A stretch of 64,000 bases of DNA. Source: Styela clava (lineage: Eukaryota > Chordata > Ascidiacea > Stolidobranchia > Styelidae). The notes below the pieces were generated by a model. It saw nothing but the letters and a program-made list of their open reading frames with translations, was not told the origin of the DNA and ran no database searches. Location of the stretch: assembly GCF_964204865.1 (NCBI RefSeq), contig NC_135259.1, forward strand, positions 18,486,974 through 18,550,973. Reading direction: 5' to 3'. Made by a program: the position numbers and the translations under genes. Of this stretch, positions 1 to 64,000 are shown piece by piece (positions within the stretch are counted from its first letter, which is position 1; each line of letters begins with the position of its first letter).

Positions 1-39
1 AATTCATTTTTAAAATAGATATTAGCTTATGAATTCATA

Positions 40-110
40 TCTCAGATGGTCTAGGGGTTAGGATTCCTGGCTTTTACCCATTCCGCCCGAATTCGATTCC
101 CGGTCCGGAA
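40..110 (+). pseudogene. tRNA-Glu-derived pseudogene with UUU anticodon
   Basis: The A box and a TTCGATTCC B box remain, but the anticodon loop reads CTTTTAC, so the anticodon is TTT (Lys type) instead of TTC. The anticodon stem 3' side is changed (CCATT) and the 3' acceptor strand is one base short (TCCGGA), so the acceptor stem cannot form fully. First of four such copies, the others being at 32982, 37337 and 39510. Each stands about 355 bp before a family II tRNA-Asn. Confidence 0.75.
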
Positions 111-464
111 CATTTTTATCCAGCAAAGATCCTGTAAGTGTTCGTTTCGAAAAGCCAGAATATAAATGATGGTAGCTTCACTCTACAGTCTATATACATA
201 TAGCGACTTAAGAATATGGTAGCAGAATAAACAAATTAGCTGCTTACAGAAGGCAGAAATACATAAAGTGTTTTAAATACTGACGTTGGCAACTACATAA
301 ATATTAATTCAGTAGTGCTAAAATAAGTTAACAATTGTTAACGAAGTGAAGTTAACGAACTATTTCTCAAAAATACTGGATTTCTCCCAAGGGAACACAA
401 CAAGAGAGAGAGAAAAAAATTACAATCTTCTAATTTTGTAAAAATACAGTATAGAACAAGTCAA

Positions 465-556
465 CGTCCCTGGGTGAGCTCGAACCACCAACCTTTCGGT
501 AACCGTCACAATGTGAGATTACAGTCGAACGCGCTGACCAATTGCGCCACAGAGAC
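465..556 (-). pseudogene. Family II tRNA-Asn-like gene with intron, GUA anticodon
   Basis: 92 bases: a 74-base tRNA body plus an 18-base insert between positions 37 and 38. The loop reads CTGTAA before the intron, giving anticodon GTA (Tyr type) where sister copies read GTT. Position 31 is A opposite C39, so the top of the anticodon stem is unpaired. Probably a decayed copy of the gene at 37761. The B box GGTTCGAGCTC is nearly normal. Confidence 0.7.
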
Positions 557-643
557 GGACGGGAGTTAGGACATGTTAAGTTGCAATATAATACAATTGA
601 GCTTTCAATTCTATTTTTTAATCTGTAACATAGGTTTGTAGTG

Positions 644-681
644 ACACCCAGACGGCCCGGGTTCGATTCTCGGTCTTGGAA
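644..681 (+). pseudogene. tRNA-Glu 3' half fragment
   Basis: Only the 3' part of a tRNA-Glu is present: anticodon stem 3' side, T arm with TTCGATTC, and the 3' acceptor strand (TCTTGGA). A T run follows. The A box and 5' acceptor strand are missing. It lies 87 bp beyond the 5' end of the preceding Asn gene, as at 33587, 37940 and 40114. Confidence 0.75.
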
Positions 682-974
682 CGTTTTTGTCGAGCAAATT
701 TCTGTCAGTTTTTCTTGCGAAATGCTAGGAAGGGAATGATGGAAGCTTTACACCACAGTCTATATACATAAAGCGACTATTGAGAATATGGTAGCGAAAT
801 AAATGAATTAGCTACTTACAGAATGCAGAATACATAAAGCGTTTTAAACTACTAGGATATTAATTCAGTGGTGCTAACATAAGCTAACACCAATTCATTT
901 ATAAAATATTTATGGTAGTAAAATAGGATAACACTAATTCATTTTTAAAATATTTATCAGCGTATAAATTCATA

Positions 975-1046
975 TTCCAGATGGTCTCGGGGTTAGGATT
1001 CCTGGCTTTCACTCAGGCGGCCCGGGTTCGAGTTCCGGTCTGGGAA
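975..1046 (+). tRNA. tRNA-Glu(UUC), family II
   Basis: 72 bases with anticodon loop CTTTCAC. Changes: C2 to T (G-U pair), TCTCGGGG in the D loop, CACTCAGG in the anticodon stem, and GAGTTCC in place of GATTCCC in the T arm. Near-identical to the copy at 41798. The B box is weaker than consensus, so activity is uncertain. Confidence 0.65.
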
Positions 1047-1295
1047 CCTTTTCATTCAGCAAAGATCATGTCAGTGTTCGTTTCGAAAAGCCAAAAAGTA
1101 AAAAATGGAAGTTTCACCTTACAGTCTATATGCATGAAGCGACTAAAGAATATGGTAGCAAAATAAATAAATTAGCTGCTTATAGAAGGCTGAAATACAT
1201 AAAGCGTTTTAAACTACATGGATATTAATTCAGTGGTACTAAAATAAGTTAACACCTATTCATTTTTAAAATATTTATCAGCGTGTGAATTCATA

Positions 1296-1367
1296 TTCCA
1301 GATGGTCTAGGGGTTATGATTCCTGGCTTTCACCCAGACGACCCGGGTTCGATTCCCGGTCTGGTAA
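1296..1367 (+). tRNA. tRNA-Glu(UUC), family II, acceptor mismatch
   Basis: Anticodon TTC and perfect TTCGATTCC B box. The acceptor stem has T2 opposite T71 (TTCCAGA with TCTGGTA), and TTATGATT replaces TTAGGATT in the D arm. Sister copy at 42119 carries the same acceptor change. Confidence 0.65.
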
Positions 1368-1615
1368 CCTTTTTATCCAGCAAAGATCTGTCAGTGTTCG
1401 TTTCGAAACGCCAGAAAGTAAATGATGGAAGTTTCACCTTACGGTCTATATGCATAAAGCGACTAGAGAATATGGTTGCAAAATAAATAAATTAGCTGCT
1501 TACTGAAGGCAGAAATACATAAAGCGTTTAAAACTACATGAATATTAATTCAGGGGTACTGAAATAAGTTAACACTACTTTATTTTTAAAATATTTATCA
1601 GCCTATGAATTCATA

Positions 1616-1687
1616 TTCCAGATCGTCTAGAGGCTAGGATTCCTGGCTCTCACCCAGGCTTCCCGGGTTCGATTCCCGGTCTGGGAA
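1616..1687 (+). tRNA. tRNA-Glu(CUC), family II
   Basis: Loop CTCTCAC gives anticodon CTC. T and acceptor stems are sound (one G-U pair). The D loop is altered (GTCTAGAGGCTAGG) and the variable region reads CTTCC. Sister copy at 42439. Confidence 0.7.
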
Positions 1688-1840
1688 CCATTTTTATCCA
1701 GCAAAGATCTGAAAGTTTTTGTTGCGAAACTCTAGGAAATGAATGATGGAAGCTTTACATTATAGTCTATATACATAGAGCAACTATTAAGAATATGGTA
1801 GCAAAATAAATGAATTAGCTACTTACTGAATTAGCTACTT

Positions 1841-1852
1841 CCGGTCTGGGAA
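1841..1852 (+). pseudogene. tRNA-Glu 3' end remnant
   Basis: CCGGTCTGGGAA followed by CCTTTTT: the last 12 bases of a tRNA-Glu joined to a duplicated GAATTAGCTACTT spacer. The rest of the gene is deleted. Same scar at 36223 and 42663. Confidence 0.6.
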
Positions 1853-2226
1853 CCTTTTTGTCGAGCGAATATCTTTCAGTTTTTGTTGCGAAACGATAGG
1901 AAGTGAATAATGGAAGCTTTATACCACAGTCTTTGTACATAAATCTATATTAGTTCAGTGGTACTGAAATAAGTTAACACCAATTCATTTTTAAAATATT
2001 TATCAGCTTAATAATTCATATCTCCTTAACAAAAACGTTCCAGAATGTGATTAATGGGGTTTAACCTGATAATTTATCGATTTAACTGTTGTAGTTGTTA
2101 AGGAGGAGGATCGTAAAGATGCATGCAAATATGGGAATGTCACGAGTACAATAATATAACAGCACAACACTTTCACCTAACTTCAAGTCACGTGTCATTC
2201 TTTGAGATTAACGGTTAAATAGACAC

Positions 2227-2300
2227 TGGCCAGTACGGGGATCTAACCCGCGACATCCGCTTTATTAGCACGACGCTCTAACCAAATGAGCTAACCGGCC
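2227..2300 (-). pseudogene. tRNA-Ile(AAU)-like, C56 to A
   Basis: 74 bases, anticodon AAT. The T loop reads TTAGATC instead of TTCGATC, removing C56, which normally pairs with G19 and lies in the B box. A39 faces G31 in the anticodon stem. Only TTT follows the 3' end, so no strong terminator. Probably weak or inactive. Confidence 0.7.
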
Positions 2301-2747
2301 ATACGTTCTATTCAATATACTCAGCCAATTTCAATAAGACTCTTACAGTAATTGTCTTCAAGAAGGAAGTTGTGAAATGTTATTTTTTTAACTAAGAAAG
2401 TATTTTTTTCACACGAGTCAAAAGCGCTGATAGGAAAGTACTAAAATCGCCGTTGGGCTATTCCTTATGGAAAAGTGGAATTCGTCTAAGCATATAGAGT
2501 GGGGGAGAAGTTTTTCATTTGATATTTTTGTCACCATCTATTAATTGTGTGAAGAAACAGTAGAGGAACGCGATAGCATCTTTCAGTTACGAAGTACTAA
2601 ATTCTGTCAGCGACATTTGTTTTTGTAGTATCTGTTTGACTCTAGGAAACAGAAATTAAAGATAGACTTGCTATTCCTTAATATTAAATGGATTTCATCC
2701 GAGGGAACACACAGATAGAAAGGATTCATTTTGTAAATAATAGACAG

Positions 2748-2839
2748 CGTCCCTGAGTGGGCTTGAACCACCAACCTTTCGGTACCCATCAGTGTAAGAG
2801 GTAACAGCCGAACGCGCTGACCGATTGCGCCACAGAGAC
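2748..2839 (-). tRNA. tRNA-Asn(GUU) with 18-nt intron, family I
   Basis: This tRNA would carry asparagine and read AAC and AAU. The 74-base body has acceptor GTCTCTG with CAGGGAC, A box TGGCGCAATCGG, anticodon loop CTGTTA-A, anticodon stem TTCGG with CCGAA, and B box GGTTCAAGCCC. An 18-base insert lies exactly between positions 37 and 38, the usual site of eukaryotic tRNA introns. A palindromic TTTTATAAAA lies about 32 bases upstream. No run of four or more T follows within about 250 bases, which is odd for a Pol III gene. This copy has a C to T change in the T stem (CCACTCAGG). First of 24 family I Asn loci; I have not seen an Asn intron in the well-known vertebrate sets, so the call rests on position and pairing. 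Confidence 0.85.
2784..2801 (-). other. Intron of tRNA-Asn, family I type
   Basis: Sense-strand CCTCTTACACTGATGGGT, between A37 and A38. The bases at its two ends can pair (UACC with GGUA across the exon borders), extending the anticodon helix as expected for a pre-tRNA intron. In other family I Asn copies it is CCTCTTATACTGATGGGT with small changes, always at offset 39-56 of the gene. Confidence 0.75.
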
Positions 2840-2866
2840 CGACGCGGACTACGGTTTGTTAATTTG

Positions 2867-2877
2867 TTTTTATAAAA
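2867..2877 (-). promoter_or_regulatory. TATA-like element upstream of tRNA-Asn
   Basis: TTTTATAAAA on the minus strand, about 30-38 bases before the Asn 5' end. It recurs at the same distance in nearly every family I unit. Upstream TATA-like elements help place TFIIIB in plants and some animals; a role here is inferred from spacing and conservation. Confidence 0.4.
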
Positions 2878-3064
2878 GATTCGAAATGTCCAATAATTTT
2901 TGGTAATCTGCATTAAATTAGTTTGGTTTTAAATAATTTTCTCAACACAACAAAACACATAATTTATACATCCAGGAAAGAAATACATGAAATATTTAAA
3001 ATACTGACCTCGAAGACAGCGTGGATATAAGGTCAGTAGAGAGAGTAGGTCATTTCTGCCGATA

Positions 3065-3135
3065 TCCCAGATGGACTAGGCTTTAAGATTTCAGGCTCTC
3101 ACCCATGCGGCCCGGGTTCTAATCCCGGTCTGGAA
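3065..3135 (+). pseudogene. psi-Glu: decayed tRNA-Glu(CUC)-like element
   Basis: Class description. The acceptor stem (TCCCAGA with TCTGGGA) and T stem (CCGGG with CCCGG) are kept in most copies, and the loop reads CTCTCAC, anticodon CTC. The D stem has A11 opposite A24, and the anticodon stem TCAGG/CCATG has two mismatches (C28-T42, A29-A41). The T loop is TTCTAAT or TTCTATT, so B-box G57 is T while A58 is kept. Only TTT follows the 3' end. It sits about 225-230 bp from the divergent Asn gene. In this copy one G of the 3' acceptor strand is lost (TCTGGAA) and the D loop has CTTTAAG. Confidence 0.8.
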
Positions 3136-3491
3136 TATTCTTTATATCAAATATTTTAAATTTTTGACTTCTTTCAGAAGGATCATTAGTGAGGTTTTAT
3201 ATGTCAAATCATTGATTGTTACAGTTGTAAAAGCGACAGTGACTGGGTAGGTTGTTCGTGAAGAACCATGTGGCCATTACAGTGTGAGCTTTATAATAAA
3301 GTAATTTTGAATACCAATAGTTTTTCAGTGATATTTCCAACATAAAACAAAGACATCAGCTGTATACAGAAGACAGAAGTACATCAAGTATTTCAAATAC
3401 TGACAAAGAAAACTACGCGGATATTACTTCAGTAGCGCTACATTGAGCTAACACCAATTTATTAGAATATACTTCTGCCAAGTAATCTTAT

Positions 3492-3563
3492 TCCCAGATG
3501 GTCTAGGGGTTAGGATTCCTGGCTTTCACCCAGGCGGCCTGGCTTCGATTCCCGGTCTGGGAA
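3492..3563 (+). tRNA. tRNA-Glu(UUC), family I
   Basis: Standard acceptor, A box and anticodon stem. The T stem 5' side is CTGGC, leaving C53 opposite C61, so the T arm is slightly weakened. Followed by AACTTTTC, a short Pol III terminator. Confidence 0.8.
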
Positions 3564-3877
3564 ACTTTTCTCCAAACAAAGATCAGGTCAGTTTTAGTTT
3601 TGAAACGTCAGAAACATAATGGTGAAGCTTTACACTTTAGGCTGTATTTCTAGAGTGACTAAAGAATATATTACCTTAACAAAAAACTTTCCAGAATGTG
3701 ATTAATGGAGTTTAACCTGATAATTTATCGATTTAACTGTTGTAGTTGTTAAGGAGAATGATCGTAAAGATGCATGCAAATATGGGAATGTCACGAGTAC
3801 AATAATATAACAGCACAACACTTTCACCTAACTTCAAGTCACGTGTCATTCTTTGAGATTAACGGTTAAATAGACAC

Positions 3878-3951
3878 TGGCCAGTACGGGGATCTAACCC
3901 GCGACATCCGCGTTATTAGCACGACGCTCTAACCAACTGAGCTAACCGGCC
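3878..3951 (-). pseudogene. tRNA-Ile(AAU)-like, C56 to A
   Basis: Full length with anticodon AAT and paired stems, but the T loop is TTAGATC. Followed by TTT only. The change is shared with the copies at 2227, 5527, 46887 and 48537, so it spread by duplication. Confidence 0.65.
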
Positions 3952-4396
3952 ATACGTTCGTTTGAATATACTCAGCCAATTTCATTAAGACTCTTACAGT
4001 AATTGTCTTCAAGAAGGAATTTGTGAAATGTTATTTTTTTAACTAAGAAAGTACTTTTTTCACACGAGTCAAAAGCGCTCATAGGAAAGTACTAAAATCG
4101 CCGTTGGGCTATTCCTTATGGAAAAGTGGAATTCGTCTAAGCATATAGAGTGAGGGAGAAGTTTTTCATTCGATATTTTAGTCACCATCGAATAATTGTG
4201 TGAAGAAACAGTAGAGGAACGAGATAGCATCTTTCAGTTACGAAGTACTAAATTCTGTCAGCGACATTTGCTTTTGTAGTATCTGTTTGACTCTAGGAAA
4301 CGGAAAAAAGATAGACTTGCTATTCCTTAATATTAAATGGATTTCATCCGAGGGAACACACAGATAGAAAGGATTCATTTTGTAAATAATAGACAG

Positions 4397-4488
4397 CGTC
4401 CCTGGGTGGGTTTGAACCGCCAACCTTTCGGTACCCATCAGTATAATGATAAACAGCCAAACGCATTTACCGATTGCGCCACAGAGAC
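4397..4488 (-). pseudogene. tRNA-Asn(GUU)-like with intron, altered position 37
   Basis: Intron ATCATTATACTGATGGGT; the base before it is T, not A37. The D arm (GGTAAATGCG) and anticodon stem (TTTGG) are changed, and T-arm pairing is kept. Shares these changes partly with 49056, so both descend from one altered unit. Confidence 0.65.
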
Positions 4489-4713
4489 CGACACGGACTA
4501 CGGTTTGTTAATTTGTTTTTATAAAAGATTCAAAATGTCCAATATTTTTTGGTAATCTGCATTAAATTGGTTTGGTTTTAAATGATTTTCTCAACACAAC
4601 AAAACACATAATTTATATATTTAAGACAGAAATACATGAAGTATTTAAAATACTGACCTCGAAGACAGCATGGATATTAGTTCAGTAGAGAGAGTAGGTC
4701 ACTTCTGCCGATA

Positions 4714-4785
4714 TCCCAGATGGACTAGGCGTTAAGATTTCAGGCTCTCACCCATGCGGCCCGGGTTCTAATCCCGTTCTGGGGA
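4714..4785 (+). pseudogene. psi-Glu (CUC)
   Basis: As the class at 3065, with GTTCTGGGG replacing GGTCTGGGA at the 3' acceptor strand, so the T and acceptor stems are also damaged. Confidence 0.75.
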
Positions 4786-5141
4786 ACTCTTTATATCAAA
4801 TATTTTAAATTTTTGATTTCTTTCAGAAGGATCATTAGTGAGGTTTTATATGTCAAATCATTGATTGTTACAGTTGTAAAAGCGAAAGTGACTGGGTAGG
4901 TTGTTCGTGAAGAACCATGTGGCCATTACAGTGTCAGCTTTATATTAAATTAAATTTGAATACCAATAATTTTTCAGTGATATTTCCAACATAAAACAAA
5001 GACATCAGCTGTATACAGAAGACAGAAGTACATCAAGTATTTCAAATACTGACAAAGAAAACTACGCGAATATTACTTCAGTAGCGCTACATTGAGTTAA
5101 CACCAATTTATTAGATAATACTTCTGCCAAAGTAATCGTAT

Positions 5142-5213
5142 TCCCAGATGGTCTAGGAGTTAGGATTCCTGGCTTTCGCCCAGGCGGCCCGGGTTCGATT
5201 CCCGGTCTGGGAA
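5142..5213 (+). tRNA. tRNA-Glu(UUC), family I
   Basis: Intact stems and boxes. A37 is G in the loop (CTTTCGC) and the D loop reads TAGGAGTT. Followed by TTTTT. Confidence 0.85.
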
Positions 5214-5526
5214 ATTTTTCTTCAAACAAAGATCAGGTCAGTTTTAGTTTTGAAACGTCAGAAAGATAATGGTGAAGCTTTACACTTTAGGCTGTATTTC
5301 TCAAGTGACTAAAGAATATATTACCCTAACAAAAACTTTCCAGAATGTGATTAGTGGGGTTTAACCTGATAATTTATCGATTTAACTGTTGTAGTTGTTA
5401 AGGAGGATGATCGTAAAGATGCATGCAAATATGGGAATGTCACGAGTACAATAATGTAACATCACAACGCTTTCACCTAACTTCAAGTCACGTGTCATTC
5501 TTTAAGATTAACGGTTAAATAGACAC

Positions 5527-5600
5527 TGGCCAGTACGGGGATCTAACCCGCGACATCCGCGTTATTAGCACGACGCTCTTACCAACTGAGCTAACCGGCC
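5527..5600 (-). pseudogene. tRNA-Ile(AAU)-like, C56 to A
   Basis: TTAGATC T loop, and the D arm reads GGTAAGAGC rather than GGTTAGAGC. Stems otherwise pair. TTT follows. Confidence 0.65.
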
Positions 5601-5876
5601 ATATGTTCTATTGAATATACTCAGCCAATTTCATTGAGACATTTCATATGATATTTTAGTCACCATCTATTAATTGTGTGAAGAAAGAGTAGAGGAACGA
5701 GATAGCATCTTTCAGTTACGAAGTACTAAATTCTGTCAGCGACATTTGTTTTTGTTGTATCTGTTTGACTCTAGGAAACAGAAATTAAAGATAGACTTGC
5801 TATTCCTTAATATTAAATGGATTTCATCCGATGGAACACACAGATAGAAAGGATTCATTTTGTAAATAATAAACAG

Positions 5877-5968
5877 CGTCCCTGGGTGGGCTTGAACCAC
5901 CAACCTTTTGGTACCCATCAGTATAAGAGGTAACAGCCGAACGCGCTGACCGATTGCACCACGGAGAC
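5877..5968 (-). pseudogene. tRNA-Asn(GUU)-like with intron
   Basis: Acceptor base changed (GTCTCCG), A box GTGCAATCGG, and anticodon stem 3' side CCAAA leaves C29 opposite A41. Intron length and site are normal. Confidence 0.65.
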
Positions 5969-6193
5969 CGACACGGACTATGGTTTGTTAATTTGTTTTT
6001 ATAAAAGATTCGAAATGTCCAATATTTTTTGGTAATCTGCATTAAATTACATTGGTTTTAAATGATTTTCTCAACACAACAAAACACATATTTTATACAT
6101 TTAAGAAAGAATTACATGAAGTATTTAAAATTCTGAACTCGAAGACAGCATGGATATTTGTTCAGTGGAGAGAGTAGGTCATTTCTGCCGATA

Positions 6194-6265
6194 TCCCAGA
6201 TGGACTAGGCGTTAAGATTTCAGGCTCTCACCCATGCGGCCCGGGTTCTATTCCCGGTTTGGGAA
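6194..6265 (+). pseudogene. psi-Glu (CUC)
   Basis: Class features as at 3065, T loop TTCTATT, and 3' acceptor strand TTTGGGA. Confidence 0.78.
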
Positions 6266-6620
6266 ACTCTTTATACCAAATATTTTAAATTTTTGATTTC
6301 TTTCAGAAGGATCATTAGTGAGGTTTTATATGTCAAATCATTGATTGTTACAGTTGTAAAAGCGACAGTGACTGGGTAGGTTGTTCGAGAAGAACCATGT
6401 GGCCATTACAGTGTCAGCTTTATAATATATTAATTTTGGATAGAAATAGTTTTTCAGTGATATTTCCAACATAAAACAAAGACATCAGCTGTATACAGAA
6501 GACAGAAGTACATGAAGTATTTCAAATACTGACGAAGAAAACTACGCGGATATTACTTCAGTAGCGCTACATTGAGGTAACACCAATTTATTAGATAATA
6601 CTTCTGCCAAAGTAATCGTA

Positions 6621-6692
6621 TCCCAGATGGTCTAGGGGTTAGGATTCCTGGCTTTCACCCAGGCGGCCCGGGTTCGATTCCCGGTCTGGGAA
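6621..6692 (+). tRNA. tRNA-Glu(UUC), family I consensus copy
   Basis: Class description. This tRNA carries glutamate and reads GAA (and GAG by wobble). Acceptor TCCCAGA pairs with TCTGGGA, discriminator A. The A box is TGGTCTAGGGG, the anticodon stem CCTGG/CCAGG encloses CTTTCAC, the T stem is CCGGG/CCCGG with loop TTCGATT, and the B box GGTTCGATTCC fits the consensus perfectly. TTTT follows at +3. An AT-rich motif (TTAGATAATAC) lies about 20-35 bases upstream. It lacks encoded CCA, as expected in eukaryotes. The whole gene matches animal tRNA-Glu closely. Confidence 0.95.
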
Positions 6693-6694
6693 AC

Positions 6695-6698
6695 TTTT
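6695..6698 (+). terminator. Pol III T-run terminator of tRNA-Glu
   Basis: TTTT two bases past the discriminator, kept after nearly every family I tRNA-Glu (AACTTTTCTTC). Confidence 0.8.
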
Positions 6699-6773
6699 CT
6701 TCAAACAAAGATCAGGTCAGTTTTAGTTTTGAAACGTCAGAAAGATAATGACGAAGCTTTATACTTTAGGCTG

Positions 6774-7204
6774 TATTTCTCGACTGACTAAAGAATATAT
6801 TACCTTAACAAAAACTTTCCAGAATGTGATTAGTGGGGTTTAACCTGATAATTTATCGATTTAACTGTTGTAGTTGTTAAGGAGGATGATCGTAAAGATG
6901 CATGCAAATATGGGAATGTCACGAGTACAATAATGTAACAGCACAACACTTTCACCTAACTTCAAGTCACGTGTCATTCTTTGAGTATTGCTATATTTCT
7001 CGAGTGACTAAAGAATATATTACATTAACAAAAACTTTCAAGAATGTGATTAGTGGGGTTTAACCTGATAATTTATCGATTTAACTGTTGTAGTTGTTAA
7101 GGAGGATGATCGTAAAGATGCATGCAAATATGAGAATGTCACGAGTACAGTAATGTAACAGCACAACACTTTCACCTAACTTCAAGTCACGTGTCATTCT
7201 TCGA
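6774..7204. repeat. Tandem duplication of the Glu-Ile spacer
   Basis: About 217 bp running from CTGTATTTCTCGA to GTCATTCTTTGAG occurs twice in a row, joined at GAGTATTGCTATATTTC. The same doubled spacer occurs near 8470-8904 and 20230-20665. Confidence 0.8.
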
Positions 7205-7215
7205 GATTAACGGTT

Positions 7216-7220
7216 AAAAA
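7216..7220 (-). terminator. Pol III T-run terminator of tRNA-Ile
   Basis: TTTTT on the minus strand five bases past the tRNA-Ile 3' end. In units from 52 kb onward this run is broken to TTATT. Confidence 0.8.
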
Positions 7221-7225
7221 GACAC

Positions 7226-7299
7226 TGGCCAGTACGGGGATCGAACCCGCGACATTCGCGTTATTAGCACGACGCTCTAACCAACTGAGCTAACCGGCC
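7226..7299 (-). tRNA. tRNA-Ile(AAU), complete copy
   Basis: Class description. This tRNA carries isoleucine; A34 would be edited to inosine to read AUU, AUC and AUA. 74 bases: acceptor GGCCGGT/ACTGGCC with one G-U pair, A box TTAGCTCAGTTGG, anticodon stem TCGTG/CGCGA with loop CTAATAA, variable ATGTC, B box GGTTCGATCCC. TTTTT follows. A TATATTC motif lies 14-20 bases upstream. This copy and 50185 are the ones in the minus orientation that have both a full cloverleaf and a T-run terminator. Confidence 0.95.
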
Positions 7300-7575
7300 A
7301 TATGTTCTATTGAATATACTCAGCTTATTTCATTGAGACATTTCATATGATATTTTAGTCACCATCTATTAATTGTGTGAAGGAAGAGTAGAGGAACGAG
7401 ATAGCATCTTTCAGTTACGAAGTACTAAATTCTGTCAGCGACATTTGTTTTTGTTGTATCTGTTTGACTCTAGGAAACAGAAATCAAAGATAGACTTGCT
7501 ATTCCTTAATATTAAATGGATTTCATCCGAGGGAACACACAGATAGAAAGGATTCATTTTGTAAATAATAGACAG

Positions 7576-7667
7576 CGTCCCTGGGTGGGCTTGAAGCACC
7601 AACCTTTCGGTACCCATCAGTATAAGAGGTAACAGCCGAACGCGCTGACCGATTGCACCACAGAGAC
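7576..7667 (-). tRNA. tRNA-Asn(GUU) with intron, T-stem mismatch
   Basis: Anticodon loop and intron normal. The T stem reads GGTGC, leaving C53 opposite C61, and the A box has GTGCAATCGG. Shared with 50535. Possibly inactive. Confidence 0.65.
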
Positions 7668-7892
7668 CGACACGGACTATGGTTTGTTAATTTGTTTTTA
7701 TAAAAGATTCGAAATGTCCAATATTTTTTGGTAATCTGCATTAAATTACATTGGTTTTAAATGATTTTCTCAACACAACAAAACACATAATTTATACATT
7801 TAAGAAAGAATTACAGGAAGTATTTAAAATTCTTAACTCGAAGACAGCATGGATATTTGTTCAGTGGAGAGAGTAGGTCATTTCTGCCGATA

Positions 7893-7964
7893 TCCCAGAT
7901 GGACTAGGCGTTAAGATTTCAGGCTCTCACCCATGCGGCCCGGGTTCTATTCCCGGTTTGGGAA
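7893..7964 (+). pseudogene. psi-Glu (CUC)
   Basis: Same as 6194 (TTCTATT T loop, TTTGGGA 3' strand), consistent with these neighbouring units being recent duplicates. Confidence 0.78.
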
Positions 7965-8320
7965 ACTCTTTATACCAAATATTTTAAATTTTTGATTTCT
8001 TTCAGAAGGATCATTAGTGAGGTTTTATATGTCAAATCATTGATTGTTACAGTTGTAAAAGCGACAGTGACTGGGTAGGTTGTTCGCGAAGAATCATGTG
8101 GCCATTACAGTGTCAGGTTTATAATAAATTAATTTTGGATAGAAATAGTTTTTCAGTGATATTTCCAACATGAAACAAAGACATCAGCTGTATACAGAAG
8201 ACAGAAGTACATGAAGTATTTCAAATACTGACGAAGAAAACTACGCGGATATTACTTCAGTAGCGCTACATTGAGGTAACACCAATTTATTAGATAATAC
8301 TTGTGCCAAAGTAATCGTGT

Positions 8321-8392
8321 TCCCAGATGGTCTAGGGGTTAGGATTCCTGGCCTTTACCCAGGCGGCCCGGGTTCGATTCCCGGGCTGGGAA
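8321..8392 (+). tRNA. tRNA-Glu-derived gene with UUU anticodon
   Basis: Full length with sound stems and perfect B box, but the loop is CCTTTAC: T33 is C and the anticodon is TTT (Lys type). Loss of U33 would disturb the anticodon turn. TTTT follows, so it may be transcribed. Confidence 0.7.
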
Positions 8393-8469
8393 ACTTTTCT
8401 TCAAACAAAGATCAGGTCAGTTTTAGTTTTGAAACCTCAGAAAGATAATGGTGAAGCTTTACACTTTAG

Positions 8470-8904
8470 GCTGTATTTCTCGAGTGACTAAAGAATATAT
8501 TACCTTAACAAAAACTTTCCAGAATGTGATTAGTGGGGTTTAACCTGATAATTTATCGATTTAACTGTTGTAGTTGTTAAGGAGGATGATCGTAAAGATG
8601 CATGCAAATATGGGAATGTCACGAGTACAATAATGTGACAGCACAACACTTTCACCTAACTTCAAGTCACGTGTCATTCTTTGAGTATTGCTGTATTTCT
8701 CGAGTGACTAAAGAATATATTACATTAACAAAAACTTTCCAGAATGTGATTAGTGGGGTTTAACCTGATAATTTATCGATTTAACTGTTGTAGTTGTTAA
8801 GGAGGATGATCGTAAAGATGCATGGAAATATGGGAATGTCACGAGTACAGTAATGTAACAGCACAACACTTTCACCTAACTTCAAGTCACGTGTCATTCT
8901 TTGA
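8470..8904. repeat. Tandem duplication of the Glu-Ile spacer
   Basis: Second doubled spacer, joined at TTTGAGTATTGCTG; equivalent to 6774-7204 and 20230-20665. Confidence 0.8.
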
Positions 8905-8925
8905 GATTAACGGTTAAAAAGACAC

Positions 8926-8989
8926 AGGCCAGTACGGGGATCGAACCCGCGACATTCCGCGACGCTCTAACAAACTGAGCTAACCGGCC
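8926..8989 (-). pseudogene. tRNA-Ile lacking the anticodon loop
   Basis: Class description of eight copies. Only 64 bases: ten bases covering the anticodon loop are missing, the join reading GCGTCGCGGAATG. Acceptor, D and T arms and both internal promoter boxes remain, and a T run follows, so it could be transcribed but cannot decode. The discriminator side reads T in this copy, and GTTTGTTAG alters the D arm. Confidence 0.85.
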
Positions 8990-9436
8990 ATATGTTCTAT
9001 TGAATATACTCAGCCAATTTCATTGAGACTCTTACAGTAATTGTCTTCAAGAAGGAAGTTGTGGAATGTTATTTTTTAAACTGAGAAAGTACTTTTTTCA
9101 CACGAGTCAAAAGCGCTAATAGGAAAGTACTAAAATAGCCGTTGGGCTGATCCTTATAGAAAAGTGGAATCCGTCTAAGCATATAGAGTGAGGGAGAAGT
9201 TTTTCATTTGCTATTTTAGTCACCATCGATTAATTGTGTGAAGAAAGAGTAGAAGAACGAGATAGCATCTTTCAGTTACGAAGTACTAAATTCTGTCAGC
9301 AACGTTTGTTTTTGTAGTATCTGTTTTACTCTAGGAAACAGAAATTATTGATAGACTTGCTTTTCCTTAATATTAAATGGAGTTCATCCGATGGAACACA
9401 CAGATAGAAAGGATTCATTTTGTAAATAATAGACAG

Positions 9437-9528
9437 CGTCCCTGGGTGGGCTTGAACCACCAACCTTTCGGTACCCATCAGTTTAAGAGGGAACAGCCGA
9501 ACGCGCTGACCGATTGCGCCACAGAGAC
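9437..9528 (-). tRNA. tRNA-Asn(GUU) with intron, C37
   Basis: Anticodon GTT and stems are normal, but the base before the intron is C in place of A37. Intron CCTCTTAAACTGATGGGT. The 5' flank reads TTGGTCTCTG. Twin at 21205. Confidence 0.75.
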
Positions 9529-9752
9529 CAACACGGACTATGGTTTGTTATTTTGTTTTTATGAAAGATTCGAAATGTCCAATATTTTTTGGTATCTGCA
9601 TTAAAATACTTTGGTTTTAAATGAATTTCTCAACACAACAAAACACATAATTTATATATTTAAGAAAGAAATACATGAAATATTAAAAATACTGACCTCG
9701 AAGACAGCGTGGATATTAGGTCAGTAGAGAGAGTAGGTCATTTCTGCCGATA

Positions 9753-9824
9753 TCCCAGATGGACTAGGCGTTAGGATTTCAGGCTCTCACCCATGCGGCC
9801 CGGGTTCTAATCCCGGTCTGGGAA
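9753..9824 (+). pseudogene. psi-Glu (CUC), best-kept acceptor and T stems
   Basis: Acceptor TCCCAGA/TCTGGGA and T stem CCGGG/CCCGG are perfect, T loop TTCTAAT. Only the D and anticodon stem mismatches typical of the class remain. Confidence 0.8.
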
Positions 9825-10180
9825 ACTCTTTATACCAAAAATTTTTAATTTTTGATTTCTTTCTGAAGGATCATTAGTGAGGTGTTATATGTCAAATCAT
9901 TGATTGTTACAGTTGTAAAAGCGACAGTTACTGGGTAGGTTGTTTGTGAAGAACCATGTGGCCATTACAGTGTCAGCTTTATAATAAATTAATTTTGAAT
10001 AGCAATAGTTTTTCAGTGATATTTCCAACATAAAACAAAGACATCAGCTGTATACAGAAGACAGAAGTACATGAAGTATTTCAAATACTGACAAAGAAAA
10101 CTACGCGGATATTACTTCAGTAGCGCTACATTGAGGTAACACCAATTTATTAGATAATACTTCTGCCAGGGTAATCGTAT

Positions 10181-10252
10181 TCCCAGATGGTCTAGGGGTT
10201 AGGATTCCTGTCTTTCACCCAGGCGGCCCGGGTTCGATTCCCGGTCTGGGAA
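10181..10252 (+). tRNA. tRNA-Glu(UUC), family I
   Basis: G31 is T (CCTGT), so the anticodon stem loses its top pair with C39. Otherwise consensus, with TTTT after it. The twin at 21948 shares the change. Confidence 0.75.
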
Positions 10253-10755
10253 ACTTTTCTTCAAGCAAAGATCAGGTCAGTTTTTGTTTTGAAACCTCAG
10301 AAAGATAATGGTGAAGCTTTACACTTTAGGCTGTATTTCTAGAGTGACTAAAGAATATATTACCTTAAAAAAAACTTTCCAGAATGTGATTAATGGGGTT
10401 TAACCTGATAATTTATTGATTTAACTGTTATAGTTGTTAAGGAGGATGATCGTAAAGATGCATGCAAATATGGGAATGTCACGAGTACAATAATATAACA
10501 GCACAACACTTTCACCTAACTTCAAGTCACGTGTCATTCTTTGAGATTAACGGTTATAAACGGTTAATTTTGAATAGCAATAGTTTTTCAGTGATATTTC
10601 CAACATAAACCAAAGACATCAGCTGTATACAGAAGACAGAAGTACATGAAGTATTTCAAATACTGACAAAGAAAACTTCGCGGATATTACTCCAGTAGCG
10701 CTACATTGAGGTAACACCAATTTATTAGATAATACTTCTGCCAAAGTAATCCTAT

Positions 10756-10827
10756 TCCCAGATGGTCTAGGGGTTAGGATTCCTGGCTTTCACCCAGGCG
10801 GCCCGGGTTCGATTCTCGGTCTGGGAA
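10756..10827 (+). tRNA. tRNA-Glu(UUC), mini-unit copy
   Basis: Consensus apart from TTCGATTCTCGG in the T arm, where C62 becomes T and pairs as G-U. TTTT follows. Confidence 0.85.
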
Positions 10828-11330
10828 ACTTTTCTTCAAGCAAAGATCCGGTCAGTTTTAGTTTTGAAACCTCAGAAAGATAATGGTGAAGCTTTACACT
10901 TTAGGCTGTATTTCTAGAGTGACTAAGGAATATATTACCTTAACAAAAACTTTCCAGAATGTGATTAATGGGGTTTAACCTGATATTTTATCGATTTAAC
11001 TGTTGTAGTTTTTAAGGAGGATGATCGTAAAGATGCATGCAAATATGGGAATGTCACGAGTACAATAATATAACAGCACAACACTTTCACCTAACTTCAA
11101 GTCACGTGTTATTCTTTGAGATTAACGGTTATAAACGGTTAATTTTGAATAGCAATAGTTTTTCAGTGATATTTCCAACATAAAACAAAGACATCAGCTG
11201 TATACAGAAGACAGAAGTACATGAAGTATTTCAAATACTGACAAAGAAAACTTCGCGGATATTACTCCAGTAGCGCTACATTGAGGTAACACCAATTTAT
11301 TAGATAATACTTCTGCCAAAGTAATCGTAT

Positions 11331-11402
11331 TCCCAGATGGTCTAGGGGTTAGGATTCCTGGCTTTCACCCAGGCGGCCCGGGTTCGATTCCCGGTCTGGG
11401 AA
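11331..11402 (+). tRNA. tRNA-Glu(UUC), consensus
   Basis: Identical to the consensus at 6621 through both promoter boxes and all stems; TTTT terminator present. Confidence 0.93.
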
Positions 11403-11705
11403 ACTTTTCTTCAAGCAAAGATCAGGTCAGTTTTAGTTTTGAAACCTCAGAAAGATAATGGTGAAGCTTTACACTTTAGGCTGTATTTCTAGAGTGACTA
11501 AAGAATATAATACCTTAACAAAAACTTTCCAGAATGTGATTAACCTGATAATTTATCGATTCAACTGTTGTAGTTGTTAAGGAGGATGATTGTAAAGATG
11601 CATGCAAATATGGGAATGTCACGAGTACAATAATATACCAGCACAACACTTTCACCTAACTTCAAGTCACGTGTCATTCTTTGAGATTAACGGTTAAAAA
11701 GACAC

Positions 11706-11769
11706 TGGCCAGTACGGGGATCGAACCCGCGACATTCCGCGACGCTCTAACCAACTGAGCTAACCGGCC
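11706..11769 (-). pseudogene. tRNA-Ile lacking the anticodon loop
   Basis: The ten-base deletion described at 8926; other arms consensus, TTTTT terminator. Confidence 0.85.
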
Positions 11770-12217
11770 ATATGTTCTATTGAATATACTCAGCCAATTT
11801 CATTGAGACTCTTACAGTAATTGTCTTCAAGAAGGAAGTTGTGGAATGTTATTTTTTTTAACTAAGAAAGTACTTTTTTCACACGAGTCAAATGCGCTAA
11901 TAGGAAAGTACTAAAATCGCCGTTGGGCTGATCCTTATGGAAAAGTGGAATTCGTCTAAGCATATAGAGTGAGGGAGAAGTTTTTCATTTGCTATTTTAG
12001 TCACCATCGATTAATTGTGTGAAGAAAGTGTAGAAGAACGAGATAGCATCTTTCAGTTACGAAGTACTAAATTCTGTCAGCAACGTTTGTTTTTGTAGTA
12101 TCTGTTTTACTCTAGGAAAGAGAAATTATTGATAGACTCGCTATTCCTTAATATTAAATGGATTTCATCCGATGGAACACACAGATAGAAAGGATTCATT
12201 TTGTAAATAATAGACAG

Positions 12218-12309
12218 CGTCCCTGGATGGGCTTGAACCACCAACCTTTCGGTACCCATCAATATAAGAGGTAACAGCCGAACGCGCTGACCGATTGCGC
12301 CACAGAGAC
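12218..12309 (-). tRNA. tRNA-Asn(GUU) with intron, family I
   Basis: Anticodon stem and loop intact; intron CCTCTTATATTGATGGGT. The T stem reads CCATCCAGG (a C to T change). Same haplotype at 16065 and 17705. Confidence 0.82.
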
Positions 12310-12534
12310 CGACACGGACTATGGTTTGTTAATTTGTTTTTATAAAAGATTCGAAATATCCAATATTTTTTGGTAATCTGCATTAAATTACATTGGTTTT
12401 AAATGATTTTCTCAACACAACAAAACACATAATTTATATATTTAAGAAAGAAATACATGAAATATTAAAAATACTGACCTCGAAGACAGCGTGGATATTA
12501 GGTCAGTAGAGAGAGTAGGTCATTTCTGCCGATA

Positions 12535-12606
12535 TCCCAGATGGACTAGGCGTTAGGATTTCAGGCTCTCATCCATGCGGCCTGGGTTCTAATCACGGTC
12601 TGGGAA
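12535..12606 (+). pseudogene. psi-Glu (CUC), further decayed
   Basis: Extra changes: CATCCATG in the anticodon region, CCTGGG in the T stem and TCACGG opposite it. Shared with 16382 and 18022. Confidence 0.78.
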
Positions 12607-12961
12607 ACTCTTTATATCAAATATTTTAAATTTTTGATTTCTTTCAGGAGGATCATTAGTGAGGTTTTATATGTCAAATCATTGATTGTTACAGTTGTAA
12701 AAGCGACAGTGACTGGGTAGGTTGTTCGTGAAGAACCATGTGGCCATTACAGTGTCAGTTTTATAATAAATTAAATTTGAATACCAATAGTTTTTCAGTG
12801 ATATTTCCAACATAAAACAAAGACATCAGATGTATACAGAAGACAGAAGTACATCAAGTATTTCAAATACTGACAAAGAAAACTACGCGGATATTACTTC
12901 AGTAGCGCTACATTGAGGTAACAACAATATATTAGAATATACTTCTGCCGAGTAATCGTAT

Positions 12962-13033
12962 TCCCAGATGGTCTAGGGGTTAGGATTCCTGGCTTTCACC
13001 CCGGCGGCCCGGGTTCGATTCCCGGTCTGGGAA
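12962..13033 (+). tRNA. tRNA-Glu(UUC), family I
   Basis: The anticodon stem 3' side is CCCGG, leaving T29 opposite C41. All else consensus. Same variant at 16809 and 18449. Confidence 0.8.
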
Positions 13034-13346
13034 ACTTTTCTCCAAACAAAGATCAGGTCAGTTTTAGTATTGAAACGTCAGAAAGATAATGGTGAAGTTA
13101 TACACTTTAGGCTGTATTTCTCGAGTGACTAAAGAATATATTACCTTAACAAAAACTTTCAAGAATGTGATTAGTGGGGTTTAACCTGATAATTTATCGA
13201 TTTAACTGTTGTAGTTGTTAAGGAGGATGATCGTAAAGATGCATGCAAATATGGGAATGTCACGAGTACAATAATATACCAGCACAACACTTTCACCTAA
13301 CTTCAAGTCACGTGTCATTCTTTGAGATTAACGGTTTAAAAGACAC

Positions 13347-13410
13347 TGGCCAGTACGGGGATCGAACTCGCGACATTCCGCGACGCTCTAACCAACTGAG
13401 CTAACCGGCC
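13347..13410 (-). pseudogene. tRNA-Ile lacking the anticodon loop
   Basis: Ten-base deletion plus GAGTTCGATCC in place of GGGTTCGATCC at the T stem. TTTT follows. Confidence 0.85.
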
Positions 13411-13857
13411 ATATGTTCTATTGAATATACTCAGCCAATTTCATTGAGACTCTTACAGTAATTGTCTTCAAGAAGGAAGTTGTGGAATGTTATTTTTTTA
13501 ACTAAGAAAGTACTTTTTTCATACGAGTCAAAAGCGCTAATAGGAAAGTACTAAAATCGCCGTTGGGCTGATCCTTATGGAAAAGTGGAATCCGTCTAAG
13601 CATATAGTGTGAGGGAGAAGTTTTTCATTTGCTATTTTAGTCACCATCGATTAATTGTGTGAAGAAAGAGTAGAAGAACGAGATAGCATCTTTCAGTTAC
13701 GAAGTACTAAATTCTGTCAGCAACGTTTGTTTTTGTAGTATCTGTTTTACTCTAGGAAACAGAAATTATTGATAGACTTGCTATTCCTTAATATTAAATG
13801 GATTTCATCCGATGGAACACACAGATAGAAAGAATTCATTTTGAAAATAATAGACAG

Positions 13858-13949
13858 CGTCCCTGGGTGGGCTTGAACCACCAACCTTTCGGTACCCATC
13901 AGTTTAAGAGGTAACAGCCGAACGCGCTGACCGATTGCGCCACAGAGAC
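13858..13949 (-). tRNA. tRNA-Asn(GUU) with intron, family I
   Basis: Clean body with A37; intron CCTCTTAAACTGATGGGT. 5' flank GTACGTGTCG. Twin at 19345 (offset 5,487). Confidence 0.87.
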
Positions 13950-14174
13950 CGACACGTACTACGGTTTGTTAATTTGTTTTTATAAAAGATTAAAAATGTC
14001 CAATATATTTTGGTAATCTGCATTAAATTACTTTTGTTTTAAATGATTTTCTCAACACAACAAAACACATAATTTATATATTTAAGAAAGAAATACATGA
14101 AATATTAAAAATACTGCCCTCGAATACAGCGTGGATATTAGGTCAGTAGAGAGAGTAGGTCATTTCTGCCGATA

Positions 14175-14246
14175 TCCCAGATGGACTAGGCGTTAGGATT
14201 TCAGGCTCTCACCCATGCGGCCCGGGTTCTAATCACGGTCTGGGAA
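14175..14246 (+). pseudogene. psi-Glu (CUC)
   Basis: Class changes plus TCACGG in the T stem 3' side. Twin at 19662. Confidence 0.78.
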
Positions 14247-14602
14247 ACTCTTTATATCAAATATTTTAAACTTTTAATTTCTTTCAGAAGGATCATTAGT
14301 GAGGTTTTATATGTCAAATCATTGATTGTTACAGTTGTAAAAGCGACAGTGGCTGGGTAGGTTGTTCGTGAAGAACCATGTGGCCATTACAGTGTCAGTT
14401 TTATAATAAATTAAATTTGAATACTAATAGTTTTTCAGTGATATTTCCAACATAAAACAAAGACATCAGATGTATACAGAAGACAGAAGTACATCAAGTA
14501 TTTCAAATACTGACAAAGAAAACTACGCGGATATTACTTCAGTAGCGCTACATTGAGGTAACAACAATTTATTAGATAATACTTGTGCCAAAGTAATCGT
14601 AT

Positions 14603-14674
14603 TCCCAGATGGTCTAGGGGTTAGGATTCCTGGCTTTCACCCAGGCGGCCCGGGTTCGATTCCCGGTCTGGGAA
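14603..14674 (+). tRNA. tRNA-Glu(UUC), consensus
   Basis: Full consensus with TTTT. Leads a 575-bp mini-unit that ends at 15178. Confidence 0.93.
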
Positions 14675-15177
14675 ACTTTTCTTCAAACAAAGATCAGGTC
14701 AGTTTTAGTATTGAAACGTCAGAAAGATAATGGTGAAGCTTTACACTTTAGGCTGTATTTCTCGAGTGACTAAAGAATATATTACCTTAACCAAAACTTT
14801 CCAGAATGTGATTAGTGGGGTTTAACTTGATAATTTATCGATTTAACTGTTGTAGTTGTTAAGGAGGATGATCGTAAAGATGCATGCAAATATGGGAATG
14901 TCACGAGTACAATAATATAACAGCACAACACTTTCACCTAACTTCAAGTCACGTGTTATTCTTTGAGATTAACGGTTATAAACGGTTAATTTTGAATAGC
15001 AATAGTTTTTCAGTGATATTTCCAACATAAAACAAAGACATCAGCTGTATACAGAAGACAGAAGTACATGAAGTATTTCAAATACTGACAAAGAAAACTT
15101 CGCGGATATTACTCCAGTAGCGCTACATTGAGGTAACACCAATTTATTAGATAATACTTCTGCCAAAGTAATCGTAT

Positions 15178-15249
15178 TCCCAGATGGTCTAGGGGTTAGG
15201 ATTCCTGGCTTTCACCCAGGCGGCCCGGGTTCGATTCCCGGTCTGGGAA
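15178..15249 (+). tRNA. tRNA-Glu(UUC), consensus
   Basis: Full consensus with TTTT; its flanks match 11331 and 23098. Confidence 0.93.
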
Positions 15250-15552
15250 ACTTTTCTTCAAGCAAAGATCAGGTCAGTTTTAGTTTTGAAACCTCAGAAA
15301 GATAATGGTGAAGCTTTACACTTTAGGCTGTATTTCTAGAGTGACTAAAGAATATAATACCTTAACAAAAACTTTCCAGAATGTGATTAACCTGATAATT
15401 TATCGATTCAACTGTTGTAGTTGTTAAGGAGGATGATTGTAAAGATGCATGCAAATATGGGAATGTCACGAGTACAATAATATACCAGCACAACACTTTC
15501 ACCTAACTTCAAGTCACGTGTCATTCTTTGAGATTAACGGTTAAAAAGACAC

Positions 15553-15616
15553 TGGCCAGTACGGGGATCGAACCCGCGACATTCCGCGACGCTCTAACCA
15601 ACTGAGCTAACCGGCC
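15553..15616 (-). pseudogene. tRNA-Ile lacking the anticodon loop
   Basis: Same form as 11706, TTTTT terminator kept. Confidence 0.85.
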
Positions 15617-16064
15617 ATATGTTCTATTGAATATACTCAGCCAATTTCATTGAGACTCTTACAGTAATTGTCTTCAAGAAGGAAGTTGTGGAATGTTATT
15701 TTTTTTAACTAAGAAAGTACTTTTTTCACACGAGTCAAATGCGCTAATAGGAAAGTACTAAAATCGCCGTTGGGCTGATCCTTATGGAAAAGTGGAATTC
15801 GTCTAAGCATATAGAGTGAGGGAGAAGTTTTTCATTTGCTATTTTAGTCACCATCGATTAATTGTGTGAAGAAAGTGTAGAAGAACGAGATAGCATCTTT
15901 CAGTTACGAAGTACTAAATTCTGTCAGCAACGTTTGTTTTTGTAGTATCTGTTTTACTCTAGGAAAGAGAAATTATTGATAGACTCGCTATTCCTTAATA
16001 TTAAATGGATTTCATCCGATGGAACACACAGATAGAAAGGATTCATTTTGTAAATAATAGACAG

Positions 16065-16156
16065 CGTCCCTGGATGGGCTTGAACCACCAACCTTTCGGT
16101 ACCCATCAATATAAGAGGTAACAGCCGAACGCGCTGACCGATTGCGCCACAGAGAC
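16065..16156 (-). tRNA. tRNA-Asn(GUU) with intron, family I
   Basis: Same haplotype as 12218, intron CCTCTTATATTGATGGGT. Confidence 0.82.
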
Positions 16157-16381
16157 CGACACGGACTATGGTTTGTTAATTTGTTTTTATAAAAGATTCG
16201 AAATATCCAATATTTTTTGGTAATCTGCATTAAATTACATTGGTTTTAAATGATTTTCTCAACACAACAAAACACATAATTTATATATTTAAGAAAGAAA
16301 TACATGAAATATTAAAAATACTGACCTCGAAGACAGCGTGGATATTAGGTCAGTAGAGAGAGTAGGTCATTTCTGCCGATA

Positions 16382-16453
16382 TCCCAGATGGACTAGGCGT
16401 TAGGATTTCAGGCTCTCATCCATGCGGCCTGGGTTCTAATCACGGTCTGGGAA
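16382..16453 (+). pseudogene. psi-Glu (CUC), further decayed
   Basis: Matches 12535 change for change. Confidence 0.78.
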
Positions 16454-16808
16454 ACTCTTTATATCAAATATTTTAAATTTTTGATTTCTTTCAGGAGGAT
16501 CATTAGTGAGGTTTTATATGTCAAATCATTGATTGTTACAGTTGTAAAAGCGACAGTGACTGGGTAGGTTGTTCGTGAAGAACCATGTGGCCATTACAGT
16601 GTCAGTTTTATAATAAATTAAATTTGAATACCAATAGTTTTTCAGTGATATTTCCAACATAAAACAAAGACATCAGATGTATACAGAAGACAGAAGTACA
16701 TCAAGTATTTCAAATACTGACAAAGAAAACTACGCGGATATTACTTCAGTAGCGCTACATTGAGGTAACAACAATATATTAGAATATACTTCTGCCGAGT
16801 AATCGTAT

Positions 16809-16880
16809 TCCCAGATGGTCTAGGGGTTAGGATTCCTGGCTTTCACCCCGGCGGCCCGGGTTCGATTCCCGGTCTGGGAA
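16809..16880 (+). tRNA. tRNA-Glu(UUC), family I
   Basis: T29-C41 mismatch as at 12962, else consensus. Confidence 0.8.
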
Positions 16881-17193
16881 ACTTTTCTCCAAACAAAGAT
16901 CAGGTCAGTTTTAGTATTGAAACGTCAGAAAGATAATGGTGAAGTTATACACTTTAGGCTGTATTTCTCGAGTGACTAAAGAATATATTACCTTAACAAA
17001 AACTTTCAAGAATGTGATTAGTGGGGTTTAACCTGATAATTTATCGATTTAACTGTTGTAGTTGTGAAGGAGGATGATCGTAAAGATGCATGCAAATATG
17101 GGAATGTCACGAGTACAATAATATACCAGCACAACACTTTCACCTAACTTCAAGTCACGTGTCATTCTTTGAGATTAACGGTTTAAAAGACAC

Positions 17194-17257
17194 TGGCCAG
17201 TACGGGGATCGAACTCGCGACATTCTGCGACGCTCTAACCAACTGAGCTAACCGGCC
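17194..17257 (-). pseudogene. tRNA-Ile lacking the anticodon loop
   Basis: Deleted form with GAGTTCGATCC T arm; join reads GCGTCGCAGAATG. Confidence 0.85.
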
Positions 17258-17704
17258 ATATGTTCTATTGAATATACTCAGCCAATTTCATTGAGACTCT
17301 TACAGTAATTGTCTTCAAGAAGGAAGTTGTGGAATGTTATTTTTTTAACTAAGAAAGTACTTTTTTCATACGAGTCAAAAGCGCTAATAGGAAAGTACTA
17401 AAATCGCCGTTGGGCTGATCCTTATGGAAAAGTGGAATCCGTCTAAGCATATAGTGTGAGGGAGAAGTTTTTCATTTGCTATTTTAGTCACCATCGATTA
17501 ATTGTGTGAAGAAAGAGTAGAAGAACGAGATAGCATCTTTCAGTTACGAAGTACTAAATTCTGTCAGCAACGTTTGTTTTTGTAGTATCTGTTTTACTCT
17601 AGGAAACAGAAATTATTGATAGACTTGCTATTCCTTAATATTAAATGGATTTCATCCGATGGAACACACAGATAGAAAGAATTCATTTTGTAAATAATAG
17701 ACAG

Positions 17705-17796
17705 CGTCCCTGGATGGGCTTGAACCACCAACCTTTCGGTACCCATCAATATAAGAGGTAACAGCCGAACGCGCTGACCGATTGCGCCACAGAGAC
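17705..17796 (-). tRNA. tRNA-Asn(GUU) with intron, family I
   Basis: Body and intron as at 12218. The flanking unit belongs to the 13347-type Ile haplotype, so unit types have been mixed here. Confidence 0.82.
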
Positions 17797-18021
17797 CGAC
17801 ACGGACTATGGTTTGTTAATTTGTTTTTATAAAAGATTCGAAATATCCAATATTTTTTGGTAATCTGCATTAAATTACATTGGTTTTAAATGATTTTCTC
17901 AACACAACAAAACACATAATTTATATATTTAAGAAAGAAATACATGAAATATTAAAAATACTGACCTCGAAGACAGCGTGGATATTAGGTCAGTAGAGAG
18001 AGTAGGTCATTTCTGCCGATA

Positions 18022-18093
18022 TCCCAGATGGACTAGGCGTTAGGATTTCAGGCTCTCATCCATGCGGCCTGGGTTCTAATCACGGTCTGGGAA
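18022..18093 (+). pseudogene. psi-Glu (CUC), further decayed
   Basis: Matches 12535 and 16382. Confidence 0.78.
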
Positions 18094-18448
18094 ACTCTTT
18101 ATATCAAATATTTTAAATTTTTGATTTCTTTCAGGAGGATCATTAGTGAGGTTTTATATGTCAAATCATTGATTGTTACAGTTGTAAAAGCGACAGTGAC
18201 TGGGTAGGTTGTTCGTGAAGAACCATGTGGCCATTACAGTGTCAGTTTTATAATAAATTAAATTTGAATACCAATAGTTTTTCAGTGATATTTCCAACAT
18301 AAAACAAAGACATCAGATGTATACAGAAGACAGAAGTACATCAAGTGTTTCAAGTACTGACAAAGAAAACTACGCGGATATTACTTCAGTAGCGCTACAT
18401 TGAGGTAACAACAATATATTAGAATATACTTCTGCCGAGTAATCGTAT

Positions 18449-18520
18449 TCCCAGATGGTCTAGGGGTTAGGATTCCTGGCTTTCACCCCGGCGGCCCGGG
18501 TTCGATTCCCGGTCTGGGAA
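18449..18520 (+). tRNA. tRNA-Glu(UUC), family I
   Basis: T29-C41 mismatch as at 12962; TTTT follows. Confidence 0.8.
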
Positions 18521-18833
18521 ACTTTTCTCCAAACAAAGATCAGGTCAGTTTTAGTATTGAAACGTCAGAAAGATAATGGTGAAGTTATACACTTTAGGCT
18601 GTATTTCTCGAGTGACTAAAGAATATATTACCTTAACAAAAACTTTCAAGAATGTGATTAGTGGGGTTTAACCTGATAATTTATCGATTTAACTGTTGTA
18701 GTTGTTAAGGAGGATGATCGTAAAGATGCATGCAAATATGGGAATGTCACGAGTACAATAATATACCAGCACAACACTTTCACCTAACTTCAAGTCACGT
18801 GTCATTCTTTGAGATTAACGGTTTAAAAGACAC

Positions 18834-18897
18834 TGGCCAGTACGGGGATCGAACTCGCGACATTCTGCGACGCTCGAACCAACTGAGCTAACCGGCC
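18834..18897 (-). pseudogene. tRNA-Ile lacking the anticodon loop
   Basis: As 17194, plus GTTCGAGCG in the D arm. Confidence 0.85.
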
Positions 18898-19344
18898 ATA
18901 TGTTCTATTGAATATACTCAGCCAATTTCATTGAGACTCTTACAGTAATTGTCTTCAAGAAGGAAGTTGTGGAATGTTATTTTTTTAACTAAGAAAGTAC
19001 TTTTTTCATACGAGTCAAAAGCGCTAATAGGAAAGTACTAAAATCGCCGTTGGGCTGATCCTTATGGAAAAGTGGAATCCGTCTAAGCATATAGTGTGAG
19101 GGAGAAGTTTTTCATTTGCTATTTTAGTCACCATCGATTAATTGTGTGAAGAAAGAGTAGAAGAACGAGATAGCATCTTTCAGTTACGAAGTACTAAATT
19201 CTGTCAGCAACGTTTGTTTTTGTAGTATCTGTTTTACTCTAGGAAACAGAAATTATTGATAGACTTGCTATTCCTTAATATTAAATGGATTTCATCCGAT
19301 GGAACACACAGATAGAAAGAATTCATTTTGAAAATAATAGACAG

Positions 19345-19436
19345 CGTCCCTGGGTGGGCTTGAACCACCAACCTTTCGGTACCCATCAGTTTAAGAGGTA
19401 ACAGCCGAACGCGCTGACCGATTGCGCCACAGAGAC
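19345..19436 (-). tRNA. tRNA-Asn(GUU) with intron, family I
   Basis: Twin of 13858, clean body. Confidence 0.87.
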
Positions 19437-19661
19437 CGACACGTACTACGGTTTGTTAATTTGTTTTTATAAAAGATTAAAAATGTCCAATATATTTTGG
19501 TAATCTGCATTAAATTACTTTTGTTTTAAATGATTTTCTCAACACAACAAAACACATAATTTATATATTTAAGAAAGAAATACATGAAATATTAAAAATA
19601 CTGCCCTCGAATACAGCGTGGATATTAGGTCAGTAGAGAGAGTAGGTCATTTCTGCCGATA

Positions 19662-19733
19662 TCCCAGATGGACTAGGCGTTAGGATTTCAGGCTCTCACC
19701 CATGCGGCCCGGGTTCTAATCACGGTCTGGGAA
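19662..19733 (+). pseudogene. psi-Glu (CUC)
   Basis: Twin of 14175. Confidence 0.78.
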
Positions 19734-20088
19734 ACTCTTTATATCAAATATTTTAAACTTTTAATTTTTTCAGAAGGATCATTAGTGAGGTTTTATATGT
19801 CAAATCATTGATTGTTACAGTTGTAAAAGCGACAGTGGCTGGGTAGGTTGTTCGTGAAGAACCATGTGGCCATTACAGTGTCAGTTTTATAATAAATTAA
19901 ATTTGAATACTAATAGTTTTTCAGTGATATTTCCAACATAAAACAAAGACATCAGATGTATACAGAAGACAGAAGTACATCAAGTATTTCAAGTACTGAC
20001 AAAGAAAACTACGCGGATATTACTTCAGTAGCGCTACATTGAGGTAACAACAATTTATTAGATAATACTTGTGCCAAAGTAATCGTAT

Positions 20089-20160
20089 TCCCAGATGGTC
20101 TAGGGGTTAGGATTCCTGGCTTTCACCCAGGCGGCCCGGGTTCGATTCCCGGTCTGGGAA
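20089..20160 (+). tRNA. tRNA-Glu(UUC), consensus
   Basis: Full consensus with TTTT. Followed by a doubled spacer (about 20230-20665). Confidence 0.93.
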
Positions 20161-20229
20161 ACTTTTCTTCAAACAAAGATCAGGTCAGTTTTAGTATTGA
20201 AACGTCAGAAAGATAATGGTGAAGCTTTA

Positions 20230-20665
20230 CACTTTAGGCTGTATTTCTCGAGTGACTAAAGAATATATTACCTTAACCAAAACTTTCCAGAATGTGATTA
20301 GTGGGGTTTAACTTGATAATTTATCGATTTAACTGTTGTAGTTGTTAAGGAGGATGATCGTAAAGATGCATGCAAATATGGGAATGTCACGAGTACAATA
20401 ATGTGACAGCACAACACTTTCACCTAACTTCAAGTCACGTGTCATTCTTTGAGTATTGCTGTATTTCTCGAGTGACTAAAGAATATATTACATTAACAAA
20501 AACTTTCCAGAATGTGATTAGTGGGGTTTAACCTGATAATTTATCGATTTAACTGTTGTAGTTGTTAAGGAGGATGATCGTAAAGATGCATGCAAATATG
20601 GGAATGTCACGAGTACAGTAATGTAACAGCACAACACTTTCCCCTAACTTCAAGTCACCTGTCAT
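20230..20665. repeat. Tandem duplication of the Glu-Ile spacer
   Basis: Third doubled spacer, joined at TTTGAGTATTGCTG, matching 8470-8904 through the 11.77-kb duplication. Confidence 0.8.
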
Positions 20666-20693
20666 TCTTTGAGATTAACGCTTAAAAAGACAC

Positions 20694-20757
20694 TGGCCAG
20701 TACGGGGATCGAACCCGCGACATTCCGCGACGCTCTAACAAACTGAGCTAACCGGCC
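20694..20757 (-). pseudogene. tRNA-Ile lacking the anticodon loop
   Basis: As 8926, sharing the GTTTGTTAG D arm; TTTTT follows. Confidence 0.85.
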
Positions 20758-21204
20758 ATATGTTCTATTGAATATACTCAGCCAATTTCATTGAGACTCT
20801 TACAGTAGTTGTCTTCAAGAAGGAAGTTGTGGAATGTTATTTTTTAAACTGAGAAAGTACTTTTTTCACACGAGTCAAAAGCGCTAATAGGAAAGTACTA
20901 AAATAGCCGTTGGGCTGATCCTTATAGAAAAGTGGAATCCGTCTAAGCAAATAGAGTGAGGGAGAAGTTTTTCATTTGCTATTTTAGTTACCATCGATTA
21001 ATTGTGTGAAGAAAGAGTAGAAGAACAAGATAGCATCTTTCAGTTACGAAGTACTAAATTCTGTCAGCAACGTTTGTTTTTGTAGTATCTGTTTTACTCT
21101 AGGAAACAGAAATTATTGATAGACTTGCTTTTCCTTAATATTAAATGGAGTTCATCCGATGGAACACACAGATAGAAAGGATTCATTTTGTAAATAATAG
21201 ACAG

Positions 21205-21295
21205 CGTCCCTGGGTGGGCTTGAACCACCAACTTTCGGTACCCATCAGTTTAAGAGGGAACAGCCGAACGCGCTGACCGATTGCGCCACAGAGAC
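21205..21295 (-). pseudogene. tRNA-Asn-like with intron, one base deleted
   Basis: 91 bases: one G is missing next to the variable loop (CCGAAAGTTGG). C37 as in its twin at 9437. Confidence 0.7.
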
Positions 21296-21529
21296 CGACA
21301 CGGACTATGGTTTGTTATTTTGTTTTTATGAAAGATTCGAAATGTCCAATATTTTTTGGTATCTGCATTAAAATACTTTGGTTTTAAATGAATTTCTAAA
21401 CACAACAAAACACATAATTTATATATTTAAGAAAGAAATACATGAAATATTAAAAATACTGACCTCGAAGACAGCGTGGATATTAGGTCAGTAGAGAGAG
21501 TAGGTCATTTCTGCCGATATCCCAGATGG

Positions 21530-21601
21530 ACTAGGCGTTAGGATTTCAGGCTCTCACCCATGCGGCCCGGGTTCTAATCCCGGTCTGGGAAACTCTTTAT
21601 A
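21530..21601 (+). pseudogene. psi-Glu (CUC)
   Basis: Same form as 9753, with perfect acceptor and T stems. Confidence 0.8.
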
Positions 21602-21947
21602 CCAAATATTTTTAATTTTTGATTTCTTTCTGAAGGATCATTAGTGAGGTGTTATATGTCAAATCATTGATTGTTACAGTTGTAAAAGCGACAGTGACTG
21701 GGTAGGTTGTTTGTGAAGAACCATGTGGCCATTACAGTGTCAGCTTTATAATAAATTAATTTTGAATAGCAATAGTTTTTCAGTGATATTTCCAACATAA
21801 AACAAAGACATCAGCTGTATACAGAAGACAGAAGTACATGAAGTATTTCAAATACTGTCAAAGAAAACTACGCGGATATTACTTTAGTAGCGCTACATTG
21901 AGGTAACACCAATTTATTAGATAATACTTCTGCCAAAGTAATCGTAT

Positions 21948-22019
21948 TCCGAGATGGTCTAGGGGTAAGGATTCCTGTCTTTCACCCAGGCGGCCCGGGT
22001 TCGATTCCCGGTCTGGGAA
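21948..22019 (+). tRNA. tRNA-Glu(UUC), weakened
   Basis: C4 is G opposite G69, G31 is T, and the D loop reads GGGGTAAGG. TTTT remains. Activity doubtful. Confidence 0.65.
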
Positions 22020-22522
22020 ACTTTTCTTCAAGCAAAGATCAGGTCAGTTTTTGTTTTGAAACCTCAGAAAGATAATGGTGAAGCTTTACACTTTAGGCTG
22101 TATTTCTAGAGTGACTAAAGAATATATTACCTTAAAAAAAACTTTCCAGAATGTGATTAATGGGGTTTAACCTGATAATTTATCGATTTAACTGTTATAG
22201 TTGTTAAGGAGGATGATCGTAAAGATGCATGCAAATATGGGAATGTCACGAGTACAATAATATAACAGCACAACACTTTCACCTAACTTCAAGTCACGTG
22301 TCATTCTTTGAGATTAACGGTTAAAAACGGTTAATTTTGAATAGCAATAGTCTTTCAGTGATATTTCCAACATAAAACAAAGACATCAGCTGTATACAGA
22401 AGACAGAAGTACATGAAGTATTTCAAATACTGACAAAGAAAACTACGCGGATATTACTTCAGTAGCGCTACATTGAGGTAACACCAATTTATTAGATAAT
22501 ACTTCTGCCAAAGTAATCCTAT

Positions 22523-22594
22523 TCCCAGATGGTCTAGGGGTTAGGATTCCTGGCTTTCACCCAGGCGGCCCGGGTTCGATTCTCGGTCTGGAAA
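22523..22594 (+). tRNA. tRNA-Glu(UUC), mini-unit copy
   Basis: T arm TTCTCGG as in 10756, and 3' strand TCTGGAA, so one acceptor pair is lost. Confidence 0.72.
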
Positions 22595-23097
22595 ACTTTT
22601 CTTCAAGCAAAGATCCGGTCAGTTTTAGTTTTGAAACCTCAGAAAGATAATGGTGAAGCTTTACACTTTAGGCTGTATTTCTAGAGTGACTAAGGAATAT
22701 ATTACCTTAACAAAAACTTTCCAGAATGTGATTAATGGGGTTTAACCTGATATTTTATCGATTTAACTGTTGTAGTTTTTAAGGAGGATGATCGTAAAGA
22801 TGCATGCAAATATGGGAATGTCACGAGTACAATAATATAACAGCACAACACTTTCACCTAACTTCAAGTCACGTGTTATTCTTTGAGATTAACGGTTATA
22901 AACGGTTAATTTTGAATAGCAATAGTTTTTCAGTGATATTTCCAACATAAAACAAAGACATCAGCTGTATACAGAAGACAGAAGTACATGAAGTATTTCA
23001 AATACTGACAAAGAAAACTTCGCGGATATTACTCCAGTAGCGCTACATTGAGGTAACACCAATTTATTAGATAATACTTCTGCCAAAGTAATCGTAT

Positions 23098-23169
23098 TCC
23101 CAGATGGTCTAGGGGTTAGGATTCCTGGCTTTCACCCAGGCGGCCCGGGTTCGATTCCCGGTCTGGGAA
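23098..23169 (+). tRNA. tRNA-Glu(UUC), consensus
   Basis: Full consensus with TTTT. Confidence 0.93.
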
Positions 23170-23472
23170 ACTTTTCTTCAAGCAAAGATCAGGTCAGTTT
23201 TAGTTTTGAAACCTCAGAAAGATAATGGTGAAGCTTTACACTTTAGGCTGTATTTCTAGAGTGACTAAAGAATATAATACCTTAACAAAAACTTTCCAGA
23301 ATGTGATTAACCTGATAATTTATCGATTCAACTGTTGTAGTTGTTAAGGAGGATGATTGTAAAGATGCATGCAAATATGGGAATGTCACGAGTACAATAA
23401 TATACCAGCACAACACTTTCACCTAACTTCAAGTCACGTGTCATTCTTTGAGATTAACGGTTAAAAAGACAC

Positions 23473-23536
23473 TGGCCAGTACGGGGATCGAACCCGCGAC
23501 ATTCCGCGACGCTCTAACCAACTGAGCTAACCGGCC
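23473..23536 (-). pseudogene. tRNA-Ile lacking the anticodon loop
   Basis: Last of the eight deleted copies; like 11706. Confidence 0.85.
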
Positions 23537-23984
23537 ATATGTTCTATTGAATATACTCAGCCAATTTCATTGAGACTCTTACAGTAATTGTCTTCAAGAA
23601 GGAAGTTGTGGAATGTTATTTTTTTTAACTAAGAAAGTACTTTTTTCACACGAGTCAAATGCGCTAATAGGAAAGTACTAAAATCGCCGTTGGGCTGATC
23701 CTTATGGAAAAGTGGAATTCGTCTAAGCATATAGAGTGAGGGAGAAGTTTTTCATTTGCTATTTTAGTCACCATCGATTAATTGTGTGAAGAAAGTGTAG
23801 AAGAACGAGATAGCATCTTTCAGTTACGAAGTACTAAATTCTGTCAGCAACGTTTGTTTTTGTAGTATCTGTTTTACTCTAGGAAACAGAAATTATTGAT
23901 AGACTTGCTATTCCTTAATATTAAATGGATTTCATCCGATGGAACACATAGATAGAAAGGATTCATTTTGTAAATAATAGACAG

Positions 23985-24076
23985 CGTCCCTGGGTGGGCT
24001 TGAACCACCAACCTTTCGGTACCCATCAATATAAGAGGTAACAGCCGAACGCGCTGACCGATTGCGCCACAGAGAC
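23985..24076 (-). tRNA. tRNA-Asn(GUU) with intron, family I
   Basis: Normal T stem (CCACCCAGG), intron CCTCTTATATTGATGGGT. A clean copy. Confidence 0.87.
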
Positions 24077-24301
24077 CGACACGGACTATGGTTTGTTAAT
24101 TTGTTTTTATAAAAGATTCGAAATATCCAATATTTTTTGGTAATCTGCATTAAATTACATTGGTTTTAAATGATTTTCTCAACACAACAAAACACATAAT
24201 TTATACATTCAAGAAAGAATTCCATGAAGTATTTAAAATACTGACCTCGAAGACAGCATGGATATTAGTTCAGTGGAGAGAGTAGGTCATTTCTGCCGAT
24301 A

Positions 24302-24373
24302 TCCCAGATGGACTAGGCGTTAGGATTTCAGGCTCTCACCCACGCGGCCCGGGTCCTTTTCCCGGTCTGGGAA
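24302..24373 (+). pseudogene. psi-Glu (CUC)
   Basis: The T arm is further damaged (GGGTCCTTTTCCC), so the B box is lost. Confidence 0.78.
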
Positions 24374-24728
24374 ACTCTTTATACCAAATATTTTAAATTT
24401 TTGATTTCTTTCAGAAGGATTATTAGTGAGGTTTTATATGTCAAATCATTGATTGTTACAGTTGTAAAATCGACAGTGACTGGGTAGGTTATTCGTGAAG
24501 AACCATGTGGCCATTACAGTGTCAGCTTTATAATAAATTAATTTTGGATAGGAATAGTTTTTCAGTGATATTTCCAACATAAAACAAAGACATCAGCTTT
24601 ATACAGAAGACAGAAGTCATGAAGTATTTCAAATACTGACGAAGAAAACTACGCGGATATTACTTCAGTAGCGCTACATTGAGGTAACACCAATTTATTA
24701 GATAATACTTCTGCCAAAGTAGTCGTAT

Positions 24729-24800
24729 TCCCAGATGGTCTAGGGGTTAGGATTCCTGGCTTTCACCCAGGCGGCCAGGATTAGATTCCCGGTCTGGAAA
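24729..24800 (+). pseudogene. tRNA-Glu(UUC)-like, damaged T arm
   Basis: T arm reads CCAGGATTAGATTCCC (C56 to A), and the 3' acceptor strand is TCTGGAA. The anticodon arm is intact. Confidence 0.7.
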
Positions 24801-25125
24801 ACTTTTCTTCAAACAAAGATCAGGTCAGTTTTAGTTTTGAAACGTCAGAAAGAAATAATGGTGAAGCTTTACACTTTAGGCTGTATTTCTGGAGTGACTA
24901 AAGAATATATTACCTTAACAAAAACTTTCCAGAATTGGATTAGTGGGGTTTAACCTGATAATTTATCGATTTAACTGTTGTAGTTGTTAAGGAGGATGAT
25001 CGTAAAGTTGCATGCAAATATGGGAAAGTCACGAGTACAATAATATAACAGCACAACTCTTTCACCTAACTTCAAGTCGAGTGTCATTTTTTGAGATTAA
25101 CGGTTAATAAGACACTGGCCAGTAC

Positions 25126-25189
25126 GGGGATCGAACCCGCGACATTCGCGTCATTAGCACGACGCTCTAACCAACTGAGCTAACCGGCC
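25126..25189 (-). tRNA. tRNA-Ile(AAU), last copy of block 1
   Basis: Full length with TTCGATC T loop. A37 is G (CTAATGA). Downstream run is TTATT, not a strong terminator. The upstream flank is cut at about 25196 by family II sequence, which removes the usual TATATTC motif. Confidence 0.8.
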
Positions 25190-25333
25190 ATATGTTGGGA
25201 GCTTTACACTATAGTCTATATACAGAAGGCAGAAATACATATAGCGTTTTAATACATTGATATTAATTCAGCGGTGCTAAAATAAGTTAATACCTATTCA
25301 TTTTTAAAATATTTATCAGCGTATGAATTCGTA

Positions 25334-25405
25334 TCCCAGATGGTCTAGGGGTTAGGATTCCTGGCTTTCACCAAGGCCGCCCGGGTTCGATTCCCGGTCT
25401 GGGAA
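25334..25405 (+). tRNA. tRNA-Glu(UUC), family II
   Basis: The anticodon stem 3' side is CAAGG, leaving G30 opposite A40; the variable region reads CCGCC. Both promoter boxes and the TTTTT run are good. Confidence 0.72.
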
Positions 25406-25759
25406 CCTTTTTCTCCAGCAAAGATCTGTCAGTGTTCGTTTCGAAACGCCAGGAAGTAAATGTTGGAAGAAAGAATATGGTAGCAAAATGAATAAATTAG
25501 CTGCTTACAGAAGGCAGAAATACATAAAGCGTTTTTAAACTACATGGATATTAATTCAGTGGTACTGAAATAAGTTAACACTAATTCATTTTTAAAATAT
25601 TTATCAACCTAAGAACTCATATCCCATATGGTACTAAAATATGTTAACACTAATTCATTTTAAAAATATTTCTCAGCCTATGAATTAATATCCCAGATGG
25701 TACTAAAATAAGTTAACACTAATTCATTTTTGAAATATTCATTAGCGCATGAATTCATA

Positions 25760-25831
25760 TCCGAGATGGTCTAGGGCTTAGGATTCCTGGCTTTCAGCCA
25801 GGCGGCCCGGGTTCGATTGCCGGTCTGAGAA
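25760..25831 (+). tRNA. tRNA-Glu(UUC), weakened
   Basis: C4 to G (TCCGAGA) opposite G69; TCTGAGA; loop ends CTTTCAG; TTGCCGG in the T stem. Promoter boxes remain. Confidence 0.6.
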
Positions 25832-26126
25832 CCTTTTTATCCAGCAATAATCTGTTCAGTTTTTGTTGCAAAACTCTAGGAAATAAATAATGGAAGCTTT
25901 ACAATATAGTCTACATACATGGAGCGACTATTAAGAATATGGTAGAGACATAAATGAATTAGCTACTTACAGAAGGCAGAAATACATAGAGCGTTTTAAA
26001 CTACTAGGATATTAATTCAGTTGTGCTAAAATAAGTTAACACCAATTCATTTTAAAAATATTTATTGTAGTAAAATAGGTTAATACTAATTCATTTTTAA
26101 AATAATTGGCAGCGTATGAATTCATA

Positions 26127-26198
26127 TCCCAGAAGCTCGAGGGGTTAGAATTCCTGGCTTTCACCCAGGCGGCCCGGATTCGATTCCCGGTCTGGGAA
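26127..26198 (+). pseudogene. tRNA-Glu(UUC)-like, A box broken
   Basis: D arm reads AAGCTCGAGGGG where the A box should be TGGTCTAGGGG. Anticodon, T and acceptor stems are close to normal (CCGGATTCGATTCC). Confidence 0.68.
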
Positions 26199-26448
26199 CC
26201 TTTTTATCCAGCAAAGATCCTGTCAGTGTTCGTTTCGAAAAGCCAGAATGTAAATGATTGAAGTTTCACCTTACAGTCCATATGCATAAAGCGACTAAAG
26301 AATATGGTAGCAAAATAAATAAATTAGCTGCTTACAGAAGGCAGAAATACATAAAGCGTTTTTAAACTACATGGATATTAATTCAGTGGTACTGAAATAA
26401 GTTAACACGAATTCATTTTTAAAATATTTATCAACCTATGAATTCATA

Positions 26449-26520
26449 TCCCAGATCGTCTAGGGGTTAGGATTCCTGGATTTCACCCAGGCGGCCCGGG
26501 TTCGATTCCCGGTCTGGGAA
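26449..26520 (+). tRNA. tRNA-Glu(UUC), family II
   Basis: A32 (loop ATTTCAC) and TCGTCTAGG in the A box; all stems pair. TTTTG follows. Confidence 0.8.
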
Positions 26521-26867
26521 CCTTTTGTTCCAGCAAAGATCTGTCAGTTTTTGTTGCGAAACTCTAGAAAAATGAATGATGGAAGCTTTACCTTATAGTC
26601 TATATATATAGAGCGACTATTAAGAATATGGTAGCAAAATAAATAAATTATCTGTTTACAGAATGCAGAAATACATATGAAAGCTTTACACTACAGGCTA
26701 TATTCATAAAGCGACTTAAAAATAAAGTAGCAAAACTGGAACGTTTCGAGTGGGCCATTAGTGAAATTTTATTTGATGATGAAACTTGCACGGATATTAA
26801 TTCAGTGGTGCTAAAATATTTTAACAGTAATTCATTTTTAAAATAGGTATTAGCTTATGAATTCATA

Positions 26868-26939
26868 TCTCAGATGGTCTAAGGGTTAGGATTCCTGGCT
26901 TTCACCCAGGCGGCCCGGGTTCGATTCCCGGTCTGGGAA
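26868..26939 (+). tRNA. tRNA-Glu(UUC), family II
   Basis: C3 to T keeps pairing as U-G; the D loop reads TAAGGGTT. Perfect T arm and TTTTT. Confidence 0.83.
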
Positions 26940-27155
26940 CCTTTTTCTCCAGCAAAGATCTGTCAGTGTTCGTTTCGAAACGCCAGAAAGTAAATGATGG
27001 AAGAAAGAATAAGGTAGCAAAATGAATAAATTAGCAGCTTACAGAAGGCAGAAATACATAAAGCGTTTTTAAACTACATGGATATTAATTCAGTGGTACT
27101 GAAATAAGTTAACACTAATTCATTTTTAAAATACTTATCAGCCTAATAATTCATA

Positions 27156-27227
27156 TCCCAGATGGTCTAGGGGTTAGGATTTCTGGCTCTCACCCAGGCG
27201 GCCCGGGTTCGATTCCCGGTCTGGGAA
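27156..27227 (+). tRNA. tRNA-Glu(CUC), family II
   Basis: Anticodon CTC, reading GAG. T27-G43 wobble in the anticodon stem; everything else consensus. Confidence 0.85.
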
Positions 27228-27424
27228 CATTTTTATCCAGCAAAGATCTGTCAATTTTGGTTGCGAAACTCTATTAAATGAATATGGAAGCTTTACACTA
27301 TAGTCAATATACAGAAGGCAGAAATACATAAAGCGTTTTAAACTACATTGATATTAATTCAGTGGTGCTAAAATAAGTTGACACCTATTCATTTTTAAAA
27401 TATTTATCAGCGTGTTAATTCGTG

Positions 27425-27496
27425 TCCCAGATGGTCTAGGGGTTAGGATTCCTGGCTTTCACCCAGGCTGCCCGGGTTCGGTTCCCGGTCTGGGAA
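27425..27496 (+). tRNA. tRNA-Glu(UUC), A58 changed
   Basis: T loop TTCGGTT: the invariant A58 of the B box is G, which would weaken TFIIIC binding and T-loop folding. Rest consensus. Confidence 0.7.
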
Positions 27497-27816
27497 CCTT
27501 TTTATCCAGCAAAGATCTGTCAGTGTTCGTTTCGAAAAGCCAAAAAGTAAATGATGGAAGTTTCACCTTACAGTCTATATGCATAAAGCGACTATTAAGA
27601 ATATGGTAGTGAAATAAAAAAAATTAGCTGCTTACAGAAGGCAGAAATACATAAAGAATTTTAAACTACATGGATATTTATTTGGTGGTGCTAAAATAAG
27701 TTAAAACCAATTCATTTTTAAAATATTTATCAGCCTAAGAATTCATATCCTATATGGTACTAAAATATGCTAACACTAATTCATTTTAAATATATTTATC
27801 AACCTATGAATTCATA

Positions 27817-27888
27817 TCCCAAATCGTCTAGGGATTAGGATTCCTGGATTTCACCCAGGAGGCCCGGGTTCGATTCCCGGTCTGGGAA
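27817..27888 (+). tRNA. tRNA-Glu(UUC), family II
   Basis: G6 is A (TCCCAAA) opposite C67; A32; D loop GGGATT. T arm perfect; the T run is only TTT. Confidence 0.68.
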
Positions 27889-28276
27889 CCCTTTGTTCCA
27901 GCAAAGATCTGTCAGTTTTTGTTGCGAAACTATAGGAAATGAATGATGGAAGCTTTACACCACAGTCTATATACATAAAGCGACTATTAAGAATATGGTA
28001 GTGAAATAAAAAAATTAGCTGCTTACAGAAGGCAGAAATACATAAAGAATTTTAAACTACATGGATATTAATTTGGTGGTGCTAAAATAAGTTAAAACCA
28101 ATTCATTTTTAAAATATTTATCAGCCTAAGAATTCATATCCTATATGGTACTAAAATATGCTAACACTAATTCATTTTAAATATATTTATCAGCCTAAGA
28201 ATTCATATCCCAGATGGTACTAAAATAAGTTAACACTAATTCATTTTTAAAATATTCATCAGCGCATGAATTCATA

Positions 28277-28348
28277 TACCAGATGGTCTAGGGGATAGGA
28301 TTCCTGGCTCTCACCCAGGCGGCCCGGGTTCGATTCCCGGTCTGGGAA
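28277..28348 (+). tRNA. tRNA-Glu(CUC), family II
   Basis: C2 is A opposite G71 in this copy; its duplicate at 31587 keeps C2. Anticodon CTC, perfect B box, TTTTT. Confidence 0.78.
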
Positions 28349-28643
28349 CCTTTTTATCCAGCAATAATCTGTTCAGTTTTTGTTGCAAAACTCTAGGAAA
28401 TGAATATTGGAAGCTTTACACTATAGTCTATATACAAAGAGCGACTATTAAGAATATGGTAGCGAAATAAATGAATTAGTTACTTACAGAAGGCAGAAAT
28501 ACATATAGCGTTTTAAACTACTAGGATATTAATTCAGTGGTGCTAAAATAAGTTAACACCAATTCATTTTAAAAATATTTATGGTAGTAAAATAGGTTAA
28601 AACTAATTCATTTTTAAAATATTTATCAGCGTATGAATTCATA

Positions 28644-28715
28644 TCCCAGAAGGTGGTGGGGTTAGAATTCCTGGCTTTCACCCAGGCGGCCCGGATTCGA
28701 TTCCCGGTCTGGGAA
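28644..28715 (+). pseudogene. tRNA-Glu(UUC)-like, A box broken
   Basis: D arm AAGGTGGTGGGG destroys the A box and D stem. 3' half near normal. Confidence 0.68.
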
Positions 28716-29069
28716 CCTTTTTATCCAGCAAAGATCTGTCAGTGTTCGTTTCGAAACGCCAGGAAGTAAATGTTGGAAGAAAGAATATGGTAGCAAAATG
28801 AATATATTAGCTGCTTACAGAAGGCAGAAATACATAAAGCGTTTTTAAACTACATGGATATTAATTCAGTGGTACTGAAATAAGTTAACACTAATTCATT
28901 TTTAAAATATTTATCAACCTAAGAACTCATATCCCATATGGTACTAAAATATGTTAACACTAATTCATTTTAAAAATATTTCTCAGCCTATGAATTAATA
29001 TCCCAGATGGTACTAAAATAAGTTAACACTAATTCATTTTTGAAATATTCATTAGCGCAAGAATTCATA

Positions 29070-29141
29070 TCCGAGATGGTCTAGGGCTTAGGATTCCTGG
29101 CTTTCAGCCAGGCGGCCCGGGTTCGATTGCCGGTCTGAGAA
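29070..29141 (+). tRNA. tRNA-Glu(UUC), weakened
   Basis: Duplicate of 25760 with the same C4 to G change. Confidence 0.6.
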
Positions 29142-29436
29142 CCTTTTTATCCAGCAATAATCTGTTCAGTTTTTGTTGCAAAACTCTAGGAAATAAATAA
29201 TGGAAGCTTTACAATATAGTCTACATACATGGAGCGACTATTAAGAATATGGTAGCGAAATAAATGAATTAGCTACTTACAGAAGGCAGAAATACATAGA
29301 GCGTTTTAAACTACTAGGATATTAATTCAGTTGTGCTAAAATAAGTTAACACCAATTCATTTTAAAAATATTTATTGTAGTAAAATAGGTTAATACTAAT
29401 TCATTTTTAAAATAATTGGCAGCGTATGAATTCATA

Positions 29437-29508
29437 TCCCAGAAGCTCGAGGGGTTAGAATTCCTGGCTTTCACCCAGGCGGCCCGGATTCGATTCCCGG
29501 TCTGGGAA
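29437..29508 (+). pseudogene. tRNA-Glu(UUC)-like, A box broken
   Basis: Duplicate of 26127. Confidence 0.68.
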
Positions 29509-29758
29509 ACTTTTTATCCAGCAAAGATCCTGTCAGTGTTCGTTTCGAAAAGCCAGAATGTAAATGATTGAAGTTTCACCTTACAGTCCATATGCATAAA
29601 GCGACTAAAGAATATGGTAGCAAAATAAATAAATTAGCTGCTTACAGAAGGCAGAAATACATAAAGCGTTTTTAAACTACATGGATATTAATTCAGTGGT
29701 ACTGAAATAAGTTAACACGAATTCATTTTTAAAATATTTATCAACCTATGAATTCATA

Positions 29759-29830
29759 TCCCAGATCGTCTAGGGGTTAGGATTCCTGGATTTCACCCAG
29801 GCGGCCCGGGTTCGATTCCCGGTCTGGGAA
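29759..29830 (+). tRNA. tRNA-Glu(UUC), family II
   Basis: Duplicate of 26449, stems intact. Confidence 0.8.
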
Positions 29831-30177
29831 CCTTTTGTTCCAGCAAAGATCTGTCAGTTTTTGTTGCGAAACTCTAGAAAAATGAATGATGGAAGCTTTA
29901 CCTTATAGTCTATATATATAGAGCGACTATTAAGAATATGGTAGCAAAATAAATAAATTATCTGTTTACAGAATGCAGAAATACATATGAAAGCTTTACA
30001 CTACAGGCTATATTCATAAAGCGACTTAAAAATAAAGTAGCAAAACTGGAACGTTTCGAGTGGGCCATTAGTGAAATTTTATTTGATGATGAAACTTGCA
30101 CGGATATTAATTCAGTGGTGCTAAAATATTTTAACAGTAATTCATTTTTAAAATAGGTATTAGCTTATGAATTCATA

Positions 30178-30249
30178 TCTCAGATGGTCTAAGGGTTAGG
30201 ATTCCTGGCTTTCACCCAGGCGGCCCGGGTTCGATTCCCGGTCTGGGAA
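30178..30249 (+). tRNA. tRNA-Glu(UUC), family II
   Basis: Duplicate of 26868. Confidence 0.83.
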
Positions 30250-30465
30250 CCTTTTTCTCCAGCAAAGATCTGTCAGTGTTCGTTTCGAAACGCCAGAAAG
30301 TAAATGATGGAAGAGAGAATAAGGTAGCAAAATGAATAAATTAGCAGCTTACAGAAGGCAGAAATACATAAAGCGTTTTTAAACTACATGGATATTAATT
30401 CAGTGGTACTGAAATAAGTTAACACTAATTCATTTTTAAAATACTTATCAGCCTAATAATTCATA

Positions 30466-30537
30466 TCCCAGATGGTCTAGGGGTTAGGATTTCTGGCTCT
30501 CACCCAGGCGGCCCGGGTTCGATTCCCGGTCTGGGAA
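30466..30537 (+). tRNA. tRNA-Glu(CUC), family II
   Basis: Duplicate of 27156. Confidence 0.85.
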
Positions 30538-30734
30538 CATTTTTATCCAGCAAAGATCTGTCAATTTTGGTTGCGAAACTCTATTAAATGAATATGGAAG
30601 CTTTACACTATAGTCTATATACAGAAGGCAGAAATACATAAAGCGTTTTAAACTACATTGATATTAATTCAGTGGTGCTAAAATAAGTTAACACCTATTC
30701 ATTTTTAAAATATTTATCAGCGTGTGAATTCGTG

Positions 30735-30806
30735 TCCCAGATGGTCTAGGGGTTAGGATTCCTGGCTTTCACCCCGGCTGCCCGGGTTCGGTTCCCGGTC
30801 TGGGAA
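30735..30806 (+). tRNA. tRNA-Glu(UUC), A58 changed
   Basis: Duplicate of 27425, with a further CACCCCGG change leaving T29 opposite C41. Confidence 0.65.
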
Positions 30807-31126
30807 CCTTTTTATCCAGCAAAGATCTGTCAGTGTTCGTTTCGAAAAGCCAAAAAGTAAATGATGGAAGTTTCACCTTACAGTCTATATGCATAAAGCG
30901 ACTATTAAGAATATGGTAGTGAAATAAAAAAAATTAGCTGCTTACAGAAGGCAGAAATACATAAAGAATTTTAAACTACATGGATATTAATTTGGTGGTG
31001 CTAAAATAAGTTAAAACTAATTCATTTTTAAAATATTTATCAGCCTAAGAATTCAAATCCTATATGGTACTAAAATATGCTAACACTAATTCATTTTAAA
31101 TATATTTATCAACCTATGAATTCATA

Positions 31127-31198
31127 TCCCAAATCGTCTAGGGATTAGGATTCCTGGATTTCACCCAGGAGGCCCGGGTTCGATTCCCGGTCTGGGAA
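31127..31198 (+). tRNA. tRNA-Glu(UUC), family II
   Basis: Duplicate of 27817, but with TTTT kept after it. Confidence 0.7.
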
Positions 31199-31586
31199 CC
31201 TTTTGTTCCAGCAAAGATCTGTCAGTTTTTGTTGCGAAACTATAGGAAATGAATGATGGAAGCTTTACACCACAGTCTATATACATAAAGCGACTATTAA
31301 GAATATGGTAGTGAAATAAAAAAATTAGCTGCTTACAGAAGGCAGAAATACATAAAGAATTTTAAACTACATGGATATTAATTTGGTGGTGCTAAAATAA
31401 GTTAAAACCAATTCATTTTTAAAATATTTATCAGCCTAAGAATTCATATCCTATATGGTACTAAAATATGCTAACACTAATTCATTTTAAATATATTTAT
31501 CAGCCTAAGAATTCATATCCCAGATGGTACTAAAATAAGTTAACACTAATTCATTTTTAAAATATTCATCAGCGCATGAATTCATA

Positions 31587-31658
31587 TCCCAGATGGTCTA
31601 GGGGATAGGATTCCTGGCTCTCACCCAGGCGGCCCGGGTTCGATTCCCGGTCTGGGAA
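31587..31658 (+). tRNA. tRNA-Glu(CUC), family II
   Basis: Duplicate of 28277 with a perfect acceptor stem. One of the best CUC copies; D loop GGGGATAGG. Confidence 0.88.
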
Positions 31659-31953
31659 CCTTTTTATCCAGCAATAATCTGTTCAGTTTTTGTTGCAAAA
31701 CTCTAGGAAATGAATATTGGAAGCTTTACACTATAGTCTATATACAAAGAGCGACTATTAAGAATATGGTAGCGAAATAAATGAATTAGTTACTTACAGA
31801 AGGCAGAAATACATATAGCGTTTTAAACTACTAGGATATTAATTCAGTGGTGCTAAAATAAGTTAACACCAATTCATTTTAAAAATATTTATGGTAGTAA
31901 AATAGGTTAAAACTAATTCATTTTTAAAATATTTATCAGCGTATGAATTCATA

Positions 31954-32025
31954 TCCCAGAAGGTGGTGGGGTTAGAATTCCTGGCTTTCACCCAGGCGGC
32001 CCGGATTCGATTCCCGGTCTGGGAA
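31954..32025 (+). pseudogene. tRNA-Glu(UUC)-like, A box broken
   Basis: Duplicate of 28644. Confidence 0.68.
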
Positions 32026-32274
32026 CCTTTTTATTCAGCAAAGATCTGTCAGTGTTCGTTTCGAAAAGCCAGAAAGTAAATGATGGAAGTTACACCTTAC
32101 AGTCTATATGCATAAAGCGACTAAAGAATATGGTAGCAAAATAAATAAATTAGCTGCTTACAGAATGCAGAAATACATAAAGCGTTTTAAACTACATGGA
32201 TATTTATTCAGTGGTGCAAAAATAAGTAAAACACCAATTAATTTATAAAATATTTATCAGCGTATGAATTCATA

Positions 32275-32346
32275 TCCCAGATGCTCTAGGGGATAGGATT
32301 CCTGGCTTTCACCCAGGCGGCCCGGGTTCGATTCCCGGTCTGGGAA
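32275..32346 (+). tRNA. tRNA-Glu(UUC), family II
   Basis: All stems sound; A box TGCTCTAGGGG and D loop GGGGATAGG. TTTTT follows. Confidence 0.83.
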
Positions 32347-32563
32347 CATTTTTCTCCAGCAAAGATCTGTCAGTTGTTCGTTTCGAAACGCCATAAAGTA
32401 AATGATGGAAGAAAGAATATGGTAGCAAAATAAATAAATTAGCTGCTTACAGAAGGCAGAAATACATAAAGCGTTTTTAAACTACATGGATATTAATTCA
32501 GTGGTACTGAAATAAGTTAACACTAATTCATTTTTAAAATATTTATCAACCTATGAATTTATA

Positions 32564-32635
32564 TCCCAGATCGTCTAGGGGTTAGGATTCCTGGATTTCA
32601 CCCAGGCGGCCCGGGTTCGATTCCCGGTCTGGGAA
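32564..32635 (+). tRNA. tRNA-Glu(UUC), family II
   Basis: A32 and TCGTCTAGG like 26449; stems intact. The 3' flank ACATTTG has no T4 run nearby. Confidence 0.78.
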
Positions 32636-32981
32636 ACATTTGTTCCAGCAAAGATCTGTCAGTTTTTGTTGCAAAACTCTAGGAAATGAATGATGGAAGC
32701 TTTACATTATAGTCTATATACATAGAGCGACTATTAAGAATATGGTCGCAAAATAAATAAATTACCTGTTTACAGAATGCAGAAATACATATGAAAGCTT
32801 TACACTACAGGCTATATTCATGAAGCGACCTAAAAAAAAGGTAGCAAAACTGGAACGTTTCAAGTGGGCCATTAGTGACATTTCATTTGATGATGAAACT
32901 TGCACGGACATTAATTCAGTGGTGCTAAAATAATTTAACAGTAATTCATTTTTAAAATAGTTATTAGCTGATGAATTCATA

Positions 32982-33052
32982 TCTCAGATGGTCTAAGGGT
33001 TAGGATTCCTGGCTTTTACCCACGCGGCCCGGATTCGATTCCCGGTCCGGAA
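32982..33052 (+). pseudogene. tRNA-Glu-derived pseudogene with UUU anticodon
   Basis: Loop CTTTTAC, 71 bases, shortened 3' acceptor strand TCCGGA. No T4 run (AGCTATTTATCC). Confidence 0.73.
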
Positions 33053-33408
33053 GCTATTTATCCAGCAAAGATCCTGTAAGTGTTCGTTTCGAAAAGCCAG
33101 AATATAAATGATGGTAGATTCACACTACAGTCTATATATACATATAGCGACTTAAGAATATGGTAGCAGAATAAATAAATTAGCTGCTTACAGAAGGCAG
33201 AAATACATAAAGTGTTTCAAATACTGACGTTGGAAACTTCATAACTATTAATTCAGTAGTGCTAAAATAAGTTAACAATTGTTAACGAAATGAAGTTAAC
33301 GAACTATTTCTCAAAAATAGTGGATTTCTCCCAAGGGAACACAACGAGAGAGAGAGAAAAAAATTACAATCTATTAATTTTGTAAAAATACAGTATAGAA
33401 CAAGATAA

Positions 33409-33500
33409 CGTCCCTGGGTGGGCTCGAACCACCAACCTTTCGGTAACCCTCACAATGTGAGATAACAGCCGAACGCGCTGACCAATTGCGCCACAGAGAC
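33409..33500 (-). tRNA. tRNA-Asn(GUU) with 18-nt intron, family II type
   Basis: Class description. Anticodon GTT, stems TTCGG/CCGAA and GTCTCTG/CAGGGAC perfect, A box TGGCGCAATTGG, B box GGTTCGAGCCC. The insert between 37 and 38 is TCTCACATTGTGAGGGTT, different in sequence from family I but of the same length. The body differs from family I at the D loop (AATTGG) and T loop (TTCGAGC). TATTTTTAC follows at about +20, a better terminator than family I Asn genes have. This is the cleanest of the five family II Asn loci. Confidence 0.87.
33445..33462 (-). other. Intron of tRNA-Asn, family II type
   Basis: 18 bases containing a perfect short hairpin, CUCAC-AUU-GUGAG, between A37 and A38. Confidence 0.75.
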
Positions 33501-33586
33501 GGACGGGTGTTAGGACATGTTAAGTTCAATATAATACAATTGAGCTATCAATTCTATTTGTTAATCTGTAACATAGGTTTGTAGTG

Positions 33587-33624
33587 ACACCCAGACGGCC
33601 CGGGTTCGATTCCCGGTCTGGGAA
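33587..33624 (+). pseudogene. tRNA-Glu 3' half fragment
   Basis: Equivalent of 644, with a perfect T arm and TCTGGGA, followed by TTTT. A B box without an A box. Confidence 0.75.
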
Positions 33625-33942
33625 CGTTTTGTCGAGCAAATTTCTGTCAGTTTTTCTTGCGAAACGCTAGGAAGTGAATGATGGAAGCTTTACACCACAG
33701 TCTATATACATAAAGCGACTATTAAGAATATGGTAGTGAAATAAATAAATTAGCTGCTTACAGAAAGCAGAAATACATAAAGAATTTTAAACTACATGGA
33801 TATTAATTTAGTGGTGCTAAAACAAGTTAACACCAATTCATTTTTAAAATATTTATCAGCCTAAGAATTCATATCCCATATGGTTCTAAAATAGGTTAAC
33901 ACTAATTCATTTTTAAAATATTTATCACCGTATGAATTCATT

Positions 33943-34014
33943 TCCCAGATGGTCTAGTGGTTAGGATTCCTGGCTTTCACCCTGGCGGCCCGGGTTCAAT
34001 TCCCGGTCTGGGAA
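33943..34014 (+). tRNA. tRNA-Glu(UUC), terminator deleted
   Basis: The 3' flank reads ACCTCCAGC where others have CCTTTTTATCCAGC, so the T run has been removed by a 6-7-base deletion. T29-T41 mismatch; T loop TTCAATT. Confidence 0.7.
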
Positions 34015-34224
34015 CCTCCAGCAAAGATCTGTCAGTGTTCGTTTCGAAACGCCAGAAAGTAAATGATGGAAGAAAGAATATGGTAGCAAAATGAATAAAT
34101 TAGCTTCTTACAGAAGGCAGAAATACATAAAGCGTTTTTAAACTACATGGATATTAATTCAGTGGTACTGAAATAAGTTTACACTAATTCATTTTTAAAA
34201 TACTTATCAGCCCAATAATTCATA

Positions 34225-34279
34225 TCCCAGATGGTCTAGGGGTTAGGATTCCTGGCTCTCACCCAGGCGGCCCGGGTTC
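34225..34279 (+). pseudogene. Truncated tRNA-Glu(CUC)
   Basis: The gene runs normally to CCCGGGTTC in the T arm and is then replaced by AAAAAAGAGTC of the single-copy insert. It lacks the T-loop remainder and 3' acceptor strand. Confidence 0.85.
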
Positions 34280-35508
34280 AAAAAAGAGTCAAATTTAAAA
34301 AGTCGTTGTCCTTGCGTTATGGTGTTATATGCTTATCTTTGCACTTAACGTATCGTTTCAATTCCATATTTTGCAAAAGACGTACCGACCGTTCCGTAAA
34401 TTTAGAAACGTCAAACTAGATTAGGCATATAAAATAAATTTCCCAGATTTTAAACTCCGCATTCTTGGTGACATGTCATTAGCCATTTTTTATATTACCA
34501 AACATGAAGTTGATTAAAAGTAAATGGTAAAATGACTTTTCGGCGTTTCAAGCACTTTGTATTAGCTCTTTAGTGATCTCTTCCATCCTTGGCCAAGTAA
34601 TGTTTCGAATATGTAAACATTTTACTCGACCATGCATGGTCGTTGAACCAAGAGTAGAACGTAAAATCAATCGTGAATTTCGTTGTAACAATGTACACGG
34701 ACTAGTTCACGAATTGTTGCGTCTATTATCATCGAAATTGATTACAATTGTTAAATTTTTAAGCATTTGGGCAGTAATAATTAAGCCCTAAGGCATGACA
34801 TAATCAAAGTCATTAAGTGAAGTGCTGAGTTTGCAAATTCCGTAAAGAAAATTGAGCATTACTCAGTAAGGATTGTAGCTATAATAACCATCGGGTGTTG
34901 TTTTGTTGAAAAAAAAAACGGTAAAACTTGAAGGAATTAGTTATAATTAGCGTCTGACTCTCCACTGGGCACAAAGGCCTAGAAATGCCTTTATTGCCAA
35001 TTTATTTAATCGCCATTTGAAATCAACATTCAGGATTCACGCAATGGTAAATTTGCTAGGTTTATCTATCTAATACTAAAATAACACGCACACCATAGAA
35101 AAGCATGAGGAACTCAATTATCATTTTATTAAATATCTGCATCTCGGTTACCCGTCACTTCACAAGCGGTGATAAGGAAGATCAAATCCAAGGCAGAGGA
35201 TAAAACTCTGAATTAATGTAATTTGATTTTGAAATCAGCCCTTAATTATTCACCAGCTGTTGCTGATGTAAACGCAAGGGTATACTAGAAATATGAAACT
35301 TCGATTTCTGGCGACCCCTTATTCTTGCAAAAAAAAAACGAAAAAAAAAGGAAAAGCGATAATGCAACGCATTTTTATTTCTAGTCAATGATTAGTTTTC
35401 AATATTTTTTTTTTAAAAAGTAAACAATTTTTAAAGCAATAACTAGAGCCGCAGCAAAGGTTGTTGAGAGCAGCATGAGGCTCTCAAACCCTAGTTTGAG
35501 AATCACTG
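34280..35508. mobile_element. Single-copy insert with one hAT-like terminus
   Basis: About 1.2 kb unlike anything else in the window. Its right end, read on the minus strand, starts CAGTGATTCTCAAACTAGGG, a typical hAT-type terminal sequence, at the exact point where family II sequence (CTATAGTCTATATA) resumes. No matching terminus is seen at the left, where it breaks into a tRNA-Glu, so the left end was probably lost. An open frame of 72 codons at 34573-34791 has no feature I recognise and I do not call it a gene. Poly-A-rich tracts lie near 35330 and 35410. Confidence 0.55.
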
Positions 35509-35674
35509 CTATAGTCTATATACATAGAGCATGGTAGCGAAATAAATAAATTAGCTACTTACAGAAGGCAGCAATACATAAAGAGTTTTAAACTACATTG
35601 ATATTAATTCAGTGGTGCTAAAATAAGTTAACACCAATTCATTTTTTAAATATTCATCAGCGTATGAATTCATA

Positions 35675-35746
35675 TCCCAGATGGTCCAGGGGTTAGGATT
35701 CCTGGCTTTCACCCAGGCGACACGGGTTCGATTCCCGGTCTGGGGA
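35675..35746 (+). tRNA. tRNA-Glu(UUC), family II
   Basis: Discriminator-side change TGGGGA, CGACACGGG in the T stem. A box TGGTCCAGGGG. Moderate decay. Confidence 0.65.
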
Positions 35747-35998
35747 CCTTTTTGTCCAGCAAAGATCTGTCGGTTTTTGTTGCGAAACAATAGAAAATGA
35801 ATGATGGAAGCTCTTTACACTACAGTCTATATATAGAGAGCGACTATTGGGAATATTGGTGCGAAATAAATAAATTAGCTGCTTACAGAAGTCAGAAATA
35901 CATAAAGAATTTAAAACTACATGGGTACTATTTCAGTGGTACTGAAATTAGTTAACACTAATTCATTTTTAAAATATTTATCAGCCTATGAATTCATA

Positions 35999-36070
35999 TC
36001 CCAGATGATCTAGGGGTTAGGATTCCTGGCTCTCACCCAGGCGGCCCGGGTTCAATTCCCGGTCTGGGAA
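35999..36070 (+). tRNA. tRNA-Glu(CUC), family II
   Basis: G10 is A (ATGATCTAGG) and T loop TTCAATT; stems otherwise pair. Confidence 0.72.
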
Positions 36071-36222
36071 CCATTTTAATCCAGAAAAGATCTGAAAGTT
36101 TTTGTTGCAAAACTCTAGGAAATGAATGATGGAAGCTCTACATTAAAGTCTATATACATAGAGCGATTATTAAGAATATGGTAGCAAAATAAATGAATTA
36201 GCTACTTACTAAATTAGCTACT

Positions 36223-36236
36223 TCCCGGTCTGGGAA
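36223..36236 (+). pseudogene. tRNA-Glu 3' end remnant
   Basis: TCCCGGTCTGGGAA then CCTTTTT, preceded by spacer. Same scar as 1841 and 42663. Confidence 0.6.
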
Positions 36237-36404
36237 CCTTTTTGTCGAGCAAATATCTTTCAGTATTTGTTGCGAAGCGATAGGAAGTGAATGATGGAAG
36301 CTTTACACCACAGTCTTTGTACATAAGGCGATATTAGTTCAGTGGTACTGAAATGAGTAAACACCAATTCATTTTTAAAATATTTATCAGCTTAATAATT
36401 CATA

Positions 36405-36476
36405 TCCCAGATGGTCTAGGGGTTAGGATTCCTGGCCCTCACTCAGGCGGCCCGGGTTCGATTCCCGGTCTGGGAA
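36405..36476 (+). tRNA. tRNA-Glu(CUC), U33 lost
   Basis: Loop CCCTCAC has C at position 33. Anticodon CTC. C39 is T opposite G31 (G-U). T arm and acceptor perfect. Confidence 0.72.
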
Positions 36477-36673
36477 CATTTTTATCCAGCAAAGATCTGT
36501 CAATTTTTGTTGCGAAACTCTATTAAATGAATATGGGAGCTTTACACTATAGTCTATATACAGAATGCAGAAATACATAAAGTGTTTTAAACTACATTGA
36601 TATTAATTCAGTGGTGCTAAAATAAGTTAACACCTATTCATTTTTAAAATATTTATCAGCGTATGAATTCGTA

Positions 36674-36745
36674 TCCCAGATGGTCTAGGGGTTAGGATTC
36701 CTGGCTTTCACCCAGGCGGCCCGGGTTCGATTCCCGGTCTGGGAA
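36674..36745 (+). tRNA. tRNA-Glu(UUC), family II consensus copy
   Basis: Same 72-base sequence as the family I consensus at 6621, so the two families share one mature Glu tRNA although their spacers differ. TTTTT follows three bases after the gene. Upstream, AATATTTATCAG lies about 20-30 bases before the gene, an AT-rich element kept across family II. Confidence 0.95.
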
Positions 36746-36747
36746 CC

Positions 36748-36752
36748 TTTTT
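36748..36752 (+). terminator. Pol III T-run terminator, family II
   Basis: TTTTT in the conserved context CCTTTTTATCCAGC. Confidence 0.8.
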
Positions 36753-36960
36753 ATCCAGCAAATACCTGTCAGTGTTCGTTTCGAAACGCCAGAAATTAAA
36801 TGATGGAAGAAAGAATATGGTAGCAAAATAAACAAATTAGCTTCTTACAGAAGGCAGAAATACATAAAGCGTTTTAAATTACATTGATATTAATTCAGTT
36901 GTGCTAAAATAAGTTAACACCTATTCATTTTTAAAATATTTATCAGCGTATGAATTCGTG

Positions 36961-37032
36961 TCCCAGATGGTCTAGGGGTTAGGATTCCTGGCTTTCACCC
37001 AGGCGGCCCGGGTTCGATTCCCGGTCTGGGAA
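36961..37032 (+). tRNA. tRNA-Glu(UUC), consensus
   Basis: Perfect consensus with TTTTT; 287 bp after the previous consensus copy. Confidence 0.95.
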
Positions 37033-37336
37033 CCTTTTTATCCAGCAAAGATCTGTCAGTGTTCGTTTCGAAACGCCAGAAAGTAAATGATGGAAGAAAG
37101 AATATGGTAGCAAAATAAATAAATTATCTGCTTACAGAATGCATAAATACATATGAAAGCTTTACACTACAGGCTATATTCATAAAGCGACTTAAAAATA
37201 AGGTAGCAAAACTGGAACGTTTCGGGTGGGCCATTAGTGACATTTTATTTGATGATGCACGGATATTAATTCAGTGGTGCTAAAATATTTTAACAGTAAT
37301 TCATTTTTAAAATAGGTATTAGCTTATGAATTCATA

Positions 37337-37407
37337 TCTCAGATGGTCTAAGGGTTAGGATTCCTGGCTTTTACCCATGCGGCCCGAATTCGATTCCCGG
37401 TCCGGAA
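37337..37407 (+). pseudogene. tRNA-Glu-derived pseudogene with UUU anticodon
   Basis: Loop CTTTTAC, short 3' acceptor strand. Match to the copy at 40. Confidence 0.73.
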
Positions 37408-37760
37408 CGTTTTATCCAGCAAAGATCCTGTAAGTGTTCGTTTCGAAAAGCCAGAATATAAATGATGGTAGCTTCACACTACAGTTTATATACATATAGC
37501 GACTTAAGAATATGGTAGCAGAATAAATAAATTAGCTGCTCACAGAAGGCAGAAATACATAAAGTGTTTTAAATACTGACGTTGGCAACTACATAAATAT
37601 TAATTCAGTAGTGCTAAAATAAGTTAACAATTGTTAACGAAGTGAAGTTAACGAACTATTTCTCAAAAATAGTGGATTTCTCCCAAGGGAACACAACGAG
37701 AGAGAGAGAAAAAAATTACAATCTTTTAATTTTGTAAAAATACAGTATAGAACAAGTCAA

Positions 37761-37852
37761 CGTCCCTGGGTGAGCTCGAACAACCAACCTTTCGGTAACC
37801 CTCACATTGTGAGATAACAGCCGAACGCACTGACCAATTGCGCCACAGAGAC
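37761..37852 (-). tRNA. tRNA-Asn(GUU) with intron, family II
   Basis: Anticodon and intron site normal; intron TCTCACAATGTGAGGGTT, hairpin kept. The T stem has a change (GGTTGTTCGAGCTC). Confidence 0.75.
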
Positions 37853-37939
37853 GGACGGGAGTTAGGACATGTTAAGTTGCAATATAATACAATTGAGCTT
37901 TCAATTCTATTTTTTAATCTGTAACATAGGTTTGTAGTG

Positions 37940-37977
37940 ACACCCAGACGGCCCGGGTTCGATTCTCGGTCTTTGAA
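37940..37977 (+). pseudogene. tRNA-Glu 3' half fragment
   Basis: 3' half with TTCGATTCTCGG and TCTTTGA; TTTTT follows. Confidence 0.72.
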
Positions 37978-38269
37978 CGTTTTTGTCGAGCAAATTTCTG
38001 TCAGTTTTTCTTGCGAAACGCTAGGAAGGGAATGATGGAAGCTTTACACCACAGTCTATATATATAAAGCGATTATTGAGAATATGGTAGCGAAATAAAT
38101 GAATTAGCTACTTACAGAAGGCAGAATACATAAAGCGTTTTAAACTACTAGGATATTAATTCAGTGGTGCTAAAATAAGTTAACACCAATTCATTTTAAA
38201 ATATTTATGTTAGTAAAATAGGTTAATACTAATTAATTTTTAAAATAATTATCAGCGTATGAATTCATA

Positions 38270-38341
38270 TCCCAGAAGGTCGAGGGGTTAGAATTCCTGG
38301 ATTTCACCCAGGCGGCCCGGATTCGATTCCCGGTCTGGGAA
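38270..38341 (+). pseudogene. tRNA-Glu(UUC)-like, A box altered
   Basis: AAGGTCGAGGGG replaces TGGTCTAGGGG; A32 in the loop; T arm CCGGATTCGATTCC. Related to 26127. Confidence 0.65.
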
Positions 38342-38578
38342 CCTTTTTATCCAGCAAAGATCCTGTCAGTGTTCGTTTCGAAAAGCCAGAAAGTAAATGA
38401 TGAAAGTTTCACCTCACAGTCTATATGCATAAAGCGACTAAAGAATATGGTAGCAAAATAAATAAATTAGCTGCTTACAGAATGCAGAAATACATAAAGT
38501 GTTTTAAACTAAAAGGATATTAACTGAGTGGTGCAAAAATAAGTAAAACACCAATTCATTTTTAAAATATTTATCAAC

Positions 38579-38641
38579 GGTTAGGGGTTAGGATTCCTGG
38601 CTTTCACCCAGGCGGCCCGGTTTCGATTCCCGGTTTGGGAA
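38579..38641 (+). pseudogene. tRNA-Glu(UUC), 5' truncated
   Basis: The first nine or so bases are gone: spacer runs into GGTTAGGGGTTAGG. The anticodon and T arms are present; no acceptor stem can form. Confidence 0.75.
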
Positions 38642-38857
38642 CATTTTTATCCAGCAAAGATCTGTCAGTGTTCGTTTCGAAACGCCAGAAAGTAAATGAT
38701 GGAAGAAAGAATAAGGTAGCAAAATGAATAAATTAGCTGCTTACAGAAGGCAGAAATACATAAAGCGTTTTTAAACTACATGGATATTAATTCAGAGGTA
38801 CTGAAATAAGTTAACACTAATTCATTTTTAAAATACTTATCAGCCTAATAATTCATA

Positions 38858-38929
38858 TCCCAGATGGTCTAGGGGTTAGGATTCCTGGCTCTCACCCAGG
38901 CGGCCCGGGTCCGATTCCCGGTCTGGGAA
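38858..38929 (+). tRNA. tRNA-Glu(CUC), T55 changed
   Basis: B box GGTCCGATTCC: T55 is C. Stems perfect, TTTTT after. Confidence 0.72.
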
Positions 38930-39126
38930 CATTTTTATCCAGCAAAGATCTGTCAATTTTGGTTGCGATACTTTATTAAATGAATATGGAAGCTTTACAC
39001 TATAGTCTATATACAGAAGGCAGAAATACATAAAGCGTTTTAAATTACATTGATATTAATTCAGTTATGCTAAAATAAGTTAACACCTATTCATTTTTAA
39101 AATATTTATCAGCGTATGAATTCGTG

Positions 39127-39198
39127 TCCCAGATGGTCTAGGGGTTAGGATTCCTGGCTTTCACCCAGGCGGCCCGGGTTTGATTCCCGGTCTGGGAA
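39127..39198 (+). tRNA. tRNA-Glu(UUC), C56 changed
   Basis: T loop TTTGATT (C56 to T). Otherwise consensus with TTTTT. Confidence 0.72.
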
Positions 39199-39509
39199 CC
39201 TTTTTATCCAGCAAAGATCTGTCAGTGTTCGTTTCGAAACGCCAGAAAGTAAATGATGGAAGAAAGAATATGGTAGCAAAATAAATAAATTATCTGCTTA
39301 CAGAATGCATAAAAACATATGAAAGCTTTACACTACAGGCTATATTCATAAAGCGACTTAAAAATAAGGTAGCAAAACTGGAACGTTTCGAGTGGGCCAT
39401 TAGTGACATTTCATTTGATGATGAAACTTGCACGGATATTAATTCAGTGGTGCTAAAATATTTTAACAGTAATTCATTTTTAAAATAGGTATTAGCTTAT
39501 GAATTCTTA

Positions 39510-39580
39510 TCTCAGATGGAATAAGGGTTAGGATTCCTGGCTTTTACCCATGCGGCCCGGATTCGATTCCCGGTCCGGAA
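39510..39580 (+). pseudogene. tRNA-Glu-derived pseudogene with UUU anticodon
   Basis: Loop CTTTTAC; D arm GGAATAAGGG; short 3' strand TCCGGA; TTTTT follows. Confidence 0.73.
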
Positions 39581-39934
39581 CCTTTTTATCCAGCAAAGAT
39601 CCTGTAAGTGTTCGTTTCGAAAAGCCAGAATATAAATGATGGTAGCTTCACACTACAGTCTATATACATATAGCGACTTAAGAATATGGTAGCAGAATAA
39701 ATAAATTAGCTGCTTACAGAAGGCAGAAATACATAAAGTGTTTCAAATACTAACGTTGGAAACTTGATAAATATTAATTCAGTAGTGCTAAAATAAGTTA
39801 ACAATTGTTAACGAAATGAAGTTAACGAACTCTTTCTCAAAAATAGTGGATTTTTCCCAAGGGAACACAACGAGAGAGAGAGAAAAAAATTACAATCTAT
39901 TATTTTTGTAAAAATACAGTATGGAACAAGATAA

Positions 39935-40026
39935 CGTCCGCGGGTGGGCTCGAACCACCAACCTTTCGGTAACCCTCACAATATGAGATAACAGTCGAAC
40001 GCGCTGACCAATTGCGCCACAGAGAC
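39935..40026 (-). pseudogene. tRNA-Asn(GUU)-like with intron, family II
   Basis: The 3' acceptor strand reads CGCGGAC, breaking a pair, and A31 faces C39. Intron TCTCATATTGTGAGGGTT. Confidence 0.68.
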
Positions 40027-40113
40027 GGACGGGAGATAGGACATGTTAAGTTGCGATATAATACAATTGAGCTATCAATTCTATTTGTTAAACTGTAACA
40101 TAGGTTTGTAGTG

Positions 40114-40151
40114 ACACCCAGACGGCCCGGGTTCGATTCCCGGTCTGGGAA
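40114..40151 (+). pseudogene. tRNA-Glu 3' half fragment
   Basis: Same as 33587; the following T run is broken (GTCTTTG). Confidence 0.72.
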
Positions 40152-40537
40152 CGTCTTTGTCGAGAAAGTTTCTGTCAGTTTTTCTTGCGAAACGCTAGGA
40201 AGTGAATGATGGAAGCTTTACACCACAGTATATATACATAAAGCGACTATTAAGAATATAGTAGTGGAATAAATAAATTAGCTGCTTACAGAAGGCAGAA
40301 ATACATAAAGAATTTTAAACTACATGGATATTAATTTAGTGGTGCTAAAATAAGTTAACACCAATTCATTTTAAAATATTTATCAGCTTAAGAACTATAT
40401 CCCATATGGTACTAAGATATGTAAACAATAATTCATTTTAAAAATATTTATCAGCCTAAAAATTCATATCCCAGATGGTACTAAAATAAGTTAACACTAA
40501 TTCATTTTTAAAATATTCATCAGCGTATGAATTGATA

Positions 40538-40609
40538 ACCCAGATGGTCTATGGGTTAGGATTGCTGGCTTTCACCCAGGCGGCCCGGGTTCGATTCCCG
40601 GTCTGGGAA
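40538..40609 (+). tRNA. tRNA-Glu(UUC), family II
   Basis: T1 is A opposite A72; D loop ATGGGTT; GCTGG in the anticodon stem leaves G27 opposite G43. T arm perfect. Confidence 0.65.
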
Positions 40610-40858
40610 CCTTTTTATCCAGCAATAATATGTTCAGTTTTTGTTGCGAAACTCTAGAAAATGAATGATGAAAGCTTTACACTACAGGCTATATTCATAA
40701 AGCGACTTAAAAATAATGTAGCAAAACTGGAACATTTCGAGTGGGTCATTAGTGTCATTTTAATTGATGATGAAACTTGCACGGATATTAATTCAGTGGT
40801 GCTAAAAAAAGAAAACACTTATTCATTTTTATTATATTTTTCAGTGTGTGAACCCATA

Positions 40859-40930
40859 TCCCAGATGATCTAAGGGTTAGAATTCCTGGCTTTCACCCAG
40901 GCGGCCCGGGTTCGATTCCCGGTCTGGGAA
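40859..40930 (+). tRNA. tRNA-Glu(UUC), family II
   Basis: G10 to A, TAAGGGTTAGAATT in the D arm; anticodon, T and acceptor stems perfect. Takes the place of the UUU copy before the Asn gene at 41286. Confidence 0.75.
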
Positions 40931-41285
40931 CCTTTTTGTCCAGCATAGATCTGTCGTTTTTTGTTGCGAAACGCTTGGAAGTGAACGATGGAAGCTTTAC
41001 ACTACAGTCTATATACATATAGTGACTTAAGAATATGGTAGGAAAATAAATAAATTAGCTGCTTACAGAAGGCAGAAATACATAAAGTGTTTCAAATACT
41101 GACGTTGGAAACTACATAAATATTAATTCAGTAGTGCTAAAATAAGTTAACGATTGTTAACGAAGTGAAGTTAACGAACTATTTCTCAAAAAATAGTGGA
41201 TTTCTCCCGAGGGAACACAACGAGAGAGAGAGAAAAAAATTTCAATCTATTAATTTTGTAAAAAATACAGTATAGAACAAGATAA

Positions 41286-41377
41286 CGTCCCTGGGTGGGC
41301 TCGAACCACCGACCTTTCGGTAACCCTCACTATGTGAGATAACAGCTGTACGCGCTGACCAATTGCGCCACAGAGAC
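41286..41377 (-). pseudogene. tRNA-Asn(GUU)-like with intron, broken anticodon stem
   Basis: The 5' anticodon strand is TACAG instead of TTCGG, losing several pairs. Intron TCTCACATAGTGAGGGTT. Confidence 0.7.
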
Positions 41378-41445
41378 GGACGAGAGCTAGGACATGTTAA
41401 GTTGCAATATAATACAAGTGAGCTATCAATTCTGTTTGTTAATCT

Positions 41446-41503
41446 GGGGTTAGAATTCCTGGCTTTCACCCAGGCTGCCCGGGTTCGATTCCCGGCCTGG
41501 GAA
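41446..41503 (+). pseudogene. tRNA-Glu(UUC), 5' truncated
   Basis: Begins at GGGGTTAG; the 5' acceptor strand and half of the D arm are missing. T arm and TTTTT present. Confidence 0.75.
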
Positions 41504-41797
41504 CCTTTTTATCCAGCAATAATCTGGTCAGTTTCTGTTGCAAAATTCTAGTAAATGAATAATGGAAGCTATACACTATAGTCTATATAAATAGAGCGAC
41601 TATTAAGAATATGGTTGCGAAATAAATGAATTAGCTACTTACAGAAGGCAGAAATACATAAATCGTTTTAAGCTACCAGGATATTAATTCAGTGGTGCTA
41701 ACATAAGCTAACACCAATTCATTTATAAAATATTTATGTAGTAAAATAGGTTAACACTAATTCATTTTTAAAATATTTATCAGCGTATAAATTCATA

Positions 41798-41869
41798 TTC
41801 CAGATGGTCTCGGGGTTAGGATTCCTGGCTTTCACTCAGGCGGCCCGGGTTCGATTTCTGGTCTGGGAA
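41798..41869 (+). tRNA. tRNA-Glu(UUC), family II
   Basis: Sister of 975. The T stem 3' side is TTCTGG, so two pairs weaken. Confidence 0.65.
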
Positions 41870-42118
41870 CCTTTTCATTCAGCAAAGATCCTGTCAGTGT
41901 TCGATTCGAAAAGCCAGAAAGTAAAAAATGGAAGTTTCACCTTACAGTCTATATGCATAAAGCGACTAAAGAATATGGTAGCAAAATAAATAAATTAGCT
42001 GCTTACAGAAAGCAGAAATACATAAAGCGTTTTAAACTACATGGATATTAATTCAGTGGTACTAAAATAAGTTAACACAAATTCATTTTTAAAATATTTA
42101 TCAGCGTGTGAATTCATA

Positions 42119-42190
42119 TTCCAGATGGTCTAGGGGTTATGATTCCTGGCTTTCACCCAGGCGACCCGGGTTCGGTTCCCGGTCTGGTAA
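42119..42190 (+). tRNA. tRNA-Glu(UUC), acceptor mismatch
   Basis: Sister of 1296 (TCTGGTA) with A58 changed to G (TTCGGTT). Likely weak. Confidence 0.6.
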
Positions 42191-42438
42191 TCTTTTTATC
42201 CAGCAAAGATCTGTCAGTGTTCGTTTCGAAACGCCAGAAAGTAAATGATGGAAGTTTCACCTTACGGTCTATATGCATAAAGCGACTAGAGAATATGGTA
42301 GCAAAATAAATAAATTAGCTGCTTACTGAAGGCAGAAATACATAAAGCGTTTAAAACTACATGAATATTAATTCAGGGGTACTGAAATAAGTTAACACTA
42401 CTTTATTTTCAAAATATTTATCAGCCTATAAATTCATA

Positions 42439-42510
42439 TCCCAGATCGTCTAGGGGTTAGGATTCCTGGCTCTCACCCAGGCGGCCCGGGTTCGATTCCC
42501 GGTCTGGGAA
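42439..42510 (+). tRNA. tRNA-Glu(CUC), family II
   Basis: Anticodon CTC; TCGTCTAGGGG A box; all stems perfect; CCATTTTTATCC follows. Confidence 0.87.
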
Positions 42511-42662
42511 CCATTTTTATCCAGCAAAGATCTGAAAGTTTTTGTTGCGAAACTCTAGGAAATGAATGATGGAAGCTTTACATTATAGTCTATATACATA
42601 GAGCCCCTATTAAGAATATGGTAGCAAAATAAATGAATTAGCTACTTACTGAATTAGCTACT

Positions 42663-42676
42663 TCCCGGTCTGGGAA
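42663..42676 (+). pseudogene. tRNA-Glu 3' end remnant
   Basis: TCCCGGTCTGGGAA then CCTTTTT, as at 36223. Confidence 0.6.
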
Positions 42677-42843
42677 CCTTTTTGTCGAGCGAATATCTTT
42701 CAGTTTTTGTTGTGAAACGATAGGAAGTGAATAATGGAAGCTTTACACCACAGTCTTTGTACATAAATCTATATTAGTTCAGTGGTACTGAAATAAGTTA
42801 ACACCAATTCATTTTAATATATTTATCAGCTTAATAATTCATA

Positions 42844-42915
42844 TCCCAGATGGTCTAGGGGTTAGGAATCCTGGCTCTTACCCAGGTGGCCCGGGTTCGA
42901 TTCCCGGTCTGGGAA
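42844..42915 (+). tRNA. tRNA-Glu-derived gene with CUU anticodon
   Basis: Loop CTCTTAC gives anticodon CTT (Lys type) on a structurally sound Glu body with perfect acceptor, T arm and B box. Differences: GGAATCC in the D arm and AGGTGGCC in the variable region. TTTTT follows, so expression is possible. Most likely a CUC copy with one change at position 36. Confidence 0.75.
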
Positions 42916-42999
42916 CATTTTTATCCAGCAAAGATCTGTCAGTTTTTGTTGCAAAACTCTATTAAATGAATATGGAAGCTTCACACTATAGTCTATGAT

Positions 43000-43278
43000 C
43001 AGGCCTGCACAACATACGGCCCGCGGGCCGCATGCGGCCCGCTAGATACTTCTTTGCGGCCGCGGTTGATTTGGAAACACGCCACTTCTCGGGTCTAACA
43101 ATAAAAGCCGGCATTGTTATTTATGCAAGCGAGCCGCTACGCCGATCATATTCGAAATCGGGAGGTTTGTGTTTTGCACTAGTTTCAATAAATATCGAAC
43201 TTTGTGTGAAATTGGTGTGCCCTTCGCGACCCTTAAAATTCGTTGCTCGACCTCTCGCCCAAAGTTTGGAAAACCCTG
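43000..43278. mobile_element. Short non-autonomous hAT-like element
   Basis: Starts CAGGCCTGCACAACATACGG and, read from the other end, CAGGGTTTTCCAAACTTTGG. These are imperfect inverted ends of a kind common in animal hAT elements, with the CGGCCCGCGGGCCGCATGCGG palindromic GC block near the start. It is GC-richer than its surroundings. The flanking 8-mers TCTATGAT and ATTTAGAT match at only four of eight positions, so a target-site duplication is not proven. An open frame at 43032-43316 crosses the element and its flank and is not supported as a gene. Confidence 0.6.
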
Positions 43279-43645
43279 ATTTAGATATCTCAGTGTTCAA
43301 ACTGAATCACGCTTAAAACAATATCGGTACAATCTCACACCCATTAGTGCATATTAGCTACCTATTGATAATTCCATTATTTTTTACTAGCAGTTTTTGA
43401 AACTGTAGTTTCTTTTTCAAATTTAGAACTTAAAAACAATTCCTTCATTTATGAATGGTGCAGAAATTCTGGCACATAAGATTTTGCTATCTACTGTTAA
43501 ATTTCAAAAAATTGGAGCAGATTTTATAGAAAAATGTAATTTAACAGTCGAAGAAATATTGAAAATGAAGGGTGGGTTTTCAAGGTAGTTGAACGACTCA
43601 ATACATATTTGCTATCTCATATGCAAAAATACTGTACTGTACCCC
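43279..43645. other. Unassigned sequence between hAT-like element and inverted tRNA block
   Basis: About 370 bp of AT-rich sequence with no tRNA and no similarity that I can see to either repeat family. It may be the remainder of a larger insertion. No gene seen. Confidence 0.5.
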
Positions 43646-43689
43646 CGTTGCAAAACTAAAACTGATCTGACCTTTGTTTGAAGAAAAGT

Positions 43690-43761
43690 TTCCGAGACCG
43701 GGTATCGAACCCGGGCCGCCTGGGTGAAAGTCAGAAATCCTAACCCCTAGACCATCTGGGA
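43690..43761 (-). tRNA. tRNA-Glu(UUC), inverted copy
   Basis: A31 (TCTGA) opposite C39 and TCTCGGA in the 3' acceptor strand opposite C3/C4 weaken two stems. TTTT follows. Mirror twin at 46679. Confidence 0.72.
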
Positions 43762-44110
43762 ATACGATTACTTTGGCAGAAGTATATTCTAATAAATTGG
43801 TGTTACCTCAATGTAGCGCTACCGAAGTAATATCCGCGTAGTTTTCTTCGTCAGTATTTGAAATACTTCATGTACTTCTGTATACAGTTGATGTCTTTGT
43901 TTTATGTTGGAAATATCACTGAAAAACTATTGCTATTTAAAATTAATTTATTATAAAGCTGACACTGTATTGGCCATATGGTTCTTCACGAACAACCTAC
44001 CCAGTCACAGTCGCGTTTACAACTGTAACATTCAATGATTTGACATATAAAACCTCACTAATGATCCTTCTGAAAGAAATCAAAAATTTAAAATATTTGG
44101 TATAAAGAGT

Positions 44111-44182
44111 TTCCCAGACCGGGAATAGAACCCGGGCCGCATGGGTGAGAGCCTGAAATCCTAACGCCTAGTCCATCTGGGA
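44111..44182 (-). pseudogene. psi-Glu (CUC), inverted copy
   Basis: T loop TTCTATT, acceptor and T stems perfect; class mismatches in D and anticodon stems. Confidence 0.78.
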
Positions 44183-44407
44183 TATCGGCAGAAATGACCT
44201 ACTCTCTCTACTGAACTAATATCCATGCTGTCTTCGAGATCAGTATTTTAAATACTTCATGTAATTCTTTCTTAAATGTGTAAATTATGTGTTTTGTTGT
44301 GTTGAGAAAATCATTTGAAACCAATGTAATTTAATGCATATCACCAAAAAATATTGGACATTTCGAATCTTTTATAAAAACAAATTAACAAACCGTAGTC
44401 CGTGTCG

Positions 44408-44463
44408 GTCTCTGTAGCGCAATCGGTCAGCGCGTTCGGCTGTTACCTCTTATACTGATGGGT

Positions 44464-44499
<36 letters not shown>
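44408..44499 (+). tRNA. tRNA-Asn(GUU) with intron, inverted copy
   Basis: Intron at 44446-44463 (CCTCTTATACTGATGGGT). G to A in the A box (TGTAGCGCAATCGG), and the 3' strand CGGGGAC changes one acceptor pair to a G-U pair. A TTTTATAAAAAC motif lies about 35 bases upstream. Confidence 0.8.
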
Positions 44500-44941
44500 C
44501 TGTTATTTACAAAATGAATCCTTTCTATCTGTGTGTTCCCTCGGATGAAATCCATTTAATATTAAGGCATAGCAGATCTATCTCTTTTTCTGTTTCCTAG
44601 AGTCAAACAGATACTACAAACACAAATGTCGCTGACAGAATTTAGTACTTCGTAACTGAAAGATGCTATCTCGTTCTTCTACTGTTTCTTCACACAATTA
44701 ATCGATGGTGACTAAAATATCAAATTTAAAACTTCTTCCTCACTCTATATGCTTAGACGGATTCCAGTTTTCCATAAGGAATAGACTAACGGCGATTTTA
44801 GTACTTTCCTATCAGCGCTTTTGACTCGTGTGAAAAAAGTACTTTCTTAGTTAAAAAAATACCATTTCACAACTTCCTTCTTGAAGACGTATACTGTAAG
44901 AGTCATAATGAAATTGGCTGAGTATATTCAAAAGAACATAT

Positions 44942-45015
44942 GGCCAGTTAGCTCAGTTGGTTAGAGCATCGTGCTAATAACGCGAATGTCGCGGGTTCCA
45001 TCCCCGTACTGGCCA
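44942..45015 (+). tRNA. tRNA-Ile(AAU), inverted copy
   Basis: Acceptor GGCCAGT pairs perfectly with ACTGGCC, and TTTTTT follows. T loop TTCCATC has G57 changed to C, and the D arm reads AGAGCATCG. Confidence 0.82.
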
Positions 45016-45020
45016 GTGTG

Positions 45021-45026
45021 TTTTTT
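45021..45026 (+). terminator. Pol III T-run terminator of tRNA-Ile
   Basis: TTTTTT five bases past the discriminator, the longest T run after any Ile gene here. Confidence 0.8.
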
Positions 45027-45446
45027 AGCTGTTAATCTCAAAGAATGACACGTGACTTGAAGTTGGGTGAAAGTGTTGTGCAGTTGAATTATTGTACTCG
45101 TGACATTGCCATGGTTGCATGCATCTTTACGATCATCCTCCTTAACAACTACAAGAGTTAAATCGATAAATTATCAGGTTAAACGTGAAAGTGTTGTGCT
45201 GTTATATTAGTGTACTCGTGACATTGCCATGGTTGCATGCATCTTTACGATCATCCTCCTTAACAACTACAACAGTTAAATCGATAAATTATCAGGTTAA
45301 ACCACCACTAATCACATTCTGGAAAGTTTTTGTTGAGGTAATATATTCTTTAGTCACTCGAGAAATACAGCCTAAAGTGTAAAAATTCACCATTATCTTT
45401 CTGACGTTTCAAAACTAAAACTGATCTGATCTTTGTGTGAGTTAGT

Positions 45447-45518
45447 TATCCAGACCGGGAATCGAACCCGGGCCGCCTGGGTGAAAGCCAGGAATCCTAA
45501 CCCCTAGACCATCTGGGA
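45447..45518 (-). tRNA. tRNA-Glu(UUC), acceptor mismatches
   Basis: Anticodon, D and T arms are consensus. The 3' acceptor strand is TCTGGAT, losing terminal pairing. The 3' flank lacks the usual TTTT. Confidence 0.7.
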
Positions 45519-45874
45519 ATACTATTACTTTGGCAGAAGTATATTCTAATAAATTGGTGTTACCGCAATGTAGCGCTACTGAAGTAATATCCACGTAGTT
45601 TTCTTCGTCAGTATTTGAAATACTTCATGTATTTCTGTCTTCTGTATACAGTTGATGTCTTTGTTTTATGTTGGAAATATCACTGAAAAACTATTGCTAT
45701 TCAAAATTAATTTATTATAAAGCTGACACAGTAATGGCCACATGGTTCTTCACGAGCAACCTACCCAGTCACAGTCGCGTTTACAACTGTAACAATCAAT
45801 GATTTGACATATGAAACCTCACTAATGATCCTTCTGGAAGAAATCAAAAATTTAAAATATTTGGTATAAAGAGT

Positions 45875-45946
45875 TTCCCAGACCGGGAATAGAACCCGGG
45901 ACGCATGGGTGGGAGCCTGAAATCTTAACGCCTAGTCCATCTGGGA
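45875..45946 (-). pseudogene. psi-Glu (CUC), inverted copy
   Basis: Loop CTCCCAC: the anticodon is CCC here, a further change. TTAAGATT D arm. T loop TTCTATT. Confidence 0.75.
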
Positions 45947-46162
45947 TATCGGCAGAAATGAACTACTCTCCTCCTTAACAACTACAACAGTTAAAACGAT
46001 GAATTACCAGGTTAAACCCCACTAATCACATTCTTCAAAGTTTTTGTTGAGGTAATATATTCTTTAGTCACTCGAGAAATACAGCCCGAAGTGTAAAGCT
46101 TAACCATTATCTTTCTGACGTTTCAAAACTAATACTGACCTGATCTTTGTTTGAAGAAAAGT

Positions 46163-46234
46163 TTCCCAGACCAGGAATCGAACCCGGGCCGCCTGGGTGA
46201 AAGCCAGGAATGCTAACCCCTAGACCATCTGGGA
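46163..46234 (-). tRNA. tRNA-Glu(UUC), inverted copy
   Basis: Near consensus: TTAGCATTCC in the D arm and a G-U pair in the T stem (TTCCTGG). TTTT follows. No Ile, Asn or psi-Glu lies between this copy and the psi-Glu at 45875, so about 1 kb has been deleted. Confidence 0.82.
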
Positions 46235-46479
46235 ATACGATTACTTCGGCAGAAGTATATTCTAATAAATTGGTGTTACCTCAATGTAGCGCTACTGAAG
46301 TAATATCCGTGTAGTTTTCTTCGTCAGTATTTGAAATACTTCATGTACTTCTGTATAGAGTTGATGTCTTTGTTTTATGTAGGAAATATCACTGAAAAAC
46401 TATTGCTATTCAAAATTAATTCATTATAAAGCTGACACTGTAATGGCCACATGGTCACAAAATATTTGGTATAAAGAGT

Positions 46480-46551
46480 TTGCCAGACCGGGTATTGAAC
46501 GCGGGCCGCCTGGGTGATAGCCATGAATCCTAACCCCTAGACCATCTGGGA
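46480..46551 (-). pseudogene. Chimeric tRNA-Glu-like gene, AUC anticodon
   Basis: The 3' flank (ACTCTTTATACC) belongs to psi-Glu while the 5' half and upstream flank belong to the normal Glu gene, so this locus is a crossover product. Loop CTATCAC gives anticodon ATC. The B box is GTTCAATACC and the acceptor has a mismatch (TCTGGCA). Confidence 0.7.
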
Positions 46552-46678
46552 ATACGATTACTTTGGCAGAAGTATATTCTAATAAATTGGTGTTACCTCA
46601 ATGTAGCGCTACCGAAGTAATATTAAATTAATTTAATATAAAGCTGACAATGTAATGTCCACATGTATGTAATCGTAT

Positions 46679-46750
46679 TCCCAGATGGTCTAGGGGTTAG
46701 GACTTCTGACTTTCACCCAGGCGGCCTGGGTTCGATTCCCGGTCTCGGAA
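46679..46750 (+). tRNA. tRNA-Glu(UUC), mirror twin of 43690
   Basis: GACTTCTGACTTTC and TCTCGGA changes as in 43690; T stem CCTGG. Weak anticodon and acceptor stems. Confidence 0.68.
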
Positions 46751-46886
46751 ACTTTTCTTCAAACAAAGATCAGATCAGTTTTAGTTTTGCAACGTCAGAT
46801 ATTTAATGTACAATAATATAACAGCACAACACTTTGCCCAACTTCAAGTCACGTGTCATTTTTGAGATTAACGGTTAAATAGACAC

Positions 46887-46960
46887 TGGCCAGTACGGGG
46901 ATCTAACCCGCGACACCCGCGTTATTAGCACGACGCTCTAACCAACTGAGCTAACCGGCC
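46887..46960 (-). pseudogene. tRNA-Ile(AAU)-like, C56 to A
   Basis: TTAGATC T loop; GGGTGTCGCGG in the variable region; TTT only after it. Confidence 0.67.
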
Positions 46961-47406
46961 ATACGTTCTATTGAATATACTCAGCCAATTTCATTAAAAC
47001 TCGTACAGTAATTGTCTTCAAGGAGGAAGTTGTGAAATGTTATTTTTTTAACTAAGAAAGTACTTTTTTCACACGAGTCAAAAGCGCTAATAGGAAAGTA
47101 CTAAAATCGCCGTTGGGCTATTCCTTTTGGAAAAGTGGAATTCGTCTAAGCATATAGAGTGAGGGAGAAGTTTTTCATTTGATATTTTAGTCACCATCGA
47201 TTAATTGTGTGAAGAAACAGTAGAGGAACGAGATAGCATCTTTCAGTTACGAAGTACTAAATTCTGTCAGCGACATTTGTTTTTGTAGTATCTGTTTGAC
47301 TCTAGGAAACAGAAATTAAAGATAGACTTGCTATTCCTTATAATAAATGGATTTCATCCGAGGGAACACACAGATAGAAAGGATTCATTTTGTAAATAAT
47401 AGACAG

Positions 47407-47498
47407 CGTCCCTGGGTGGGCTTGAACCACCAACCTTTTGGTACCCATCAGTATAAGAGGTAACAGATGAACGCACTGACCGATTGCGCGACAGAGAC
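47407..47498 (-). pseudogene. tRNA-Asn(GUU)-like with intron, broken anticodon stem
   Basis: Anticodon strand TTCAT faces CCAAA, and the acceptor reads GTCTCTGTCG at the junction. Intron normal. Confidence 0.68.
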
Positions 47499-47723
47499 CG
47501 ACACGGACTACGGTTTGTTAATTTGTTCTTATAAAAGATTCAAAATGTCCAATATATTTTGGTAATCTGCATTAAATTAGTTTGGTTTTAAACGATTTTC
47601 TCAACACAACAAAACACATAATTTATATATTTAAGACAGAAATACATGAAGTATTTAAAATACTGACCTCGAAGACAGCATGGATATTAGTTCAGTAGAG
47701 AGAGTAGGTCACTTCTGCCGATA

Positions 47724-47795
47724 TCCCAGATGGACTAGGCGTTACGATTTCAGGCTCTCACCCATGCGGCCCGGGTTCTAATCCCGGTCTGGGAA
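47724..47795 (+). pseudogene. psi-Glu (CUC)
   Basis: Perfect acceptor and T stems, T loop TTCTAAT, D arm GTTACGATT. Confidence 0.78.
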
Positions 47796-48151
47796 ACTCT
47801 TCATATCAAATACTTTGAATTTTTGATTTCTTTCAGAAGGATCATTAGTGAGGTTTTATATGTCAAATCATTGATCGTTACAGTTGTAAAAGCGACAGTG
47901 ACTGGGTAGGTTGTTCGTGAAGAACCATGTGGCCATTACAGTGTCAGCTTTATAATAAATTAATTTTGAATAGGGATAGTTTTTCAGTGATATTTCCAAC
48001 ATAAAACAAAAACATCAGCTGTATACAGAAGACAGAAGTACATGAAGTATTTCAAATACTGACAAAGAAAACTACGCGGATATTACTTCAGTAGCGCTAC
48101 ATTGAGGTAACACCAATTTATTAGATAATACTTCTGACAAAGTAATCGTAT

Positions 48152-48223
48152 TCCCAGATGGTCAAGGGGTTAGGATTCCTGGCTTTCACACAGGCGGCCC
48201 GGGTTCGATTCCCGGTCTGGGAA
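48152..48223 (+). tRNA. tRNA-Glu(UUC), family I
   Basis: A box TGGTCAAGGGG and A39 (CACACAGG) opposite G31; other stems perfect; TTTT. Confidence 0.75.
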
Positions 48224-48536
48224 ACTTTTCTTCAAACAAAGATCGGGTCAGTTTTAGTTTTCAAACGTCAGAAAGATAATGGTGAAGCTTTACACTTTAG
48301 GCTGTATTTCTATAGTGACTAAAGAATATATTACCTTAACAAAAACTTTCCAGAATGTGATTAATGGAGTTTAACCTGATAATTTATCAATTTAACTGTT
48401 GTAGTTGTTAAGGAGGATGATCGTAACGATGCATGCAAATATGGGAATGTCACGAGTACAATAATATAAGAGCACAACACTTTCACCTAACTTCAAGTCA
48501 CGTGTCATTCTTTGAGATTAACGGTTAAATAGAAAC

Positions 48537-48610
48537 AGGCCAGTACGGGGATCTAACCCGCGACATCCGCGTTATTAGCACGACGCTCTAACCAACTGAG
48601 CTAACCGGCC
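48537..48610 (-). pseudogene. tRNA-Ile(AAU)-like, C56 to A
   Basis: TTAGATC T loop; discriminator T in place of A; TTT only. Confidence 0.67.
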
Positions 48611-49055
48611 ATAAATTGGTTTGAATATACTCAGCCAATTTCATTAAGACTCTTACAGTAATTGTCTTCAAGAAGGAAGTTGTGAAATGTTATTTTTTTA
48701 ACTAAGAAAGTACTTTTTTCACACGAGTCAAAAGCGCTCATAGGAAAGAACTAAAATCGCCGTTGGGCTATTCCTCATGGAAAAGTGGAATTCGTCTAAG
48801 CATATAGGGTGAGGGAGAAGTTTTTCATTTGATATTTTAGTCACCATCGATTAATTGTGTGAAGAAACAGTAGAGGAACGAGATAGCATCTTTCAGTTAC
48901 GAAGTACTAAATTCTGTCAGCAACATTTGTTTTGGTAGTATCTGTTTGACTCTAGGTAACAGAAAAAAGATAGACTTGCTATTCCTTAATATTGTATGGA
49001 TTTCATCCTAGGGAACACACAGATAGAAAGGATCCATTTTGTAAATAATAGACAG

Positions 49056-49147
49056 CGTCCCTGGGTGGGCTTGAACCGCCAACCTTTCGGTACCCATCAG
49101 TATAATGGTAAACAGCCGAACGCATTGACCGATTGCGCCGCAGAGAA
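49056..49147 (-). pseudogene. tRNA-Asn(GUU)-like with intron, altered 1 and 37
   Basis: The first base is T (TTCTCTG) and T replaces A37. Intron ACCATTATACTGATGGGT. Related to 4397. Confidence 0.66.
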
Positions 49148-49371
49148 CGACACGGACTACGGTTTGTTAATTTGTTTTTATAAAAGATTCAAAATGTCCA
49201 ATATTTTTGGTAATCTGCATTAAATTAGTTTGGTTTTAAATGATTTTCTCAACACAACAAAACACCTAATTTATATATTTAAGACAGAAATACATGAAGT
49301 ATTTAAAATACTGACCTCGAAGACAGCATGGATATTAGTTCAGTAGAGAGAGTAGGTCACTTCTGTCGATA

Positions 49372-49443
49372 TCCCAGATGGACTAGGCGTTAAGATTTCA
49401 GGCTCTCACCCATGCGGGCCGGGTTCTAATCCCGTTCTGGGAA
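49372..49443 (+). pseudogene. psi-Glu (CUC)
   Basis: GCGGGCCGGG and CCCGTTCTGGG damage the T stem further. Confidence 0.75.
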
Positions 49444-49798
49444 ACTCTTTATATCAAATATTTTAAATTTTTGATTTCTTTCAGAAGGATCATTAGTGAG
49501 GTTTTATATGTCAAATCATTGATTGTTACAGTTGTAAAAGCGAAAGTGACTGGGTAGGTTGTTCGTGAAGAACCATGTGGCAAGTACAGTGTCAGCTTTA
49601 TAATAAATAAATTTGAATACCAATAGTTTTTCAGTGATATTTCCAACATAAAACAAAGACATCAGCTGTATACAGAAGACAGAAGTACATCAAGTATTTC
49701 AAATACTGACAAAGACAACTACGCGGATATTACTTCAGTAGCGCTACATTGAGGTAACAACAATTTATTAGATTATACTTCTGCCAAAGTAATCGTAT

Positions 49799-49871
49799 TC
49801 CCAGATGGTCTAGGGGTTAGGATTCCTGGCTTTCACCCAGGCGGCCCGTGTTCGATTTCCCGGTCTGGGAA
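49799..49871 (+). pseudogene. tRNA-Glu(UUC)-like, one extra base in T loop
   Basis: 73 bases: TTCGATTTCCCGG has one T inserted, and CCCGTG weakens the T stem. Other arms normal; TTTT follows. Confidence 0.68.
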
Positions 49872-50174
49872 ACTTTTCTCCAAACAAAGATCAGGTCCGT
49901 TTTAGTTTTGAAACGTCAGAAAGATAATGGTGAAGTTGTACACTTTAGGCTGTATTTCTCGAGTGACTAAAGAAAATATTACATTAACAAAAAGTTTCAA
50001 GAATGTGATTAGTGGGGTTTAACCTGATAATTTATCGATTTAACTATTGTAGTTGTTAAGGAGGATGATCGTAAAGATGCATGCAAATATGGGAATGTCA
50101 CGAGTACAAAAATGTAACAGAACAACAATTTCACCTAACTTCAAGTCACGTGTCATTCTTTGAGATTAACGGTT

Positions 50175-50179
50175 AAAAA
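50175..50179 (-). terminator. Pol III T-run terminator of tRNA-Ile
   Basis: TTTTT just past the Ile gene at 50185-50258, the last unbroken run after an Ile gene in block 2. Confidence 0.8.
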
Positions 50180-50184
50180 GACAC

Positions 50185-50258
50185 TGGCCAGTACGGGGAT
50201 CGAACCCGCGACATTCGCGTTATTAGCACGACGCTCTAACCAACTGAGCTAACCGGCC
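50185..50258 (-). tRNA. tRNA-Ile(AAU), complete copy
   Basis: Identical in all arms to 7226, with B box and terminator intact. Confidence 0.95.
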
Positions 50259-50534
50259 ATATGTTCTATTGAATATACTCAGCCAATTTCATTGAGACAT
50301 ATCATATGATATTTTAGTCACCATCTATTAATTGTGTGAAGAAAGAGTAGAGGAACGAGATAGCATCTTTCAGTTACGAAGTACTAAATTCTGTCAGCGA
50401 CATTTGTTTTTGTTGTATCTGTTTGACTCTAGGAAACAGAAATTAAAGATAGACTTGCTATTCCTTAATATTAAATGGATTTCATCCGAGGGAACACACA
50501 GATAGAAAGGATTCATTTTGTAAATAATAGACAG

Positions 50535-50626
50535 CGTCCCTGGGTGGGCTTGAAGCACCAACCTTCCGGTACCCATCAGTATGAGAGGTAACAGCCGAAC
50601 GCGCTGACCGATTGCACCAAAGAGAA
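50535..50626 (-). pseudogene. tRNA-Asn(GUU)-like with intron, several changes
   Basis: First base T, TTGGTGC acceptor/A-box area, GGTGC T-stem mismatch and CCGGA in the anticodon stem. Intron CCTCTCATACTGATGGGT. Confidence 0.68.
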
Positions 50627-50851
50627 CGACACGGACTATTGTTTGTTAATTTGTTTTTATAAAAGATTCGAAATGTCCAATATTTTTTGGTAATCTGCAT
50701 TAAATTACATTGGTTTTAAATGATTTTCTCAACACAACAAAACACATAATTTACACATTTAAGAAAGAATTACATGAAGTATTCAAAATACTGACCTCGA
50801 TGACAGCATGGATATTAGTTCAGTAGAGAGAGTAGGTCATTTCTGCCGATA

Positions 50852-50923
50852 TCCCAGATGGACTAGGCGTTATGATTTCAGGCTCTCACCCATGCGGCCC
50901 GGGTTCTATTCCCGGTCTGGGAA
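50852..50923 (+). pseudogene. psi-Glu (CUC)
   Basis: Class form with TTCTATT T loop; D arm GTTATGATT. Confidence 0.78.
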
Positions 50924-51279
50924 ACTCTTTATACCAAATATTTTAAATTTTTGATTTCTTTCAGAAGGATCATTAGTGAGGTTTTATATGCCAAATCATT
51001 GATTGTTACAGTTGTAAAAGCGACAGTGACTGGGTAGGTTGTTCGTGAAGAACCATGTGGCCATTACAGTGTCAGCCTTATAATAAATTAATTTTGGATA
51101 GGAATAGTTTTTCAGTGATATTTCCAACATAAAACAAAGACATCAGCTGTATACAGAAGACAGAAGTACATGAAGTATTTCAAATACTGACGAAGAAAAC
51201 TACGCGGATATTACTTCAGTAGCGCTACATTGAGGTAACACCAATTTATTAGATAATACTTCTGCCAAAGTAATCGTAT

Positions 51280-51351
51280 TCCCAGATGGTCTAGGGGTTA
51301 GGATTCCTGGCTTTCACCCAGGCGGCCCGGGTTCGATTCCCCGTCTGGGAA
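51280..51351 (+). tRNA. tRNA-Glu(UUC), family I
   Basis: TTCCCCGTC in the T stem 3' side shifts one pair; other stems perfect; TTTT. Confidence 0.8.
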
Positions 51352-51400
51352 ACTTTTCTTCAAACAAAGATCAGGTCAGTTTTAATTTTTTCTGCCGATA

Positions 51401-51459
51401 TCCCAGATGAACTAGGCGTTAGGATTTCAGGCTCTCACCCATGCGGCCCGGTCTGGGAA
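51401..51459 (+). pseudogene. psi-Glu lacking the T arm
   Basis: 59 bases: the T loop and one T-stem strand are deleted (GCGGCCCGGTCTGGGAA), by exchange between the two CCCGG strands. It follows the previous Glu by only 49 bp, because Ile and Asn are missing from this unit. Confidence 0.8.
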
Positions 51460-51823
51460 ACTCTTTATACCAAATATTTTAAATTTTTGATTTCTTTCAG
51501 AAGAATCATTAGTGAGGTTTTATATGTCAAATCATTGATTGTTACAGTTGTAAAAGCGACAGTGACTGGGTAGGTTGTTCGTGAAGAACCATGTGGCCAT
51601 TACAGTGTCAGCCTTATAATAAATTAATTTTGGATAGGAATAGTTTTTCAGTGATATTTCCAACATAAAACAAAGATATCAGCTGTATACAGAAGACAGA
51701 AGTACATGAAGTATTTCAAATACTGACGAAGAAAACTACGCGGATATTACTTCAGTAGCGCTACATTGAGGTAACACCAATTTATTAGATAATACTTCTG
51801 CCATTCCGCCAAAGTAATCGTAT

Positions 51824-51895
51824 TCCCAGATGGTCTAGGGGTTAGGATTCCTGGCTTTCACCCAGGCGGCCCGGGTTCGATTCCCGGTCTGGGAA
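51824..51895 (+). tRNA. tRNA-Glu(UUC), consensus
   Basis: Full consensus, TTTT. The upstream flank has a CCATTCCGCC insertion. Confidence 0.92.
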
Positions 51896-52213
51896 ACTTT
51901 TCTTCAAACAAAGATCAGATCAGGTCGGTTTTAGTTTTGAAACATCAGAAAGATAATGGTGAAGCTTTACTCTTTAGGCTGTATTTCTCGAGTGACTAAA
52001 GAATATATTACCTTAACAAAAACTTTCCAGAATGTGATTAGTGGGGTTTTACCTGATAAATTATCGATTTAACTGTTGTAGTTGTTAAGGAGGATGATCG
52101 TAAAGATGCATGCAAATATGGGAATGTCACGAGTACAATAATATAACAGCACGACACTTTCACCTAACTTCAAGTCCCGTGTCATTCTTTGAGATTAACG
52201 GTTAATAAGACAC

Positions 52214-52287
52214 TGGCCAGTACGGGGATCGAACCCGCGACAATCGCGTTATTAGCACGACGCTCTAACCAACTGAGCTAACCGGCC
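52214..52287 (-). tRNA. tRNA-Ile(AAU), weak terminator
   Basis: Complete cloverleaf and B box. The downstream run is TTATT, so no T4 run follows. T44 in the variable region (CGCGATTG). Confidence 0.87.
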
Positions 52288-52734
52288 ATATGTTCTATTG
52301 AATATACTCAGCCAATTTCATTAAGACTCTTACAGTAATTGTCTTCAAAAAGGAAGTTGTGAAATGTTTTTTTTTTAACTAAGAAAGTACTTTTCTCACA
52401 CGAGTCAAAAGCGCTGATAGGAAAGTACTAAAATCGCCGTTGGGCTATTCCTTATTGAAAAGTGGGATTCGTATAAGCATATAGAGTGAGGGAGAAGTTT
52501 TTCATTTGATATTTTAGTCACCATCGATTAATTGTGTGAAGAAACAGTAGAGGAACAAGATAGCATCTTTCAGTTACGAAGTACTAAATTCTGTCAGCGA
52601 CATTTGTTTTTGTAGTATCTGTTTGACTCTAGGAAACAGAAATTAAAGATAGACTTGCTATTCCTTAATATTAAATGAATTTCATCCGAGGGAACACACA
52701 GATAGAAAGGATTCATTTTTTAAATAATAGACAG

Positions 52735-52826
52735 CGTCCCTGGGTGGGCTTGAACCACCAACCTTTCGGTACCCATCAGTATAAGAGGTAACAGCCGAAC
52801 GCGCTGACCGATTGCGCCACAGAGAC
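52735..52826 (-). tRNA. tRNA-Asn(GUU) with intron, family I
   Basis: Body and intron consensus. The immediate upstream flank differs (GTATGTGTATG) and TATAAATAC replaces TATAAAAAC at about -32. Confidence 0.87.
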
Positions 52827-53051
52827 ATACACATACTATGGTTTGTTAATTTGTATTTATAAAAGATTCGAAATGTCCAATATTTTTTGGTAATCTGCAT
52901 TAAATTACATTGGTTTTAAATGATTTTCTCAACACAACAAAGCACATAATTTATAAATTTAAGAAAAAATTACTTGAAGTATTCAAATTACTGACCTCGA
53001 AGACAGCATGGATATTAGTTCAGTGGAGAGAGTAGGTCATTTCTGCCGATA

Positions 53052-53123
53052 TCCCAGATGGACTAGGCGTTAGGATTTCAGGCTCTCACCCATGCGGCCC
53101 GGGTTCTATTCCCGGTCTGGGTA
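53052..53123 (+). pseudogene. psi-Glu (CUC)
   Basis: 3' strand TCTGGGT loses the terminal pair. Confidence 0.77.
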
Positions 53124-53482
53124 ACTCTTTATACCAAATATTTTAAATTTTTGATTTCTTCCAGAAGGATCATTAGTGAGTTTTTTTTTTATGTCAAATC
53201 ATTGATTGTTACAGTTGTAAAAGCGACAGTGACTGGGTAGGTTTTTCGTGAAGAACCATGTGACCATTACAGTGTCAGCTTTATAATAAATTAATTTTGG
53301 ATAGAAATAGTTTTTCAGTGATATTTCCTACATAAAACAAAGACATCAGCTGTATACAGAAGACAGAAGTACATGAAGTATTTCAAATACTGACGAAGAA
53401 AACTACGCGGATATTACTTCAGTAGCGCTACATTGAGGTAACACCAATTTATTAGATAATACTTCTGCCAAAATAAGCGTAT

Positions 53483-53554
53483 TCTAAGATGGTCTAGGGG
53501 TTAGGATTCCTGGCTTTCACCCAGGCGGCCCGGGTTCGATTCCCGGTCTGGGAA
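53483..53554 (+). tRNA. tRNA-Glu(UUC), acceptor changes
   Basis: Acceptor TCTAAGA leaves A4 opposite G69. Rest consensus; TTTT. Confidence 0.75.
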
Positions 53555-53823
53555 ACTTTTCTTCAAACAAAGATCAGGTCAGTTTTAGTTTTGAAACGTC
53601 AGAAAGATAATGGTGAAGTTTTACACTTTAGGCTTTATTTCTCGAGTGACTAAAGAATATATTACCTTAACAAAAACTTTATACAGAAGACAGTATACAG
53701 AAGACAGAAGTACATGAAGTATTTCAAATACCGACGAAGAAAACTATGCGGATATTACTTCAGTAGCGCTACATTGAGGTAACACCAATTTATTAGATAA
53801 TACATCTGCCAGAGTAATCGTAT

Positions 53824-53895
53824 TCCCAGATGGTCTAGGGGTTAGGATTCCTGGCTTTCACCCAGGCGGCCCGGGTTCGATTCCCGGTCTGGGAA
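53824..53895 (+). tRNA. tRNA-Glu(UUC), consensus
   Basis: Full consensus, TTTT. Only 341 bp after the previous Glu: a deletion joined ACTTTATACAGAAG, removing Ile, Asn and psi-Glu from that unit. Confidence 0.92.
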
Positions 53896-54212
53896 ACTTT
53901 TCTTCAAACAAAGATCAGGTAGGTCAGTTTTAGTTTTAAAACGTCAGAAAGATAATGGTGAAGCTTTACTCTTTAGGCTGTATTTTTCGAGTGACTAAAG
54001 AATATATTACCTTAACAAAAACTTTCCAGAATGTGATTAGTGGGATTTAACCTGATAATTTATCGATTTAACTGTTGTAGTTGTTAAGGAGGATGATCGT
54101 AAAGATGCATGCAAATATGGGAATGTCACGAGTACAATAATATAACAGCACAACACTTTCACCTAACTTCAAGTCCCGTGTCATTCTTTGAGATTAACGG
54201 TTAATAAGACAC

Positions 54213-54286
54213 TGGCCAGTACGGGGATCGAACCCGCGACATTCGCGTTATTAGCACGACGCTCTAACCAACTGAGCTAACCGGCC
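54213..54286 (-). tRNA. tRNA-Ile(AAU), weak terminator
   Basis: Complete cloverleaf; TTATT downstream. Confidence 0.9.
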
Positions 54287-54705
54287 ATGTGTTCTATTGA
54301 ATATACTCAGCCAATTTCATTAAGACTCTTACAGTAATTGTCTTCAAAAAGGAAGTTGTGGAATGTTATTTTTTTAACTAAGAAAGTACTTTTCTCACAC
54401 GAGTCAAAAGCGCTGATAGGAAAGTACTAAAATCGCCGTTGGGCTATTCCTTGTGGAAAAGTGGAATTCGTCTAAGCATATAGTGTGAGGGAGAAGTTTT
54501 TCATTTGATATTTTAGTCACCATGGATTAATTGTGTGAAGAAACAGTAGAGGAACGAAATAGCATCTTTCAGTTACGAAGTACTAAATTCTGTCAGCGAC
54601 ATTTGTTTTTGTAGTATCTGTTTGACTCTAGGAAACAGAAATTAAAGATAGACTTGCTATTCCTTAATATTAAATGGATTTCAACCGAGGGAACACACAG
54701 ATAGA

Positions 54706-55260
54706 AAGGATAGAAAGTACTAAAATCGCCGTTGGGCTATTCCTTGTGGAAAAGTGGAATTCGTCTAAGCATATAGAGTGAGGGAGAAGTTTTTCATTTG
54801 ATATTTTAGTCACCATCGATTAATTGTGTGAAGAAACAGTAGAGGAACGAAATAGCATCTTTCAGTTACGAAGTACTAAATTCTGTCAGCGACATTTGTT
54901 TTTGTAGTATCTGTTTGACTCTAGGAAACAGAAATTAAAGATAGACTTGCTAATTCTTAATATTAAATGGATTTCATCCGAGGGAACACACAGATAGAAA
55001 GGATTCATTTTTTAAATAATAGACAGCGTCCCTGGGTGGGCTTGAACCACCAACCTTTCGGTACTCATCAGTATAAGAGGTAACAGCCGAACGCGCTGAC
55101 CGATTGCGCCACAGAGACCGACACGGACTATGGTTTGTAGCATCTTTCAGTTACGAAGTACTAAATTCTGTCAGCGACATTTGTTTTTGTAGTATCTGTT
55201 TGACTCTAGGAAACAGAAATTAAAGATAGACTTGCTATTCCCTAATATTAAATGGATTTC
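54706..55260. repeat. Local duplication doubling the tRNA-Asn gene
   Basis: At about 54706 the unit jumps back to sequence near 54410 (AAGGATAGAAAGTACT), and at about 55139 it jumps back again (GGTTTGTAGCATCTTTC). The result is two Asn genes 285 bp apart. Confidence 0.85.
55027..55118 (-). tRNA. tRNA-Asn(GUU) with intron, upstream flank lost
   Basis: Body consensus; intron CCTCTTATACTGATGAGT. Only about 21 bases of the normal 5' flank remain, so the TATA-like element is missing. Confidence 0.85.
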
Positions 55261-55311
55261 ATCCGAGGGAACACACAGATAGAAAGGATTCATTTTTTAA
55301 ATAATAGACAG

Positions 55312-55403
55312 CGTCCCTGGGTGGGCTTGAACCACCAACCTTTCGGTACCCATCAGTATAAGAGGTAACAGCCGAACGCGCTGACCGATTGCGCCACAGA
55401 GAC
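55312..55403 (-). tRNA. tRNA-Asn(GUU) with intron, consensus
   Basis: Consensus body, intron CCTCTTATACTGATGGGT, normal upstream flank with TTTTATAAAA. Confidence 0.9.
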
Positions 55404-55628
55404 CGACACGGACTATGGTTTGTTAATTTGTTTTTATAAAAGATTCGAAATGTCCAATATTTTTTGGTAATCTGCATTAAATTTCATTGGTTTTAAATGA
55501 TTTTCTCAACACAACAAAACACATAATTTATACATTTAAGAAAGAATTACATAAAGTATTTAAAATACTGACCTCGAAGACAGCATGGATATTAGTTCAG
55601 TGGAGAGAGTAGGTCATTTCTGCCGATA

Positions 55629-55700
55629 TCCCAGATGGACTAGGCGTTAGGATTTCAGGCTCTCACCCTTGCGGCCCGGGTTCCATTCCCGGTCTGGGAA
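55629..55700 (+). pseudogene. psi-Glu (CUC)
   Basis: CCCTTGCGG in the anticodon region, T loop TTCCATT. Confidence 0.77.
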
Positions 55701-56058
55701 ACTCTTTATACCAAATATTTTAAATTTTTGGTTTCTTTCAGAAGGATCATTAGTGAGTTTTTTTTTATGTCAAATCATTGATTGTTACAGTTGTAAAAGC
55801 GACAGTGACTGGGTAGGTTGTTCGTGAAGAACCATGTGGCCATTACAGTGTCAGCTTTATAATAAATTAATTTTGGATAGAAATAGTTTTTCAGTGATAT
55901 TTCCTACATAAAACAAAGACATCAGCTGTATACAGAAGACAGAAGTACATGAAGTATTTCAAATACTGACGAAGAAAACTACGCGGATATTACTTCAGTA
56001 GCGCTACATTGAGGTAACACCAATTTATTAGATAATACTTCTGCCAAAATGAGCGTAT

Positions 56059-56130
56059 TCCAAGATGGTCTAGGGGTTAGGATTCCTGGCTTTCACCCAG
56101 GCGGCCCGGGTTCGATTCCCGGTCTGGGAA
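56059..56130 (+). tRNA. tRNA-Glu(UUC), acceptor change
   Basis: Acceptor TCCAAGA, A4 opposite G69; all else consensus; TTTT. Confidence 0.78.
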
Positions 56131-56443
56131 ACTTTTCTTCAAACAAAGATCAGGTAGGTCAGTTTTAGTTTTAAAACGTCAGAAAGATAATGGTGAAGCT
56201 TTACTCTTTAGGCTGTATTTCTCGAGTGACTAAAGAATATATTACCTTAACAAAAACTTTCCAGAATGTGATTAGTGGGATTTAACCTGATAATTTATCG
56301 ATTTAACTGTTGTAGTTGTTAAAGGAGGATGATCGTAAAGATGCATGCAAATATGGGAATGTCACGAGTACTATAACAGTACAACACTTTCACCTAACTT
56401 CAAGTCCTGTGTCATTCTTTGAGATTAACGGTTAATAAGACAC

Positions 56444-56517
56444 TGGCCAGTACGGGGATCGAACCCGCGACATTCGCGTTATTAGCACGACGCTCTAACC
56501 AACTGAGCTAACCGGCC
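56444..56517 (-). tRNA. tRNA-Ile(AAU), weak terminator
   Basis: Complete; TTATT downstream. Confidence 0.9.
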
Positions 56518-56964
56518 ATATGTTCTATTGAATATACTCAGCCAATTTCATTAAGACTCTTACAGTAATTGTCTTCAAAAAGGAAGTTGTGAAATGTTAT
56601 TTTTTTAACTAAGAAAGTACTTTTCTCACACGAGTCAAAAGCGCTGATAGGAAAGTACTGAAATCGCCGTTGGACTATTCCTTGTGGAAAAGTGGAATTC
56701 GTCTAAGCATATAGAGTGAGGGAGAAGTTTTTCATTTGATATTTTAGTCACCATGGATTAATTGTGTGAAGAAACAGTAGAGGAACGAGATAGCATCTTT
56801 CAGTTACGAAGTACTAAATTCTGTCAGCGACATTTGTTTTTGTAGTATCTGTTTGACTCTAGGAAACAGAAATTAAAGGTAGACTTGCTATTCCTTAATA
56901 TTAAATGGATTTCATCCGAGGGAACACGCAGATAGAAAGGATTCATTTTTTAAATAATAGACAG

Positions 56965-57056
56965 CGTCCCTGGGTGGGCTTGAACCACTAACCTTTCGGT
57001 ACCCATCAGTATAAGAGGTAACAGCCGAACGCGCTGAACGATTGCGCCACAGAGAC
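56965..57056 (-). tRNA. tRNA-Asn(GUU) with intron
   Basis: One change in the T stem (TTAGTGG) and one in the D loop (CGTTCAGCGC). Intron consensus. Confidence 0.78.
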
Positions 57057-57281
57057 CGTCACGGACTATGGTTTGTTAATTTGTTTTTATAAAAGATTCG
57101 AAATGTCCAATATTTTTTGGTAATCTGCATTAAATTACATTGGTTTTAAATGATTTTCTCAACACAACAAAACACATAATTTATAAATTTAAGAAAGAAT
57201 TACATGAAGTATTTAAAATACTGACCTTGAAGACAGCATGGATATTAGTTCAGTGGAGAGAGTAGGTCATTTCTGCCGATA

Positions 57282-57353
57282 TCCCAGATGAACTAGGCGT
57301 TAGGATTTCAGGCTCTCACCCATGCGGCCCGGGTTCTATTCCCGGTCTGGGAA
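57282..57353 (+). pseudogene. psi-Glu (CUC), A10 form
   Basis: TGAACTAGGCG replaces TGGACTAGGCG, a change shared with 51401 and by all units to the right edge. Acceptor and T stems perfect. Confidence 0.8.
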
Positions 57354-57709
57354 ACTCTTTATACCAAATATTTTAAATTTTTGATTTCTTTCAGAAGGAT
57401 CATTAGTGAGGTTTTATATGTCAAATCATTGATTGTTACAGTTGTAAAAGCGACAGTGACTGGGTAGGTTGTTCGTGAAGAACCATGTGGCCATTACAGT
57501 GTCAGCCTTATAATAAATTAATTTTGGATGGGAATAGTTTTTCAGTGATATTTCCAACATAAAACAAAGATATCAGCTGTATACAGAAGACAGAAGTACA
57601 TGAAGTATTTCAAATAATGACGAAGAAAACTACGCGGATATTACTTCAGTAGCGCTACATTGAGATAACACCAATTTATTAGATAATACTTCTGCCAAAG
57701 TAATCGTAT

Positions 57710-57781
57710 TCTCAGATGGTCTAGGGGTTAGGATTCCTGGCTTTCACCCAGGCGGCCCGGGTTCGATTCCCGGTCTGGGAA
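57710..57781 (+). tRNA. tRNA-Glu(UUC), family I
   Basis: C3 to T keeps pairing by wobble; rest consensus; TTTT. Confidence 0.88.
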
Positions 57782-58097
57782 ACTTTTCTTCAAACAAAGA
57801 TCAGGTAGGTCAGTTTTAGTTTTGAAACGTCAGAAAGATAATGGTGAAGCTTTACTCTTTAGGCTGTATTTCTCGAGTGACTAAAGAATATATTACCTTA
57901 ACAAAACCCTTCCAGAATGTGATTAGTGGGGTTTAACCTGATAATTTATCGATTTAACTGTTGTAGTTGTTAAGGAGGATGATCGTAAAGATGCATGCAA
58001 ATATGGAAATGTCACGAGTACAATAATATAACAGCACAACACTTTCACCTAACTTCAAGCCCGTGTCATTCTTTGAGATTAACGGGTAATAAGACAC

Positions 58098-58171
58098 TGG
58101 CCAGTGCGGGGATCGAACCCGCGACATTCGCGTTATTAGCACGACGCTCTAACCAACTGAGCTAACCGGCC
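58098..58171 (-). tRNA. tRNA-Ile(AAU), weak terminator
   Basis: Complete apart from CGCACTGG next to the acceptor; flank TTATTACCCG has no T4 run. Confidence 0.87.
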
Positions 58172-58618
58172 ATATGTTCTATTGAATATACTCAGCCAAT
58201 TTCATTAAGACTCTTACAGTAATTGTCTTCAAAAAGGAAATTGTGAAATGTTATTTTTTTAACTAAGAAAGTACTTTTCTCACACGAGTCAAAAGCGCTG
58301 ATAGGAAAGTACTGAAATCGCCGTTGGGCTATTCCTTGTGGAAAAGTGGAATTCGTCTAAGCATATAGAGTGAGGGAGAAGTTTTTCATTTGATATTTTA
58401 GTCACCATGGATTAATTGTGTGAAGAAACAGTAGAGGAACGAGATAGCATCTTTCAGTTACGAAGTACTAAATTCTGTCAGCGACATTTGTTTTTGTAGT
58501 ATCTGTTTGACTCTAGGAAACAGAAATTAAAGATAGACTTGCTATTCCTTAATATTAAATGGATTTCATCCGAGGGAACACGCAGATAGAAAGGATTCAT
58601 TTTTTAAATAATAGACAG

Positions 58619-58710
58619 CGTCCCTGGGTGGGCTTGAACCACCAACCTTTCGGTACCCATCAGTATAAGAGGTAACAGCCGAACGCGCTGACCGATTGCG
58701 CCACAGAGAC
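58619..58710 (-). tRNA. tRNA-Asn(GUU) with intron, consensus
   Basis: Best example of the family I gene: all stems paired, A and B boxes sound, intron CCTCTTATACTGATGGGT at 58655-58672. TTTTATAAAA at about -32. No T4 run follows nearby. Confidence 0.92.
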
Positions 58711-58935
58711 CGACACGGACTATGGTTTGTTAATTTGTTTTTATAAAAGATTCGAAATGTCCAATATTTTTTGGTAATCTGCATTAAATTACATTGGTTT
58801 TAAATGATTTTCTCAACACAACAAAACACATAATTTATAAATTTAAGAAAGAATTACATGAAGTATTTAAAATACTGACCTCGAAGACAGCATGGATATT
58901 AGTTCAGTGGAGAGAGTAGGTCATTTCTGCCGATA

Positions 58936-59007
58936 TCCCAGATGAACTAGGCGTTAGGATTTCAGGCTCTCACCCATGCGGCCCGGGTTCTATTCCCGGT
59001 CTGGGAA
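58936..59007 (+). pseudogene. psi-Glu (CUC), A10 form
   Basis: Identical to 57282. Confidence 0.8.
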
Positions 59008-59362
59008 ACTCTTTATACCAAATATTTTAAATTTTTGATTTCTTTCAGAAGGATCATTAGTGAGGTTTTATATGTCAAATCATTGATTGTTACAGTTGTA
59101 AAAGCGACAGTGACTGGGTAGGTTGTTCGTGAAGAACCATGTGGCCATTACAGTGTCAGCCTTATAATAAATTAATTTTGGATAGGAATAGTTTTTCAGT
59201 GATATTTCCAACATAAAACAAGGTATCAGCTGTATACAGAAGACAGAAGTACATTAAGTATTTCAAATAATGACGAAGAAAACTACGCGGATATTACTTC
59301 AGTAGCGCTACATTGAGGTAACACCAATTTATTAGATAATACTTCTGCCAAAGTAATCGTAT

Positions 59363-59434
59363 TCCCAAATGGTCTAGGGGTTAGGATTCCTGGCTTTCAC
59401 CCAGGCGGCCCGGGTTCGATTCCCGGTCTGGGAA
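59363..59434 (+). tRNA. tRNA-Glu(UUC), family I
   Basis: G6 is A (TCCCAAA) opposite C67; rest consensus; TTTT. Confidence 0.82.
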
Positions 59435-59750
59435 ACTTTTCTTCAAACAAAGATCAGGTAGGTCAGTTTTAGTTTTGAAACGTCAGAAAGATAATGGTGA
59501 AGCTTTACTCTTTAGGCTGTATTTCTCGAGTGACTAAAGAATATATTACCTTATCAAAAACTTTCCAGAATGTGATTAGTGGGGTTTAACCTGATAATTT
59601 ATCGATTTAACTGTTGTAGTTGTTAAGGAGGATGATCGTAAAGATGCATGCAAATATGGGAATGTCACGAGTACAATAATATAACAGCACAACACTTTCA
59701 CCTAACTTCAAGCCCGTGTCATTCTTTGAGATTAACGGGTAATAAGACAC

Positions 59751-59824
59751 TGGCCAGTACGGGGATCGAACCCGCGACATTCGCGTTATTAGCACGACGC
59801 TCTAACGAACTGAGCTAACCGGCC
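59751..59824 (-). tRNA. tRNA-Ile(AAU), weak terminator
   Basis: D arm GTTCGTTAG; otherwise complete; TTATTACCC downstream. Confidence 0.87.
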
Positions 59825-60271
59825 ATATGTTCTATTGAATATACTCAGCCAATTTCATTAAGACTCTTACAGTAATTGTCTTCAAAAAGGAAGTTGTGAA
59901 ATGTTATTTTTTTAACTAAGAAAGTACTTTTCTCACACGAGTCAAAAGCGCTGATAGGAAAGTACTGAAATCGCCGTTGGGCTATTCCTTGTGGAAAAGT
60001 GGAATTCGTCTAAGCATATAGAGTGAGGGAGAAGTTTTTCATTTGATATTTTAGTCACCATGGATTAATTGTGTGAAGAAACAGTAGAGGAACGAGATAG
60101 CATCTTTCAGTTACGAAGTACTAAATTCTGTCAGCGACATTTGTTTTTGTAGTATCTGTTTGACTCTAGGAAACAGAAATTAAAGATAGACTTGCTATTC
60201 CTTAATATTGAATTGATTTCATCCGAGGGAACACACAGATAGAAAGGATTCATTTTTTAAATAATAGACAG

Positions 60272-60363
60272 CGTCCCTGGGTGGGCTTGAACCACCAACC
60301 TTTCGGTACCCATCAGTATAAGAAGTAACAGCCGAACGCGCTGACCGATTGCGCCACAGAGAC
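60272..60363 (-). tRNA. tRNA-Asn(GUU) with intron
   Basis: Consensus body; the intron starts CTTCTTATACTG, one change. Confidence 0.9.
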
Positions 60364-60588
60364 CGACACGGACTATGGTTTGTTAATTTGTTTTTATAAA
60401 AGATTCGAAATGTCCAATTTTTTTTGGTAATCTGCATTAAATTACATTGGTTTTAAATGATTTTCTCAACACAACAAAACACATAATTTATAAATTTAAG
60501 AAAGAATTACATGAAGTATTTAAAATACTGACCTCGAAGACAGCATGGATATTAGTTCAGTGGAGAGAGTAGGTCATTTCTGCCGATA

Positions 60589-60660
60589 TCCCAGATGAAC
60601 TAGGCGTTAGGATTTCAGGCTCTCACCCATGCGGCCCGGGTTCTATTCCCGGTCTGGGAA
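60589..60660 (+). pseudogene. psi-Glu (CUC), A10 form
   Basis: Identical to 57282. Confidence 0.8.
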
Positions 60661-61015
60661 ACTCTTTATACCAAATATTTTAAATTTTTGATTTCTTTCA
60701 GAAGGATCATTAGTGTGGTTTTATATGTCAAATCATTGATTGTTACAGTTGTAAAAGCGACAGTGACTGGGTAGGTTGTTCGTGAAGAACCATGTGGCCA
60801 TTACAGTGTCAACCTATAATAAATTAATTTTGGATAGGAATAGTTTTTCAGTGATATTTCCAACATAAAACAAAGATATCAGCTGTATACAGAAGACAGA
60901 ATTACATGAAGTATTTCAAATAATGACGAAGAAAACTACGCGGATATTACTTCAGTAGCGCTACATTGAGGTAACACCAATTTATTAGATAATACTTCTG
61001 CCAAAGTAATCGTAT

Positions 61016-61087
61016 TCCCAGATGGTCTAGGGGTTAGGATTCCTGGCTTTCACCCAGGCGGCCCGGGTTCGATTCCCGGTCTGGGAA
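61016..61087 (+). tRNA. tRNA-Glu(UUC), consensus
   Basis: Full consensus, TTTT. Confidence 0.94.
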
Positions 61088-61403
61088 ACTTTTCTTCAAA
61101 CAAAGATCAGGTAGGTCAGTTTTAGTTTTGAAACGTCAGAAAGATAATGGTGAAGCTTTACTCTTTAGGCTGTATTTCTCGAGTGACTAAAGAATATATT
61201 ACCTTAACAAAAACTTTCCAGAATGTGATTAGTGGGGTTTAACCTGATAATTTATCGATTTAACTGTTGTAGTTGTTAAGGAGGATGATCGTAAAGATGC
61301 ATGCAAATATGGGAATGTCACGAGTACAATAATATAAAAGCACAACACTTTCACCTAACTTCAAGCCCGTGTCATTCTTTGAGATTAACGGTTAATAAGA
61401 CAC

Positions 61404-61477
61404 TGGCCAGTACGGGGATCGAACCCGCGACATTCGCGTTATTAGCACGACGCTCTAACCAACTGAGCTAACCGGCC
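61404..61477 (-). tRNA. tRNA-Ile(AAU), weak terminator
   Basis: All arms identical to 7226; TTATT downstream. Confidence 0.9.
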
Positions 61478-61924
61478 ATATGTTCTATTGAATATACTCA
61501 GCCAATTTCATTAAGACTCTTACAGTAATTGTATTCAAAAAGGAAGTTGTGAAATGTTATTTTTTTAACTAAGAAAGTACTTTTCTCACACGAGTCAAAA
61601 GCGCTGATAGGAAAGTACTGAAATCGCCGTTGGGCTATTCCTTGTGGAAAAGTGGAATTCGTCTGAGCATATAGAGTGAGGGAGAAGTTTTTCATTTGAT
61701 ATTTTAGTCACCATGGATTAATTGTGTGAAGAAACAGTAGAGGAACGAGATAGCATCTTTCAGTTACGAAGTACTAAATTCTGTCAGCGACATTTGTTTT
61801 TGTAGTATCTGTTTGACTCTAGGAAACAGAAATTAAAGATAGACTTGCTATTCCTTAATATTAAATGGATTTCATCCGAGGGAACACACAGATAGAAAGG
61901 ATTCATTTTTTAAATAATAGACAG

Positions 61925-62016
61925 CGTCCCTGTGTGAGCTTGAACCACCAACCTTTCGGTACCCATCAGTATAAGAGGTAATAGCCGAACGCGCTGACCG
62001 ATTGCGCCACAGAGAC
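61925..62016 (-). tRNA. tRNA-Asn with intron, AUU anticodon
   Basis: Loop CTATTA: G34 is A, giving anticodon ATT. An A34 here could be edited to inosine, still reading Asn codons but perhaps also AAA. T-stem changes CTCACACAGG leave a mismatch. Confidence 0.75.
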
Positions 62017-62244
62017 CGACACGGACTATGGTTTGTTAATTTGTTTTTATAAAAGATTCGAAATGTCCAATATTTTTTGGTAATCTGCATTAAATTACAT
62101 TGGTTTTAAATTTTTTTTTTCTCAACACAACAAAACAAATAATTTATAAATTTAAGAAAGAATTAAATGAAGTATTTAAAATACTGACCTCGAAGACAGC
62201 ATGGATATTAGTTCAGTGGAGAGAGTAGGTCATTTCTGCCGATA

Positions 62245-62316
62245 TCCCAGATGAACTAGGCGTTAGGATTTCAGGCTCTCACCCATGCGGCCCGGGTTCT
62301 ATTCCCGGTCTGGGAA
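62245..62316 (+). pseudogene. psi-Glu (CUC), A10 form
   Basis: Identical to 57282. Confidence 0.8.
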
Positions 62317-62672
62317 ACTCTTTATACCAAATATTTTAAATTTTTGATTTCTTTCAGAAGGATCATTAGTGAGGTTTTATATGTCAAATCATTGATTGTT
62401 ACAGTTGTGAAAGCGACAGTGACTGGGTAGGTTGTTCGTGAAGAACCATGTGGCCATTACAGTGTCAGCCTTATAATAAATTAATTTTGGATAGGAATAG
62501 TTTTTCAGTGATATTTCCAACATAAAACAAAGATATCAGCTGTATACAGAAGACAGAAGTACATGAAGTATTTCAAATAATGACGAAGAAAACTACGCGG
62601 ATATTACTTCAGTAGCGCAACATTGAGGTAACACCAATTTATTACATAATACTTCTGCCAAAGTTATCGTAT

Positions 62673-62744
62673 TCCCAGATGGTCTAGGGGTTAGGATTCC
62701 TGGCTTTCACCCAGGCGGCCCGGGTTCGATTCCCGGTCTGGGAA
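62673..62744 (+). tRNA. tRNA-Glu(UUC), consensus
   Basis: Full consensus, TTTT. Confidence 0.94.
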
Positions 62745-63060
62745 ACTTTTCTTCAAACAAAGATCAGGTAGGTCAGTTTTAGTTTTGAAACGTCAGAAAG
62801 ATAATGGTGAAGCTTTACTCTTTAGGCTGTATTTCTCGAGTGACTAAAGAATATATTACCTTAACAAAAACTTTCCAGAATGTGATTAGTGGGGTTTAAC
62901 CTGATAATTTATCGATTTAACTGTTGTAGTTGTTAAGGAGGATGATCGTAAAGATGCATGCAAATATGGGAATGTCACGGGTACAATAATATAACAGCAC
63001 AACACTTTCACCTAACTTCAAGCCCGTGTCATTCTTTGAGATTAACGGTTAATAAGACAC

Positions 63061-63134
63061 TGGCCAGTACGGGGATCGAACCCGCGACATTCGCGTTATT
63101 AGCACGACGCTCTAACCAACTGAGCTAACCGGCC
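63061..63134 (-). tRNA. tRNA-Ile(AAU), weak terminator
   Basis: All arms identical to 7226; TTATT downstream. Confidence 0.9.
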
Positions 63135-63581
63135 ATATGTTCTATTGAATATACTCAGCCAATTTCATTAAGACTCTTACAGTAATTGTCTTCAAAAAGG
63201 AAGTTGTGAAATGTTATTTTTTTAACTAAGAAAGTACTTTTCTCACACGAGTCAAAAGCGCTGATAGGAAAGTACTGAAATCGCCGTTGGGCTATTCCTT
63301 GTAGAAAAGTGGAATTCGTCTAAGCATATAGAGTGAGGGAGAAGTTTTTCATTTGATATTTTAGTCACCATGGATTAATTGTGTGAAAAAACAGTAGAGG
63401 AACGAGATAGCATCTTTCAGTTACGAAGTACTAAATTCTGTCAGCGACATTTGTTTTTGTAGTATCCGTTTGACTCTAGGAAACAGAAATTAAAGATAGA
63501 CTTGCTATTCCCTAATATTAAATGGATTTCATCCGAGGGAACACACAGATAGAAAGGATTCATTTTTTAAATAATAGACAG

Positions 63582-63673
63582 CGTCCCTGGGTGAGCTTGA
63601 ACCACCAACCTTTCGGTACCCATCAGTATAAGAGGTAACAGCCGAACGCGCTGACCGATTGCGCCAAAGAGAC
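63582..63673 (-). tRNA. tRNA-Asn(GUU) with intron
   Basis: GTCTCTTTGGCGC has one change next to the A box, and the T stem reads CTCACCCAGG. Anticodon arm and intron consensus. Confidence 0.8.
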
Positions 63674-63898
63674 CGACACGGACTATGGTTTGTTAATTTG
63701 TTTTTATAAAAGATTCGAAATGTCCAATATTTTTTGGTAATCTGCATTAAATTACATTGGTTTTAAATGATTTTCTCAACACAACAAAACACATAATTTA
63801 TAAATTAGAGAAAGAATTACATGAAGTATTTAAAATACTGACCTCGAAGACAGCATGGATATTAGTTCAGTGGAGAGAGTAGGTCATTTCTGCCGATA

Positions 63899-63970
63899 TC
63901 CCAGATGAACTAGGCGTTAGGATTTCAGGCTCTCACCCATGCGGCCCGGGTTCTATTCCCAGTCTGGGAA
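63899..63970 (+). pseudogene. psi-Glu (CUC), A10 form
   Basis: T stem 3' side CCCAG. The Glu partner of this unit lies beyond the right edge. Confidence 0.78.
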
Positions 63971-64000
63971 ACTCTTTATACCAAATATTTTAAATTTTTG

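Follow-up and report, generated by a model that had tools for sequence, protein, structure and literature searches.

The stretch of DNA analysed here (the window; 64,000 nucleotides, C13:18486974-18550973, in a genome of 376.6 Mb in 379 contigs) carries a series of tRNA-Asn loci that are best explained, at a probability of roughly three in four, as nuclear tRNA-Asn(GUU) genes with a canonical intron at the 37/38 site, brought to high copy number as passengers in a large tandem tRNA array. The intron is apparent from its position and length, from its agreement with splice-site rules, from the sound exons of 68 of 117 scored array copies, and from the occurrence in the same genome of TSEN-domain and RtcB homologues and of intron-bearing tRNA-Tyr genes. 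From these sequence features we infer that array copies of tRNA-Asn are transcribed, cut and joined.

tRNA-Asn loci of the window and the surrounding array

Searches with a 5'-end probe and with a 3'-end probe (at most three mismatches) each recovered the same number of tRNA-Asn loci in the window, 29, against means of 0.01 and 0.00 loci in the dinucleotide-shuffled background, which rules out a chance pattern as the source of the inserts. The loci (table 1) are 92 nt long in 28 cases and 91 nt in one, where the single lost base belongs to exon 2 and leaves the intron unaffected. As an earlier note on this DNA had claimed, all 29 carry 18 extra bases exactly between nucleotides 37 and 38. In sequence, a point on which that note needs correction, two classes of insert can be distinguished: class A, resembling CCTCTTATACTGATGGGT, with 24 loci, and class B, resembling TCTCACATTGTGAGGGTT, with five. 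The anticodon is GTT in 27 of the loci, the exceptions reading GTA (465-556) and ATT (61925-62016). The further claim that removal of the insert restores a standard tRNA-Asn holds for about half of the loci: 16 of 29 combine GTT with stems free of mispairs (the one at 21205 only if its lost base is allowed for), two of these 16 (9437 and 21205) having C instead of A at position 37, and the remainder yield a standard tRNA-Asn only approximately.

Table 1. tRNA-Asn loci of the window, with the intron of the locus on which the earlier note was centred (flagged). Positions are counted from the first nucleotide of the window.
Feature	Position	Strand	Basis
flagged tRNA-Asn(GUU), class A, stems intact	58619..58710	-	end probes
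18-nt intron of flagged locus, CCTCTTATACTGATGGGT	58655..58672	-	
tRNA-Asn-like, class B, anticodon GTA, one stem mismatch	465..556	-	
tRNA-Asn, class A, stems intact	2748..2839	-	
tRNA-Asn, class A, T37, two stem mismatches	4397..4488	-	
tRNA-Asn, class A, two stem mismatches	5877..5968	-	
tRNA-Asn, class A, one stem mismatch	7576..7667	-	
tRNA-Asn, class A, stems intact, C37	9437..9528	-	
tRNA-Asn, class A, stems intact	12218..12309	-	
tRNA-Asn, class A, stems intact, TTTT downstream	13858..13949	-	
tRNA-Asn, class A, stems intact	16065..16156	-	
tRNA-Asn, class A, stems intact	17705..17796	-	
tRNA-Asn, class A, stems intact, TTTT downstream	19345..19436	-	
tRNA-Asn, class A, one base lost in exon 2, C37	21205..21295	-	
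tRNA-Asn, class A, stems intact	23985..24076	-	
tRNA-Asn, class B, stems intact, TTTTT ~20 nt downstream	33409..33500	-	
tRNA-Asn, class B, one stem mismatch, T-run downstream	37761..37852	-	
tRNA-Asn, class B, two stem mismatches, T-run downstream	39935..40026	-	
tRNA-Asn, class B, two stem mismatches, T-run downstream	41286..41377	-	
tRNA-Asn, class A, stems intact, within inverted segment	44408..44499	+	
tRNA-Asn, class A, three stem mismatches	47407..47498	-	
tRNA-Asn, class A, T37, three stem mismatches	49056..49147	-	
tRNA-Asn, class A, three stem mismatches	50535..50626	-	
tRNA-Asn, class A, stems intact	52735..52826	-	
tRNA-Asn, class A, stems intact, proximal C32:G(-3) pair broken (C:A)	55027..55118	-	
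tRNA-Asn, class A, stems intact	55312..55403	-	
tRNA-Asn, class A, one stem mismatch	56965..57056	-	
tRNA-Asn, class A, stems intact	60272..60363	-	
tRNA-Asn-like, class A, anticodon ATT, one stem mismatch	61925..62016	-	
tRNA-Asn, class A, one stem mismatch	63582..63673	-	

The window lies within a tandem array of tRNA-Glu, tRNA-Ile and tRNA-Asn genes that extends at least over C13:18.334-18.648 Mb (at least ~310 kb). Near the end of the window the repeat unit measures ~1,653 nt and comprises Ile(AAT), Asn and two Glu genes. The array sequence covered by our analyses amounts to 260 kb in one piece plus three 10-kb stretches, with 18590001-18618000 left out. ARAGORN predicted 120 tRNA genes in the window and 461 in the 260 kb, mostly Glu(TTC/CTC), Asn and Ile(AAT). 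A fuzzy search of the covered stretches located 118 Asn loci, every one with the 18-nt insert and none intronless; the sole odd gap length among them belongs to the copy with the lost exon base. Three ARAGORN calls of an intron-free 'Asn' gene in the array were discarded, two being by sequence Glu bodies with GTT and the third an Ile body with ATT. One copy at an edge was dropped, and the remaining 117 (72 of class A and 45 of class B) were scored.

The array shows some irregularities of its own. Window positions 43688-46552 form an inverted segment, in which the Asn locus at 44408 lies on the plus strand and the adjoining Glu genes on the minus strand. Anticodons unlike those of the array siblings occur at window positions 8320, 32982, 37337 and 42844, at C13:18371452 and 18374691, and at L010:1544 and 3197; such cases include genes with a Lys anticodon amid Glu genes, two Glu-type bodies with GTT, and ACT where the unit has Ile.

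tRNA-Asn genes elsewhere in the genome

The pattern CTGTTA-N(0-30)-ACCGAAAGGTTGG has 163 exact matches in the genome, six of them intronless and the other 157 interrupted by 1-30 nt. Among the matches listed, together with the covered array, one insert is 16 nt long, one 23 nt and all others 18 nt. No match with exact flanks and an intron of 31-61 nt was found genome-wide. The 16-nt intron is unrelated in sequence to the others and belongs to a tRNA-Asn gene at C3:2416005, outside the array, whose stems are sound and whose downstream flank has TTTTT starting at its fourth base. The 23-nt intron (C13:18807303) resembles class A, the exons around it are altered, and no T4 occurs in 45 nt.

With up to two mismatches allowed, the intronless pattern gave nine matches, and the reversed-pattern control gave one per strand. 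Of the nine, eight represent tRNA-Asn genes, six of them identical to the pattern and two differing from it at one position; the remaining match has two mismatches. All eight genes have a 74-nt body with no mispaired stem and a run of T4-T6 starting 7-10 nt downstream, and the mature sequences of classes A and B differ from them by 1-4 bases. The earlier note had reasoned that splicing would be essential for reading AAC and AAU if the intron-bearing loci were the only Asn genes, and had named as its refutation a lack of spliced product together with abundant intronless Asn genes elsewhere. Intronless genes elsewhere, one half of that condition, do exist: the pattern search uncovered eight sound ones with terminators, and the premise fails. 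Splicing is therefore not shown to be essential for decoding these codons, and we rejected that proposition. As judged from their sequences, the intron-bearing Asn genes are redundant with the intronless ones. The Asn intron is thus very probably real and unusual for a tRNA-Asn, and need not be essential for decoding.

Splice-site features and splicing machinery

The proximal pair C32:G(-3) is present in 28 of the 29 window loci and in 115 of the 117 array copies (71/72 in class A, 44/45 in class B), and also in the 16-nt and 23-nt introns. Of the 72 class A copies, 71 form all four pairs of the helix between anticodon and intron, and of the 45 class B copies 44 form at least three. In all four Asn intron types the 3' bulge has three nucleotides (GUA, UUA, UCA and UUA), as assigned by position and not by predicted fold, and six nucleotides (CUGUUA), again by position, span C32 to the 5' cut. 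These features agree with what is described for metazoan splice sites, namely a C:G proximal pair in all 16 intron-containing tRNAs of Drosophila (PMC6614914), a 3' bulge that is invariably 3 nt long and a run of six nucleotides that starts with C32 and closes exon 1 in fly and human reporter work (PMC6614914), and a C32:G pair with a 3-nt 3' bulge in the human TSEN structure (PMC10539383). The reading of the insert as a canonical intron, put forward in the earlier note, is in this respect borne out: the site is 37/38, and the published rules are obeyed as they are by two kinds of tRNA-Tyr intron in this genome. The introns of classes A and B are identical at 11 of their 18 bases, and a relationship between them is possible; the conserved G(-3) therefore represents few independent observations.

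The genes for tRNA-Tyr, the classic intron-bearing tRNA of animals, served as a control. A pattern that allowed an alternative anticodon stem found 126 exact matches in the genome (an earlier, stricter pattern had none), with introns of 15-17 nt in all of the 100 matches listed; the two Tyr intron types that we examined both have G at -3. Amplified tRNA-Tyr arrays were seen at C16:8341487 onward and at C8:2.64 Mb. Searches for the splicing enzymes gave two genome matches, at domain level, to the TSEN nuclease domain (PF01974) and eight exon-like matches to RtcB (PF01139) within 7 kb of contig C10, seven of them above the cut-off. Four of these eight contain a stop, as would be expected if a match overran the edge of an exon.

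Predicted folding is less telling. With each of the four Asn intron types, the anticodon arm is predicted to reach its lowest energy in a structure other than the bulge-helix-bulge-like one, the minimum and the bulge-helix-bulge-like energies being -7.9 versus -1.8 kcal/mol for class A, -10.3 versus -1.4 for class B, -5.7 versus -3.5 for the 16-nt intron and -6.4 versus -2.8 for the 23-nt intron. The two tRNA-Tyr controls fail in the same way, and free folding therefore does not discriminate splicing. The fold result is what speaks for regarding the 18-nt insert as a fixed, tRNA-destroying insertion that happens to lie at 37/38, an explanation we consider highly improbable given the exact canonical position, the observance of the splice rules, and the fact that a sound gene on another contig is interrupted at this very site by an unrelated 16-nt intron, besides the intron-bearing Tyr genes and the TSEN-domain and RtcB homologues. 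Because the splice rules are obeyed and the genome possesses both intron-bearing tRNA-Tyr genes and homologues of the TSEN nuclease domain and of RtcB, we judge the array inserts to be true tRNA introns, whose transcription and splicing would follow the usual route. RNA polymerase III would transcribe an Asn copy; the transcript would form a cloverleaf in which C32 pairs with the third-last intron base (G); TSEN would cleave at both ends of the intron, behind nucleotide 37 and in front of nucleotide 38; and RTCB would ligate the halves into a mature tRNA that stands 1-4 bases from those of the eight intronless genes.

Sound and decaying copies

The array is a mix of sound and decaying copies. 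A flawless mature tRNA with GTT is predicted for 44 of 72 class A and 24 of 45 class B copies, and 49 of the 117 are faulty in the anticodon or in the pairing of a stem. In one case this is solely because the lost base shifts the register; that copy was counted as unsound in this scoring. Downstream signals separate the classes sharply: a run of T4 or longer occurs within 30 nt in 6 of 72 class A copies and in all 45 class B copies, and 66 of the 72 class A copies have none within 60 nt. In the same window T4 is found within 30 nt of 3 of 16 Ile genes and of 82 of 84 Glu genes; the Ile and class A Asn genes have a similar trailer (TGTCT...), in which a T4 terminator is mostly absent. The class A majority without T4 may consist of weak genes, or of pseudogenes homogenised by repeat turnover. 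Class B copies are the better candidates for expression, as predicted from the presence of T-run terminators.

Conservation across the 117 aligned copies proved of little help as a test of function. Exons vary less than the upstream 60 nt (class A, p=2.6e-4; class B, p=0.0066), and less than the first 40 nt downstream in class B only (p=0.024; class A, p=0.56). They are no less variable than downstream positions 41-200 (p=0.96 and 0.45 for classes A and B) or than the intron (p=0.40 and 0.55), and the intron columns contain no gaps or length changes. The farther downstream flank is thus kept as well as the exons, and this line of inquiry led nowhere. Since exons are not better kept than the intron or positions 41-200, selection on the array copies looks weak or absent. 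Repeat turnover may have produced much of the array as a by-product.

These observations give a real, if minority, chance to the view that the array copies are mostly dead, that is, amplified tRNA-Asn pseudogenes whose insert is the remnant of a once-spliced intron, the tRNA-Asn in use coming from the eight intronless genes and perhaps from the C3 gene with the 16-nt intron. The 49 defective copies, the class A copies lacking T4, the exons kept no better than positions 41-200, and the eight intronless genes with faultless stems and nearby terminators are all in line with it; the terminators of all 45 class B copies, the proximal pair retained in 115 of 117 copies, the 68 flawless copies and the gap-free intron columns argue against it. 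It, too, treats the insert as an intron and parts from our preferred reading, in which canonical introns were carried along by the amplification of a tRNA array, over whether the copies are used, so that the odds of the two overlap. A stronger version of the preferred reading, that an animal lineage gained a tRNA-Asn(GUU) intron and now transcribes and splices the amplified copies in quantity, appears rather doubtful.

Less likely again is that the intron-bearing copies were amplified for dosage, as the main tRNA-Asn or as a source of stable intron circles, with the intronless genes minor. The numbers favour such a role (157 exact insert-bearing matches versus six exact intronless ones, or eight with one mismatch allowed), as does the known circularization of animal tRNA introns (PMC6614914). 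However, a T4 terminator is missing from most class A copies, and the genes for Glu, Ile, Lys and Tyr tRNAs have been amplified likewise, so that no Asn-specific reason is needed for the amplification.

Relation to known tRNA introns and tRNA clusters

Canonical pre-tRNA introns of animals occur in isotypes such as Tyr, Leu-CAA and Ile-UAU, and tRNA-Asn is, to our knowledge, usually intronless in animals. The Asn intron described here is ordinary in mechanism and unusual in isotype and copy number. It resembles the canonical introns in its 37/38 site, its C32:G(-3) pair, the six-nucleotide run that begins with C32 and ends at the 5' cut, the 3-nt 3' bulge, the accompanying TSEN-domain and RtcB homologues, and a length (16-23 nt) close to that of the 15-17-nt Tyr introns of this genome; it differs from them in the isotype, Asn(GUU), in its well over 100 copies in one array, and in the intronless genes of the same isotype alongside. 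We found no report of an intron in an animal tRNA-Asn in the open-licence literature, a scope with most subscription papers and the tRNA databases outside it, nor in the portions of PMC8450103, PMC12239594, PMC7962491 and PMC11408192 available to us.

Two partial parallels exist. Canonical tRNA introns have been gained and lost by isotypes in single eukaryotic lineages, and the lineage-specific gains in yeasts likewise concern an isotype that is intronless in some relatives and has a canonical intron in one species (PMC4090602); unlike those gains, the present case involves an animal-like genome and massive copying. Nematostella vectensis has more than 17,000 tRNA genes and pseudogenes, 89% of them in clusters that are large and heterogeneous (PMC2888827), comparable to the 32,363 first-look tRNA candidates of our genome (63 of them scored) and its dense Glu/Ile/Asn, Lys and Tyr arrays. 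The main text of that study makes no mention of Asn introns ('asn' has 0 occurrences; PMC2888827).

A single genome with intronless and intron-bearing Asn genes and at least two unlike intron sequences offers a natural comparison of intron gain. The same mix allows maturation with and without an intron to be compared, including queuosine addition to the precursor versus the mature tRNA, which has been demonstrated on pre-tRNA-Tyr (PMC12313893). If splicing in quantity were true, Asn would be the second queuosine-type (GUN) tRNA, after Tyr, to need ordered wobble modification and splicing, and the array might supply 18-nt intron circles in bulk. As the array demonstrates, tandem amplification of tRNA genes carries introns along with the genes; the understanding of tRNA intron function is left unchanged by it.

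Elsewhere in the genome, the start of contig 1 (C1:38-679) carries TTAGGG telomere-type repeats with a few TTAGG units, which argue against most arthropods as the source; a cnidarian source is conjectural. A tRNA-Lys(TTT) array at C2:15885000-15894999 has 15 genes in 10 kb.
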